From the NCBI GenBank assembly GCA_029939575.1, contig JAOZSR010000002.1, forward strand, positions 1-64,000: a DNA stretch of 64,000 bases. Direction: 5' to 3'. Positions 1 to 64,000 of the stretch are shown here, piece by piece (the first letter of the stretch is position 1; every line of letters begins with the position of its first letter). A model generated the notes under the pieces. That model ran no database searches. It worked only from the letters and a program-made list of their open reading frames with translations, and was not told the DNA's origin. The translations under genes were made by a program, and so were the position numbers. The stretch is from Fidelibacterota bacterium (GTDB lineage Bacteria > Fidelibacterota > UBA2242 > JAOZSR01).

Positions 1-110
1 TAATAAATTTAATCACTAATTTTTAATTTGTTTAAGTGGCAAATTTTCTTTTTAGCCCGATAATAAAAGCAGATTATTGATTTCTCAAATATGGGGAAAG
101 TGCAGAAAGC

Positions 111-144
111 GAGCAATAGAGATTGGGAGTAAACTCTATTGCTC
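111..144. repeat. Stem-loop, perfect 11-bp arms (GAGCAATAGAG / CTCTATTGCTC), 12-nt loop, just downstream of the rarD-like gene
   Basis: Arms read directly; no clear T-tract on the minus strand, so terminator function is uncertain. Confidence 0.6.
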
Positions 145-181
145 ATTCTGTCTCTTAAAACCACTTTTGCAGGAAAAATTC

Positions 182-1060
182 TTACTTCTTAAATAATGAA
201 ATAGTATATAGAATAAGTGCAATCCAAATAAATATAAAACTAATCAAATGAACCCGGGAAAAGGTTTCATGATATATCAAAGTGCCGATAATCAGCATAA
301 AAGTTGGTGCAATATATTGTAAAAACCCGACACTCTTTAATGGAATTCTCTGCACCCCTTTTCCAAAAAGATACAGTGGAAGTGCTGTTACAACACCTGA
401 AAATATTAACAATGAATCAATCCGGAAAGAATTATTTAAAAAAGTATTATTCTGACTAATAAACAAAAAAATTATATACCCAAATGTAAGTGGTGCCAAT
501 ACCAAAGTTTCGATAGTCAATGCCGGCAATGATTCAATATTCAGTTTTTTCTTAGTCAAACCATACAGGGCAAATGAAAAAGCCAGAATTAACGAAATTA
601 TCGGTAGTTTCCCAAAATTTATAGTAAGATATAGGACTCCGGAAAAAGCAAAAATCAAGGCAACAAGTTGAAGTAAGGTCAACCGCTCTTTAAGTACAAA
701 AACAGCAAGAAGTACAGAAATCAATGGATTAATATAATAGCCAAGACTAGCTTCGAGAATTCGATTGGAATTAACAGCAAAAATAAACACAAACCAATTT
801 GTTCCGATTAATAAACTTGCTAAAAATAATCCTTTAAGCAATTTTTTATTTTTAAAAATATTGAAAACATCTTGCCTTTTTTGAAAAAACATAATCAGAC
901 TTAAAAAAATAAATGACCAAAAAATTCTGTGAGCCAATAATTCAAAAACAGGAACAGTTTTAATTAATTTCCAGTAAATCGGTAAAATTCCCCAAAGAAA
1001 ATATGATAAAAAAGCAAATAAATATCCAAGTAATATTGTCTTATTTTTTTTTCTGATCAT
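182..1060 (-). CDS. rarD: RarD-like EamA/DMT-family transporter
   Basis: 292 aa, multi-TM; GYLFAFLSYFLWGILPIYWKLIK and LGYYINPLISVLLAVFVLKERL are typical of RarD. Confidence 0.85.
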   Translation of the reverse strand: MIRKKNKTILLGYLFAFLSYFLWGILPIYWKLIKTVPVFELLAHRIFWSFIFLSLIMFFQKRQDVFNIFKNKKLLKGLFLASLLIGTNWFVFIFAVNSNRILEASLGYYINPLISVLLAVFVLKERLTLLQLVALIFAFSGVLYLTINFGKLPIISLILAFSFALYGLTKKKLNIESLPALTIETLVLAPLTFGYIIFLFISQNNTFLNNSFRIDSLLIFSGVVTALPLYLFGKGVQRIPLKSVGFLQYIAPTFMLIIGTLIYHETFSRVHLISFIFIWIALILYTISLFKK

Positions 1061-1331
1061 CTGGTATATATTCCTAATTTACTTATTAAACTTTAATATT
1101 CCATTTTATCGGCAAGCGGATTTTACAATAGAATTCTCTTAAATACAATATGTTATTGTTCTCATAAACTTAAAATATTACCAGTAGTTAATTGTAATAA
1201 AAAAACTGTTTTCACTTTTATGAATAACGCTGAAACTCAATAAAAAGAAAATTTGTATTTTTCTCGATGATAACCTGTGAAATCCACTGTTATTTAAAAT
1301 CCTCTTTAAAAGAATCACCAGAATCAGAAAT

Positions 1332-2069
1332 TTATTTATGCAATTCAGGTAATAAAACATGTTTTACCCAGCCATTTTCAGGCTCAATTTCTAAACTTTT
1401 TTGATAATATTCTTTGGCTTTCATCTTATCCCCTTTTTTGGATTCTATAATTCCTAACCAAATATAGACTTCAGCATGTCCCCAGGATGGAATGACATTT
1501 TTCCCTGCTTCAGATTCAAATAATTCTATTGCTTTATTCAATGAAAGTTCTGCTTTAACAAATCCACCACCATATTTTTCCGGAGTAAAAATTTTCCCAA
1601 TTCCATCAAGTAAAAATACACGTGGTGAATCACTGCTATATTTGATAGCATTTCCCATATATTCCTGACTTTTTACCCCATTCCACATTCCGGAGATTGG
1701 AAGTAAACTAATTTTCCCACCATAATACGATGACATTAGGGCATGAGCTTCACCGAAATCCGGCATTTCATCCAAACATTCTGTTAATTTTTCCATACCG
1801 TCTTTGATATAAAACTTTGCTGCCTTTTTATTATCATTATTCAATTCCAGGTTATATAGCCTGTAATCACAATATGCGATAAAATAATTGGTTAACCATC
1901 GATCATTTTCTATACTTAAAAGTCTTTCGAAAATAGCCCGTGCTTCTAACATTTCCTTTTGATCATTATTTTGATATGCAAGGTTTATTTTTATTCTGGC
2001 AACATTCATTTGATTTTCTGCCATTAACATTGTGATTAACAAACTAAATATTACTAGTAATTTTCTCAT
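1332..2069 (-). CDS. TPR-containing exported protein
   Basis: Signal peptide-like N-terminus; C-terminal TPR (AKEYYQKSLEIEPENGW). Confidence 0.65.
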   Translation of the reverse strand: MRKLLVIFSLLITMLMAENQMNVARIKINLAYQNNDQKEMLEARAIFERLLSIENDRWLTNYFIAYCDYRLYNLELNNDNKKAAKFYIKDGMEKLTECLDEMPDFGEAHALMSSYYGGKISLLPISGMWNGVKSQEYMGNAIKYSSDSPRVFLLDGIGKIFTPEKYGGGFVKAELSLNKAIELFESEAGKNVIPSWGHAEVYIWLGIIESKKGDKMKAKEYYQKSLEIEPENGWVKHVLLPELHK

Positions 2070-2183
2070 GATTTTTTTCCTTTTCTTTAAAATGGATTAG
2101 CAAGATTTACAGGACTATTTAAATTATAGTTATCCCTGATTCTTAAATTATTGCTTCAACTAAATTTTTCATACTAAAACCTA

Positions 2184-4337
2184 TTATAATATTGATGGTA
2201 ATTTTCCAAGACTCATTGTAAATCCAAAATATATACTTCTTCCAAATGTGGAAGTTATAGCAGTTCGCTCAGAATAATCCGGTGAATAGTAATACCCATA
2301 GGTATTTTTACTATCCAATATATTTGCAAGGGAAATATAATATACAATGAAATTATTCCCCTTAAATGATTGATAATAACTCCAGGATAAATCCAAACTC
2401 TGGATTGGAGGTAATCTTTTTTGATTCCATTGATTCAAGGCTCCGGTATATGGTCGCCCGGTATGAATTTTATAAGTCAAACTATATGATTGTCCTGATG
2501 AAAAATATTTTTTAAGAGCAGCCACAAAATTATGACGGATATCATAATCACCGGGTATCAATTCCTGGTATTCCAGTTGCTTTCGTTCTGTTTTTAAATA
2601 ACTATAAGAAATCCATCCTGAAATAAATGGCAGGGTTCCCTTTAGAAAAAAATCTCCACCATAAACATAGCCATATCCGCCACTATTATATAAATGGTTA
2701 TCAATTTCAAGTGGTAAATCATCATAATCTTTATAATAAAATTCAGATTTAAAATTCATAGATTCATTTTTAAGTTCATATCCAAGCACATAATGCTCTG
2801 ATTTCATAGGAGATAATTTTGATCCTCCATAATTTCCATCAATAAATTGTGATTTTGGAAATTGATGATAAATTCCGGATGCCAATTTTATAGAATGAGT
2901 ATTATTTAATTGATAAACAAAAGATATTCGAGGATCAATAATAGTTTTTTCATTATAATCAGAATCATCCATACGAATTCCCATAAGCGCCATCAATTTT
3001 CTGCTGAAATAATATTTAGATTCCAGGTAAAATCCCCGGTAAAGCATCTCTAATTTATGATTATATTCCTGGTAATTCCCATCTTCACTCAGATCATTAT
3101 TAACTATGGAATATTTCCCATTAATTTCATAATCCGTTTTATTTATTTCAAAACCATAGTTAAGAGAAAGATTTTTACTCCATTTATAAACAAAGTCACT
3201 GCGTATTTTCTGATCATAATCTTTAGTATTTATTTCCATTCCACCTAAAGAAAAGTTTTTATAAAATTTATTCATTGAAACTGATGTTTTCATAGATACC
3301 TTTTCAGAAAACATGGTAGTCAATTGCAAATTATTCAAGAAATTATTGTTTTTGTTATCTATAAACCCCTGGAATGTAGGAGATTGAAATTCTGCCTGAA
3401 TTTCATCCTGTGTGCCATATATAAAATATTTCACTTTCATTTTTTTTGAAATATTATATGTCAGATTCAAATTCATATCATAAGAAACAGGATATTGTTC
3501 AAACTGGTCATCTGTGCCATTAAGTTTGAAAAGTGCTTTGCAATCAGAATAATTACCAGAAAATCGTACACCAAGTTTATCATTAACCGGGGAGTTAAAT
3601 CCCAAAGAAATCGCAGCTAAGCCTACACCAAATTCCAATGACCTGTAAGCAGGCCGATCTAATGATTCCATTGCTAATACACCTGATAGAGCATTGCCAT
3701 ATTTTGCGGAAAAGGCTCCAGATGAAAAATATGTTCCTTTCAGGTGCCAGGGTGACATCATTCCAAAATACCCACCCTGATCTGTTTCATATTTATAAGG
3801 ATGAGATAGTGTTGCTCCGTCGAGATACATCTTGGTTTCCGATACATCGCCACCACGAACAAAAAGTCCGGCACTTTCATCAATCTGAGACACACCCGGA
3901 AATGTCTGAATAGTTTTTAATACATCTGCTTCTGCTCCAGCAGTAGTGTAAACATCCATAGAATTTAAAGTTTTACCCTCTTCATCTGCTGCAGAAAAAG
4001 AACTGGCGCTGACAGTAATCTCATCCATTTCAACAAAAGCCCGGACAAGTATAAAATTTAAATTTGTTATATCTCCTGACAGGACAATTTCTTTTTCAAT
4101 TTTTTCATATTGAATATGACTGATTACCAAGGTTTTAATTCCTGATAATTTTGTGCTAAATGTGAAATATCCATTATTATCGGTGATACTACCATCAGTC
4201 GATTTTTTCAGGAAAACATTAGCGAAACTTACCGGATTATCATCTTTATTCGAAATTTTCCCCTTTATAGTAATCGCGAAAAGATTTGTATATACCATGA
4301 TGAAAACAGCAATAATTGTTATTATTTTTTTGTTCAT
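2184..4337 (-). CDS. TonB-dependent outer-membrane receptor with N-terminal carboxypeptidase-regulatory-like domain
   Basis: Signal peptide, ITIKGKISNKDDNPVSFANVFLKKSTDGSITDNNGYF, plug motif TIQTFPGVSQIDESAGLFVRGGDVSETKMYLDGA, long beta-rich C-terminus. Confidence 0.85.
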   Translation of the reverse strand: MNKKIITIIAVFIMVYTNLFAITIKGKISNKDDNPVSFANVFLKKSTDGSITDNNGYFTFSTKLSGIKTLVISHIQYEKIEKEIVLSGDITNLNFILVRAFVEMDEITVSASSFSAADEEGKTLNSMDVYTTAGAEADVLKTIQTFPGVSQIDESAGLFVRGGDVSETKMYLDGATLSHPYKYETDQGGYFGMMSPWHLKGTYFSSGAFSAKYGNALSGVLAMESLDRPAYRSLEFGVGLAAISLGFNSPVNDKLGVRFSGNYSDCKALFKLNGTDDQFEQYPVSYDMNLNLTYNISKKMKVKYFIYGTQDEIQAEFQSPTFQGFIDNKNNNFLNNLQLTTMFSEKVSMKTSVSMNKFYKNFSLGGMEINTKDYDQKIRSDFVYKWSKNLSLNYGFEINKTDYEINGKYSIVNNDLSEDGNYQEYNHKLEMLYRGFYLESKYYFSRKLMALMGIRMDDSDYNEKTIIDPRISFVYQLNNTHSIKLASGIYHQFPKSQFIDGNYGGSKLSPMKSEHYVLGYELKNESMNFKSEFYYKDYDDLPLEIDNHLYNSGGYGYVYGGDFFLKGTLPFISGWISYSYLKTERKQLEYQELIPGDYDIRHNFVAALKKYFSSGQSYSLTYKIHTGRPYTGALNQWNQKRLPPIQSLDLSWSYYQSFKGNNFIVYYISLANILDSKNTYGYYYSPDYSERTAITSTFGRSIYFGFTMSLGKLPSIL

Positions 4338-4342
4338 GTTTA

Positions 4343-4438
4343 TTACTCTCCTATTTTGTTATATGATTTGAAAAACTTATAGCCATCATGACACAATGGA
4401 AAAATCTGGTTAAACTCCAGACGCATTGAATAAAACAT
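4343..4438 (-). CDS. Candidate 31-aa small ORF/leader peptide upstream of the TonB receptor (MFYSMRLEFNQIFPLCHDGYKFFKSYNKIGE)
   Basis: ATG preceded by AGGAGG with 7-nt spacing; stop lies next to the receptor's own AGGAG and start codon; not in the supplied ORF track (too short). Confidence 0.4.
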   Translation of the reverse strand: MFYSMRLEFNQIFPLCHDGYKFFKSYNKIGE

Positions 4439-4482
4439 GTTCTATCCTCCTTATATTACTCACTAAATTAAAATTTCAAAGA

Positions 4483-4499
4483 ACTTTGCAGTTCAAAGC
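4483..4499. promoter_or_regulatory. Operator-like palindrome ACTTTG-CAGTT-CAAAGC upstream of the TonB receptor
   Basis: 11/12 arm positions match the ACTTTG-TATTA-CAAAGT site at 5990-6006. Confidence 0.45.
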
Positions 4500-4527
4500 A
4501 ACTACCTATAACTCAAATTAAACAGTT

Positions 4528-4566
4528 AATCTAAAGAGTTATGAAATCATCACAACTCTTTAGATT
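4528..4566. repeat. Perfect inverted repeat, 13-bp arms (AATCTAAAGAGTT / AACTCTTTAGATT), 13-nt loop; possible terminator of the upstream minus-strand operon
   Basis: Read directly; lies just past the end of the AraC/GyrI remnant. Confidence 0.6.
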
Positions 4567-4600
4567 TTATTGCTAGATTTTTAAATATCTAATATTGTGA

Positions 4601-5051
4601 TTAAACCAGTGGTTTGACGGGAATTACAATATCTACATCAAACTTATGTTCAGGATCTTGTGCCGGATCATTGTTGCACAATTCAAAACTAGGACGATCA
4701 TCTGGTTGATAGCCACTTTCCGGTATATTTCTTGAATAACCTGGCAAAAGAAGATGAATCTGATAATCCACAGTCAAACATTACTTCTGTTATTGATTTA
4801 TTAATATCTGCAATTAAAAGTATAGCAGTTTTTTCCATTCGTAGCCGACTAATGAATTGATTAAGGGTTTCACCAATCATTGCAGCAAAAATCCTATGAA
4901 AATGATAGGAAGAAAAATTCGCCACAGTAGCAATTTCCTGAAGACTTAGATTTTGAGTTAAATTCATTTCAATATAATCAATAACCCGATTAATCCTGGA
5001 AACATATTCCCCCCGAAAATATTTATTATCCTTTATTTTGGAATTGTACAC
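4601..5051 (-). pseudogene. AraC-family regulator with internally deleted, frame-shifted GyrI-like C-terminus; the intact ORF 4698..5051 retains the AraC HTH
   Basis: ORF 4698..5051 gives an AraC HTH (SLQEIATVANFSSYHFHRIFAAMIGE...DSSSFARLFKKY). Another frame continues IPESGYQPDDRPSFELCNNDPAQDPEHKFDVDIVIPVKPLV-stop, the typical GyrI-like C-terminus. Confidence 0.75.
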
Positions 5052-5362
5052 TATTTCCCCTTTTCTTCATTTTTTGGATAGATCACATTTTCCAGGACTT
5101 TTACATATTTTCCAAAAGCCTTCCTGCCATTATCCGAAATCTTACAAATAGTTTTAGGTTTATTATCAACAAAATATTTCTTTATCTCAATATAACCGGC
5201 TTTATTTAATTTTTGAAGATGTGTGCTGAGATTTCCATCAGTTGCCCCGGTAGATTCTTTTATAAAATTAAAATCAACCTCCTCTACACTTATAAGAAGT
5301 GACATAATCGCCAGTCGAATTCGCGAATGTAATAATGGATCAATTTCTTTAAAATTTATCAT
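5051..5362 (-). CDS. Winged-helix (HTH_27/MarR-like) transcriptional regulator
   Basis: DPLLHSRIRLAIMSLL...GATDGNLSTHLQKLNKAGYIEIKKYF...NGRKAFGKYV. Confidence 0.8.
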   Translation of the reverse strand: MINFKEIDPLLHSRIRLAIMSLLISVEEVDFNFIKESTGATDGNLSTHLQKLNKAGYIEIKKYFVDNKPKTICKISDNGRKAFGKYVKVLENVIYPKNEEKGK

Positions 5363-5366
5363 AATG

Positions 5367-5963
5367 TTACACTTTTTTATATTCTTTTCTGAGAGTATAG
5401 CCGGGAATTAAATATGCTATAATCACAACACCTCCAAAAATCATGTTATGATAAAAGGGATTAATAAACATTGTTGCAATGCCTGCTACCCACCACAGCA
5501 TGGAGCAATAAAACAAAAACTTCCATTCAATTATTTTTGAAGTTACCAATGTACCAATTCCAGCCAGTAATGCCATTAGTGGTGTAATTGCCTGCCAACC
5601 AATAATACCCGATGCCGGAGCAATAAATCCTATAATAAACATTGCTGATCCACACCCAATCCAAATCCAACCTATAGATTTTTCAGCATAGGTCAATATC
5701 TTTTGTGTTTTGTGAGTTTTAAATTCAATAATAAAATGAACAATTCCACCGGCAGGCATAAAAATAGCCCATGGCAACCACGATAATGGAGGAGAACCAA
5801 AAAAAATGATAATATAATGAAAAATACATGAAGCCAAAATAAACCAGCCCCACATAATTAAAGGCCAGCCGTTATCAACAGTATTTTTTTTTGTTTTTTC
5901 GATCATTTCCCGAATGACCAGGAGTTGTTCATTTGCAGAAATTTTTTGTTCATTAGTATTCAT
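5367..5963 (-). CDS. Multi-TM membrane protein co-transcribed with winged-helix regulator
   Basis: 198 aa, about six hydrophobic segments, 4 bp from the regulator gene. Confidence 0.6.
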   Translation of the reverse strand: MNTNEQKISANEQLLVIREMIEKTKKNTVDNGWPLIMWGWFILASCIFHYIIIFFGSPPLSWLPWAIFMPAGGIVHFIIEFKTHKTQKILTYAEKSIGWIWIGCGSAMFIIGFIAPASGIIGWQAITPLMALLAGIGTLVTSKIIEWKFLFYCSMLWWVAGIATMFINPFYHNMIFGGVVIIAYLIPGYTLRKEYKKV

Positions 5964-5988
5964 AGCGCCTCCAAATTATTCTTTAAAG

Positions 5989-6007
5989 TACTTTGTATTA
6001 CAAAGTA
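5989..6007. promoter_or_regulatory. Perfect palindromic operator TACTTTG-TATTA-CAAAGTA
   Basis: 7-bp perfect arms directly downstream of a -35/-10 pair read on the minus strand. Confidence 0.75.
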
Positions 6008-6027
6008 AGTTTACAAATACTTACTTT
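6002..6027. repeat. Second inverted repeat in the same promoter, AAAGTAAG-N10-CTTACTTT
   Basis: Perfect 8-bp arms, overlapping the first operator and the -10. Confidence 0.55.
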
Positions 6028-6036
6028 CTTTGTCAA
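6008..6036 (-). promoter_or_regulatory. Sigma70-type promoter TTGACA-N17-TAAACT for the 5963..4601 operon
   Basis: TTGACA (complement of 6031-6036), 17-nt spacer, TAAACT (complement of 6008-6013). Confidence 0.65.
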
Positions 6037-6111
6037 GTTTTTTTAAAAATATTTTAAAAGATGGTAATTATATAACCTAAAAAATCTCGCAAGCCTGGAA
6101 GACCTAGGTTG

Positions 6112-7272
6112 TTATTTATCCTGCATTTCACCAATACTATTCATAATAAATTTATCAATTATTTCACCTGTAGGTGTTACCACTGTAAAACTGAGTCTAT
6201 CATTTTCAATCTCAACTTTACAGTAATGAAGAGTTTTAGCAGCTTTTACAATATTTGGTTGATCTTTTTTAAAATCATAAAGTGGCGCGCCACCACCTCC
6301 AGTTGTAATATGCTGAACTCTATTAACACTTGCTCTTGCGTAATAGTGATTGTGACCAGCTAAGACTAAATTAATATTATATTTCTCACAAATAGGTTGA
6401 ATTTTTTCTTGAACAAATTTTGAGTTTGAATGACCACCGGCAGTCCAACCGGGTTCATGAAGAGCTAATATTTTCCACTTTTTATTTGTGTTTTTCATAT
6501 CCTGTTCAAAATATTCCAATTCCTTTTCCATAGCCTCATCATTTTCCAAATATAGATCAAACATAAAAATATGTGCTGGCCCATAATCAAAAGACCAATA
6601 TTCACCTGCATGAAATGGGTAAGGAAAATATTTTCTTAATAAACCTTTTTGTCCATAATTATGATTCCCTTCAACAGGAAGAAGTGGTATATGGGAATAC
6701 AAATGACGAATATTTTTTAAATTTGGATCAAAAAATTCCCTTTGCCAATGAGATTCTTTTTTGCCTTTTCCAACAATATCACCAGATGAAATTATAAAAG
6801 ATTGAAAAAATGCATCTTTTTTAAATTCCTGAACCATTGACGCAGCAAGAGAATCGTGGTTTTGGGGATATGTTCTATGATCACCATAAACCATAAATTT
6901 TATTTTTGTTTCTGAATCTTTGGGTGCTGTAACAAAGGAACTTCGATATTTATTATCTTTGATTATTACTTCATAAAAATATTTTGTTCCCGGTTTTAAA
7001 TCTTTTAAAACTATTGAGTACAAATTAAAATCATCTTTATTAGATACTATTACTTTTTTTGATAACCATTTTTTATGTTTACCATACTTTAAAATCGATA
7101 ATCTAGTAGAATCCAGTTGAAAACATATTTTTGTTTCCGTATTATTTCCAGTAAAAATAAGATAAGGCTCTTTCACTACTATTTGTTTATTGTTTTTGCC
7201 AAAAACTGTCAAAACTAATATAAATATTAAAGTAATTAACTTTAAACTTTTCAAGATATTTTTTTGTATCAT
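6112..7272 (-). CDS. Purple-acid-phosphatase-like metallophosphoesterase
   Basis: Fibronectin-like N-domain, then KFMVYGDHRTYPQ, SSGDIVG, VEGNHNYG, LALHEPGW, LVLAGHNHYY metal-binding motifs. Confidence 0.85.
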   Translation of the reverse strand: MIQKNILKSLKLITLIFILVLTVFGKNNKQIVVKEPYLIFTGNNTETKICFQLDSTRLSILKYGKHKKWLSKKVIVSNKDDFNLYSIVLKDLKPGTKYFYEVIIKDNKYRSSFVTAPKDSETKIKFMVYGDHRTYPQNHDSLAASMVQEFKKDAFFQSFIISSGDIVGKGKKESHWQREFFDPNLKNIRHLYSHIPLLPVEGNHNYGQKGLLRKYFPYPFHAGEYWSFDYGPAHIFMFDLYLENDEAMEKELEYFEQDMKNTNKKWKILALHEPGWTAGGHSNSKFVQEKIQPICEKYNINLVLAGHNHYYARASVNRVQHITTGGGGAPLYDFKKDQPNIVKAAKTLHYCKVEIENDRLSFTVVTPTGEIIDKFIMNSIGEMQDK

Positions 7273-7645
7273 ATGTTTAATCCTTTAATCATAATATGGT
7301 TTTATAAAAAAATTAATTCTCCAAAAAATACAAATAATAAACATATTTATTAAATGATTATTCTCATTTTTATTAAAAAAAAAGATTATTTATATATTAA
7401 TAAGACAGCACCAAGCATTGTGAAAAAATATCTATTTGCTAATTACATAAAACGGTGTTCTAATAAGCTCAATTAGGATTAATTCTTTAACTAAGATTAT
7501 CTCTCAATCCATTTTCAAAACAGATTAAAATAACAATCATGTCCTCTTTGAAATCAAAATCATATAAACTCTAATTAATTAATACAAATTCCCTATCAAC
7601 GACAATATAAATTCCCTGTTTTTTATGTCATTTCGTCAGCAGATC

Positions 7646-7717
7646 GTTGTTACACTACCTCAGACTATGTCCGGCTTTCGACGGAAAAACAGCTTCAAAC
7701 TTTTTTACAATTCCATT
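7646..7717 (+). repeat. Dispersed intergenic repeat, copy A
   Basis: Matches 63183-63254 ungapped at 60/72 positions, with an identical 26-nt core CCTCAGACTATGTCCGGCTTTCGACG. Confidence 0.8.
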
Positions 7718-7743
7718 AACCAAAATAAAAAAATAAAAAAAAC

Positions 7744-7772
7744 TTGACTTTCAGTATTCCGGTTTGTAATAT
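7744..7772 (+). promoter_or_regulatory. Sigma70-type promoter TTGACT-N17-TAATAT for the 7860..9959 operon
   Basis: Read directly; the -10 lies inside the first operator palindrome. Confidence 0.65.
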
Positions 7773-7830
7773 AAACCAAGTTTGCAACACAAACTAAGAA
7801 CTTGCCGCAAACTGGTTTCTGACAAACAAA
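7761..7830. promoter_or_regulatory. Tandem operator array with 18-bp period: GGTTTGTAATATAAACC, AGTTTGCAACACAAACT, AGAACTTGCCGCAAACT (degenerate), then GGTTTCTGACAAACAAA (weak)
   Basis: 17-mers start at 7761, 7779, 7797 and about 7814; the first two are clear inverted repeats. Confidence 0.65.
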
Positions 7831-7859
7831 AGAAATGAATTTAAAACAAATTGAAAACA

Positions 7860-8435
7860 ATGAGAAATAAAATGAGTACAAACAATTATGAATCAAAAGT
7901 ATATCTGGCTTTTATGGAAGATGGAGTTATGGAAATTGGATTAGGCATCTGGCTGTTGCTTATCGGATTATTCATAACATTCAATCAAATAGCATTTCTC
8001 GGTGTTGCAATAATTCCAACAATATTTATTGTACCTTTGAAGAAAAAATTCACTTATCCACGAATAGGATTTGTAAAGATTAAAACCAACACCAAACTAC
8101 AAACAAAAAGACTTAGTATTATCTTGTCTGTTGGACTAATTGGTATTCTGTCATCTATGTTTTTCATTCTTAAACCTGGTATCATGAGTATCAAATCTAT
8201 TATCTTTATTACCGGTATAGTTGCAATTATTATGTTGTTAACCGATGCAATTATAATGAAAATAAAGCGTAATTACATTTATGCATTAGTTACCGCAATA
8301 GTGTTTTTTATTGCGGGAATGAAGTGGTTAGAATTTAAAACCATATTATTAATACTTGGTGGAGCAGCAATTTTTGATGGTATCACAATGCTTTTAAAAT
8401 TTATTAAAAAATATCCAATAGAAAACATTGGATAG
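7860..8435 (+). CDS. Membrane protein, paralog 1 of tandem triplet
   Basis: YLAFMEDGVMEIGLGIWLLLIGLF; PLKKKFTYPRIGFVKI; C-terminal KFIKKYP. ATG chosen over the TTG at 7851; 7872 is also possible. Confidence 0.7.
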   Translation: MRNKMSTNNYESKVYLAFMEDGVMEIGLGIWLLLIGLFITFNQIAFLGVAIIPTIFIVPLKKKFTYPRIGFVKIKTNTKLQTKRLSIILSVGLIGILSSMFFILKPGIMSIKSIIFITGIVAIIMLLTDAIIMKIKRNYIYALVTAIVFFIAGMKWLEFKTILLILGGAAIFDGITMLLKFIKKYPIENIG

Positions 8436-8447
8436 GAGAAATTAATC

Positions 8448-9050
8448 ATGAAACCTTTGCATACAATTAAAGATATCGAAAATAATATCTACTTAAAATA
8501 TCAACAGGATGGCATATTAGAAACTTTGGTAGGAATTCTAATAATCGGTTTTGCCTTTGGAATCCATTTTGACCTCTATTATATTGGAACAATTTTTTTC
8601 TTGTTTGGTGTTCCGGTTTTCTATGGATTGAAGAAAAAATTCACATTGCCAAAACTTGGATATATTAAATTCAGTAGTACCAGGCAGAATAAAATAAAAA
8701 TGGAAAAATCTGTTTTTAGTATTTTCTTCTCATTAATACTTATTTCAGGCATTATTATATATTTTTATTTTACAAAAGATAATCGGTTTGAACCTTTTCT
8801 AAGAAAATTTATCTTATTACCTTTTGGCATAATTGGTTTAATCTGTTTTTCTTTAATTGCATATTTTAAAAAATTAATTAGGTTTATTTTTTATGCCCTG
8901 GTTCTGCTTCTTTCCACAATTATCGGTCCAATATTAAACCTTCCTGTTCCCCTTTATTTCAGTATTGCAGGCGCGATCATAACAATATCCGGACTAATAT
9001 ATTTAATAATTTTCATCAAAAAATATTCTTCTTATATTGGAGGACAGTAA
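8448..9050 (+). CDS. Membrane protein, paralog 2 of tandem triplet
   Basis: YLKYQQDGILETLVGILIIGF; GLKKKFTLPKLGYIKF; FIKKYS. Confidence 0.7.
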   Translation: MKPLHTIKDIENNIYLKYQQDGILETLVGILIIGFAFGIHFDLYYIGTIFFLFGVPVFYGLKKKFTLPKLGYIKFSSTRQNKIKMEKSVFSIFFSLILISGIIIYFYFTKDNRFEPFLRKFILLPFGIIGLICFSLIAYFKKLIRFIFYALVLLLSTIIGPILNLPVPLYFSIAGAIITISGLIYLIIFIKKYSSYIGGQ

Positions 9051-9652
9051 TGAATAATAAAATTAATCTTACACAAATCGAAAAAAAGGCATTCTTGACT
9101 TATTTCGAGGATGGAATTTTGGATATATGTGTCGGTTTGCTATTTTTAATTCAAGGTTTCCTGTTAGACTTTGGAAAAGCTCCATTCATTTATATTTCAT
9201 GGATACCTGTAATACTGATTTATCCCATAAAGAAAAGTATAACATTTCCAAGAATGGGATTTGTTCAATTTCGGAAAACAAAGAAAAGAAAAAATCAAAA
9301 AACTATCATGTTTCTGATGATGGCCGGTATTGTTGTATTTCTTGCATTATTACTTCATGTAAAAATTTTATCTAAGGGCAATTTCATTGAAAAATTTGGA
9401 TTTATTGTTTTGGGAATTATCATCTCAGCACCTCCATTTATTGGTTCAGTTATTACCGGAATTACTCGCTTCACAATATATTCACTTATATTATTAGTAG
9501 TATTTATTCATGAAAATTTCACTCATTCTACAGTTCCCATAGACTTTATGATCTTTGGTAGCATTATGCTGGTTATCGGAATATTTTTTCTATTCAAATT
9601 CCTAAAAAAATATCCAAATCAAAAAAATGAGGAATTATCTCATGAAAAATAA
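9050..9652 (+). CDS. Membrane protein, paralog 3 of tandem triplet
   Basis: FLTYFEDGILDICVGLLFLIQGF; PIKKSITFPRMGFVQF; KFLKKYP. Confidence 0.7.
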   Translation: MNNKINLTQIEKKAFLTYFEDGILDICVGLLFLIQGFLLDFGKAPFIYISWIPVILIYPIKKSITFPRMGFVQFRKTKKRKNQKTIMFLMMAGIVVFLALLLHVKILSKGNFIEKFGFIVLGIIISAPPFIGSVITGITRFTIYSLILLVVFIHENFTHSTVPIDFMIFGSIMLVIGIFFLFKFLKKYPNQKNEELSHEK

Positions 9653-9959
9653 AACCGAATCAAATGGATTCCCAAAAATTGACAAAATCGTACATGAACC
9701 GGCACGACTTATGATTATGACCTTTCTTTATGTAATTGACAGTTCTGATTTTCTCTTTCTCATGCGTCAAACAGGATTAACAAAAGGAAATCTTTCATCC
9801 CATATGAATAAACTTGAAGATGCCGGATATGTTGACATAGAAAAAAAATTCATTGATAAAATTCCCAGAACAATGCTCAAACTTTCAAAAAAAGGACGAA
9901 AAGCTTTTAAAGATTACAGGAACACTATAATTGAATTATTTAAAGATATGCCGGAATGA
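9642..9959 (+). CDS. Winged-helix (HTH_27/MarR-like) transcriptional regulator, paralog of 5051..5362
   Basis: HEPARLMIMTFLYVIDSSDFLFLMRQTGLTKGNLSSHMNKLEDAGYVDIEKKF...KKGRKAFKDY; start set to the internal ATG overlapping the previous stop. Confidence 0.8.
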   Translation: MKNKTESNGFPKIDKIVHEPARLMIMTFLYVIDSSDFLFLMRQTGLTKGNLSSHMNKLEDAGYVDIEKKFIDKIPRTMLKLSKKGRKAFKDYRNTIIELFKDMPE

Positions 9960-10015
9960 AAACATATCCATTTTGCAAGTATTAACTATCTATGATAAAT
10001 TTTATTTATCTTTTT

Positions 10016-10033
10016 TGTAAAGCAGACTTGACA
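10016..10033. promoter_or_regulatory. Operator half-copy TGTAAAG-CAGA-CTTGACA
   Basis: One mismatch in the arms relative to the perfect copy at 10061. Confidence 0.55.
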
Positions 10034-10060
10034 TTACCAATTTCACAACCTATATTTCAA

Positions 10061-10078
10061 TGTAAAGCGAACTTTACA
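10061..10078. promoter_or_regulatory. Operator TGTAAAG-CGAA-CTTTACA upstream of the XRE regulator
   Basis: Perfect 7-bp arms, 45 bp from the first copy, 18 bp before the ATG. Confidence 0.7.
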
Positions 10079-10095
10079 ATAACTGGAGATTAACG

Positions 10096-10314
10096 ATGAA
10101 GCCAAAAATTATTAACCAGGTCAGAGAATTTAGAAAATCATCTGCTATGACTCAGGACGAACTTGCTCACCTCACTAAAGTCAGCAGGCAATCGATTATT
10201 TCTATAGAAAAAGGTAAATATATACCAAGTCTTCCCCTTGCATTGAAATTGTCACAAATTTTCAACTGTTCAACAGATAAACTATTTTTTTTGGAGGAAA
10301 AACACCATGGATGA
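10096..10314 (+). CDS. XRE-family HTH regulator
   Basis: REFRKSSAMTQDELAHLTKVSRQSIISIEKGKYIPSLPLALKLSQIFNCSTDKLF. Confidence 0.9.
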   Translation: MKPKIINQVREFRKSSAMTQDELAHLTKVSRQSIISIEKGKYIPSLPLALKLSQIFNCSTDKLFFLEEKHHG

Positions 10315-10501
10315 AAGATTTATACTTCACAGATTGTATTCGACTCGATTTTCTATGTTAATTGGACTTATTGCTATGTTTATATGGTTCAATATTGAAA
10401 TGTTTAAAAATGATACTTTACGCTGGGATATTTTTTATTTTATATTGATTTTCGCAGTTAGTAAAGTTGGCGCAATGATCTATTTTAAATTGACTAATTA
10501 A
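10307..10501 (+). CDS. Small two-TM protein overlapping the XRE gene
   Basis: 64 aa, two hydrophobic segments, 8-bp overlap. Confidence 0.6.
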   Translation: MDERFILHRLYSTRFSMLIGLIAMFIWFNIEMFKNDTLRWDIFYFILIFAVSKVGAMIYFKLTN

Positions 10502-10565
10502 GTTGAAATCGTGAATTGGTTAAATTCGTTGAAGTTGGAAATTAGGAAAATAAAAGGAAAAAATT

Positions 10566-10850
10566 ATGTTATTACTTTCAAAAAAATTTCGGGAAAAATT
10601 TAATACAGCACAAAAAATGATTGGATTAGGTCAGGCATTATTGGTATTTGGACTTGTCTTACTGGCTCTCGGAGTATTGACAATGAATATTATTGATGGT
10701 AATCTAATGACTGATTATTTTAATGCAGAAAATTGGGATACAAGACTCAACAACTTTCTTTCTGGATTATCATTAGGTTTAGGTTCCGTCTTAATGGGAC
10801 TTTCTATTGTGCTAAATGTACAAGGCATTAAAATGTATAAAAAAAAATAA
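10566..10850 (+). CDS. Small membrane protein
   Basis: 94 aa, two hydrophobic segments. Confidence 0.55.
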   Translation: MLLLSKKFREKFNTAQKMIGLGQALLVFGLVLLALGVLTMNIIDGNLMTDYFNAENWDTRLNNFLSGLSLGLGSVLMGLSIVLNVQGIKMYKKK

Positions 10851-10926
10851 GCGGACAACCATAATCTTTTAATAGAATCAAAAAACCTTAGAAATGGCAT
10901 AAATTATTTAATATAATGGTAAACAA

Positions 10927-11964
10927 ATGAAAATAGTTTTAAAATTACTTATAATTATCATAACAATTCCAACAATATCCTTTTCACAGATTCCATATCT
11001 TAACACCCTGATTTCTGACACTTTGTTCATAAAGATAAAAAACGATTCCCTTGTAGATAATTTTCAGAATAATTATAATATTTCTGATATTAGAAAATAT
11101 TCAGATAATGTTATTGGAATTACACAAATCAATAAATATAAATACTTTCCGGTTGATCAATATCTCTTTTTAAATCATTCAATTTCTAATTTATTAGGAT
11201 ATAAACTTGCTTCTGATTCAATTAATTTCCAGCATAAATTAATAATAGAAGATATTAATCTATGGAATGATACAAAATCCTTTTTCAAAAAAGCCCGGAT
11301 TTTGAGTGGATATTCATATCTTGTTGATGAAAATGATAATAAAACAAAAGATTGGTTGTGGGAAATTCGCTATAAAAATAAAAAGAAACTGGAGATTGAA
11401 GAAAATCTTTCCAATATCTTTGATACATGGCTATCTTCACAAACAGATTCTTTGAAATATTTAAATTTCAACACCCAAATTTATCCTTATAAATATCGCA
11501 GGGTTTTGGAGTCCTGGTTTGACTTTATCTTACTTCCTGATGGTTTCATTATCAATGGAAACCTGACTTTGAATTTTCCCCAAAACCATAAAAACAAATG
11601 GTTCCTGGGATCAGCAGGAATGTATTATCGAAAATCCTCCTATCATGAATCCTTTACTGTTGGTGGATTTGACCAGCACTGGTTCAAGCGATTTTCACCT
11701 ACAATAGTTTGGCGAAATAATAGTACATTTAGATTCGGTATCAATAGTTTCAATCATGAAAAATTTGAGCATGTTGATTATTGGAATATTCTGATGCTAA
11801 ATCTTGGGTTTTCTTCATCTTTTGAATATCGACCAAAAATTTTCCGAGGATTATTTTGTGGCGGAGGACTTTATCTCAACATAAATGGTTTGCCCTATAT
11901 TCCCGAAAAAATTAAAATCGTTGAACCCGGTATTTTTACTACAATAGGAATTTGTCTGCCATGA
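10927..11964 (+). CDS. Exported protein of unknown function
   Basis: Signal peptide (LLIIIITIPTISFSQ), 4-bp overlap with the following TonB receptor; family not recognised. Confidence 0.6.
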   Translation: MKIVLKLLIIIITIPTISFSQIPYLNTLISDTLFIKIKNDSLVDNFQNNYNISDIRKYSDNVIGITQINKYKYFPVDQYLFLNHSISNLLGYKLASDSINFQHKLIIEDINLWNDTKSFFKKARILSGYSYLVDENDNKTKDWLWEIRYKNKKKLEIEENLSNIFDTWLSSQTDSLKYLNFNTQIYPYKYRRVLESWFDFILLPDGFIINGNLTLNFPQNHKNKWFLGSAGMYYRKSSYHESFTVGGFDQHWFKRFSPTIVWRNNSTFRFGINSFNHEKFEHVDYWNILMLNLGFSSSFEYRPKIFRGLFCGGGLYLNINGLPYIPEKIKIVEPGIFTTIGICLP

Positions 11965-14267
11965 AAAAAATAATATCATTATTACTCCTCTGTTTTAACA
12001 TCACTTTTGCATATAACATTTCCGGTTACGTGATGGACAAAAGTTCCGGTGAAACAATAATTGGTGTTAACATCATGGTAAAAGATTCAAATAACGGAAC
12101 CGCGACCAATAATGATGGTTTTTTTATAATCCGTAATTTGAATGTTGGTGAAATCACCCTGCAATTTTCACATATTTCATATAAAATTTTCAAGAAAACA
12201 ATTACCCTGTCTAACAAAAATATATTCCTGGGAAACATTCCTCTGGAAACAACTTCAATTGAAACAGAGGCAATTGAAGTAACCGGAAAACGCAGTACAA
12301 TTATTGAAAAAGATCTTGATATTGCAAGTTTTGAAGTTGATCCAATCATTTTGTTTGAAGTACCCCAAATGAACAAAGATGTTTTTAAATTGATGAAATT
12401 TTCTCCCAGTGTTACAATTTCAGATCCTGCCTCTCCCCAATTTCATGTTCGGGGAAGTGATCCCGGAGAAAATCTTGTTCAATTGGATGGAATGACAGTT
12501 TACAATCCCCAACACTTCATGGCATCACAAGCCATTTTCAATCCTTATTCTATCAAAAATATAGAAATGCTGGTGGGTGGTTTTGATGCAGAACATGGTG
12601 GAAGGAATGCTTCAATTTTAAATATTACTTCCAGGGAAGGCCACAAAGATGAAGTTCATGGCGAATTTAAGCCCTCTATATCCGGATTATCCGGAGCTAT
12701 TGAATTTCCGATAAATGATAAATCAACTGCTATGATCTCCGGTCGCTATTACTCTGATTTAATGTTCCGGATCATGATGGGTGTTCCGAATACAATGTCT
12801 GATATCATCGGTACTTTCCAAACAAAAATGGGGAATACAAGATTGAGTTTTACAGGATTTCATGCCCAGGATTATATGGATTACAATGTTTCAAATTTTA
12901 TGATTTACCTGTCTGATCCTGTTTTTGATAATTTTGAAGAAGGATTTATTACCAAAACCAATAACAATGCCTATGGCATACATACTCATTCAGTTCTCTT
13001 ACCAAATTTACTTCTGGATAACCATATTTATTATTCTGCATCAAATGTGGCAAATGATACTTATTTTAAAATGACTTTTTCTGATAGTACAATGGATGAT
13101 TTCGGAGTATCCCTGAATTTTCGAACAAAAATCACCAATAAGATTTCTGACTACACTGTCAAATCCGGACTTACTTATTTCACCTTCTGGAATCAAGCTC
13201 TGAAACTCGGAACAGAACTCAATTTTCTGAATTTTGAAAACCGAATCGGTCAATCTTTTATTACAGAAGAAGTGACAAAAAGAGGTGCAGATCTTCAGGC
13301 TTTTTACCTGCAGGATAAAATCGATCTGGGTAATGTAATTTTCAAAGCTGGGCTGAGAAACACAAGATTTCAGAACGAGAATGTCTGGCGAATTGAACCT
13401 CGGCTTTCATTGGCTATTAAAAGCAATATTACAACTCTGAAGTTTGCCTGGGGAAAATACAATCAATATATCACGACTATGAATTCCAAAGACAATGAAT
13501 TTGTTCAAACCTTGGAATACTTTAATAGTCTGGAAAATTATGAGCCCATAGCTTCTGAACAATTTATTGCAGGATTTGAAGGTTATCTAAATGAAGATAT
13601 TTTCTGTTCGGTAACCGGATATTACAAAGACCTCTTTCGTCTATATAAATTTGATTATTCTGATGCGTCAGGTGAGCAAGCACCGGAAGCAGGTAAAGGT
13701 AAAGCCTATGGAATTGAAACTTTGATCCGTGGAAAATTCGGAAAACTGTCCGGTTGGATAAGTTATACATTATCCAGAGGAACCCGTAGTTTTCCATCTT
13801 ATCGGAATGGCAAAGAATTTCTCTATGATGGAGATCAAACCCATAATATTAAATCAGTTTTGATGTATAATCTAACCCGTGATATCACCGCAAGCACGAC
13901 ACTTCAATTCAGCAGTGGTTATCCAAAAACCTGGGAAACCGGAAAATATAATCAATATAGTTATGATGTTGTAAATGATTGGATTGGAATTTTTCCAAAA
14001 GATATTACTCCGGCAAAAAATAATGTCCGTTATCCACCAAGGATGTTGCTGGATATTGGCTGGAAGAAAAAATTGAGATCTGGTTTCGGCTATAATCTGG
14101 CTGAATATTTAGGTTCAGAAAATGCATATTTTACAATGACGATCAAAAATGTCCTGTTTTTAAAACGTAATCCTTACTACTATTTTTATCTAGAAGACTA
14201 TGGATATTATGGATTTGGAATGAACTATATGCCCAGTGTATCTGCCGGATATAGTATAAAATTTTAG
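11961..14267 (+). CDS. TonB-dependent receptor with carboxypeptidase-regulatory-like domain
   Basis: ISGYVMDKSSGETIIGVNIMVKDSNNGTATNNDGFF; plug SPQFHVRGSDPGENLVQLDGMTVYNPQH; start set at MKKIISLLLL. Confidence 0.85.
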   Translation: MKKIISLLLLCFNITFAYNISGYVMDKSSGETIIGVNIMVKDSNNGTATNNDGFFIIRNLNVGEITLQFSHISYKIFKKTITLSNKNIFLGNIPLETTSIETEAIEVTGKRSTIIEKDLDIASFEVDPIILFEVPQMNKDVFKLMKFSPSVTISDPASPQFHVRGSDPGENLVQLDGMTVYNPQHFMASQAIFNPYSIKNIEMLVGGFDAEHGGRNASILNITSREGHKDEVHGEFKPSISGLSGAIEFPINDKSTAMISGRYYSDLMFRIMMGVPNTMSDIIGTFQTKMGNTRLSFTGFHAQDYMDYNVSNFMIYLSDPVFDNFEEGFITKTNNNAYGIHTHSVLLPNLLLDNHIYYSASNVANDTYFKMTFSDSTMDDFGVSLNFRTKITNKISDYTVKSGLTYFTFWNQALKLGTELNFLNFENRIGQSFITEEVTKRGADLQAFYLQDKIDLGNVIFKAGLRNTRFQNENVWRIEPRLSLAIKSNITTLKFAWGKYNQYITTMNSKDNEFVQTLEYFNSLENYEPIASEQFIAGFEGYLNEDIFCSVTGYYKDLFRLYKFDYSDASGEQAPEAGKGKAYGIETLIRGKFGKLSGWISYTLSRGTRSFPSYRNGKEFLYDGDQTHNIKSVLMYNLTRDITASTTLQFSSGYPKTWETGKYNQYSYDVVNDWIGIFPKDITPAKNNVRYPPRMLLDIGWKKKLRSGFGYNLAEYLGSENAYFTMTIKNVLFLKRNPYYYFYLEDYGYYGFGMNYMPSVSAGYSIKF

Positions 14268-14275
14268 AGGAAAAA

Positions 14276-15109
14276 ATGACTAAGATATTTAAAGTAAAAT
14301 CTGCAGAGAAAAGACTAAGTAATTTTATAACTATAAATCTTATAATTATTTCGGTCAGTTTTTTAATAACTCTAATATCTTCTTGTGAATTACCACATCA
14401 GCCCGGACCAATGCCTAAGGAAATCATAGATCTGAACTTTGAACCCGGTTTTAATATATTGGGAGTAGTTCGATTAAATGGAAACAATCCCGAATCTTTT
14501 GTTTTTTTAGATGAAGCTCTAAAAACTGAAGATTATTACAAATATGAAAATCGATATGAGATAACTAATGCTTCTGTAATTATTAGTGATAATGACTCCT
14601 TATATCATTTTAATATTTATGATGAAATAGATTCAACCAGATATATCAACCAAAATTTTATACCTAAAGAAAATAAAACTTATTATCTGGAAATTTCCGC
14701 CACAGGAACATACGGAGATCTTCATCTTACAGCAGAAACTATCGTCCCAACTATTCCATCTCTAAATAAAAATTCCATAATTTTAAAAAATGACAACATA
14801 TCTTTCGATCTGTTTACTACAGATAATGCATTTCGATATGATATAGTTTTATTTTTTCAGAATGAAGAAATACGAGAATCAATTCTAATAAATGAAAGTA
14901 GCACACAAAATATTGAAATTAATTTCTCTAAGCAATTGGGAGAGCCTGTTTATATTGGAATTGCTGCTTATGATAAAAATCTCACTCAATATTTGAATGC
15001 AACATCGTCGATTATTCCTCAAACATACCATGAAGATATTTCTACTGTTGATGAGGGTTATGGATGTTTTGGTGCAATTAGTTTAAATTCAATTAAGTTG
15101 AGCGATTAA
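14276..15109 (+). CDS. DUF4249-like lipoprotein
   Basis: Lipobox-like ISSCELPHQPG; position directly after a TonB receptor; NASVIISDNDSLYHF. Confidence 0.5.
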   Translation: MTKIFKVKSAEKRLSNFITINLIIISVSFLITLISSCELPHQPGPMPKEIIDLNFEPGFNILGVVRLNGNNPESFVFLDEALKTEDYYKYENRYEITNASVIISDNDSLYHFNIYDEIDSTRYINQNFIPKENKTYYLEISATGTYGDLHLTAETIVPTIPSLNKNSIILKNDNISFDLFTTDNAFRYDIVLFFQNEEIRESILINESSTQNIEINFSKQLGEPVYIGIAAYDKNLTQYLNATSSIIPQTYHEDISTVDEGYGCFGAISLNSIKLSD

Positions 15110-15215
15110 TAATATTTTTATCATGTAACCTGATATGATTTTCTTTTGATTATTCAATCTCTTTGTGTACTTTTTATTTTTCAAATTTTTTATAAATAAA
15201 ATATAAAGGATAGAT

Positions 15216-16133
15216 ATGAAAGTTCTTGAAACAAACAAAATCATCAAAAAGTTTGGAGATTTCACAGCAGTTAATGAAATCTCATTTTCCATTGAAGAAG
15301 GGAAAATATTTGGATTATTAGGGCCTAACGGAGCCGGAAAAACTACCACAATTCGTATGATTATGGACATCATCGCCCCTGACTCCGGTTCTATATCCAT
15401 TATGGGTAAACCTCATAATGGAATGGCTACCGATAATATTGGCTATTTGCCGGAAGAAAGAGGAATGTATCGAAAAATGAAAGTTAGAGAGGTTTTGATC
15501 TTTCTGGCTGCTCTGAAATCCATGAAAAAGAAGGATGCGGATAAGGAAATTGATTATTGGTTAAAAAAAATTAACCTAACAGATTGGAAAAATAAAAAAA
15601 TTGAAGAACTGTCAAAAGGTATGCAGCAAAAAATCCAGTTTATCGGAACAGTTCTGCATAAACCAAAACTGTTAATTCTGGATGAACCCTTTGGCGGGCT
15701 TGATCCCATTAATCAAAACCTAATCAAAGACCTGATGGTTGAACTTAAAGAAAAAGGTACAACAATTATTTTCTCTACTCATGTTATGGAAAGTGCAGAG
15801 AAACTTTGTGATGAAATTTTCCTAATAAACAAAGGTATAGAAATAATATACGGAAATCTGTCAGATGTTAAAAAAAGTTATGGAAAAGAAAATATTCTGA
15901 TTGAATTTGACGGAGATGATTCTTTTCTTAAAAAATCCGATCAAATCAAAAAATTTAATAATTATGGAAAATATGCAGAAGCACAATTAATTAAAAACGC
16001 AGACACTCAATTAATACTCCGGGAAGCAATGAAAACCTGTAAAATCCGAAAATTCGAAATTAACGAACCTTCGCTTCATGATATTTTTATAGAATCTGTA
16101 GGTGAAGCAAACACAGAAGGAGAACTGGAATGA
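15216..16133 (+). CDS. ABC transporter ATP-binding protein (NatA-like)
   Basis: Walker A GPNGAGKTT, signature LSKGMQQKIQF, Walker B LLILDEPFGGLDP. Confidence 0.9.
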   Translation: MKVLETNKIIKKFGDFTAVNEISFSIEEGKIFGLLGPNGAGKTTTIRMIMDIIAPDSGSISIMGKPHNGMATDNIGYLPEERGMYRKMKVREVLIFLAALKSMKKKDADKEIDYWLKKINLTDWKNKKIEELSKGMQQKIQFIGTVLHKPKLLILDEPFGGLDPINQNLIKDLMVELKEKGTTIIFSTHVMESAEKLCDEIFLINKGIEIIYGNLSDVKKSYGKENILIEFDGDDSFLKKSDQIKKFNNYGKYAEAQLIKNADTQLILREAMKTCKIRKFEINEPSLHDIFIESVGEANTEGELE

Positions 16134-17434
16134 GTAAAAAAATATTTGCTGTAATAAAAAGAGAATACTGGACACGTGCAAAAACCAAAGGATTTATTAT
16201 CGGAACTCTAATTTTTCCTCTATTTTTAGTTCTGATTTTCGGTGGAATTTTTATAGTTCAAAAAGTATTTACACCATCAACCAGAACCTATTATATTGTC
16301 GATAATTCTAATCAAATTTACTCAAAATTTTCCACTCAACTTACTGATACCTTAAAATCCGGTGAATTGAAATTCAAATTTTTTGAGAAAAAAGTTGAAC
16401 CTCAATTAATGGAATCAACCATAAAACAATTCCAGGAAGAAGTCCGAAACAAACAAATCTATGGATATTTAGTTATACCTGAGGATATAGTTGAATCCAA
16501 AGAGGTTAAATATGCGGCTCAGAGTGTCAGTGATTTCGAAGAACAAAGGTCGTTACAATGGGCTCTGTCAAAAGTTGTCTCAGATATTCGCCTTGAAAAA
16601 ATGGGCCTGGACGCTAATAAAATCAGACATGAAATGTGGTTAGGAAACATCAAATTGATTAGCAATCAAATTACAGAAAAAGGAGAAATTGAAAAAAGTG
16701 GCACATCCAGCTTTCTCCTGACCTATATCCTGGCTTATGTAATGTTTCTGATGATGATGATTTATGGTACTATGGTTATGCGAAGTGTTATCGAAGAAAA
16801 AAGTCAGCGTATTACTGAGATGATTGTATCAGCGATTAAACCTTTTGAATTAATGTTTGGAAAAATTGTTGGTATTTGCGCCTTGGGAATCACACAATTA
16901 ACTATTTTTGGTATTATGTTGTTTTTTATAGTAAAATATGGTGAACCAATAATGATAAAATTAGGTGCAACTGATACTGAGTTTCTGAATATTATCAAAC
17001 ATATTAACTTCACTGTACCTATTTTTCTTTTCTTTATTTTCTACTTTGTAATTGGATTTGTTTTCTTTTCTGCTCTTTATGCATCAATTGGAGCAATTGT
17101 AAATACTGAAGATGAGGGACAACAGTTCATGCCCCCTTTGGTTATTATTTTACTTTTAAGTTACTTCATAATGTTTGCTGCGGTCAAAAACCCGGATACA
17201 ACTATGGCTTTTTGGGCATCATTAATTCCTTTTTTCACACCTTTAGTAATGTTTGGAAGAGTCGCTGTAAGCGATCCGGCTTTACCTTCCGGAGCAATAC
17301 TATCCATTTTTACAATGATCTTATCTACCATATTAATTATCTGGCTGGCTAGTAAAATCTATAGAGTAGGCATTCTGATGTGTGGAAAAAAAGTATCCCT
17401 TAAAGAAGCAGTAAAGTGGATAAAATATAAATAA
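16130..17434 (+). CDS. ABC transporter permease (NatB/ABC-2 type)
   Basis: IKREYWTRAKTKGFIIGTLIFPL; VMRSVIEEKSQRITEMIVSAIKPFELMFGKI; 4-bp overlap with the ATPase gene. Confidence 0.88.
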   Translation: MSKKIFAVIKREYWTRAKTKGFIIGTLIFPLFLVLIFGGIFIVQKVFTPSTRTYYIVDNSNQIYSKFSTQLTDTLKSGELKFKFFEKKVEPQLMESTIKQFQEEVRNKQIYGYLVIPEDIVESKEVKYAAQSVSDFEEQRSLQWALSKVVSDIRLEKMGLDANKIRHEMWLGNIKLISNQITEKGEIEKSGTSSFLLTYILAYVMFLMMMIYGTMVMRSVIEEKSQRITEMIVSAIKPFELMFGKIVGICALGITQLTIFGIMLFFIVKYGEPIMIKLGATDTEFLNIIKHINFTVPIFLFFIFYFVIGFVFFSALYASIGAIVNTEDEGQQFMPPLVIILLLSYFIMFAAVKNPDTTMAFWASLIPFFTPLVMFGRVAVSDPALPSGAILSIFTMILSTILIIWLASKIYRVGILMCGKKVSLKEAVKWIKYK

Positions 17435-17444
17435 TATTCTTTAT

Positions 17445-17482
17445 AAAAAAGCCGCTTCAAATACTATTTAGCGGCTTTTTTT
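17445..17482 (+). terminator. Rho-independent terminator
   Basis: AAAAAAGCCGCT...AGCGGCTTTTTTT. Confidence 0.85.
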
Positions 17483-17545
17483 AATTCTAAATATTAAGAG
17501 GGCAGATGATTAAAATGGAATAATCTGCCTTGCGATTATAAATTT

Positions 17546-18361
17546 TCAACCTAAAATTTTAATCACCTTAGTTGCAATTTCTCCAAAATTAGAGGCTGTT
17601 TTACTTTCAGGATATTTCAGTACAATCGGAGTTCCTGCATCGCCACATTCCCGATTTTCTTTTTCCATTGGAATATGTCCAAGAAATTCCACACCCATTT
17701 CTTCAGCCATTTTTTTTCCACCACCGATTCCAAAAAAATCAATTTCTTTATCACAATGAGGACAGACAAATCCTGACATATTCTCTATCACACCAATTTT
17801 GGGAATATTCAGTTTTTTTGCCATGTTCACTGCCCTGCGGCAATCCATTAATGAAACTTCCTGTGGAGTAGTAACCACAATCGCCATCTGAGGTAGCATT
17901 TTTTGAGATGCTGTCAAGACTTCGTCCCCGGTTCCCGGAGGCATATCCGAAAGTAAGACATCAAGTTTGTCCCAAACAACATCAGCTAAAAATTGTGTAA
18001 TGACTCCTGAGCGCAAAGGTCCGCGCCAGATAACAGGCTGATTATCCGGAATCATTGGCGCAATTGACATCACTCGTAAATCATGTTTAATTTGAGGTAA
18101 AATTCTATTTTCATCCATTGGTTGTGGTTGACCTTCAAGCCCAACCATTAATGGAATATTTGGTCCTGTAATATCAGCATCCAAAATTCCAATTTTTTTA
18201 TCTTGTTTAATTAGTGAATAAGCGAGGTTTACGGCAACTGTGCTTTTCCCAACTCCACCTTTACCACTAAAAACAACAATCCGGTTCTGAATTATATTTA
18301 AATTCTCAGAAATCCGTTTATCCTGCTGTATCATCTTATCCTGTTGATTCATTTGTTCCAT
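17546..18361 (-). CDS. Mrp/NBP35-family P-loop ATPase
   Basis: VFSGKGGVGKSTVAVNLAY, CPHCDKEIDFFG; lacks an N-terminal MIP18 domain. Confidence 0.9.
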   Translation of the reverse strand: MEQMNQQDKMIQQDKRISENLNIIQNRIVVFSGKGGVGKSTVAVNLAYSLIKQDKKIGILDADITGPNIPLMVGLEGQPQPMDENRILPQIKHDLRVMSIAPMIPDNQPVIWRGPLRSGVITQFLADVVWDKLDVLLSDMPPGTGDEVLTASQKMLPQMAIVVTTPQEVSLMDCRRAVNMAKKLNIPKIGVIENMSGFVCPHCDKEIDFFGIGGGKKMAEEMGVEFLGHIPMEKENRECGDAGTPIVLKYPESKTASNFGEIATKVIKILG

Positions 18362-18421
18362 TGATTTCCTTTCATATTTTTCACAAGTAAGTTATTATGA
18401 TTACTTATTACTTAGTCAAAT

Positions 18422-19783
18422 TTATTTTCTTTTTTTAATTTGGGCAATGGCCAATTCAGCAGCCTTAACCAAAACATATTTAGTAGGCGCTGTTGTTAAT
18501 AAAGGATGAGTCCCAAACTGGAAAGAGACAAATTCATATACAGTTACATATTTCTGAATCGCCAAACTAACAATGTTTATCATCTCTCCGACACCTTTTC
18601 CACCAAATAATTCACCACCGATAATTTCGCCATTTTCAGGATTTGCAATAATTTTTGCTTCAAGGGGATAAGTATCGGCAATTGTTCCCGGATGCCTGTC
18701 AACATCTTTAAATTGACCAATTACATAATCAATGTTTGCTTCTTTGGCAACTTGCTCAATTGCACCTGCAGATGCGAAGGCTTTTTTATTGATCTCGGTA
18801 GAAAATACGGAAAGTGTTCCTGTAAAACCTCTTAATAATTTGATATTAAATAAATTGTACCCCAGCACTCTGGCCTCTGCTGTTGCTGTAGAAGCAAGCA
18901 TAATATTATCAGTCCTACCAGTAATAAATCCAAGTGTCTGAGCACAATCACCGACAGCATATACATCTTTTTTACCAGTTCTCCGGTAATTATCTACACG
19001 AATCATTCCCCGACTGTTTATTTCCAGACCGGCCTTTTTTGCCAGGTCTGTTCTTGGTTTATATCCAACACAGAAAATAACAATATCAGCATTAATGACT
19101 TTTCCGGTAGATAATTTTACACTGCTAACTTTACCATCTTTTCCCAATATTTCTTCTACTTTAGTTTCTGTATACAGATTGACTCCGGATTCTTTGATTT
19201 CAATATCCGCTTTTAAAGCAAAATCAACAGAAAAAGCTTTGTAAAGACAATGTTTTTCCATTTCTATAAGAGATACTACTTTATCTTTATACTTTGCTAA
19301 TTGCTCAGCAATTTCCACTCCGATAAAACCGCCACCAATTACAACAATATTTTGAGCAGCATCTGTCTTTTTCATTAATTGATCGATATAACCGTAACTC
19401 TTTTTTATATTCTCTACACCATCCAGATCATAGCCTTTGATAAATTTTGGAATAGTTGGAGTAGAGCCAGTTGCAAAAACAAGTTTATTATAAGAAAACT
19501 CTTCACCGGATTCAGTTGTTAAACTTTTATTGTCAAAATTAATATTGGTGACTTTATCTACTAAAACTTCTCCACCGGCATCTACAAAGGGTTTCGGTCC
19601 CATGGCATTTTTTGACACATCTTCAAGATCATGGAAAATATAAGGAATTCCACAAGGAACCAGTCCCTTTTCTTCTTCTTTGATCATTAAAAATGATTTT
19701 TCAGGATTTTGTTTTTTTGCAGTGACACCGGTAATGATTCCTGAAGGACCACCTCCGATAATAATTACGTCATGATTTTTCAT
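18422..19783 (-). CDS. FAD/NAD(P)-dependent disulfide oxidoreductase, CoA-disulfide reductase/NADH oxidase-like
   Basis: DVIIIGGGPSGI, CGIPYIF redox-Cys context, second nucleotide motif VVIGGGFIGVEIAEQ; start reset to MKNHDVII. Confidence 0.82.
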   Translation of the reverse strand: MKNHDVIIIGGGPSGIITGVTAKKQNPEKSFLMIKEEEKGLVPCGIPYIFHDLEDVSKNAMGPKPFVDAGGEVLVDKVTNINFDNKSLTTESGEEFSYNKLVFATGSTPTIPKFIKGYDLDGVENIKKSYGYIDQLMKKTDAAQNIVVIGGGFIGVEIAEQLAKYKDKVVSLIEMEKHCLYKAFSVDFALKADIEIKESGVNLYTETKVEEILGKDGKVSSVKLSTGKVINADIVIFCVGYKPRTDLAKKAGLEINSRGMIRVDNYRRTGKKDVYAVGDCAQTLGFITGRTDNIMLASTATAEARVLGYNLFNIKLLRGFTGTLSVFSTEINKKAFASAGAIEQVAKEANIDYVIGQFKDVDRHPGTIADTYPLEAKIIANPENGEIIGGELFGGKGVGEMINIVSLAIQKYVTVYEFVSFQFGTHPLLTTAPTKYVLVKAAELAIAQIKKRK

Positions 19784-20161
19784 AGAAATTTCTCCTAAGT
19801 TAAAAATTATACATTCAAGCAACCGGATAATTTAACAATTTTTTTCAATATTATCATAAGAGAATATTTTCTTTTTAATTCAGGCATGTATAACGATACA
19901 TTTTAAAAATAAAATTAACTAACATATACATCGCTATTAAGATTTATAGAAAATCAGTAAATAAATAATCTTTTGCACTATGAATTGGTTTGATATTCCA
20001 ATGGAACTGCAAAACTGGCAGAAGCAGCTATTACAATTGGAATAATATCTGTAGCAATTTACGATTTTTAAAACTACTTTAAAAAATTGTCCTTGTTTAC
20101 AATTAGGTTGTAAATAAAGGCTATAATGACTTTAAACTAATGGCTATGAGAATATTTCAGA

Positions 20162-20578
20162 TTAGATTTTAGAATCATTATTCTTTTTTAGATATAGATA
20201 ACATTCTATCATTAATATTAAGAATATCATATCCAGCACGCCAAAAAGTCCGACAAAAAGCCAATGCGGAATTTTACCAAAAAACGCATAAAAAAGAGCA
20301 ATTGAAACGTAAGCCAATTTATATAAAGTACCAACTAAAATAAGATCACGGTTTTTATTCAGATCACCACGATAAATTAAATAATAAGCAACACCTATTA
20401 CAAACAGGAACGCACCAATCAAAGAAATATATGCTCCATATTCAGGTAATTTTTCCGAAATTCCAATTAAATTAAAAGCAAACTTATAAAAGAATGTAAA
20501 AACAATTCCCAGTATCAGGTCATAAATAGCCGTAGCCAAAAAAATAGCCTTATAAAACTTTTCCCTCTTTTGTTCCAT
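20162..20578 (-). CDS. Four-TM membrane protein of unknown function
   Basis: 138 aa hydrophobic protein. Confidence 0.6.
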   Translation of the reverse strand: MEQKREKFYKAIFLATAIYDLILGIVFTFFYKFAFNLIGISEKLPEYGAYISLIGAFLFVIGVAYYLIYRGDLNKNRDLILVGTLYKLAYVSIALFYAFFGKIPHWLFVGLFGVLDMIFLILMIECYLYLKKNNDSKI

Positions 20579-20628
20579 AATAGACCTCCTTGTTTTTAAA
20601 TTATATGAAAATGTAAATATAATTCAAC

Positions 20629-21630
20629 TCATTCAAAAGGATATTTAAAGCCCCACTCATTTCGCATTTTGTCCATCACTTCCATGATTTTAACTGTTTC
20701 ATCTAAAGAAATAATTTCACTTTCCAACCTTCCTTCATTAATACATCGAAATACTTCTTCTACCTGGTAAACAAATCCATTGTCATGACATGGCTCATGA
20801 ACTTCTGACTTGTTAACTATCTCATTTGTACCATTGTGTTGCGAGACTGTAAACCGCTGACCAACCTGGAATTGTGGATATTCAATATAACCTTTTGAAC
20901 CATAAATAATTGCCTTATCTATCATATGAAGGTTAAAACTTGTACAAATATTCACTAAACAGCCAGAAGGAAATCGAAACATATAATTAGCGATTTCATC
21001 TACTCCCAAATCACTAAAACGGGTCATTGATTTAATTTCTACAGGAATTTCTCCCAACACATTACAAATAAAGGAAATCGGATAAATTCCCATATCCAGC
21101 GTAACGCCTCCTGCCAAATTTGGATCTTTTAATCTTGTTTCATATTTAGGTGATACAATTCCGCCAAATGTAATATTGCACTCTTTTATTTCACCAATTT
21201 CCTGATTTTTGAGCATCTTCTTCAAAGTTTTTTGAGCAGGTAAAAATCTCACCCACATTGCCTCCATCAAAAAAAGTTTCTTCTTCCGTGCAATACGAAC
21301 AAGTTCCCGAGCCTCATTAGCATTAACGGTAAATGGCTTCTCAATCAAAACATGTTTTCCATTCTCCAAAGCCAATTTGGCATTTTCAAAATGAAAATTA
21401 TGAGTTGTTGCCACATAAACAACATCAATTGCTTTACTTGTAACTAATTCCTGGTAAGAATAAGTCTGATCAACACCATTTTCATCAGCAAATATTTTTG
21501 CCCTTGATGGAGTTTTTGAGGCTATGCCATAGAGATGATTTTGAGGAGTTTTATTAAGAGCATTCGCCATTCTTTTTGCAATTACTCCGGCTCCCATTAT
21601 ACCCCAATTAAGTTTTTTTACTTTTTCCAT
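20629..21630 (-). CDS. Gfo/Idh/MocA-family oxidoreductase
   Basis: WGIMGAGVIAKRMANAL; VLIEKPFTVNANEARELV. Confidence 0.9.
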   Translation of the reverse strand: MEKVKKLNWGIMGAGVIAKRMANALNKTPQNHLYGIASKTPSRAKIFADENGVDQTYSYQELVTSKAIDVVYVATTHNFHFENAKLALENGKHVLIEKPFTVNANEARELVRIARKKKLFLMEAMWVRFLPAQKTLKKMLKNQEIGEIKECNITFGGIVSPKYETRLKDPNLAGGVTLDMGIYPISFICNVLGEIPVEIKSMTRFSDLGVDEIANYMFRFPSGCLVNICTSFNLHMIDKAIIYGSKGYIEYPQFQVGQRFTVSQHNGTNEIVNKSEVHEPCHDNGFVYQVEEVFRCINEGRLESEIISLDETVKIMEVMDKMRNEWGFKYPFE

Positions 21631-21682
21631 ACCATTTCCTCTTGCTAATTACTTTTCCAATATATGATTTTTACCAAATATC

Positions 21683-22840
21683 TTATTTTGATTTTGGAAA
21701 AAATTGGATTAAAATATTATCAATGTGAGCACGCCAATTGCCCCAGCTATGACCTTCATGAAATTCATTTGTCTTAACAAAATATTCTTTTTTGTTAAGA
21801 GTTGATAATAATAATTTATTAGCCTTTTGTATCGATGGTTCATAACTACCCCAATCAAGATAAAAGGATATATTTTTCCTTTCTCCATTAAAAAGTAAAT
21901 TGATAATCCTATTATCATCTACCCAAAAAGCCCCCGATTGACTGGCACAAAGGCCAATAATTTGCGGATAATGGTAACAAATATAAACTGAAATCAACCC
22001 TCCGAGAGATGCTCCCATTATACACCTTTTATCTGGTTTATCAATTGTTCGATAATGACTGTCGATATAAGGAACAAGTTCTTTGACAATCATTTCCATA
22101 TATTTGGTATTTATCCAATATTCTGTATTTCGCTTAACGGGATTAATAAAAACAACAATACACTCTTCAATTTTATTATGTGCAATCAGGTAATCCAGGA
22201 TATTATTCATCTTTGCAATATTTTTGTATTCCTCTCCGTCATTAACATAAACAACCGGATATTTCTTCGGCTCCTTATCGTCATACTTCGGGGGTAAATA
22301 AACATAAATCTGTCTGGAATTATTCAACGAATCACTGTGAAAATTCAAGGATGATACATTACCTTGAAAAATATCAGAATAAAATTCAATTTCCCGGGGC
22401 TGTCTATAATCTCCCATAGCTAATTCGGAATTTTGTCCAAATCCGCTCAAAATTGCTTTAGAATTCAGAGGATCCAAAATCCAGGAAGTTCCATCTTTTA
22501 CAAATTTATAGTCAATTCGGGCATCTTTCTCAAATATTTTTGTCAAATATTGAAAATTAGTTCCCGGTACATTTGTCATTGTGTCTTTCTCCGGACTCCA
22601 TCCATTGAAATCCCCGGTCACAATTACTGGTGCTGATGAAAAACTATTAAAAATAAAATGAGCCATTGTATCTTCTATTATCGGAAATTCTTTCTCGGAT
22701 TGCATAAAATTATCTATTATTTCAATCCTACGATTTTGCTCGGCATTCCTAACAGAATTTAGAAAATCATGGAAATCTTGTCCCTTTAAGACACTGGAAA
22801 AAATCAGTAACAAAACACAAAATAATTTTTGGTAGTTCAT
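21683..22840 (-). CDS. Enterochelin-esterase-like alpha/beta hydrolase with N-terminal carbohydrate-binding E-set-like domain
   Basis: VIVTGDFNGWSPEKDTM (CBM48-like); esterase GASLGGLISVYICYHYP. Confidence 0.82.
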   Translation of the reverse strand: MNYQKLFCVLLLIFSSVLKGQDFHDFLNSVRNAEQNRRIEIIDNFMQSEKEFPIIEDTMAHFIFNSFSSAPVIVTGDFNGWSPEKDTMTNVPGTNFQYLTKIFEKDARIDYKFVKDGTSWILDPLNSKAILSGFGQNSELAMGDYRQPREIEFYSDIFQGNVSSLNFHSDSLNNSRQIYVYLPPKYDDKEPKKYPVVYVNDGEEYKNIAKMNNILDYLIAHNKIEECIVVFINPVKRNTEYWINTKYMEMIVKELVPYIDSHYRTIDKPDKRCIMGASLGGLISVYICYHYPQIIGLCASQSGAFWVDDNRIINLLFNGERKNISFYLDWGSYEPSIQKANKLLLSTLNKKEYFVKTNEFHEGHSWGNWRAHIDNILIQFFPKSK

Positions 22841-23062
22841 AAATACTCACTGTTTTTAATTTTAAAAGTTTATCTGATTCATTTTGGAATTTATAAAAGA
22901 ATATACACCATGCCAAATGGATTGCTTCGGAATTATTAAAATTCTTATATGTACATTTATTTTTGAATCCATTCAATTAATTATTAATATTAAAAAGAAA
23001 TATTAATTAATGGAAAAATGATTGATTTTACTAAATAACAGGTAGTTGAGGAGTTTAGAAAA

Positions 23063-24187
23063 ATGTTTGAAAATATAAATATAATGCAAGAATCGGAAGT
23101 TAAGCCGGCAATTAACAGGCTAATTAAAGCAAGAGCTTTTTCATTAATGATAAAAGGTATATCCAGGGATCTACCAAAAGAAAAATTGATCAAAATATTT
23201 GATAATATCTCAACAATTAAAGACTTTCAAACAAAATTTATTAAGCCTTTATTAGATACAATTATTTTTAAAACTACAAATGGACTTTCTTATGATGGAG
23301 TAAATAATCTTGACCCATCCCAGGCTTATTTATTTATTTCAAATCATAGAGATATTATTCTGGATTCAACATTTTTAAATTATATCTTATTAAACAATAG
23401 CCATGAAACAACCCAGCTGGCTATTGGGGACAATCTGCTAATTTACCCCTGGATTACTGACTTTTTAAGACTGAATAAAAGTTTTATTGTGAAAAGAGAT
23501 ATGTCACCACGACAACTCTACACTTACTCAAAAAAACTTTCTGAATATATTCACAATACTATTACAAATGAAAAAGTATCTATCTGGATCGCCCAGCGTG
23601 AAGGTCGTGCAAAAGACGGACATGATGAAACACAAACCGGTGTTCTAAAAATGCTTAGCATGGGGAATAAAACAAATTTTGTTGACCATTTTAAATCATT
23701 ACAAATTGTTCCGGTATCAATTTCCTATGAGTTTGATCCTTGTGATAATATAAAAATTAAAGAATTATATCAGAAAAAAACAGGTGGTGAATATTCTAAA
23801 ACAACCAAAGATGATTTGAAAAGTATGATTACCGGCATTACCGGACAAAAAGGACGAGTTCATTATTCAATTGGAAAACCAATTAACAAAGAATTAAATG
23901 ATTTTCAGACTTTCCCGAATCTTAACACTTTTGTTAAAAATTTGGCACTTTTACTCGACCATGAAATCCAATCAAATTATAAACTCTGGAGTACTAATTA
24001 TCTTGCTCATGATATGCTAAATAATACTAGTATGTATACAGATAAATATAACGACAAGGATAAAAAAAGTTTTCAGGAATTGATAGCAGAAAGAATTAAA
24101 GGAATTGACGGTAAAAAAACCGTATTAGAAACCATTTTATTAGAAATGTATTCCAATCCGGTTAAAAATCGACTAAAACGCAGTTAA
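23063..24187 (+). CDS. 1-acyl-sn-glycerol-3-phosphate acyltransferase-like protein
   Basis: ISNHRDIILDS (HX4D), WIAQREGRAKDG. Confidence 0.75.
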   Translation: MFENINIMQESEVKPAINRLIKARAFSLMIKGISRDLPKEKLIKIFDNISTIKDFQTKFIKPLLDTIIFKTTNGLSYDGVNNLDPSQAYLFISNHRDIILDSTFLNYILLNNSHETTQLAIGDNLLIYPWITDFLRLNKSFIVKRDMSPRQLYTYSKKLSEYIHNTITNEKVSIWIAQREGRAKDGHDETQTGVLKMLSMGNKTNFVDHFKSLQIVPVSISYEFDPCDNIKIKELYQKKTGGEYSKTTKDDLKSMITGITGQKGRVHYSIGKPINKELNDFQTFPNLNTFVKNLALLLDHEIQSNYKLWSTNYLAHDMLNNTSMYTDKYNDKDKKSFQELIAERIKGIDGKKTVLETILLEMYSNPVKNRLKRS

Positions 24188-24189
24188 TA

Positions 24190-24897
24190 TTATTTAAGAA
24201 ACCAGCGACTAATTTTAATTAAAATCCGTTTTGATAATTTACTTTTTCCATGATTTACATTTAACTCCTGCCTGACAGAATACCTGTAACGGGTTTCTTT
24301 CGCCAAAGCATTTGCCAAAAAATAAGGATGATATTGTCCGGCCTTGTTACGTAAAATTACATCCATGGACTGTTTGTTATCGTAAGGTATTAATTGTTTT
24401 TTTAAATTTAAAGCATTTTTACAATTTACGAGGTAACAGAATGTACCATTGTTAATTCCTCTTTTACGGATTAATTGTGGTTTGAGAAAATATTCATTAA
24501 CCGGAATACCAGTGACATTATGATATCCTAATCTTATCATATCCCAGTCATCCGGAACATTTTCCCAGGGAATGTCTGAAAGCTTTTCCAAAAAATCTTT
24601 TCTCAAAACAGCATCATCTTCACAGATCAATGCAACTTCACAATCAGGATCATTATGAACTTTTTCCCACAAAGTCACATGACTAAGCAAGCAGCCCAGG
24701 CTTCCCGGCATGCGTAGTTTAAAATTTTTCCCAAGATATTCATTTTGCTTATATTCTTCTATATTAACATTGCCTCCGTTCACTGCCGGCCACAAAGTCA
24801 CATCTATTCCAGCTTCCTTACTACTTTTAAAAAATCGCTTTAATCTTTCCGCACCTTCTACTTCCATACCTATTACATAGGCTTTATCAAAATGCAT
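24190..24897 (-). CDS. Glycosyltransferase family 25
   Basis: AYVIGMEVEGAERLKRF, GSLGCLLSHVTLWEKV, ALICEDDAVL. Confidence 0.82.
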   Translation of the reverse strand: MHFDKAYVIGMEVEGAERLKRFFKSSKEAGIDVTLWPAVNGGNVNIEEYKQNEYLGKNFKLRMPGSLGCLLSHVTLWEKVHNDPDCEVALICEDDAVLRKDFLEKLSDIPWENVPDDWDMIRLGYHNVTGIPVNEYFLKPQLIRKRGINNGTFCYLVNCKNALNLKKQLIPYDNKQSMDVILRNKAGQYHPYFLANALAKETRYRYSVRQELNVNHGKSKLSKRILIKISRWFLK

Positions 24898-24907
24898 TAA
24901 TACCCCT

Positions 24908-26152
24908 TTATTTTCGTTTTACATATTTATAAATTTTATCAGAACGGCGAATTATATTTTGAATTTTCATTGAAAAATAAACACCTTTTTCAGCAATAGT
25001 TACTTTCTTATCATCAATTCGTATTTCATCAATTACAGATTCCACAACTCCTGTTGTTGGACCAATAATCAAAATTTCATCACCCTTTTTTACTGAATTC
25101 GCTTCTGTAAAAACTTCACCAACTTTGATTTTCGAAAAATAATTAGTGATTTTTCCAACATATATTTTTTTCCTGGTAGCGACTGATCCATATTTATGAG
25201 ACCACTCACCTAATTTTTGTCCCAAGTAATAACCATCCCAAAATCCCCGGTTAAAAACAGAACTTAACCTTTTATTCCACTGATCAATTTTATCTTTAGT
25301 AAAATCATTATTAAAATAAGCAGTTAACGCCTCTTTATAACATTTTGTTACAGTTAATACATATTCTGGCGAACGAGCCCGTCCTTCAATTTTCAAAACA
25401 GTAACACCAGCATCAAGAATCTTATTTAAAAAATGAATTGTGCACAGATCCTTGGGTGACATAATATATTCATTATCAATTTCCAGTTCATTCCCGGTTT
25501 CAATATCAGTTACCCTGTAGGCTCTTCTACAAACCTGGAGACAAGCACCACGATTAGCAGAATAATTCATAGAATGAAGACTCAGATAACATTTCCCGGA
25601 AATGGCCATACACAAAGCACCATGAATAAACATTTCAATTTTGACCAAATTCCCAGACGGTCCGGTGATTTTTTCTTCTTTAATGGCCCTGGAAATTTGA
25701 CCAACCTGCTCCAAAGTTACTTCTCTCGCTAAAACAACTACATCAGCAAATTGGGCGAAAAATTTTACAGCTTCAATATTACTAATATTTGCCTGGGTTG
25801 ACATATGAATTTCAACATTTTTTGTAATTGCATAATTCAAAACAGCCATATCACTGGCAATAATTGCAGAAACATCACTCTTTTTTGCAGTATCAACTAT
25901 TTGTTTCATCAAATCCAAATCATTATTGTAAATGACGGTATTGAGGGTGAGATAACTTTTAATCTTTTCTTTTTTACAAATCAGGACAATTTCCTGCAAA
26001 TCATCTATTGTAAAATTTTGTGATGATTTTGAACGCATATTTAATCGTGAAATGCCAAAGTATACTGAATTGGCACCTGCTTGAATGGCAGCTCTTAAAG
26101 ATGAAAAAGAACCAACCGGAGCCATTATTTCTATTTCATTTTTACTAACCAT
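24908..26152 (-). CDS. U32-family peptidase
   Basis: EIMAPVGSFSSLRAAIQAGANSVYFG; RGACLQVCRRAY; VLKIEGRARSPEYV. Confidence 0.9.
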   Translation of the reverse strand: MVSKNEIEIMAPVGSFSSLRAAIQAGANSVYFGISRLNMRSKSSQNFTIDDLQEIVLICKKEKIKSYLTLNTVIYNNDLDLMKQIVDTAKKSDVSAIIASDMAVLNYAITKNVEIHMSTQANISNIEAVKFFAQFADVVVLAREVTLEQVGQISRAIKEEKITGPSGNLVKIEMFIHGALCMAISGKCYLSLHSMNYSANRGACLQVCRRAYRVTDIETGNELEIDNEYIMSPKDLCTIHFLNKILDAGVTVLKIEGRARSPEYVLTVTKCYKEALTAYFNNDFTKDKIDQWNKRLSSVFNRGFWDGYYLGQKLGEWSHKYGSVATRKKIYVGKITNYFSKIKVGEVFTEANSVKKGDEILIIGPTTGVVESVIDEIRIDDKKVTIAEKGVYFSMKIQNIIRRSDKIYKYVKRK

Positions 26153-26438
26153 TTTCCTCTAACCAAAAATTTTAATTTCATTGAAAAATATACAATAAAA
26201 AAGATAGAATATAAAAAATAATTGACATATTTTTTATATAATGGCAAATATACAGGCTATTTCATACAATACAAACGCCTATAAGATAAATAAAAACAAT
26301 GATATTTCCCATGATTAAATCAACAAAACTACTATCAAAAAATAATTCAACAGTTTGTACGTTATTTGACTTGCATAAGGAAAGTGAAAAAATTAAATTT
26401 GTCTGCTATATGCATTAGATAGAAATTGAATCAGGAAT

Positions 26439-27761
26439 ATGTTAGAACAGTTACAAAATAGTTTTGGAAAAATAGTTAAAACTCTTCGTGGAGAAGGCAA
26501 AATTACGGAAAGCAATATCCGTGACAGGATGCGTGACGTCCGTCGCGCTTTGCTGGAAGCCGATGTAAATTATAAAGTAGTAAAAGATTTTATTAAGACT
26601 ACTGAAGAAAAAGCAATTGGTGTCAAAATCACTAAAAGCCTTTCTCCAGGTCAGGTAATTGTCAAAATTATAAACGATGAGTTAACTGCACTTCTTGGTA
26701 AACAGAAATACAATCTCAAAACCGCTTCAACCCCACCAACAATAATCCTGTTAACCGGACTCCAGGGATGTGGAAAAACTACATTTGCCGCGAAATTAGC
26801 CAACCATTTGAAAAAGCAAAATCATAAACCATTATTAGTTCCGGTAGATATTTATAGACCTGCAGCAGTGCAGCAATTAGAAATACTTGGAAAACAAATT
26901 GATACAGATGTTTATTCTGAAAAAAAGAAGGTCCTCAAAAGAATAAAAGGAGCTGTTAGTTTTGCACGGGAAAATAATCATGATACGATCATTGTAGATA
27001 CAGCAGGGCGTTTGCATATTGATGATAAAATGATGAAAGAACTGGTTAGCATAAAAAAAACATTTTCTCCGGACAATACTTTCTTTGTTGCTGACGGACT
27101 TACAGGGCAGGATGCAGTAAACACGGCAAAAGTCTTTGATGAACAGATTAATTTTGATGGAATAGTACTTACAAAAATGGATAGTGATGCCCGCGGTGGT
27201 GCAGCTTTATCCGTTGTAAAAGCCACAGGTAAACCAATAGCTTTTATTGGCATTGGCGAAAAACCGGAAGATCTTGAAATTTTTCATCCGGACCGCATAG
27301 CAAACAGAATTTTAGGCATGGGTGATATAGTTTCCCTGGTTGAAAAAGTACAGGAAACAGTAGATATAGAAGAAGCCCAAAAATTGGAAAAAAAACTTCG
27401 TAAAAATGAATTCACTTTAGAAGATTTTCTTTCTCAACTTAAACAGATGAAAAAACTTGGACCTTTAGAAAACATCATAGAAATGATGCCCGGTATGGGA
27501 AATAAATTTAAAAATATGCAAGTAGATAATAAAGAATTATCCCGTACAGAAGCGATAATTCACTCAATGACAAAAAAAGAACGAATAAAACCAAATATTA
27601 TAAATGGAAGTCGCAGGAAGAGAATAGCAAGAGGTAGTGGTACAAAAGTAAATGATGTAAACAGACTACTTAATCAATATAAACAATTAAATAAACTTAT
27701 GAAACGGATGGGTAAAATGAGGCTTCCGAAAAACCTGTCATCGTTAAAAATGGGTATTTAA
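26439..27761 (+). CDS. ffh: Signal recognition particle protein Ffh
   Basis: GLQGCGKTTFAAKLA, DTAGRLHID, M-domain with MPGMGN. Confidence 0.96.
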   Translation: MLEQLQNSFGKIVKTLRGEGKITESNIRDRMRDVRRALLEADVNYKVVKDFIKTTEEKAIGVKITKSLSPGQVIVKIINDELTALLGKQKYNLKTASTPPTIILLTGLQGCGKTTFAAKLANHLKKQNHKPLLVPVDIYRPAAVQQLEILGKQIDTDVYSEKKKVLKRIKGAVSFARENNHDTIIVDTAGRLHIDDKMMKELVSIKKTFSPDNTFFVADGLTGQDAVNTAKVFDEQINFDGIVLTKMDSDARGGAALSVVKATGKPIAFIGIGEKPEDLEIFHPDRIANRILGMGDIVSLVEKVQETVDIEEAQKLEKKLRKNEFTLEDFLSQLKQMKKLGPLENIIEMMPGMGNKFKNMQVDNKELSRTEAIIHSMTKKERIKPNIINGSRRKRIARGSGTKVNDVNRLLNQYKQLNKLMKRMGKMRLPKNLSSLKMGI

Positions 27762-27779
27762 AAAATAAAGGAGATATCT

Positions 27780-28229
27780 TTGGCAGTTAAAATTAGATTA
27801 CAAAGGTTGGGAAGGAAAAAGAAACCATTTTTCCGTATAATAGTAATTGATTCCAGGAAAAGAAGAGATGGAAGATACTTAGAAAAAATCGGATACTATG
27901 ATCCATTGACAAAACCAGCAACAGTAAAAATTGATAAAGAAAAGGTACTAGCCTGGCTAGAAAAAGGTGCCATTCCTTCTGATACAGTTTTTAATCTATT
28001 GCAAAAAGAAGGCATTGCCCTTGAATGGCATCTTATCAGGAATAAAGTTGGCGAAAAAAGTCGTAATATTGAATTACAAAAATGGGAATTAGCCAAAAAA
28101 GAACGTGAGACAAAAAGTACAGAAACACCTGTAGAAGAAAAAATAGAAAAAACAGAAGAGCCTAAAAAAGAAGATAAAACTGTAGAGAATACTAAACCGG
28201 CTGAAACAGAAGAATCTAAATCAAAATAA
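27780..28229 (+). CDS. rpsP: 30S ribosomal protein S16 with acidic/lysine-rich C-terminal tail
   Basis: AVKIRLQRLGRKKKPFFRIIVIDSRKRRDGRYLEKIGYYDP; TTG start. Confidence 0.95.
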   Translation: MAVKIRLQRLGRKKKPFFRIIVIDSRKRRDGRYLEKIGYYDPLTKPATVKIDKEKVLAWLEKGAIPSDTVFNLLQKEGIALEWHLIRNKVGEKSRNIELQKWELAKKERETKSTETPVEEKIEKTEEPKKEDKTVENTKPAETEESKSK

Positions 28230-28359
28230 TTTAGAAAAGATTTTGATGACCTGTCAATTTTAAATATTACTACTATTTATTAAATTTTTCTTTAAATTAG
28301 TAGGCTTGACTTTTGGAAAAAACGTGTTTTATTGAAATCAGTTATAAAGGAGAATCAGA

Positions 28360-28593
28360 ATGCAAGAATTCATTGAATTTATCGTCAAAAAATTAGTTGA
28401 CAATCCGGATGAAGTAAAAGTAACTCAGGTTGATAGTGAAAAAACTATTATTCTTGAACTTCAGGTTAAAGAAGGTGATCTTGGTAAAGTTATCGGTAAA
28501 AAAGGTCGAACAGCAAAATCTATAAGAACTCTGTTAACTGCAGCTGCAGCTAAACAAGGACAAAAAAGAGCGATTCTGGAAATTATAGAGTAG
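28360..28593 (+). CDS. khpA: KH-domain RNA-binding protein KhpA
   Basis: GDLGKVIGKKGRTAKSIRTLLTAAA. Confidence 0.93.
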   Translation: MQEFIEFIVKKLVDNPDEVKVTQVDSEKTIILELQVKEGDLGKVIGKKGRTAKSIRTLLTAAAAKQGQKRAILEIIE

Positions 28594-28596
28594 TAT

Positions 28597-29106
28597 TTGA
28601 AAACACGAGAAAGCAAACTGGTTCCAATTGGCTCAGTATCCAAACCACATGGAATAAAAGGTGAACTGGTTGTTGCACTCAATTATTCTGACATTGAGAT
28701 TGATAAAAATTTAAGGATAATATGGTTGGGAGATTCACCTAACCACATTCATCCCTGGAAAATTGAAACTTATCGTTTAGGTGAAAAACGAATTTTTTTG
28801 AAATTGCGAGATGTAAATTCTTTAGAGGAAGCCAAATATTTAGAAGAAATTAAAGTTTTTTTACCCCAAAATTTAATTCAACATACTGCTTTTTCGGAAA
28901 TTCTAAATTTTACTGTTTTTGATTCTAAAACTCAGAAACAAGTCGGAATTGTTAAGAGTATTGATCTTACTAATCCACAAATTCTCATGTTAATCGAAAC
29001 TGGTAAAAATGAATTAATGCTGCCCATAGTTGATGAATTTGTAAAAGAAATAGATCAAGCAAAAAAAAGAATATCAGTTGAATTAATTGAAGGCTTTGGT
29101 ATTTAA
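28597..29106 (+). CDS. rimM: Ribosome maturation factor RimM
   Basis: PIGSVSKPHGIKGELVV; LMLPIVDEFVKEID; TTG start; syntenic. Confidence 0.93.
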   Translation: MKTRESKLVPIGSVSKPHGIKGELVVALNYSDIEIDKNLRIIWLGDSPNHIHPWKIETYRLGEKRIFLKLRDVNSLEEAKYLEEIKVFLPQNLIQHTAFSEILNFTVFDSKTQKQVGIVKSIDLTNPQILMLIETGKNELMLPIVDEFVKEIDQAKKRISVELIEGFGI

Positions 29107-29831
29107 TGAATATTTATGTAGTAACAGCATTTCCAGATATGATTAAATCATGTGTTGGAGAAAGTATGTTTAAAAAGGCAGCAACCAAAGCTGGCGTTAA
29201 TTACAATATTTGGAACCTTAGAGACTTTACAAAAGATAAACATCGCCAGATTGATGACACTCCTTATGGCGGAGGTGCGGGAATGGTGTTAAAACCGGAA
29301 CCTTTCTTTCGCGCTTATGACAAGCTCACTGATGAATTGAATAATGCAAAACAGCGTATTATTTTTCCATCTCCACAGGGCAAAACATTTGACCATGAGA
29401 CAGCAGTAACGCTTTCTAAAGAAAAAAACCTGGTGTTTTTTTGTGGTCACTATAAAGGTGTTGACGAAAGAGTGATTGAAGAATTAGTTACTGATGAAAT
29501 TAGCATTGGTGATTTTGTGTTAACAGGTGGCGAATTACCATCATTAATGATGATAGATGCAATCATCAGACATATTCCTGGTGTATTGCACACTTATGAA
29601 TCTGCACAAACAGATTCATTTGCCGATGAATTACTTGAAGGTCCCATTTATACAAAGCCGGATGTATATAGGAATCTGAAAGTACCGGAAATATTATTTT
29701 CCGGGCATCATGCAAATATCGCTGATTGGAGATTTGAACAGCGATTAAAAAGAACCAAAGAAAGAAGAAAAGATTTGTTAAAAGAGAAAACAAAAAAAAC
29801 TATAAATGATCTTGGAGGAAATAATGGATAA
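29106..29831 (+). CDS. trmD: tRNA (guanine-N1)-methyltransferase TrmD
   Basis: [48 protein letters not shown]. Confidence 0.96.
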
Positions 29832-30171
29832 ATTGGCTGCTGCAGTAGCGGATCAGTTAAAAACAGACATTCCTGAATTCAAAGCTGGAGATACAGTAAC
29901 CGTTGATTATAAAATTATCGAGGGTACCAGAGAAAGAATCCAGCAGTTTCAAGGAGTTGTAATCGCCCGAAAAGGTGGCGGAATTAGCGAAAATTTTACT
30001 GTTAGAAAAATTTCAAATGGTGTTGGTGTAGAAAGAATTTTTCCAATTCACTCACCAAAAATTAAAAAAATTGTACGAGTTTCCATTGGAAAAGTTCGTA
30101 GAGCAAAACTCTATTATTTAAGAAAAATTAAAGGTAAAGCCGCCAGAATTAAAACCAAAACACCAAAATAG
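29824..30171 (+). CDS. rplS: 50S ribosomal protein L19
   Basis: [56 protein letters not shown]; start reset to MDKLAAAV. Confidence 0.96.
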
Positions 30172-30229
30172 AATATCTTAAGACTCAAACATATTTTAAA
30201 TATTCATATAATAGGGTAATTACAAATTT

Positions 30230-30259
30230 AAATGCCACCTTACTGGTGGCATTTTTTTT
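30230..30259 (+). terminator. Rho-independent terminator after rplS
   Basis: AAATGCCACC-TTACT-GGTGGCATTTTTTTT. Confidence 0.88.
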
Positions 30260-30302
30260 ATACAAAGATAATGCAAGTCTTGTATTAAATATTAAAAATA
30301 AA

Positions 30303-30334
30303 TTGTGACAAGCCTATATGACTTTATGTCACAA
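30303..30334. promoter_or_regulatory. Inverted repeat TTGTGACA-N16-TGTCACAA upstream of groES
   Basis: Perfect 8-bp arms about 120-150 bp before the groES start. Confidence 0.5.
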
Positions 30335-30453
30335 ATCTTTTCTGGCATACCATTTGTTCAAGTTGTGCCGCTTTATAAAAATTTAACAAAGAATTTATTA
30401 AAAACTGAAAGTAATGGTAATTTAAAATTACTTTATTGAAAGGAGAAACAAAT

Positions 30454-30738
30454 ATGGCTATTAAACCTTTAGCAGACCGAGTACTTGTGAAACCTGCAAT
30501 TGCAGAAGAAAAAACTAGCGGTGGAATAATATTACCTGACTCAGCAAAAGAAAAACCACAAGAGGGAACCATTGTGGCTGCAGGACCTGGGAAAATTTCT
30601 GAAGCTGGAAACAAAATTCCAATGGAAGTTAAAGTAGGAGATAAAGTTCTTTATGGTAAATATTCAGGAACAGAAGTTACTGTTGCTGGTGAAGAACAAT
30701 TAATTATGCGAGAAAGTGATATTCTGGCTATACTATAA
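30454..30738 (+). CDS. groES: Co-chaperonin GroES
   Basis: [36 protein letters not shown]; start reset to MAIKPLADR. Confidence 0.97.
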
Positions 30739-30746
30739 GTCAGTAA

Positions 30747-32414
<1,668 letters not shown>

Positions 32415-32436
32415 TCAATATATTTACCATATTTTT

Positions 32437-32467
32437 AAAAACCCCGGTTATTTGGCCGGGGTTTTTA
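32437..32467 (+). terminator. Rho-independent terminator after groEL
   Basis: AAAAACCCCGG-TTATTTGG-CCGGGGTTTTT. Confidence 0.9.
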
Positions 32468-32501
32468 TTTTTAAATTTATTACTACTTTTTAATTTTATG
32501 T

Positions 32502-34397
32502 TTATAAATTATTTACTTCTTTTTCTAATAATTCTACTAACCTGTCGAAATGTTTTACAACATTCATAATTGTTTCCGATTGAGTTAAATCAACCCCACT
32601 ATCCAATAATTGGTTCATAGGATAATCACTTCCACCTGATTTTAATAAATTAAGATATTTTCCCCTGGTCTTGCGTTTTGTCAACGGAGAACCTTTTATA
32701 ACTTCATTGTATAATTTTGCAGAGGAAACAAAACAGGTTGCATATTGATAAACATAATATGGAGCCCTGTAAAAATGGCCGATTCTGGCCCAGACAGTAT
32801 TTAACAAATCATTTTCCTCAACAGTATCACCATAATATGTATTATTCAACTCCTTCATTATATTATTCAGGACTGTAGCAGTGATTGGTTTTCCCTTTTC
32901 AACCAATTCATGAACCTGTAATTCAAAATCTGCTAATAAAGTCTGGAAATATAAGGTTCCGGTAATATTTCGAATTGCCTGCTGTAACAATGCAATTCTT
33001 TCTTTTGGATTATCTGTTTTTTCGAGTAAATACTCAAGTAGCAATTGTTCATTAAAAGTTGATGCAACTTCTGCAACAAAAATTGTATAAGAATGTATCG
33101 CAAATGGTTGATTTGAATTAGATAAAGTTGTGTGCATTGTATGACCTAATTCATGTGCTAATGTAAATACATCTCCCAGTGTTTCATTATAATTCATTAA
33201 CATATAGGGATGTACTCCATAAACATCTGCAGAATATGCTCCAGACCGTTTTCCTTCATTTTCATAGACATCAAGCCATCCACCTTTAATTGCTTGTTTC
33301 ATTTTTTCCTGGTATGCTTTTCCCAGAGGCTCCACAGATTCCAAAATCCACTCAAGTGCAGTTTCATAAGAATATTTCTTATCAAAGTCAGTAATTGGTA
33401 CAGAACCATCATAAGAATAATATTTATCTAACTTTAATATTTTTTTACGCAGTCTGTTATACTTTTTTAAAGGCTCTGTATTATCTTTTACTGTTTTAAT
33501 TAAATTTTTATAAACTTCTACAGGAATATTATTACCATCTAAAGCAGCTTCTAATGTGCTATTGTAATCACGTGCTTGTGCTGATGCCCAATCTCTCTGA
33601 CAAATAGCATTATAAACTGCTGCATAAGTATTCTCTTGTTTTTTATAAACCTGGTAATGGTTTTCAAATACAAGTTTTCGGTCTTCCTGATTTCTGTTGG
33701 TAGCCAGAATCATTCCATAATTCCCATTAGTTACTTTGACTTCAGAGCCATCAGATAACTTAACTGTTGGAAAATCAATATCAGAAGTTGATAATTCTGT
33801 GTATATTGAATTTGGTGTTCCATTAAATTGGGAAAAAAAGGAAATTAATTTTTCTTTATCTTCATCTAAAACATGTTTTTGCTGACGATATAAATCTTCC
33901 ATTCCAAAGCGATATGGATCATAACTTTTGTCTTTTATCCATTTTTCCATCGTCTCCCAGGGTATTTGTAATATTTCAGGATTAATCCAGGCAGTTGCAG
34001 TACCAAATCCTGAGAATAAAAGGCTCACTTTTTGGAGGTGAGCAGAAATCTCCTGATTTCTGGTATCAGTATCCCTCATTAATTGTGGGTAACGATAAAC
34101 CCGATAAGATAAAATACCAAGTTCATCTTGTAATTTTAAAGCATTCAATAAGTTTTTCGGTGATTTTCCAAGAGTTCCTTTTAATTTAACAATTTCATCC
34201 ATCTTCTTTTCCAAAGAGACCAGGCCTTCCTCCCAGGCATCCCAATCTGAATAAATATCAGAAAAATTCCATTTATATTTAGCTGGAATTTCATGCCGGT
34301 TCATGGTTTCTGGTTTTTGAGCAAAAAGACTTGTTGAAATTAACATCACAAAAAAAACGGGAAATAAGACTCGCCAAAATTTTACATTCATAATCAT
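32502..34397 (-). CDS. pepF: Oligoendopeptidase F (M3 family), apparently exported
   Basis: HELGHTMHTTLSNSNQPFA zinc motif; signal peptide-like N-terminus. Confidence 0.9.
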   Translation of the reverse strand: MIMNVKFWRVLFPVFFVMLISTSLFAQKPETMNRHEIPAKYKWNFSDIYSDWDAWEEGLVSLEKKMDEIVKLKGTLGKSPKNLLNALKLQDELGILSYRVYRYPQLMRDTDTRNQEISAHLQKVSLLFSGFGTATAWINPEILQIPWETMEKWIKDKSYDPYRFGMEDLYRQQKHVLDEDKEKLISFFSQFNGTPNSIYTELSTSDIDFPTVKLSDGSEVKVTNGNYGMILATNRNQEDRKLVFENHYQVYKKQENTYAAVYNAICQRDWASAQARDYNSTLEAALDGNNIPVEVYKNLIKTVKDNTEPLKKYNRLRKKILKLDKYYSYDGSVPITDFDKKYSYETALEWILESVEPLGKAYQEKMKQAIKGGWLDVYENEGKRSGAYSADVYGVHPYMLMNYNETLGDVFTLAHELGHTMHTTLSNSNQPFAIHSYTIFVAEVASTFNEQLLLEYLLEKTDNPKERIALLQQAIRNITGTLYFQTLLADFELQVHELVEKGKPITATVLNNIMKELNNTYYGDTVEENDLLNTVWARIGHFYRAPYYVYQYATCFVSSAKLYNEVIKGSPLTKRKTRGKYLNLLKSGGSDYPMNQLLDSGVDLTQSETIMNVVKHFDRLVELLEKEVNNL

Positions 34398-34598
34398 CCT
34401 TTCAATGTTTTAATTATTATTCTTCATACATAAGATTATTTGGATACATTTACATCTAAAAAGTTGTCAAAAACAATAATTTTTTATCATGGAAATTTGT
34501 TTCATTATTTCTAAAATTAACTATTACCCTTCTCTTCCTTCTTGTCTTTTATTAAATAATAAATTAACTTTCAAAAATTATGAAAGGAAAGACATCTT

Positions 34599-35135
34599 AT
34601 GGAATTGACAAAAAAAGCCACAGAATTATTAAAACTACAAAATTATGCACCCAAAACTCAAATAGAAGGTGTAAAAATTATAAAATTAAAACGGTTTAAT
34701 GATGATGGTGGCTCATTTACCGAACTTGCACGAATGGATAATGGAATGTTTCAGGAATTACCAGACATTGAAATAAAACAGATTAATTATAGTGAAATGG
34801 ATATCAATTCAATAAAAGCCTTTCACCTTCATAAAAAACAATCTGATATTTGGTTTGTACCTCATAGTGAAAAAATATTATTAACTCTGATTGATTTACG
34901 AAAATCCTCTTCAACAAAAGATAAATATATGCGAATTGTTATGGGAGATTCCAATTCGTTCCTGGTTTATATTCCACCCGGAGTTGCACACGGATGTAAA
35001 AATATTTCGAATAAAATTGCCCGAATAATTTATTTTAATGACCAACATTTTTCTGCTGACCCCGATAAATGTGATGAGGGAAGACTTCCCTGGGATTATT
35101 TAGGAAAAGAGATCTGGGATATCACGAAAGAATAA
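34599..35135 (+). CDS. dTDP-4-dehydrorhamnose 3,5-epimerase-like cupin
   Basis: RFNDDGGSFTELARM; AFHLHKKQSDIWFV; IPPGVAHGCKNIS; divergent RmlC fold. Confidence 0.7.
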   Translation: MELTKKATELLKLQNYAPKTQIEGVKIIKLKRFNDDGGSFTELARMDNGMFQELPDIEIKQINYSEMDINSIKAFHLHKKQSDIWFVPHSEKILLTLIDLRKSSSTKDKYMRIVMGDSNSFLVYIPPGVAHGCKNISNKIARIIYFNDQHFSADPDKCDEGRLPWDYLGKEIWDITKE

Positions 35136-35138
35136 ATA

Positions 35139-36542
35139 TTATTCAGCCGGATTACCATTTTTGTCAATAGCATACATTTTCATTTTTTTATAAAAAGATG
35201 TTCTATCAATGCCAAATATATCCGCAGCAGATGAGATGTTATTTCTGCTGGCTTTTATAGAACGTAAGAGTAATTCTTTTTCAATATTCTGTTTCAAATA
35301 CATCAAAGCTTCTTTATAAGTTTCAGATTGTTTTATGGCTCTGTCTATATCAAAACAAGGATTATTTTTTTTGTTACGTATATCAAAAATTGAAAGATGT
35401 TGGGGTAGAATTTTTTTGGTAGCGTGAAGCATCGAGTTTCTTATCACATTTCTTAACTGGCGGATATTTCCCGGCCAGTCAAATTCTATCAACAATTCCA
35501 AAGCCTCATCAGAAATACCCTCAATATTCTTACCAAGTTCCTTGCTTGTTTCTTGGATAAATTTATTTACTAACCCTGGAATATCATCTAATCTATCTCT
35601 TAATGGTGGAATGTGAATAGTATATTCTGAAATTCTATAAAAAAGATCTTCTCTAAAATTTCCATTGGTCACTTCGTCTGACAGATTTTTTAAAGTAGCA
35701 AAAATGAGCCTGGAATCAATAGCAATATCTTGTTTAGAACCGATAGGAGATATCCTTTTTGATTCAACGACTCTTAACATCCTTCGTTGCTGACTCATTG
35801 GCATATTACCAATTTCATCTAAAAACAAGGTACTTTTATTTGACTTTTGAAAACTGCCCTCTTTTTTTTCATATGCTCCAGTAAAAGAACCTTTTTCATG
35901 GCCAAAAAGTTCACTTTCGAATAGAGCTTCTGGAATAGCACCACAATTCACTGTAACCATTTGAGATGAAGCCCTATTACTTTGATTATGAATAAAGGTT
36001 GCAACTACCTCTTTTCCGGAGCCTGTTTCACCCTGGAGTAAAACACTAAAATCAGTTTGTGCAACAGTATTAATTTGATTTATTAATTTTTTCGCTGCAT
36101 CACTGGAGCCAAAAATACTTTCGCCATCACTTGGATCACCTAAGAATAATTTTAAATCTTTTAACTCATTTTTAACACTTTGAGAACTTATACCTCTTTC
36201 AACATTGAGAAGTAAAACCTGATTATTAAAAGGCTTTTCAATAAAATAAAAAGCTCCCATTTTAATAGCTTTAACAGCACTTTCAATAGCCCCAAAAGCC
36301 GTAATAACTATAACGACTAATCCATCTTCAATTTTCTTTTTTAGTTTGCTTAGAACTTCCCAGCCATCAATCACTGGTAATTTCAAATCTAAAATTACAC
36401 AATTCAGATATTTATTATTAATAATATTCAGGGCTTCATTTCCATCTGAGGCTGTATAAATACTATATCCCTGTTCACTGAATAATTCAGCAATATTCTC
36501 ACGAGTATCAATATTATCATCCACAATTAAAATTTTATTCAT
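35139..36542 (-). CDS. NtrC-family sigma54-dependent response regulator
   Basis: Receiver (LDLKLPVIDGWEVL), GETGSGKEVVA, ESELFGHEKGSFTGAYEKKEGSF (GAFTGA-like), C-terminal Fis HTH. Confidence 0.95.
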   Translation of the reverse strand: MNKILIVDDNIDTRENIAELFSEQGYSIYTASDGNEALNIINNKYLNCVILDLKLPVIDGWEVLSKLKKKIEDGLVVIVITAFGAIESAVKAIKMGAFYFIEKPFNNQVLLLNVERGISSQSVKNELKDLKLFLGDPSDGESIFGSSDAAKKLINQINTVAQTDFSVLLQGETGSGKEVVATFIHNQSNRASSQMVTVNCGAIPEALFESELFGHEKGSFTGAYEKKEGSFQKSNKSTLFLDEIGNMPMSQQRRMLRVVESKRISPIGSKQDIAIDSRLIFATLKNLSDEVTNGNFREDLFYRISEYTIHIPPLRDRLDDIPGLVNKFIQETSKELGKNIEGISDEALELLIEFDWPGNIRQLRNVIRNSMLHATKKILPQHLSIFDIRNKKNNPCFDIDRAIKQSETYKEALMYLKQNIEKELLLRSIKASRNNISSAADIFGIDRTSFYKKMKMYAIDKNGNPAE

Positions 36543-36628
36543 AATATCTCTCCGGGCAGTTAAATTTATTATAGAAAGTTATAATAAATAGTGCGACAAT
36601 TTATAAAATATCAACATTTATCAAAAAT

Positions 36629-39600
36629 TTATGTTTGCCTATTGGCAAACTTTGTAGCAGGCAAAGTAACTAGAAAGCGAGTCCCTTTATTTATCTCACT
36701 TTCTACTTTTATTTCACCTTTATGAACTTTTATTATCTCATTTACCAAGGATAATCCCAAGCCAAATCCAGTAGGTTTAGTTGAATAAAATGGATTAAAT
36801 ACTTTTTGCAAATTTTCTTTATTTATCCCGATTCCGGTATCACTTATTTCTATTGTAACACTTCCGTTTTTTATAGGAAGTGCCTGGATTTTCAGAACCC
36901 CTTCTGATTCCATAGCATCAAATCCATTATTAATAATGTTTTTTAGAGCCTGAAGCAATTTAAATTCATCAACATAAATTTGTATATCCTTATCCAATGA
37001 TTTTGTTATAATTTTAATTAAACTCTTGTCTTCACTTTTTTCTTTGGCATAATTTATTATTTTTCCAAATATATTATTAAAACTATTCGCCTTTAGAAAT
37101 AATCCGTCCTGATGAGTATAATCATACAATTCTCCAATTACTTTATTACATATTATAACATTACGGTTTATTACATCCATATGTCTTATGATTTTCGAAT
37201 CATTCTGAAATTTTGAAGAGGAACCAACTAATTGGGCAGAACTATTAATACTCGCCAAAGGATTCTTGATTTCATGAGCCAACTGCAAAGTAAGTTTCTT
37301 TAAACTTTCCCTTTTAAGTCGTTCTGAATTAATCAGTTCATCTTCTGCTTCAATTCTGGTTTTTATTTCCATTGATAATTGTTTATTAGCTTGCAGTAAA
37401 TCATTGGTTTGCTTTTGTACCTGGATTTCAAGGTTCTTTTTTGAATCAGTTAAAACTTTTTCAATCTTTATCTGATCTGTAATATCCTTAGAATAAATTG
37501 CAATAGAAGTAATATTCTCTTCGAAATCGGTTATAGGATAAATATGATTTGAAAAAACTTTATCATCAAATTTATCCCGAAATAAAATTGCTCTTTTTTG
37601 ATTCAAACAATTCCTGATATTTTGGATTCGTTGTTCGCTGATAAAATTATTAGGCTTAAAGTCAAATACTGACTGACCAACTACTTTTTCCTGTGACAAT
37701 TTTGCTAAACTACAGGCAGCTTCATTAGCATCTAAAATAATACCCTGTTTATTTATTAGTACCGAACAATCCAGTGCAGAATTCAACAAAGCCCTGGCAG
37801 TTTTCTCACTTTTCTTTAGGTAATATTCAATTTTTTTTCTCGCATAAGCATTTGAAACAATATTTGACATTGTATGTACAAGATCAATTTCTGATTTATT
37901 CCAATTTCTACATTTTCTACACTCAACAAAACAAATGAACCCAAAATATTCGTTAAAAACCATTAAAGGAAAAATAAGCACCGATTTGATTTTCTGAGTT
38001 TTAAAAATTTTAGACAACTTGATTGGCAATTCGTGAATATTTGATGCACAAATCGGTTCGCCTGTCAATAAAGTGTCTTTTAAATTTGTAGATTCTTCCT
38101 CTGAAAAAGTGATACCATTTTTACTAAAATATGAAGGATTATTCTGACTAACCCATTGATATTTTTCTTTTGAATATTGTCCATCAATTATATTATGAAA
38201 AAGATATGTACAGCATAAATTCAGATGTTTCCCACTTTCAGAAAGAGCAAAATTTACTTTGTTATCAAAATTTTCCAAAGTATTGAAACTCAGGGCAACA
38301 CTTCCGATCAATTCCTGCTGATAAAGATGAGATCTCAACACTTGTTCTTTCTTCTGAAGTGCATTCTGGGCTTTTTCTCTTTCTTTAACTTCTTTTTTAA
38401 GTTCAATGTTTTTTGTGGCTAATTCCTGCGTTCTTTCCTCTACCCTTTCTTCTAATTTATCATGAGCTTCCTTTAGATCCTTGTTCTTAATATTTAATTC
38501 TTTAGTCTGAATCTCAACTTCCTTAATCAATTTCTGTTTCTGAGATATCAGTCTGGCAGTCCTTAATTTGATTATAAAAAAAATAATTAAAACAAATAAA
38601 ATAACAACAAACAAATAAAACCACTTGGTTTGATAAAAAGGCGGTTTAATATATAATTTAACTGCTGCTTCTTTTTCTGACCAGACACCAAAACAATTGG
38701 CTCCTCTGGCTCGCATTACATAATGTCCGGGTTTAATATTAGTATAGGTTACTGAATGTTGAGTGTTAAAATATTGCCACTCCTTATCATACCCTTCCAA
38801 AAAGAATTCATAAGTATTTTTCTTGCTATCTAAATAATTAATTAATAAAAAATTAAAAGAAAAAATATAATCCTGATAAGAAATTTCTATTTCTCCATTT
38901 ATATTATACAGATTCCAAAGATTCTGTTTTTTACCAAAAATTTTGAAATCAAATAATTTTATTTCAGAATCTATCTTTTTATTAAAAAGTTTAGGATCAA
39001 AACTATAGATTCCGCCAACTCCTGTCACATTTATTTTTCCATCCCTCCCGGTTAAAATAGTACCATAAGAAAAACCCGGGGCAGTAATATTAAAACCATC
39101 TTCACCTGAATAATTTGAAAAAATCTCTTTTTCGGGATCAAGTCGTGTTATACCAAGATTAGTTTGTATCCAAATATTATCATTAAAATCCTCTGTAATT
39201 CCAACAATTCTATTTGAAGATAAACCATCTAGATCGTGATAACTTTTTTCCAATTGCCCCATTTTGTTAAATTTATAAAGTCCTTCATACCTGGAACCAG
39301 CCCAAATATTCCCTTTTCTATCACAATAGGTATCTACAAATCTTAATCCACCATTTGTTGATGATGTTCTTCTTAAAGGAAAATTTTTTAAAAAACATTC
39401 TTTCACAGGATCAAATAAAACCATACCGTTAGCTAAGTATCCTAACCAAAGTAGCCCAGAATGATCCTGAATTATAGAAACCAAGAAAATATTCGAATTA
39501 TTTCCTGATTTCACTATAAAAAGAGAATCCGGCAAAGGAAATTCCTGAAACTCAGTAGTCTCTTTATTAAATTTAAATAATCCACGTGCAGTACCTAACC

Positions 39601-41044
39601 AAAATTTTCCTGATTCATCTTCAAAGAAATTATTTATTAAATTAGAGAATCTTTTTTTTCTAATATTTTCGTAACTGGCATTCTCAATATGATAATTATT
39701 GTTCTCATAATACTTAAATTTTTCCTGGTATGGATTGAAAAATATCAAACCTTTATTAGTGGCTAACCAAATATTTGAATCTTTATCTTCAAGAATTTTC
39801 TTAATTTTTCCCGGATTTATCTTGCATTGCTCAAAAGGATTAAATTTTATAAATTTATTATTATAATATTTTATTAATAATGTATCAGTACCAACCCAAA
39901 TATTTCCCTGTCTATCCTCTGTAATAGAGTAATTTTTCCTTTCTCTCTCAGATGGCAAAGTATAATTTGATATTTGATTCCAACTTTTGTTTTTATATAA
40001 TCCATTTCCTATAGTTCCCAACCAGATAACTCTGTCTTTATCAACAAAAATATTGCTAATATAATTATAATCCAATCCGGATATCCTATCTCTGGGTTCT
40101 TTTGAATTCCTAAACTCCCCGGTTTCTTTATTAAAAATGGAAAAACCAATATTTGAATTGCCTAATAATAAATATTGTTCATTAATATCATTTATACAAG
40201 TTAAACAATTGGTAAACAGTAAATGATTTTTGGGATCATTAACATCATAATTTTCAAGAATAAATCCATTAAAATATTTTATTAATTTTTTTGATTTAAT
40301 ATTATATTCATAAAATTTGTTATTACCGCACCCAAACCATAACGAATTATTATGTCCTGAACAAAAACTGAATATAGTTGTTCCTTTTTCAAATTCGATG
40401 GGACATTCTTTAAAAATATTATCAACCAGATTATTTCGATAAAACTTTTCATATATTTGAATATACAAATAATTATCTTGGCTGATTTTTAATTCTCCAT
40501 TACTTTTTCTTTCTGTATGCCTATCATCCTTCTTAGTCTTCCATTTATTTAAAAGAAATAAGTGGTTAGTGCCTGATTTAACTTTCCACAGTTCCATTGA
40601 ATTCAATAAAAAATATATGTTACCATATTTATCCTTGGTCATATCAATTATATGGTCATCTGCATGTTGCTTATACCTTATTATTTTTCCGGTTTTGTTT
40701 TCATAGCGATTGAGACCTCTTTTCGTTCCAACCCACATATCATTGTTTTTGTCTGTCAGTAAACTGGTAATATAACTATGTCCAATAGAAGTGCTATCAT
40801 CATATAAATAAATAAATTTTTTAAAATTATCACCGGAATAATAAAACAGACCACGATTAGTACCAAACCACATTATTCCATCTTGATCCTGCTCTATTGC
40901 ATTGATACTTAGACTTGCAAAACCTGGTTCTAAAATAATTTTTTCAAATTCCAGATCATTATTAAAATAGGCGAGGCCAAAAGAGTAAAATAGAAAAGTT
41001 ATCAGTAAAATTCTTATAATTTTATTATATAATATATTACTCAA
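36629..41044 (-). CDS. Sensor histidine kinase with Reg_prop beta-propeller, Y_Y_Y, GAF, PAS and HisKA/HATPase domains
   Basis: Repeated DxxGxxWxGTxxGL motifs, YLDSKKNTYEFFLEGYDKEWQYF, TM at WFYLFVVILFVLIIFFIIKL, LAHEIKNPLASI, ISDTGIGI, GFGLGLSLV. Confidence 0.92.
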   Translation of the reverse strand: MSNILYNKIIRILLITFLFYSFGLAYFNNDLEFEKIILEPGFASLSINAIEQDQDGIMWFGTNRGLFYYSGDNFKKFIYLYDDSTSIGHSYITSLLTDKNNDMWVGTKRGLNRYENKTGKIIRYKQHADDHIIDMTKDKYGNIYFLLNSMELWKVKSGTNHLFLLNKWKTKKDDRHTERKSNGELKISQDNYLYIQIYEKFYRNNLVDNIFKECPIEFEKGTTIFSFCSGHNNSLWFGCGNNKFYEYNIKSKKLIKYFNGFILENYDVNDPKNHLLFTNCLTCINDINEQYLLLGNSNIGFSIFNKETGEFRNSKEPRDRISGLDYNYISNIFVDKDRVIWLGTIGNGLYKNKSWNQISNYTLPSERERKNYSITEDRQGNIWVGTDTLLIKYYNNKFIKFNPFEQCKINPGKIKKILEDKDSNIWLATNKGLIFFNPYQEKFKYYENNNYHIENASYENIRKKRFSNLINNFFEDESGKFWLGTARGLFKFNKETTEFQEFPLPDSLFIVKSGNNSNIFLVSIIQDHSGLLWLGYLANGMVLFDPVKECFLKNFPLRRTSSTNGGLRFVDTYCDRKGNIWAGSRYEGLYKFNKMGQLEKSYHDLDGLSSNRIVGITEDFNDNIWIQTNLGITRLDPEKEIFSNYSGEDGFNITAPGFSYGTILTGRDGKINVTGVGGIYSFDPKLFNKKIDSEIKLFDFKIFGKKQNLWNLYNINGEIEISYQDYIFSFNFLLINYLDSKKNTYEFFLEGYDKEWQYFNTQHSVTYTNIKPGHYVMRARGANCFGVWSEKEAAVKLYIKPPFYQTKWFYLFVVILFVLIIFFIIKLRTARLISQKQKLIKEVEIQTKELNIKNKDLKEAHDKLEERVEERTQELATKNIELKKEVKEREKAQNALQKKEQVLRSHLYQQELIGSVALSFNTLENFDNKVNFALSESGKHLNLCCTYLFHNIIDGQYSKEKYQWVSQNNPSYFSKNGITFSEEESTNLKDTLLTGEPICASNIHELPIKLSKIFKTQKIKSVLIFPLMVFNEYFGFICFVECRKCRNWNKSEIDLVHTMSNIVSNAYARKKIEYYLKKSEKTARALLNSALDCSVLINKQGIILDANEAACSLAKLSQEKVVGQSVFDFKPNNFISEQRIQNIRNCLNQKRAILFRDKFDDKVFSNHIYPITDFEENITSIAIYSKDITDQIKIEKVLTDSKKNLEIQVQKQTNDLLQANKQLSMEIKTRIEAEDELINSERLKRESLKKLTLQLAHEIKNPLASINSSAQLVGSSSKFQNDSKIIRHMDVINRNVIICNKVIGELYDYTHQDGLFLKANSFNNIFGKIINYAKEKSEDKSLIKIITKSLDKDIQIYVDEFKLLQALKNIINNGFDAMESEGVLKIQALPIKNGSVTIEISDTGIGINKENLQKVFNPFYSTKPTGFGLGLSLVNEIIKVHKGEIKVESEINKGTRFLVTLPATKFANRQT

Positions 41045-41171
41045 TTCTCTGCCTTTTCCTATTCAAAATTACTAAAAAAATGTAGAACTATTAAAGATTA
41101 TTATTTAACCAGTTACATAAAATTTATTAAAACTTATCCTCACGATTTTTTTGTATCTAAAACAAAAAAAG

Positions 41172-42677
41172 TTATCTAATAATCTCCTTTTTTTCAACTA
41201 TGTCTCGATTAATTGTATTTGATGAAAAAGCTACCAATGGCTTAATATTACCTTCCGGGTCAAGTACTCTGTGTATAATATTTTTATTTAAAACAGATTG
41301 TTGTATAATACAATCATTTTCAATTATAGAGCCAAAAATGTTAGTAGAACCTTTTAAAACAACATTTTCTCCAATTCTTACCGGATGCTGAATATTTCCT
41401 TCAATAATAACACCATAGTCACTTTTTGTTCCGGCTCCCACTTTGATATCACCTTTTAATATATTTCCATTTTTTAAATGGGAATCTTTATCAATAAAAA
41501 TTATCGCTTCCCCTGGATCCAATATCACATTGTCTTCTATTATTACTCCCGATTCAATAGTGACATTAGAATATATTTTTGTATTTCGACCAATTTTGAT
41601 ATTCCTGGCCAATTTTACATTTTTTTCAATATAAGCACCCTTACCGATTTCAATATTCAAAATATTATATGTTTTACTCATTTCAATAATATCCGTGACA
41701 ACTTCATCTGCTAAAAAAAAGTCATTTTTATCTTCAATTGTTACTATATCACAGAGGCTATTATAAACATAATTTCGATAAATATTATTCATTTCATTTA
41801 AAACACTTTTAGTATTAAATCCCATTACAGCATTATTATTTTCAGTTGCAAATCCCTGAACAGTGATATTATTATTATTAAAAATTTTTATCAAATCTGT
41901 AATATATATTTCACCTTGAACATTGTCAGTTCCAATAGTATGTATATATTTAGAAATTAATTGAAATTTTGCAGCATAAACACCTGAATTATACTCAGGA
42001 ATATTTAACAGTTCCTGTTTTGTATAGCAATACCTGGAATTATTATAATCAAAGAAATATTTCTCATTTTCTTCCATAGCCAAAATATCTTTATGCTCTT
42101 TTATTTCAAATACTTTACCATGATTCTCAGCAATAAAATTTCCATTAATATCATTTTTTGGAACTCTTACTATTCTGCCATAATAATTTTTTGAAGGATT
42201 ACCAGAGTAAATCCCGGTTAAAATCATCATCCCACAATTTGATTTTTCAAAAGCCGTTCTAAATTGGCTCATTATGTCAGATGTCATTATCCCCATATCA
42301 CCAGGTAAAATATAAATATCACCAATATTTTTGGATTCATCAATTTTATCAAGAGCAACCCGAGCAGCATCCCCTGTACCATTTTGATTTTCCTGTAAAA
42401 CAAACAGACGGTTAGCAACTTTACCGATTTGATGGGCTACATCACCTGCTTTAATACCTACTACTATAATCTGATTTTTTGTATTTAGACCATTTGAGCT
42501 TACCCTGGCAACTCTGATTGCTGTTGGTTCTCCCCAAATCTTATGTAACATTTTAGAATGATCTGATTTAATACGCTTTCCATGACCTGCCGCTAAGATT
42601 ATTGCAACAGGATCTCCATTATAATTCAAATCAGAGCTCATTTCATCTAAATATTTAATGATTTTTATATCGGACAT
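41172..42677 (-). CDS. GlmU-like nucleotidyltransferase with divergent left-handed beta-helix C-terminus
   Basis: AIILAAGHGKRIKSDHSKMLHKIWGEP; NVQGEIYITDLI; hexapeptide repeats. Confidence 0.75.
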   Translation of the reverse strand: MSDIKIIKYLDEMSSDLNYNGDPVAIILAAGHGKRIKSDHSKMLHKIWGEPTAIRVARVSSNGLNTKNQIIVVGIKAGDVAHQIGKVANRLFVLQENQNGTGDAARVALDKIDESKNIGDIYILPGDMGIMTSDIMSQFRTAFEKSNCGMMILTGIYSGNPSKNYYGRIVRVPKNDINGNFIAENHGKVFEIKEHKDILAMEENEKYFFDYNNSRYCYTKQELLNIPEYNSGVYAAKFQLISKYIHTIGTDNVQGEIYITDLIKIFNNNNITVQGFATENNNAVMGFNTKSVLNEMNNIYRNYVYNSLCDIVTIEDKNDFFLADEVVTDIIEMSKTYNILNIEIGKGAYIEKNVKLARNIKIGRNTKIYSNVTIESGVIIEDNVILDPGEAIIFIDKDSHLKNGNILKGDIKVGAGTKSDYGVIIEGNIQHPVRIGENVVLKGSTNIFGSIIENDCIIQQSVLNKNIIHRVLDPEGNIKPLVAFSSNTINRDIVEKKEIIR

Positions 42678-42690
42678 CCTTTCCTTTCAT

Positions 42691-43512
42691 TTAAATGATA
42701 AAAAACACATAAATATAAATAACAGGGGCTGTAATAAAAAAAGTATCAAACCTATCCAAAACTCCTCCATGACCTAACAAAATTTTACCTGAATCCTTAA
42801 TTTTGTTATCACGTTTAAAAACAGATTCTGTAAAATCACCCAATTGGCTTACTACTCCGGCAATAATTACAAATATTATAATTTGCATAAAATTCATAAA
42901 ATCCGGTTTCAGATTAAATAAATAAAAAACAAGACCGACAACAATAGCGCCAACTAATCCTGAAACACTTCCAACAATTGATTTATTAGGGCTGATTTTG
43001 GGAGCAATTTTCTTTTTACCAAACCAACTTCCGAAAAAATAGGCAAAAGTATCACATATCCAAATCGTGACCAAAAGTAGCAAAATCAAATTAAATCCCT
43101 GACTTTCGTCCATCTCAACATAGCCGGGAATATTCCGTAACATAATCATACATGAAAGAAAAACGGGAATATAAATAAATCCAACAAGTGTTACCGAAAG
43201 CTTTTTAGTAGAACCTTCAATCAATCCTGACAAATTCAATAAAAAAATCATAATACCGAGACCAAGAAAAATTTCAAACAAATAACCTGGAAAAAACTGA
43301 ACACCCAAAATCCAGACTATCCCTGCTAAAAGTCCGGGCAAAAAATAAACTGACATTTCATTTTTTTTAACCATAGAATAAAACTCGATCTGAGCCAGTA
43401 ATGATACTAATAAAATAAATCCGGCAAAAAATAGCCCCCCAAAATAAACTATAGCCAATATGATTGGTATTCCAAAAATACTTACTAATACTCGTGTCAA
43501 TAAACTATCCAT
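42691..43512 (-). CDS. cdsA: Phosphatidate cytidylyltransferase
   Basis: SPNKSIVGSVSGLVGAIVVGLV...SQLGDFTESVFKRDNKIKDSGKILLGHGGVLDRFDT. Confidence 0.95.
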   Translation of the reverse strand: MDSLLTRVLVSIFGIPIILAIVYFGGLFFAGFILLVSLLAQIEFYSMVKKNEMSVYFLPGLLAGIVWILGVQFFPGYLFEIFLGLGIMIFLLNLSGLIEGSTKKLSVTLVGFIYIPVFLSCMIMLRNIPGYVEMDESQGFNLILLLLVTIWICDTFAYFFGSWFGKKKIAPKISPNKSIVGSVSGLVGAIVVGLVFYLFNLKPDFMNFMQIIIFVIIAGVVSQLGDFTESVFKRDNKIKDSGKILLGHGGVLDRFDTFFITAPVIYIYVFFII

Positions 43513-43514
43513 AA

Positions 43515-44003
43515 TTAATCCTTTTTATGAAATGTTTTTCCATCACCCCATTTTACAACTGTCACTTTTACTTTTCCAACTCCGTTTTTGACCAACCCAA
43601 TTTTTGATGCTGCTCCAAAAGATAAATCCAGGTCCCTGCCTTTTACAAAAGGTCCCCTGTCTGTAACCCGTACAGTAACCGATTTTTTAGTAACCGGATA
43701 TGTGACCTTCAGAATTGTTCCAAAAGCTAAAGTTTTATGGGCTGCAGTATAATCATGCATATCAAAAACCTGCCCGTTTGAGGCCAATTTACCATGAAAC
43801 TTATCTCCGTAATAAGATGCAGTAAATATAGCTGTATGTTGCTTCCCTTTTGTTAATAACGGTGGATTCTTCGTTTCAACAGTTTTTTCCGAATTCCTGA
43901 TAATCGAAGAATGATATCTTGGAGCAGATGTACAATTTGATATTATTACAATAAAACTTAATAATAGAATTTTTTTAATTTTTTGTCTAATATTTTTCAC
44001 CAT
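43515..44003 (-). CDS. RlpA-like septal ring lytic transglycosylase/lipoprotein
   Basis: ASYYGDKFHGKLASNGQVFDMHDYTAAHKTLAFGTILKVT; VTDRGPFVKGRDLDLSFGAA. Confidence 0.9.
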   Translation of the reverse strand: MVKNIRQKIKKILLLSFIVIISNCTSAPRYHSSIIRNSEKTVETKNPPLLTKGKQHTAIFTASYYGDKFHGKLASNGQVFDMHDYTAAHKTLAFGTILKVTYPVTKKSVTVRVTDRGPFVKGRDLDLSFGAASKIGLVKNGVGKVKVTVVKWGDGKTFHKKD

Positions 44004-44254
44004 AATTTCTTAGAAAACGATAAAAACTTATACTTAATTTATATAATTATACTAAGTTTGACAAACTTTTTTAATTACTATTTTCTTTAGATATCTGCAA
44101 TAAATCATTAAGGCACTAAGGATAAAATTGTTAGTAAACAAAATAGACCCTGAATTTTCTGATCATTTTTTTTATTTGTCTGTTACCTAAAATTTTTCTA
44201 ATTTCTTATTATCTAAGACATTGTTAAAACACATAAAACTTTTGAGGAGGATTT

Positions 44255-44716
44255 ATGGAATTTTTAAAGGAAATGTTTACAACGCCGGTAATCTGGTTTC
44301 TAATTGGATTAATATTAGCATTATTAGAATTCATTCTTCCCGGATTAATTATATTATTTTTTGGAGTTGGTGCCTGGGTAGTTGCCTTAATTTGCGCAAT
44401 TTTTAATATTGGAATCAATTCCCAGTTATTAATTTTCATTCTTTCCTCTGTTTTGCTTTTAATTTTCTTAAGAAAAAAAGTAAAATCAATTTTCATGGGG
44501 AAAACAGATGAAAACCTACCAACCGGACAAAATCTGGAAGATATAATTGGCCAGAAAGTAAAAGTCACGGAAGCAATCAAACCTAGAACTCCGGGTAAAG
44601 TAGAATTTCATGGAACAATCTGGAAAGCAGAATCAGATGAAGATGTAGCTGAAGGTGCTTTTGCAGAAATAGTTCGCCAAGACAGTATCACTTTAATAGT
44701 AAAAAATATTAAATAG
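44255..44716 (+). CDS. NfeD-family membrane protein
   Basis: LEFILPGLIILFFGVGAWVVAL; C-terminal OB-like domain GKVEFHGTIWKAESDEDV. Confidence 0.85.
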   Translation: MEFLKEMFTTPVIWFLIGLILALLEFILPGLIILFFGVGAWVVALICAIFNIGINSQLLIFILSSVLLLIFLRKKVKSIFMGKTDENLPTGQNLEDIIGQKVKVTEAIKPRTPGKVEFHGTIWKAESDEDVAEGAFAEIVRQDSITLIVKNIK

Positions 44717-44728
44717 GGAGGCTATATT

Positions 44729-45646
44729 ATGGATAGTTTTACAATTGTTTTAATCGCATTAATTGTATTAGCAGTCATTGTTTTTTTCAAAACAATTCGT
44801 ATTGTTCCACAAAAATCAGCATTTATTGTAGAAAAACTTGGAAAATACTCAGGTACACTCGAGGCTGGTTTTCATATCTTAATACCTTTTTTAGATAAAG
44901 TTTCTTATAAACACACTCTCAAAGAACAGGCAATTGATGTCCCGCCACAAACATGTATCACAAGGGACAATATCTCAGTTGAAGTCGATGGTATTCTTTA
45001 TATGCAGGTAATGGACGCTAAGAAAGCCTCGTATGGGATAGATAATTATAGATTTGCATCCACCCAATTAGCCCAAACTACTATGAGAAGTGTAATTGGA
45101 AAACTTGATCTTGATAAAACCTTTGAAGAAAGGGAAACAATAAATGGAGTAATTGTTGAAGCGGTTGACAAAGCATCAGATCCCTGGGGAGTTAAAGTTA
45201 CTCGTTATGAAGTTAAGAATATTGTACCTCCTCAAAGCATTAAAGATGCGATGGAAAAACAGATGCGTGCCGAACGAGAAAAACGAGCCTTGATTGCTGA
45301 ATCCGAAGGTGACAGACAGGCAAAAATAAATCGTGCCGAAGGTGAAAAGCAGGAAGCTATTGCTAAATCTGAGGGAGAAAAATTAAAACGCATTAATGAA
45401 GCCGAAGGTAAAGCAGAAGAAATCATGAAAGTAGCAGAAGCAACAGGCCAGGGAATTCTGACAATCGCTAAGGCAATAAATGAAAAAGGTGGTATTCAGG
45501 CTGTAAATCTCAGGATTGCAGAACAATATCTTAATGAATTTGGGAAACTAGCTAAAACTAATAATACTTTGATAATTCCTTCAAACCTGTCAGATGTTGC
45601 CGGAATGATAAAGGCTGCAAAGACAGTTCTAAAAGAAGTGGAATAA
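44729..45646 (+). CDS. SPFH/stomatin-like (QmcA-type) protein
   Basis: VPQKSAFIVEKLGKYSGTLEAGFHILIPFLDKVSYKHTLKEQAIDVPPQTCITRDNISVEVDGIL. Confidence 0.93.
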   Translation: MDSFTIVLIALIVLAVIVFFKTIRIVPQKSAFIVEKLGKYSGTLEAGFHILIPFLDKVSYKHTLKEQAIDVPPQTCITRDNISVEVDGILYMQVMDAKKASYGIDNYRFASTQLAQTTMRSVIGKLDLDKTFEERETINGVIVEAVDKASDPWGVKVTRYEVKNIVPPQSIKDAMEKQMRAEREKRALIAESEGDRQAKINRAEGEKQEAIAKSEGEKLKRINEAEGKAEEIMKVAEATGQGILTIAKAINEKGGIQAVNLRIAEQYLNEFGKLAKTNNTLIIPSNLSDVAGMIKAAKTVLKEVE

Positions 45647-45660
45647 ACCTAATATACAAT

Positions 45661-45693
45661 ACAAAAGCCCGATTTTAATAATCGGGCTTTTGT
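45661..45693. terminator. Bidirectional terminator between SPFH and xerD
   Basis: ACAAAAGCCCGATT-TTAAT-AATCGGGCTTTTGT, perfect 14-bp arms. Confidence 0.88.
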
Positions 45694-45730
45694 AATTTAA
45701 TAGTTTTTAATCTGATATGATTTTGGATAA

Positions 45731-46633
45731 CTATTTCTCAGAAATCCATCTTGGATGAAATGTACGATGTTGCTCTTTCAGATATTCTCTGTCCAAATGA
45801 GAATAAATCTGGGTGGTGGAAATATCAGAATGACCAAGCATTTCCTGTACAGCACGCAAATGAGCACCACCTTCCAGCAAATGCGTAGCAAAGGAATGTC
45901 GAAAAACATGAGGGCTAACTTCTTTTTTTATTCCTGCCAAAACAACATATTGCCTAATAATTTTCCAAATTCCCATTCTGCTTATTGGCGATCCCCGCAT
46001 ATTTAAAAATAAAAAATCTTTACTCTTGGTACCTCTTGATAAATGAGACCGAACAGCAGTAATATATTTATTAATATCGTCATGAGCCTGTTTTCCAAAA
46101 GGTACAATCCGTTCTTTTGATCCTTTACCAAAAACCCTGATTATTTTATGCTCCAGGAAAACATCACTCATTTTCAATCCAATAAGTTCAGACACGCGTA
46201 ATCCTGAGGAATATAATATTTCTATGATTGCTTTGTCTCTTATCCCTTTACTACTGGTAGTATCAATCTGCGCCACAATCTGATTTATTTCATTTAAATC
46301 TAAGACTTTGGGTAATTTTCTTGGTAATCTTGGTGATTGAAGTAATTCAGATGGATCAATTTGTACTAAATTTTCACCTAATAAAAACTTGTGGAAAATG
46401 CGTAAACTTGAAATATTTCGTGTTATACTTGTAGCTGCTAATCCAAGATCAACCAGACAACCAATGAATTTTTGTATATCAGTTAAATGTATTTGGCCCG
46501 GTTGAGTTATTTTTCTTTCTTCCAGAAACTGAATATACCTGTTTAAATCATTTTGATAAGCATCTATAGTATTGTTAGAAAGATTTCTTTCAAACTTGAG
46601 ATAATTAATAAAATCTTTAATATAAATTTGCAT
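45731..46633 (-). CDS. xerD: Tyrosine recombinase XerD-like
   Basis: SGLRVSELIGLKMSD; HVFRHSFATHLLEGGAHLRAVQEMLGHSDISTTQIYSHL. Confidence 0.92.
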   Translation of the reverse strand: MQIYIKDFINYLKFERNLSNNTIDAYQNDLNRYIQFLEERKITQPGQIHLTDIQKFIGCLVDLGLAATSITRNISSLRIFHKFLLGENLVQIDPSELLQSPRLPRKLPKVLDLNEINQIVAQIDTTSSKGIRDKAIIEILYSSGLRVSELIGLKMSDVFLEHKIIRVFGKGSKERIVPFGKQAHDDINKYITAVRSHLSRGTKSKDFLFLNMRGSPISRMGIWKIIRQYVVLAGIKKEVSPHVFRHSFATHLLEGGAHLRAVQEMLGHSDISTTQIYSHLDREYLKEQHRTFHPRWISEK

Positions 46634-46789
46634 AATCTATTTAATAATATTTAACATCTTTTGCCTCGAAAAAATCATAGGCACATTTTTTTATATTCTG
46701 TTTTCAATTATTCTCTGTTTCTAACACTATTATTTTATTTATTGAAATCACTAGTGCTTAAAATTTATTAATAATGCAGGTTTGGAAAT

Positions 46790-47386
46790 TTATTTTTTTA
46801 TCGGAAAGAGACTTTGTTCTATCAAATCACAAAAAATATGTCCAATACAAATATGAGCCTCCTGGATTCTTTGGGTACTATTTGAGGGAACAATAATTGA
46901 AAAATCGGCTAATTCTTTTAATATTCCTCCAGAACCACCAGTTAGAATTATTGATTTTATTTTGTTCCGATTAGAATATTTTACTGCTTTGATTATATTT
47001 TTTGAATTGCCACTTGTGCTGATTCCTACTAAAACATCATTTGGTTTTCCAAATGCTTCTAATTGTCTTTCAAAAATTCCTGAAAAGTCATCATCATTTG
47101 AAAAAGCTGTAATAAAAGAAGTATCAGTTGTTAAAGCAAGTGCCGGTAAAGCTCTGCGCCGAATATTTAATTTGGCAACTAATTCAGCAGCCAAATGCTG
47201 TGAATCAGCCGCGCTTCCGCCATTACCACAAAAATATACACTTCCACCATTTTTTAGGGATTCAATTAAAATATTTGTAGCATTTAAAATTTCAGCAGAA
47301 AATTCTGAAGCTAGTTTTTGTTTTATATCAGCGCTTTCAGTTAATTGACCTTTAATGAAGTTGATATTACTGATATCTTTGCCCAT
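46790..47386 (-). CDS. gmhA: SIS-domain sedoheptulose-7-phosphate isomerase (GmhA-like)
   Basis: YFCGNGGSAADSQHLAAELV; GISTSGNSKNIIKAV; IGHIFCDLIEQSLF. Confidence 0.88.
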   Translation of the reverse strand: MGKDISNINFIKGQLTESADIKQKLASEFSAEILNATNILIESLKNGGSVYFCGNGGSAADSQHLAAELVAKLNIRRRALPALALTTDTSFITAFSNDDDFSGIFERQLEAFGKPNDVLVGISTSGNSKNIIKAVKYSNRNKIKSIILTGGSGGILKELADFSIIVPSNSTQRIQEAHICIGHIFCDLIEQSLFPIKK

Positions 47387-47388
47387 AT

Positions 47389-48138
47389 TTACTTTTCTTT
47401 ATAATGAATAGCTTTGGCAAAATCTTCAACTTTGCTAAGTTTTTCATCATCGTCAAAAATATTTCCGGTTACAATGAATGTAGCTCCAGCTTCAACCTTT
47501 TTCCTGGCGTCATCAGGGGTCACAATTCCCCCACCGGTGATAATTGGAATATTAACATATTTTCGAATGGCTTTAATTATATCAACGGGAATTGATTGGT
47601 CGGCACCACTTCCGGCTTCTAAATATATAGTTTTCATTCCAAGATATTGGGCAGCCAATGCATGGGCTACCGCTATTTCCGGCTTATGAACCGGTAAAGG
47701 TTTAGTATTGCTCATAAACTCTGCTGTTGTTGTACGTCCTGATTCAAACAACATATATCCGGTAGAAATTGGTTCTAATCCTGATTTCAATATTGCTGGT
47801 GCAGCAATAACCTGGTCACCAATTAAATAACGTGGATTTCTGCCACTAATAATTGATAAAAAAAGAATTGCGTCAGCATAAGATGAAATTTGTTGCAAAG
47901 AACCCGGAAAAATGATTACAGGAATAGAACAGGTTTCTTTTACAATTTTTATCGTAGTTTCAAAGGTAGAATCCATTATCAGACTGCCACCAATTAAAAA
48001 AGCATCTACTCCCTTATTACTGATTGTTGAAACAAAATCTCTTAATTCGTTTTCTTTACGGGTGTCCGGATCAATCAGGATAAAGTATCCTCCACCTTTT
48101 TTCTGTGCTGAAGCAACTAACTGTTCGTAGATTTTCAT
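47389..48138 (-). CDS. Geranylgeranylglyceryl phosphate synthase family protein (bacterial type)
   Basis: LIDPDTRKENE; SGRNPRYLIGDQVIAAP; TIYLEAGSGADQSIP; IITGGGIVTPDDARKKVEAGATFIVTGNIFDDD. Confidence 0.88.
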   Translation of the reverse strand: MKIYEQLVASAQKKGGGYFILIDPDTRKENELRDFVSTISNKGVDAFLIGGSLIMDSTFETTIKIVKETCSIPVIIFPGSLQQISSYADAILFLSIISGRNPRYLIGDQVIAAPAILKSGLEPISTGYMLFESGRTTTAEFMSNTKPLPVHKPEIAVAHALAAQYLGMKTIYLEAGSGADQSIPVDIIKAIRKYVNIPIITGGGIVTPDDARKKVEAGATFIVTGNIFDDDEKLSKVEDFAKAIHYKEK

Positions 48139-48143
48139 ATATC

Positions 48144-49481
48144 CTATAGTTTTGATAATACGTTAATAAACAAATCCATTTCCTTTTGATCACGCTTTTC
48201 TGTAACAGCTATCAGTAAATGGTTTTTCCATTCTTTTCTATATTCTCCAAGATTGATACCGGCAAATATTTTTTCTTTTAAACAGACATTAATTATTTTT
48301 TGTGGATCAATTTTTGTTTTTACTACAAATTCTTTAAAAAATGGAACGCCAGGATAAGCTAACTCAAAATTACTTAATTTATTAATATTTTCGGCAAGGT
48401 AATGGGCATTGTTCAGACATAGATTAGATATTTTTTCCATTCCCTGTTTTCCAACTAAAGCCAAATATATTGTAGCAGCCAAAGCCATTAAGGCCTGGTT
48501 TGAACAAATATTAGATGTTGCCCGCTCCCTGCGTATATGCTGCTCTCTAGTCTGAAGAATTAATACATATCCTCGTTTACCATCTACATCCTCTGTTTCG
48601 CCAACAATTCTTCCTGGCATTTTCCTGGCTAAAGATTTTTTTGCAGTAAATATTCCCAGGTATGGACCACCAAAAGATTGGTGAATCCCAAGGGGTTGTC
48701 CTTCTGCAACTGCAATATCAGCACCTAATTCGCCGGGAGTTTTTAAAGTTCCCAAGGAAATAGGATCAGTAGAAATAATAAAGTGGGTTTTGTGATTCTG
48801 GATTTGGTTTTTAAGTGCACCAAGTTCTTCAATATTTCCAAGAAAATTTGGAGATTGGACAAGTAATGCAGCAGATTCCGAAAATTTTGAATCTAAATTT
48901 TCAAATAAAGTTCTTCCATTTTCTTCTGCCAACATTTCTATTTCTATATCCCGATTACTCAAATAAGTCTGCAAAACTTCAAGAGATGTCGGGTTAATTA
49001 ATGGTGAAACGAGCACTTTATTCTTCCGATTCACCCCTACACTTAAAATAGCAGCTTCGGCTAAGGCAGTTGCTCCGTCATACATTGACGCATTCCCAAT
49101 TTCCATATCCATTAATTGACAGATCATAGATTGATATTCATAAATTGCCTGTAAAGTTCCCTGGCTTACTTCAGGTTGGTATGGTGTGTATGCAGTGTAA
49201 AATTCTGACCTGGAAAGCAAATAATCAACAACAGCAGGAATATGATGGTCATAGGCTCCACCACCAAGAAAGGAAATATTTTCAGATGTATTTTTATTTT
49301 TTCCGGCAAGTTCAAACATGTGCTTATTTATATCAATATCTGACATAGGTTCAGGAAGTTTGATTTTACATTTTTCCAAAAACTTTTTCGGAATATTTCC
49401 AACAAGTTCTTGAAAATCTTTTTTACCAAGAAACTCTAATATTTTCTTTTCAATTTCCGGTGTGTTAGGTATATACTTCAT
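48144..49481 (-). CDS. gcvPA: Glycine dehydrogenase (decarboxylating) subunit 1
   Basis: YIPNTPEIEKKILEFLG; FLGGGAYDHHIPAVVDYLLSRSEFYTAYTPYQPEVSQGTLQ; ends at 445 aa as in split P-proteins. Confidence 0.95.
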   Translation of the reverse strand: MKYIPNTPEIEKKILEFLGKKDFQELVGNIPKKFLEKCKIKLPEPMSDIDINKHMFELAGKNKNTSENISFLGGGAYDHHIPAVVDYLLSRSEFYTAYTPYQPEVSQGTLQAIYEYQSMICQLMDMEIGNASMYDGATALAEAAILSVGVNRKNKVLVSPLINPTSLEVLQTYLSNRDIEIEMLAEENGRTLFENLDSKFSESAALLVQSPNFLGNIEELGALKNQIQNHKTHFIISTDPISLGTLKTPGELGADIAVAEGQPLGIHQSFGGPYLGIFTAKKSLARKMPGRIVGETEDVDGKRGYVLILQTREQHIRRERATSNICSNQALMALAATIYLALVGKQGMEKISNLCLNNAHYLAENINKLSNFELAYPGVPFFKEFVVKTKIDPQKIINVCLKEKIFAGINLGEYRKEWKNHLLIAVTEKRDQKEMDLFINVLSKL

Positions 49482-49483
49482 TT

Positions 49484-49861
49484 TTATCCTATTAATTCTT
49501 GATATTTTTCAGCGGATAAAAGATCATTTACTTCTGAGGCATCAGAAAATTTTAACTTAGCAATCCAACCTTCTGTATAAGGATCAGTATTCACAGTCTC
49601 AGATTCATCAATTAATTTTTCATTTATCTCAACTATTTCTCCGGATACAGGTGTGTTCATATCAGCAACTGTTTTAACTGCTTCAATTGTTCCAATAGCA
49701 TCACCTTTTGCAAACTCATCTCCGACTTCCGGTAATTCAATAAATACAATATCACCTAATTCACTTTGTGCATAATCAGTGATACCAACTGTTGCAATTT
49801 CGCCTTCAATTAATACCCATTCATGATTTGATGTATATTTATAATTTTCAGGTGTTTTCAT
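49484..49861 (-). CDS. gcvH: Glycine cleavage system H protein
   Basis: [60 protein letters not shown]. Confidence 0.97.
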
Positions 49862-51234
49862 TTCAAAGTCTCCTTTATTTTTAAGAATTTAAATGTATTT
49901 AAAAAACCGGTGTGAAAATCCCCGGAAATAAATGATTTGTCTTGTAAAATAGCCTTATGGAATGGTATCGTTGTTTCGACTCCTGTGATAATAAATTCTT
50001 CCAGAGCTCTTTTCATACGGACAATCGCCTCTTCCCTGTTTTCCCCATGAGTGATTATTTTTGCAATCAATGAATCATAATATGGTGGAATAGTGTATCC
50101 GGTATAAACATGTGTATCAATTCTTGTACTTGGTCCGCCTGGCGCATGAAAATTTATGATTTTTCCGGGATTTGGACGAAAGTTATGATATGGATCTTCA
50201 GCATTTATCCTGCATTCAATAGCATGTCCTCTAATCTTAAAATTCTTTAGCCAATCAGGATTTTTAATATCCATAGCACATTTTATTTGACCTTTTAGTA
50301 AATCAAAATGAGTTACCATCTCAGTTACAGGATGCTCTACCTGAATCCTGGTATTCATTTCTATAAAATATAATTCTCCATCCTGATCCAATAAAAATTC
50401 AACTGTTCCAGCGCTGGTATAATTAACTGCTTTTGCAGCTTTTACAGCAAAAGATCCGATTTTTTCCCGTAATTCTTTATTTACTGCTGGAGATGGAGAT
50501 TCTTCTATTAACTTTTGATGTCTGCGTTGGATAGAACATTCTCTTTCACCAAGATGAACAATATTCCCAAAAGAATCTCCCAGTATCTGGACTTCAATAT
50601 GACGTGCATTCAACACTAATTTTTCCATATATAATTCAGCGTTGCCAAATGCTTTTTGGGCTTCATTTGAAGCTGTTATAAAAGCCTTTTCAATTTCCTC
50701 TTCTTTTTGGACAATTCGCATCCCTTTGCCACCACCGCCAGCGGTGGCTTTTAACAATACTGGAAAACCAATTTTTTTAGCAATAATTTTAGCGTGTGAA
50801 ATATCAGTAATTATACCATCACTTCCGGGAATAACCGGAACTCCTGCTTTAATCATTGTTTTTTTTGCCTGGGCTTTATTGCCCATTAAATTAATAATTT
50901 TAGCAGATGGGCCGATAAATTTCAAATTATTATCTTCGCACATCTGGGCAAAATCAGCATCTTCTGCAAGAAAGCCATATCCTGGATGAATTGCATCAGC
51001 GTTGCTAACTTCCGCAGCACTAATAATTTGTGATTTTTTTAAATAACTGTCACTTCCGGCCGGAGGACCAATACATATTGCTTCATCAGCAAATTTCACA
51101 TGTAAAGATAGTTCGTCAGCAGTAGAATGAACCGCAACAGTAGATATTCCAAGTTCCTTACACGCCCTGATTATCCGAAGTGCAATTTCTCCTCTATTTG
51201 CAATGAGTATTTTCTTTAACACGAGACATTTCAC
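49858..51234 (-). CDS. accC: Acetyl-CoA carboxylase biotin carboxylase
   Basis: [45 protein letters not shown]; true start may be slightly internal. Confidence 0.96.
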
Positions 51235-51246
51235 CTTATCTTAAAT

Positions 51247-51780
51247 TTATTCAATAACAAATAAAACCTGATCAAATTCTACAGGTTGAGAGTTTTCAAC
51301 TAATATTTTTACAATTTTTCCGGAATAAGGAGATTCAATTTCATTCATAATTTTCATAGCTTCAATAATACACAAAGTTTGACCTTTTGTAACCACATCT
51401 CCAACTTTAACAAAAGGACCGGCATCCGGAGCAGGCGCATGGTAAAAAGTCCCAACAATTGGTGTCTTCACTTCAAGAATTTCTGAAGATGGTGCAGGTG
51501 AAACGCCGTTTGAATCTGGTAGTATTGGAGGTTGTTGGACTGGTACCTGAGCTGCTGGTAAAACTGTTGCCCCAACCTGTCCGGTATTTTTTGATACCCT
51601 GATTTTTGTACCCCATTTAGAAATCTCAATTTCATCTATATCATGAGATTCCACAACCTTAACAAGATCAAGAACCTGGTCTGTATCATATGATTCAACA
51701 TTTTTTATAAATTTTAATAATTCGTCAAGATTCTTAACATTAACATTTTTCATTAATTCGAGAATTTCTGTAGATTTCAT
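51247..51780 (-). CDS. accB: Biotin carboxyl carrier protein with extended N-terminus
   Basis: C-terminal VTKGQTLCIIEAMKIMNEIESPYSGKIVKIL (EAMKM-type biotin site, here EAMKIM). Confidence 0.93.
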   Translation of the reverse strand: MKSTEILELMKNVNVKNLDELLKFIKNVESYDTDQVLDLVKVVESHDIDEIEISKWGTKIRVSKNTGQVGATVLPAAQVPVQQPPILPDSNGVSPAPSSEILEVKTPIVGTFYHAPAPDAGPFVKVGDVVTKGQTLCIIEAMKIMNEIESPYSGKIVKILVENSQPVEFDQVLFVIE

Positions 51781-51792
51781 GCTATCTCCAAT

Positions 51793-52353
51793 TTATTTGA
51801 CACGTTCGCAGTAGCTTCCATCACGAGTATCAATTTTAATTAATTCACCTTCATTGAGAAATAATGGTACATTGACCTTTAAGCCGGTTTCCATTTCTGC
51901 CGGTTTTGATCCCCCGGAAACAGTATCACCTTTTACTCCGGGTTCGGTCTTGGCTATTTTTAATTCAACATGAGTAGGAATTTCTATATCTATTGGATTA
52001 TCAACCTCAAATAGCACTTTTACAACATCGTTTTCTTTTACAAATGGAGCATAACTCTCAAAAATCAAGTCACTTACTACAACTTGTTCATAAGTTTCAT
52101 TGTCCATAAAAACATAATTCATACCGTCATTATAAAGATATTGCATTTTTTTAGCTTCAAGACGAACCACATCCAGTTTTTCTCCTGAGCGAAAAGTATT
52201 ATCAATAACCTGTCCCGAGCGAATATTTTTCATTTTGGTACGGATTTTTGCCCCACCACGTGCAGTTTTTACATGCTGAAACTCAACTATTTTTACTAAA
52301 TCATCTTTATATCTTATTACTAAACCATTTTTTATATCTGATGTTGATGCCAA
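51793..52353 (-). CDS. efp: Elongation factor P
   Basis: DIKNGLVIRYKDDLVKIVEFQHVKTARGGAKIRTKMKNIRSGQVID; C-terminal VNVPLFLNEGELIKIDTRDGSYCER. Confidence 0.96.
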   Translation of the reverse strand: MASTSDIKNGLVIRYKDDLVKIVEFQHVKTARGGAKIRTKMKNIRSGQVIDNTFRSGEKLDVVRLEAKKMQYLYNDGMNYVFMDNETYEQVVVSDLIFESYAPFVKENDVVKVLFEVDNPIDIEIPTHVELKIAKTEPGVKGDTVSGGSKPAEMETGLKVNVPLFLNEGELIKIDTRDGSYCERVK

Positions 52354-52601
52354 TTTTTCTCCTTTATTATTTTTTTCTTCTTATATCAAATGAGTATGCA
52401 ATTTAAATTTTACGATAATTATAGTCAACTTATTTTTCATTTTCTTTCTGCTTTATTAGTATAAAGATTTATAAATTCAAATAATTCGCTTCTTTCTGAT
52501 TTTTTTATTAAAAAGTTATTCAAAATGTTCATCTAATCAATTATATTTGGCCAAAGTTAAAATATGAATTAAATTATTTAAGAAATTGAAAAAATATTTT
52601 T

Positions 52602-53663
52602 ATGAAAACACAAAGAGCAAAACTAATCCTGGAAAATAAAATGTCTTTTAACGGATTTTCCTTCGGTCAAAAAAAATCAACTGCCGGTGAAGTGGTCTTT
52701 AATACAGGAATGACCGGATATCCTGAAAGTTTCACTGACCCGTCCTATTATGGCCAAATTTTAACCATGACTTATCCATTAATAGGAAATTATGGAGTAC
52801 CTGATTTTTCAAAAAGAAATGAACCGGACAGTGATTTTGAATCTCAAAAAATCCAGATAAAAGGATTAATTGTTTCTGAAAATGCAACAAACTATAGTCA
52901 TTGGAAAGCCACCCAAAGCCTTTCTGAATGGTTAAGTGAGCAAAATATTCCGGCTATTTGCAATATTGACACTCGAAGTCTTACAAAAGTACTAAGAGAG
53001 AATGGAACTATGTCAGGAAAAATTGTTATTGAGGAAGATATTAATTTTTTTGATCCTAACAATCAAAATCTGATGAACGATGTTAGCATTAAAAAACCTG
53101 AAATATATGGACAAGGGAAAAAGCGTATTGCATTATTTGATTGCGGATGCAAATCAAGTATTATTAAAAATTTTACCAGGCGCAATATTGAAGTTTTACG
53201 TTTACCCTGGAATTCTGATATAACTAAAAAAAACTTTGATGCAGTATTTATTTCCAACGGTCCCGGTAATCCCAAAATGTGTCAGGAGACAATTAAAAGT
53301 GCTAAATATTGTCTCGATAATAACATACCTACTATGGGAATTTGTCTGGGTCATCAAATATTATCTCTTGCAGCGGGAGCCGATACTTATAAATTAAAAT
53401 ATGGACATCGAAGTCAAAATCAGCCTGTAATGGATATTAGAAGTAAGCGTTGCTTTATTACTTCTCAAAATCACGGTTTTGCAGTTGATGCTGACAACCT
53501 TCCTGACGGATGGTCTCCCTGGTATATAAATTTAAATGATCATACTAATGAAGGAATAATACATGAATCGGGCCGTTTTATGAGTGTCCAATTTCATCCG
53601 GAAGCCACACCAGGACCAGTTGATACTGTTTTTATTTTTGACAGGTTTATTGATTTAATTTAA
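52602..53663 (+). CDS. carA: Carbamoyl-phosphate synthase small subunit
   Basis: GEVVFNTGMTGYPESFTDPSYYGQILTMTYPLIGNYG; MGICLGHQILSLAAGA; QFHPEATPGP. Confidence 0.97.
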   Translation: MKTQRAKLILENKMSFNGFSFGQKKSTAGEVVFNTGMTGYPESFTDPSYYGQILTMTYPLIGNYGVPDFSKRNEPDSDFESQKIQIKGLIVSENATNYSHWKATQSLSEWLSEQNIPAICNIDTRSLTKVLRENGTMSGKIVIEEDINFFDPNNQNLMNDVSIKKPEIYGQGKKRIALFDCGCKSSIIKNFTRRNIEVLRLPWNSDITKKNFDAVFISNGPGNPKMCQETIKSAKYCLDNNIPTMGICLGHQILSLAAGADTYKLKYGHRSQNQPVMDIRSKRCFITSQNHGFAVDADNLPDGWSPWYINLNDHTNEGIIHESGRFMSVQFHPEATPGPVDTVFIFDRFIDLI

Positions 53664-53680
53664 AAAAATAAGATTAATTT

Positions 53681-56600
53681 ATGAGAACTTCTATTAAAAA
53701 AGTATTGATTTTGGGCAGTGCCGCCCTAAAAATAGGTGAAGCCGGAGAGTTTGATTATTCCGGCAGCCAGGCTATTAAAGCATTAAAGGAAGAAGGTGTA
53801 TACACAATCCTCGTAAATCCCAACATTGCCACAATCCAAACATCCGACGATCTGGCAGACGAAGTTTTTTTCCTGCCGGTCAACCTTGAATTCGTTACTA
53901 AGGTAATTGAGAAAACCCGCCCCGATGGTCTGCTTTTAGGATTTGGAGGTCAAACCGCACTTAATACAGGTCTGGATTTAGAAAAAAATGGCGTTCTGGG
54001 AAAATATAATATTAAAGTTCTGGGTACATCTATAGAAAGTATTATAAATACGGAAGACCGAAATAAATTTATCAATAAACTTAATGAAATTGATGTCAAA
54101 ACTGCAAAGAGTAAAATCGCCATTAACACAGATGAGGCTGTTCATATAGGGAATAATTTTGGCTATCCTGTGATGATCCGCATTGCCTATGCTTTGGGAG
54201 GACTTGGTTCTGGTGTATGTTATGACGAAAATGAAATCCGGTCAATGGCGAAAAAATCGTTCAAACATACATCTCAAATATTGATAGAAGAATATTTAGA
54301 AGGCTGGAAAGAAATTGAATACGAAGTGATGTGCGATCAATATGATAATTGCATTACTATTTGTAATATGGAAAACCTTGATCCAATGGGCATTCATACA
54401 GGAGAAAGCATTGTAGTTGCTCCCAGCCAGACTCTTTCAAATACTGATTATCACAAATTACGCGAAGTCGCTATCAAAACGATCAGACACCTGAAAATTA
54501 TCGGCGAATGTAATATTCAATATGCATATAATATGGACTCGGAAGATTACCGTGTGATTGAAGTCAATGCAAGATTATCAAGAAGCTCAGCCCTGGCATC
54601 TAAGGCTACAGGTTACCCAATTGCATTTATTGCCTCAAAATTATCTCTTGGCTACGGACTTTATGAATTAAAAAATAATATTACGAAAACTACTAGTGCA
54701 TTTTTTGAACCAGCTCTCGATTATGTTGTAGTGAAAATCCCCCGCTGGGACCTGAAAAAATTCACTAAAGTATCACGTAAAATCGGCACAGGCATGAAGT
54801 CAGTAGGTGAAATTATGGCAATTGGCCGAAATTTTGAAGAGGCGCTTCAAAAAGGCTTACGAATGCTTGAAATTGGTGCCAATGGAGTAATCGGAGATGA
54901 TACTTATCAATTTGAGAATCTTAAATTTGAATTACAGGAACCAACTGAAGAGAGAATTTTTGCAGTGGCAAAAGCAATCTATCAAGGTTTTTCTATTGAT
55001 AAAATTCATGATTTAACCCATATAAACAAATGGTTTTTATACAAAATCAAAAACATTGTTGATATTACAAAAGAATTGGAATTATCTGATTCCAAAATCA
55101 AACCGGATTTATTATTAACAGCCAAAAAATTCGGTTTTTCCGATAAACAAATCGCTTTTATCAAACAGGCAAAAGAACAGGATATAATATCACTGAGAAA
55201 GGAATATAAAATATTTCCGTTTATCAGGCAAATTGATACATTGGCAGCGGAATATCCGGCACAGACAAATTACCTCTATTTAACTTATAACAGCCAGACA
55301 AGCGATATTAACAACTTTCCTAATAATACAGTACTGATTCTGGGTTCCGGAGCCTATAGAATAGGCAGTTCAGTGGAGTTTGACTGGAGTTGTGTGAATG
55401 CCGGCAAAACTTTAAGAAAATTAGGTTACAAAACAATAATGTTAAATTACAATCCGGAAACCGTAAGTACTGATTATGATGAATTTGACTATCTTTGCTT
55501 CGATGAGATTAGTTTTGAATCAATTGGAGAAATTTATCATAAATTTAATCCTATCGGGATCATTGTTTCTATGGGCGGTCAGATTCCAAATAATCTTGCT
55601 TTAAAATTGCACAATAACAATATTCGGATTTTAGGCACTTCTCCGGAAGATATTAACCGGGCAGAAAACAGGAGAATTTTTTCTGACCTACTTGATAAAT
55701 TAAACATTGATCAGCCGATCTGGAAAGAAATCACATCTATTGAATTGGCAAAAAAATTCGCAAAACATAGTGATTATCCTGTATTAATCAGACCATCTTA
55801 TGTTCTAAGCGGGGCTGCAATGGCAGTTGCTTCAAACGATGAAGAACTTGAAGAATATTTAAAAAAAGCTATTACAATATCTCCAGAGTATCCAACTGTT
55901 ATCAGTAAATTTCTGGAAAATGCCAAAGAAATTGAAATGGACGGGGTAGCTCAAAATGGTGAAATAATTGCATATGCTATTTCTGAGCATGTAGAAAATG
56001 CCGGAGTTCATTCCGGAGATGCAACCCTGGTTTTACCACCCCAGAGAACCTATCTGGAAACAATTCGCCGGATCAGAAAAATTTCCCGAAAAATTGTATC
56101 AGCACTAAATATTAACGGACCATTTAATATTCAATATATTGCAAAACAAAATCAGGTAAAAGTTATCGAATGTAATTTGCGGGCATCACGTAGTTTTCCC
56201 TTTGTTTCAAAAGTAATGGATCAGAATTTTATTGATATTGCCACAAAAATAATTATGCGTGTGCCAGTAAATATTGAAAACAAATCTCCTTTTGAACTGG
56301 ATTATGTTGGGGTTAAAGCACCGCAGTTTTCCTTCACCCGTTTAAAAGGAGCCGACCCAAGTCTGGGTGTAGAGATGGCATCTACCGGTGAAGTTGCTTG
56401 TCTTGGAGATAATTTTCATGAAGCTTTTTTAAAATCTCTCCTCTCTGTTGGCTATCATTTTAACATCAAAAGCGTTCTACTATCCACAGGACCATTGGAA
56501 TCAAAAACAGACTTACTGGAAAGTACCAAATATTTAAAACAATTTGGTACAAAATTTTATGCAACTGCCGGTACAGCTAAATTCCTAAATGAAAATAATT

Positions 56601-56875
56601 TCCCAACCGAAACACTTCATTGGCCTTTAGACAAAACACAGCCAAATGTGATAGACTATATTAAAGAAGGCAAAATTGATCTGGTTATAAATATTCCCAA
56701 AAACTTTCGCCAGGAAGAATTAACAAATGGGTATTTAATCAGAAGGGCAGCTGTTGATTATAATGTCATGCTAATTACAAACCGGCAGATTGCAATGCGA
56801 TTTATAGAGGCGCTTGCAAAAATGAATCTCGGTGATTTAAAAATTCATAACTGGAAAGATTATTTACAAAAATAA
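53681..56875 (+). CDS. carB: Carbamoyl-phosphate synthase large subunit
   Basis: LILGSAALKIGEAGEFDYSGSQAIKALKEEG; two ATP-grasp halves; C-terminal MGS-like domain. Confidence 0.97.
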   Translation: MRTSIKKVLILGSAALKIGEAGEFDYSGSQAIKALKEEGVYTILVNPNIATIQTSDDLADEVFFLPVNLEFVTKVIEKTRPDGLLLGFGGQTALNTGLDLEKNGVLGKYNIKVLGTSIESIINTEDRNKFINKLNEIDVKTAKSKIAINTDEAVHIGNNFGYPVMIRIAYALGGLGSGVCYDENEIRSMAKKSFKHTSQILIEEYLEGWKEIEYEVMCDQYDNCITICNMENLDPMGIHTGESIVVAPSQTLSNTDYHKLREVAIKTIRHLKIIGECNIQYAYNMDSEDYRVIEVNARLSRSSALASKATGYPIAFIASKLSLGYGLYELKNNITKTTSAFFEPALDYVVVKIPRWDLKKFTKVSRKIGTGMKSVGEIMAIGRNFEEALQKGLRMLEIGANGVIGDDTYQFENLKFELQEPTEERIFAVAKAIYQGFSIDKIHDLTHINKWFLYKIKNIVDITKELELSDSKIKPDLLLTAKKFGFSDKQIAFIKQAKEQDIISLRKEYKIFPFIRQIDTLAAEYPAQTNYLYLTYNSQTSDINNFPNNTVLILGSGAYRIGSSVEFDWSCVNAGKTLRKLGYKTIMLNYNPETVSTDYDEFDYLCFDEISFESIGEIYHKFNPIGIIVSMGGQIPNNLALKLHNNNIRILGTSPEDINRAENRRIFSDLLDKLNIDQPIWKEITSIELAKKFAKHSDYPVLIRPSYVLSGAAMAVASNDEELEEYLKKAITISPEYPTVISKFLENAKEIEMDGVAQNGEIIAYAISEHVENAGVHSGDATLVLPPQRTYLETIRRIRKISRKIVSALNINGPFNIQYIAKQNQVKVIECNLRASRSFPFVSKVMDQNFIDIATKIIMRVPVNIENKSPFELDYVGVKAPQFSFTRLKGADPSLGVEMASTGEVACLGDNFHEAFLKSLLSVGYHFNIKSVLLSTGPLESKTDLLESTKYLKQFGTKFYATAGTAKFLNENNFPTETLHWPLDKTQPNVIDYIKEGKIDLVINIPKNFRQEELTNGYLIRRAAVDYNVMLITNRQIAMRFIEALAKMNLGDLKIHNWKDYLQK

Positions 56876-56911
56876 TATACTTAGTAGAAATATTTGCATT
56901 TTTTTTGAACT

Positions 56912-59092
56912 TTAACTTTTTATTTTAACATATTTAGCAATTATGGTCTTTTTACCTGAATCTCTAAACATAATGGTTAATTTGGCATTTTTCCCAAATC
57001 CGGCTACATTAATAATTTTTCCTGCTCCAAAAATTTTATGAGAAACCATCATGCCGGGCATAGCGTCAACCACAGAATCTGAAACAGACTTATCCAATTT
57101 TGTGGTTGGTTCTGGCGAAGAATTAAATGTTTGAGATGATTTTCTAATGCGTGAAGGAGAAATAACACGTTCTTTCGTCTTTCCCTTTTCAAGTAATTCA
57201 AAAGGAATTTCCTTCATAAAAGGTGAAATTTCATATCGCAAATTTTCACCTCTAAAATTCCTCGTCTCCGCGGAACTAAGAAATATTTTTTCCATCGCAC
57301 GAGTTAAACCTACATAAAATAATCTACGTTCTTCTTCATTACTTTCTTCCGGATCTCTTTGAATCGGGAAAAGCCCTTTATTCATTCCACATAGAAAAAC
57401 TACCGGAAATTCAAGTCCTTTGGCACTATGAAAAGTCATCATAGATACAGCATTTTTTTTATCATCCCATGAATCAATATCTGTAATTAGGGCAACCTCT
57501 TCCAAATATCCTTCCAAAGTTGGCTCCTCTACTTTACTACAATAATCCGCAATCGAGTTTAAAAGTTCATCAATATTTGCTAATCTCTGATCGGACTCTT
57601 CTCCCCCATCTTCTTTAAAATATTTTCGCATTCCAAGCCGGTCTATGACTATATTTGCCCATTCTTCAAAAGTTATTGTACTTCGAATATCCTGAAATTG
57701 TTTTATTAAATTCCGAAATCCAGTTAGCGCATTTTTGGCACGGGCACTCATTTTCATTTCATCAACATAATTCAAGGTTTCATAATAAGAAAAATCGTTT
57801 AAATTTGCATATTCTATCAATTTATCAAGAGTTACTTTCCCAATACCACGCGTGGGAGTATTTATTATTCTTTGAAAGGCCACATTATCCCTATTATTGG
57901 CTAATAGACGAAAATAGGCCAAAATATCTTTAATTTCTTTCCGTTCATAAAAACGCACACCACCAATAATAACATTAGGAATTCTATTCCTGGTAAGCAC
58001 TTGTTCCAAAATTCGGCTTTGTGCGTTTGTTCTGTATAAAATAGCAAAATCTTTAAAGTTGCGCTTATTCTGCCTGATTTCATTCAAAATTGAAGAGGCC
58101 ATTCTACCAGATTCATCCCATTCATCACTAGCCTCTATCTGGGTGATTAATTCGCCCTTCTCTTTATCAGCCCAAAGAGTTTTTTCCGCTCTGTTTTCAT
58201 TGTTTTTAACAATAGCTGAAGCGGCTGCAAGAATATTTTTTGTAGAGCGATAATTTTGTTCAAGTTTAAAAACACGGCAATTAGGGAATGTTTTATCAAA
58301 TTTTAAAATATTTTCTACTTTTGCACCTCGCCAACTATAAATACTCTGATCATCATCTCCAACAACGCAAATATTTTTATGCAGATCACTGAGCATTGAC
58401 ACCAGTTGAAACTGTGGAATATTTGTATCCTGGTATTCATCTACTAATATATATTTGAAAATCTGCTGATATTTTCTGAGTATTTTAGGATGTTCTTTAA
58501 AAAGTATCAAAGGTAAAAGTAATAAATCATCAAAATCAACCGCGCCCACTCTTTTTAAGGCCGCCTGGTATAATGGATAAATATATTCAGTAAGTCTGTC
58601 AAGAGGTACAAATTTCCGGGCTTTAAAATCCTTGGGTTCAATCATTTCGTTTTTTAAATATGATATTTTTCCCTTAATAGAATTTGGTTTAACACCCTCA
58701 AGATCAATATTATTATCTCTAATAATTGATTTTATTAAAGCCTGTTGATCGGCAGCATCATAGATACTGAAATTTTTATCATAACCAATATGCTCAATTT
58801 CCATTCTGAGTAACCTGGCGCAAATGGAATGAAATGTGCCGATATTTACTTGCCCGGCCCGGTGGCCGATAAATTTCTTTACTCTTTCTTTTAATTCTCT
58901 GGCTGCTTTATTTGTAAATGTTACAGCCAAAATATTTCGGGGATATACAAATTGTTTTTCAATAATATATGCAATTTTGTGGGTTAGAACTCTTGTTTTT
59001 CCGCTACCTGCTCCGGCAAAAATTAATGTAGGTCCTTTTAAAAATTCAACAGCGCTACGTTGTACATCATTCAATCCATCTAATAAATTCAA
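56912..59092 (-). CDS. UvrD/PcrA-type ATP-dependent DNA helicase
   Basis: LNDVQRSAV, FAGAGSGKTRVLTHKIAYII, LVDEYQDTN, GDDDQSIYSWRGA, MTFHSAKGLEFPVVF. Confidence 0.96.
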   Translation of the reverse strand: MNLLDGLNDVQRSAVEFLKGPTLIFAGAGSGKTRVLTHKIAYIIEKQFVYPRNILAVTFTNKAARELKERVKKFIGHRAGQVNIGTFHSICARLLRMEIEHIGYDKNFSIYDAADQQALIKSIIRDNNIDLEGVKPNSIKGKISYLKNEMIEPKDFKARKFVPLDRLTEYIYPLYQAALKRVGAVDFDDLLLLPLILFKEHPKILRKYQQIFKYILVDEYQDTNIPQFQLVSMLSDLHKNICVVGDDDQSIYSWRGAKVENILKFDKTFPNCRVFKLEQNYRSTKNILAAASAIVKNNENRAEKTLWADKEKGELITQIEASDEWDESGRMASSILNEIRQNKRNFKDFAILYRTNAQSRILEQVLTRNRIPNVIIGGVRFYERKEIKDILAYFRLLANNRDNVAFQRIINTPTRGIGKVTLDKLIEYANLNDFSYYETLNYVDEMKMSARAKNALTGFRNLIKQFQDIRSTITFEEWANIVIDRLGMRKYFKEDGGEESDQRLANIDELLNSIADYCSKVEEPTLEGYLEEVALITDIDSWDDKKNAVSMMTFHSAKGLEFPVVFLCGMNKGLFPIQRDPEESNEEERRLFYVGLTRAMEKIFLSSAETRNFRGENLRYEISPFMKEIPFELLEKGKTKERVISPSRIRKSSQTFNSSPEPTTKLDKSVSDSVVDAMPGMMVSHKIFGAGKIINVAGFGKNAKLTIMFRDSGKKTIIAKYVKIKS

Positions 59093-60180
59093 TTACTATT
59101 CTCCATTTTCTTCTCTCTGGCTACCTGTCTTCTGATTTTTTGAAATTTCAATTTTGCCTTCATAAATTCCTGGTAACTTACTGTAAAAGTATGCGATCCA
59201 TCACCGTTAGCAACCATATATAGATAATCTGTATCAGCCGGACGAAGCACTGCCAGAATAGATAGTTGCCCGGGATTATTAATTGGTCCTGGCGGCAACC
59301 CTCGATATCTGTAAGTATTATATGGAGATTTTATTTTAAGGTCTTTGTTTAATATTCTTCTTGGACCATCATCTATTATGTATTGAATAGTTGGATCAGC
59401 CTCAAGACGCATATTTTTCTTTAACCTGTTTAAATATAATGATGCCACGATTGGTCTTTCTTCATCAACCATACATTCACCTTCAACAATTGAGGCCAAA
59501 GTTAAAATTTGATTTAGCGTCATTTCAGATGCATTAATTTCACTTAATATTGAATCATCGACAACTTCATAAAATCTATCAATTATTTTAATTATAACAT
59601 CTTCCACTGTTGATGCTTCACTAAACATATAAGTATCGGGAAACAAATATCCTTCAAGGGAAACACCTTTTACATTTAAACTTTGTAAAAATTCTTTATT
59701 TTCTATTTTAGTTAAAAATTGTTTGCTTGTGAATTTCAGTTTCTTTGATAACAAATCTGCGATTTCCAAAGCCCTGGTTCCCTCAGGAATTGTAATTTTT
59801 ATTCCATAATCCCTGGATTTGCTCAACTCATTTATTAACTGATTATAGTTTGTAATGTTATCAAGATAAAATTTTCCGGCTTTCAAAGATTTTGATTTAA
59901 ACTTCAATCTGACAGCGAAAATAAAACTATTTTGATTTTTAATAATTTTTCTTTCATATAACTGCCTGGCTATACTATTCAACGAGGCACCTTTATCAAT
60001 TCTAAATACAAGATTATCCTGATTAATATTTATTGAAATTGACAAAATCAGTGATAAAAACAAAAACCATCCGGATATTAATACAATTAATCCAAGTAAA
60101 TAGGGACGAATAATAATAAATTGTTTTGATTTTATTATTTTAACCACATTTTCTTTTATTTTACCATAATCAAATTTCAT
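59089..60180 (-). CDS. mltG: Endolytic murein transglycosylase MltG
   Basis: IPEGTRALEIADLLSKKL; LASIVEGECMVDEERPIVASLYLNRLKKNMRLEADPTIQYI; YNTYRYRGLPPGPINNPG; start set to MKFDYGK. Confidence 0.94.
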   Translation of the reverse strand: MKFDYGKIKENVVKIIKSKQFIIIRPYLLGLIVLISGWFLFLSLILSISININQDNLVFRIDKGASLNSIARQLYERKIIKNQNSFIFAVRLKFKSKSLKAGKFYLDNITNYNQLINELSKSRDYGIKITIPEGTRALEIADLLSKKLKFTSKQFLTKIENKEFLQSLNVKGVSLEGYLFPDTYMFSEASTVEDVIIKIIDRFYEVVDDSILSEINASEMTLNQILTLASIVEGECMVDEERPIVASLYLNRLKKNMRLEADPTIQYIIDDGPRRILNKDLKIKSPYNTYRYRGLPPGPINNPGQLSILAVLRPADTDYLYMVANGDGSHTFTVSYQEFMKAKLKFQKIRRQVAREKKMENSN

Positions 60181-60345
60181 AGTTTCCCTATATATTTTTA
60201 AAATAAATACCGGTGAGCATCTAATTAATTTCATATTTTCAGACAAAATATAATATTAATCATTAACTCAATATTCTTGAATTTTATTTTTTCCCCAGAA
60301 ATTTCAATTACCTTGTATTAACTAAGTAATATAAAAATTTCCCAG

Positions 60346-61407
60346 CTAAATTCTAATAGGAATCGGAATAAAAGTCAAAATTAATATTAGTAAGGAAATC
60401 ACTCCCAGTATTATTTCCAATTTAGAAATCTTCTCGTATTCATTAAAAACAGGAGGGTGTTTGATTTTAACCAAAAAAAAGACCAAAACCATCCAAATAA
60501 TCCAATTCAATGAGTAAACCTTAAAAAACATTGGAATTAAACCCAAGACAAGAATCAGCCCAAAGACAGTCCAGGCTAAATGCTTATGTTTTTTACCTAA
60601 AATACCATAGGCTACATGCCCACCATCTAATTGTCCAATTGGTAACAAATTAAGCATTGTTACTATCATACCTATCCAGGCTGCAAAGGCGATCGGATTT
60701 AGCATAATATCCATATTTTCTTTTAGATTGGGATAAACAATAAAAGTAAGAAATTTTGTGATTATTGAGTCACCAAGAATAATTCCCTCTGTAGCAGTTG
60801 GTAAATCAACAATATGTGATAATTTTAATCCAATGTAAAAAGCCGGAACCGCTACACAAAACCCGGCTATAGGTCCCGCAGCTCCAATCTGAGTTAAAGC
60901 TCTGCGATTTTTTACCGGAGAACGCATTTTTATAAAAGCTCCAAAAGTGCCTATCAAAGTTGGGGCAGGAATGAAATATGGCAAACTGGCGTCAACATCA
61001 TGTTTTTTAGCAAAATAGTAATGTCCAAACTCATGAACTCCCAAAATAAGCATTAGAGTAAAGGAAAAAGGAAATCCTTTTATAATATTGTATGGATTCT
61101 TAATCGGATCTGCTCCTTCCATAATCGAGCCGACAAAAAGAGTTGAAAGTATAGTAATAAAAAATAAAATGACATTTATATATATTCTTTTTTTTGCTGG
61201 TTTTACATAAAAAATTGAGCCTGCAATTGTCGATTCTTCATGTATAGAGCCAATTATTGCCCGCAATTTTCTTCTGATCTGCTTAAGTGAATATTCTTGA
61301 ATTCTATGTCCGCGGATTATTAGTTCATCATTAATTTCATTAACTTCAGATATGGCAACAAACTGACTTAAGTATAGAATTATATTATTTTTAACTTTCT
61401 GTTCCAT
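60346..61407 (-). CDS. Site-2-protease-type M50 metallopeptidase
   Basis: LMLILGVHEFGHYYFAKKH (HExxH), NLLPIGQLDGGHVAYG. Confidence 0.9.
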   Translation of the reverse strand: MEQKVKNNIILYLSQFVAISEVNEINDELIIRGHRIQEYSLKQIRRKLRAIIGSIHEESTIAGSIFYVKPAKKRIYINVILFFITILSTLFVGSIMEGADPIKNPYNIIKGFPFSFTLMLILGVHEFGHYYFAKKHDVDASLPYFIPAPTLIGTFGAFIKMRSPVKNRRALTQIGAAGPIAGFCVAVPAFYIGLKLSHIVDLPTATEGIILGDSIITKFLTFIVYPNLKENMDIMLNPIAFAAWIGMIVTMLNLLPIGQLDGGHVAYGILGKKHKHLAWTVFGLILVLGLIPMFFKVYSLNWIIWMVLVFFLVKIKHPPVFNEYEKISKLEIILGVISLLILILTFIPIPIRI

Positions 61408-61615
61408 TAGTCTTTCTTTTCAATTTAACAGGTTTGAAAATTACATTTTTCAGAGTAGAATTCAAATGGAAAACTAGTAAAATTCACGACCACTTTATTT
61501 TACTAAGATACCAATTTTAAAATTTTGACTTTTAAACAGTCAACAATTACAATATTTTTATAAATAATTAAAGGATTACTTATTAGATTTACTGACTTTT
61601 TTGAGAAATGAATAA

Positions 61616-62995
61616 ATGAAATTAATAATACAAAAATATTGGCATGGAAAAGGTGGAATAAAGGAATTACTGATACTATCCTTTCCACTAATCTTAAGTA
61701 CTGGTGCCCATTCCATACAACATTTCGTTGACAGAGTTTTTCTGACATGGTATTCTCCGGAAGCTATCGCTGCAGCTATGCCGGCTGCAATGTTAAACTT
61801 TGCTCCAATGTGTATTTTTCTTGGCACAGCAGGCTACTCCAGCACTTTTGTTGCCCAATATTTTGGATCAAAAAATTACAAAATGATTGGTCCGGTGATT
61901 TGGCAGGGAATTTACCTGGCAATAATCGGAGCTATTTTCCATTTTTCTTTAATACCTTTTGCTGATGAGATTTTTAACTTGATTGGCCATCCGGAAAAAG
62001 TCATCCAGAACGAAATCATTTATTTCAGGATTATTTGTTTTAGCGCTTTCCCGGTTATTGCTGCATCAGCACTTGCTGGATTTTTCTCGGGAAGAAGTCG
62101 CCCCTGGGCAATTATGTGGATTCATTCTATTACAACCGTAATCAATATTGTTCTGGATTACACGTTAATTTTTGGCAACTTTGGCTTTCCTGCAATGGGA
62201 ATAAAAGGTGCAGCTATAGCAACTGTTATTGCCACCTGTTTTCCTTTTGTTACCCTGCTAATTTTATTCTGTTTACCAAAACATGAATCTAAATTCAAAA
62301 GCCTATCTAACTGGAAATTTAACCCAAAACTATTTGCCAGAATTATTCGGTTTGGATTTCCAAATGGTTTTCAGTTTTTCCTGGATATTGCCGGATTTAG
62401 TATTTTTGTATTTATGATTGGTAGATTGGGTATGATAGAGTTAGCCGCCTCAAATATTGCTCTGAATATCAACAATTTAATATTCCTGCCAATGATTGGA
62501 TTAGGAATTGCCGTATCAGTTTCAGTTGGACAATATATTGGTAAAAATGATCCTTTAACTGCTCAACGATCAACTTATTCAGGCTTCATTATTACTTTTA
62601 TTTATATGATTCCGGCAGCTCTTTCTTTTGTGTTATTACCAGAAATTTATATTTCATTATTTTCATCAAATTCAAATTCCGATGAACTTATTAAAATTTC
62701 TGAGATAACCACAATTCTACTAAAATTTGTTGCTATATATTCTATTTTTGATGTTTTCAATATTATTTTCTCAGCATCAATAAAAGGTGCCGGCGATACC
62801 AAATTTGTCATGATCTTTATCTTGACAACTGCCTTGATAATATTAGTAATTCCCGTATTTTTCGTTATTTTTATTTGGAACCTGGGAATCTTTTTTGCAT
62901 GGGGAATTCTTACCTTTTATATTTTTATCCTGGGTTTGGGTTTCTATTTACGGTTTAAAACAGGAAAATGGCAAAAAATGAGTGTGATCAGGTAG
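61616..62995 (+). CDS. MATE-family efflux transporter
   Basis: ELLILSFPLILSTGAHSIQHFVDRVFLTWYSPEAIAAAMPA; 12-TM-like hydropathy. Confidence 0.9.
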   Translation: MKLIIQKYWHGKGGIKELLILSFPLILSTGAHSIQHFVDRVFLTWYSPEAIAAAMPAAMLNFAPMCIFLGTAGYSSTFVAQYFGSKNYKMIGPVIWQGIYLAIIGAIFHFSLIPFADEIFNLIGHPEKVIQNEIIYFRIICFSAFPVIAASALAGFFSGRSRPWAIMWIHSITTVINIVLDYTLIFGNFGFPAMGIKGAAIATVIATCFPFVTLLILFCLPKHESKFKSLSNWKFNPKLFARIIRFGFPNGFQFFLDIAGFSIFVFMIGRLGMIELAASNIALNINNLIFLPMIGLGIAVSVSVGQYIGKNDPLTAQRSTYSGFIITFIYMIPAALSFVLLPEIYISLFSSNSNSDELIKISEITTILLKFVAIYSIFDVFNIIFSASIKGAGDTKFVMIFILTTALIILVIPVFFVIFIWNLGIFFAWGILTFYIFILGLGFYLRFKTGKWQKMSVIR

Positions 62996-63182
62996 GAAAT
63001 ATTTATTGAGTGATGGTTACTGGTCACTAAATTCCAACCATTGATAATTATAAAAACTTGACGATACTCCCATTTGACAATTAAGTAAAAAGTAAATTTG
63101 CTGTCATTCTGAATGAGGTACGAATGTTTACAATCAGGTTTTTGACTGAAAGAATTTCCTATAATTATCAACGAGATTCTTC

Positions 63183-63254
63183 ATTGCTACACTGCCTCAG
63201 ACTATGTCCGGCTTTCGACGAAAAGGCAGCTTAGAACCTTTTTACGACTCCATC
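63183..63254 (+). repeat. Dispersed intergenic repeat, copy B
   Basis: 60/72 identity to 7646-7717. Confidence 0.8.
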
Positions 63255-63326
63255 CCTTTTGGTTTATATTAAAATTTGTCAGAACTTACAAACAATTAAT
63301 AACTATTAAATTAGAGAATAAATAAA

Positions 63327-64000
63327 TTATAAAGAAATATAAGTATCCAGTTCTTCAGCAATATCCTTGATTATTTTTGTTTTTGTCCTATGAGGAATAA
63401 ATGCACTTTTAAAACCACTAATAATTATTTCTTTAAAATCAGTTATTTTTAAGTTATAATATTTATAGGCTATCATAAATTCGTTGGTTAAGGTCGTGTT
63501 TGAGATTAATCTATTATCGGTATTCAAGGTAACACGTAGTCCAAAATCAAGATAAAATTTGAATGGGTGGGATATAAAATTTGGGACACTTCCGGTATGA
63601 ACATTACTTGTTATACACATTTCCAGGGCAATCCTGTGATCGTTTACATAATTTAATAAATCACCATTTTGTTTTAGTCTGACACCATGCCCAATCCTAT
63701 GAGCTCCACAATAATGGATTGCCTGATGAATTGATTCAGGACCATAATCTTCACCGGCGTGTATAGTTGTATTAATATTATTACTTAAAATCAGAAAAAA
63801 AGCTTCTCTGTGGTCTTTGGCTGGAAAATTCTCCTCTACTCCTGCTAAATCGAAACCAACTACTCCACGATTTTTATAGGCCACAGATAACTCAGCAAGT
63901 TGATAGGAAACTTCAGGAGAAATGCTTCTGATGCCACATACAATCACTCCTGTTTTTATTTTATATTCATCTTCGGCCTGTTTTAATCCTGCCAGAACCG
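63327..64000 (-). CDS. Adenosine deaminase-family protein, N-terminus beyond the window
   Basis: TTIHAGEDYGPESI, RIGHGVRL, CITSNVHTG, TLNTDNRLISNTTLTNE; the frame stays open past the listed ATG to the window edge. Confidence 0.85.
   Translation of the reverse strand, partial: VLAGLKQAEDEYKIKTGVIVCGIRSISPEVSYQLAELSVAYKNRGVVGFDLAGVEENFPAKDHREAFFLILSNNINTTIHAGEDYGPESIHQAIHYCGAHRIGHGVRLKQNGDLLNYVNDHRIALEMCITSNVHTGSVPNFISHPFKFYLDFGLRVTLNTDNRLISNTTLTNEFMIAYKYYNLKITDFKEIIISGFKSAFIPHRTKTKIIKDIAEELDTYISL

Follow-up and report, generated by a model that had tools for sequence, protein, structure and literature searches.

Why should one locus carry two small winged-helix regulators, each encoded with membrane proteins of about 200 amino acids, and why should the palindromes at their promoters share a layout and yet differ in one symmetric pair of letters? 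For this locus, which lies in a window of 64,000 nucleotides (the whole stretch of DNA that was analysed), the initial annotation proposed a pair of paralogous, mutually insulated autorepressors whose specificities had evolved together with their operators. The two regulators and the residues discussed below are as follows.

5051..5362, minus strand: regulator A, HTH_34 winged-helix protein of 103 aa, A-type subfamily (PF13601, 108.1 bits)
9642..9959, plus strand: regulator B, HTH_34 winged-helix protein of 105 aa (PF13601, 84.4 bits; AlphaFold2 pLDDT 90)
5237-5239, minus strand: codon of specificity residue D42 of regulator A
9783-9785, plus strand: codon of specificity residue K48 of regulator B, the first residue of the recognition helix

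That the two are paralogs is borne out, as both score above the curated 27-bit cut-off of PF13601 (HTH_34) over the domain, share 47% identity over 83 amino acids, and are the only members of this family in the source genome. The AlphaFold2 model of B has a winged-helix fold in which the recognition helix spans residues 48-60, beginning at K48, and its nearest PDB entry is 1ub9 (TM 0.80), which is itself found with the HTH_34 profile at an E value of 7.5e-12. The short PF01022 domain scores over its own cut-off in the regulators, whilst the full-length ArsR model NF033788 gives 27 and 22.7 bits for A and B, below its cut-off of 55, and a Pfam profile search with the PadR domain matched neither protein. 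By sequence, A has one cysteine and B none.

Regulator A is encoded behind the gene for a 198-aa membrane protein, and operon B consists of four genes, three of them for related membrane proteins of about 200 amino acids, with regulator B last.

5367..5963, minus strand: membrane protein of cassette A, 198 aa, kept upstream of A-type regulators; no Pfam family above cut-off
7863..8435, plus strand: membrane protein 1 of operon B
8448..9050, plus strand: membrane protein 2 of operon B, related to the other membrane proteins
9050..9652, plus strand: membrane protein 3 of operon B, helical membrane model (pLDDT 86)

The gene order, a membrane protein of about 200 amino acids followed by an HTH_34 regulator, recurs among relatives, and the finding points to a widespread membrane-protein cassette of an uncharacterised family. 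In searches against Pfam the membrane proteins of the cassettes match no family above cut-off, and the model of membrane protein 3 has no significant fold match among PDB or viral structures. In Bacillus subtilis, SdpRI pairs an ArsR-type autorepressor with a membrane protein able to relieve repression. This is an analogy in the way the cassettes may work. The SdpI domain is not recognised in the cassette membrane proteins: assignment to SdpI was rejected at 14.8 bits against a cut-off of 28.2, with only 1 of 15 members matching even weakly. Apparent membrane protein-regulator fusions, seen as long open reading frames in GC-rich loci, were rejected as out-of-frame extensions that are not hydrophobic.

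The candidate operators and promoters of the two cassettes are as follows.

5990..6006, minus strand: operator A, C2 class, ACTTTGTAATACAAAGT; conserved in A-type cassettes
5973..5989, minus strand: weak second operator adjoining operator A, ACTTTAAAGAATAATTT; second sites phased at 17 bp are enriched across the family
6008..6036, minus strand: predicted promoter A, TTGACA (6036-6031), 17 nt, TAAACT (6013-6008); consensus match only
7744..7772, plus strand: predicted promoter B, TTGACT (7744-7749), 17 nt, TAATAT (7767-7772); consensus match only
7761..7777, plus strand: operator B-O1, GGTTTGTAATATAAACC, covering the predicted -10
7779..7795, plus strand: operator B-O2, G2 class, AGTTTGCAACACAAACT; exact palindrome
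7797..7813, plus strand: weak third copy at promoter B, AGAACTTGCCGCAAACT, in the same 18-bp phase as O1 and O2, matching at 8 or more of 12 positions

Both palindromes first reported, ACTTTGTATTACAAAGT at 5990-6006 and its counterpart at 7779-7795, are exact, and positions 2 and 16 do switch from C/G in A to G/C in B. The further claim that each palindrome overlaps or abuts the -10 stands for A, where the operator abuts TAAACT (6013-6008, minus strand), but not for the B site originally described, which sits 6 bp downstream of TAATAT (7767-7772); the -10 of promoter B is instead covered by B-O1, which had been missed. Both cassettes have an operator on their own core promoter, the promoters being predicted by consensus only.

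Two short palindromes in AT-rich promoters might be accidents, and within the window neither pattern is enriched: one has 8 matches (at up to 2 mismatches) where 5.75 are expected, and the other 52 where shuffled sequence gives 51.1. As the window alone leaves the palindromes at chance level, we turned to comparison across relatives, drawn from the phylum of the window and from named genome contigs that cover many phyla, archaeal ones among them. Genomes of Chloroflexota, Bacteroidota, Gemmatimonadota, Verrucomicrobiota and the archaeal phylum of the ANME-2 locus L042 were also sampled, each sampled group carrying the name of the locus used as its centre. Of 269 non-redundant cassettes, a scan blind to the protein accepted a site in 179; with the pattern reversed it accepted one in 19. 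This conservation of both position and sequence refutes chance for the family and leaves it scarcely credible as an explanation here. The consensus, ACTTT[GA]-N5-[CT]AAAGT or the G2 form xGTTTG-N5-CAAACx, lies just upstream of the membrane gene. In the final set of 294 related cassettes, bacterial and archaeal, 197 had an accepted operator and about a third were without one. Taxa that keep the operator include Neomarinimicrobiota, Chloroflexota, Gemmatimonadota, Bacteroidota, Verrucomicrobiota, Bathyarchaeota and Methanosarcinales, among others. Of the two classes C2 is seen more often, and G2 turns up again and again in many phyla, so that the symmetric divergence is not confined to A and B.

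Could these sites belong to some regulator other than the HTH_34 protein of the cassette? The remnant of an AraC-type gene follows the A operon and is a candidate in the window. Across most cassettes, though, the AraC-type gene is missing or different, whilst the site follows the HTH_34 cassette in bacteria and archaea alike and its letters covary with the recognition helix of that protein, as described below. We regard a foreign regulator as very improbable.

The placement of the operators bears on what binding by the HTH_34 protein would do. Bacterial operators have a -35-like TTGAC 20-50 bp upstream, and in archaea the TATA box starts directly after the operator, with TATATA 2 nt behind in 11 of 28 cases. 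In the archaeal loci L040-L074 the weak second operator itself contains the TATA box. One type of operator thus appears to serve the core promoters of both domains. With bacterial operators lying over the -10 or start region and archaeal ones next to the TATA box, autorepression by A and B is the mode of action that we infer from position. The main site often has a weaker copy directly alongside, at 17 or 18 bp (37 of 190 at +17 and 16 at -17, with a background of about 1), which makes tandem dimers likely, an arrangement that suggests cooperative binding.

A link between protein and operator comes from the residue preceding GNLS, D42 in A and K48 in B, referred to here as residue 48, which predicts position 2 of the operator. 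Lysine, arginine, glutamine, asparagine or glycine at this residue goes with G2, and aspartate, phenylalanine, tryptophan, proline or histidine with C2. In the primary site set, all 180 cassettes with a symmetric position 2 agree (180/180). The rule was fixed in writing after the first 210 regulators and then applied to loci fetched later. There, Asp gave C2 in 27 of 27 loci; in the next batch K or R gave G2 in 8 of 8 and Trp gave C2 in the single case (1/1); and in the last hold-out loci two Arg went with G2, four Asp with C2 and one Pro with C2. Gly48, which was absent from the written rule, had G2 in 6 of 6 hold-out loci and in one earlier case. The initial annotation had suggested looking in homologous operons for covariation of positions 2 and 16 with recognition-helix residues, and such covariation is found; the co-evolution of regulator and operator that it proposed is strongly supported by this pattern of sequence change, at a position that tracks the D42/K48 residue in the primary site set and in the hold-out loci.

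It might be objected that the operators are real and that residue 48 is a mere marker of lineage, with residues of the wing or helix 3 setting the specificity. Residue 41 and wing residue 74 (I/V vs K/R) also track the split, and the tree contains few supported changes. The best tree has seven changes, all coincident between residue 48 and position 2, of which the supported branches force three; with only two to three changes on well-supported branches, sign tests there cannot reach significance, and independence from phylogeny is therefore only partly shown. Against a lineage marker, the conditional entropy for position 2 falls to zero at no alignment column other than residue 48, and among the 77 rows lacking Asp or Glu residue 48 alone remains at zero, the next best column standing at 0.298 bits. 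Moreover, different branches combine G2 with K, R, Q, N or G, the hold-out loci obeyed the residue-48 rule, and residues 52 and 53/54, distinct from it, follow other base pairs. On balance we consider the lineage-marker explanation improbable and favour a role for residue 48 itself. Among the closest pairs that differ are L109 (K48, GGTTTG) and L074 (A48, ACTTTG), which are 87% identical over the comparable part, L074 ending at a contig edge. Residue 48 is not the sole determinant, since Ala48 is ambiguous: it accompanies C in archaea but G in one group of Bacteroidota, whereas the written rule had assigned C to Ala. Proteins with His48 can also have asymmetric sites, as in L039 (Methanophagales) and L231, where ACTTTG-N5-CAAACC joins a C2 half-site to a G2 half-site.

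Two further base pairs appear to be read in the same manner. A further scan was run without regard to the letters at positions 2, 4 and 6, and its false rate is high (sites in 196 of 294 cassettes vs 62 of 294 with the pattern reversed). In it, base pair 2 was tracked best by residue 48, base pair 4 by residue 52 and base pair 6 by residues 53/54, all on the recognition helix and colinear with the base pairs. Gly52 is associated with C4 in 18 of 19 cases, compared with 4 of 186 for other residues. In the letter-blind scan, Gln54 accompanies A6 in 19 of 19, and His54 accompanies G6 in 95 and A6 in 18. We think it reasonably probable that a single ancestral 17-bp operator underlies the HTH_34 autoregulators of bacteria and archaea and is read through a colinear, modular code, in which residue 48 sets base pair 2 (G for K/R/Q/N/G, C for D/E/F/W/P/H), residue 52 sets base pair 4 (C for Gly or Tyr, T for Ser, Ala, Thr or Asn) and residue 54 sets base pair 6 (A for Gln, mostly G for His), so that operators would be predictable, and orthogonal repressor pairs findable, from sequence.

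Two groups of loci illustrate variation at base pair 4. In G001, a relative of the same order, the B-type paralog (L110) differs at base pair 4; it has Tyr52 in place of Ser, and its putative operator ACTCTTTAATAAAGAGT lies 707 bp before the domain, which by sequence looks to be another route to divergence. Four loci from the Chloroflexota search (L186, L187, L190 and L191) combine Q48 and G52 with ATTCTG-TGTAG-CAGAAT 71 bp before the domain, and appear to represent a further operator class (T2, C4).

Whether the divergence of A and B serves to insulate them, as was originally proposed, has a divided answer. For B-like regulators, the G2 operator is found in 13 of 16 with a D-type paralog in the genome, compared with 30 of 64 in other genomes (p 0.013 in a one-sided Fisher test, uncorrected for descent and with co-residence ascertained unevenly). 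On the other side, many G2 regulators occur in genomes with no second HTH_34 protein, both paralogs in G110 and in G1261 belong to the C2 class, and G094 has two D-type C2 cassettes. Mutual insulation might be a plausible consequence of divergence, and is at most one of its causes. The same facts bear on the proposal that the regulators activate, or only fine-tune, rather than repress, and that their operators diverged by drift and not for insulation. The G2 operators that stand without a second regulator and the same-class paralogs retained in G110 suit this proposal, as does the main site of archaea just upstream of the TATA box, where activators can act; the bacterial sites on the -10 or start region, and an association with co-residence that favours divergence, speak against it. 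We hold it to be somewhat unlikely, and retain repression as the preferred reading.

Taken as a whole, the locus very probably holds two paralogous cassettes of membrane protein and HTH_34 autoregulator, with operators on their own promoters, specificity set by the recognition helix, and repression as the likely outcome. In this scheme, each winged-helix dimer would bind 17-bp palindromic operators in its own promoter. One site is strong and often has a weaker neighbour directly beside it, which suggests that two or more dimers bind cooperatively, and blocking of the -10 and start site would most likely repress the operon. Base pair 2 would be read by the residue that opens the recognition helix, Asp (D42 of A) with C:G and Lys (K48 of B) with G:C, whilst residue 52 would read base pair 4 and residues 53/54 base pair 6, so that the paralogs would bind versions of a single ancestral site that differ by a mirrored base. 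As to the membrane proteins, one may conjecture that they sense a signal or release the repressor.

Direct base contact by residue 48 is suggested by analogy with ArsR-family NolR, in which Gln56 contacts bases, and with RexT, in which Lys50 is proposed to contact guanine (PMC8960804). Like A and B these are winged-helix proteins, and in them the residue that opens the recognition helix contacts bases, or in RexT is proposed to, but their operators differ, being (A/T)TTAG-N9-A(T/A) and ATTCG-N15-CGAAT, and neither a membrane-gene cassette nor covariation between operator and residue is described for them (PMC8960804). The solved HTH_34 example, PH1061 (1UB9), is like A and B in sequence family, fold and the TxGNL..H helix, and unlike them in having Pro at residue 48 and Asp at residue 52. 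PadR-type repressors, for instance in Listeria, are small winged-helix proteins that control membrane-protein operons (PMC6624303). In structure comparison they show fold similarity, but they constitute a different family, whose models did not match A or B. The archaeal regulator CsmR was considered as an operator precedent and set aside, its motif being unrelated. The HTH_34 family is common in bacteria and archaea, yet the open-access literature searched on PF13601, HTH_34 and PH1061 yielded no operator or DNA complex. The comparison supplies predicted operators for this large uncharacterised family, which appears to work on bacterial (-10) and archaeal (TATA) promoters alike, together with a natural recognition code in which a few residues would set a few base pairs, and it makes the separation of specificities between duplicated repressors testable by single exchanges. 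Such a general code is worth more than the A/B pair itself.

Two neighbouring features deserve mention. The AraC-type gene behind regulator A (4613-5051, minus strand) is a decayed copy: it shares the N-terminal helix-turn-helix part and the C-terminal tail of an intact 327-aa protein in L077 (G001), is without the middle part, and has its tail read in another frame. On the other flank, 10028-10850 (plus strand) holds a third cassette of autoregulatory appearance, in which an XRE protein (10096-10314) is accompanied by small membrane open reading frames, and a perfect inverted repeat, TGTAAAG-CGAA-CTTTACA (10061-10078), lies just behind the -10 of TTGACA-N17-TATATT.
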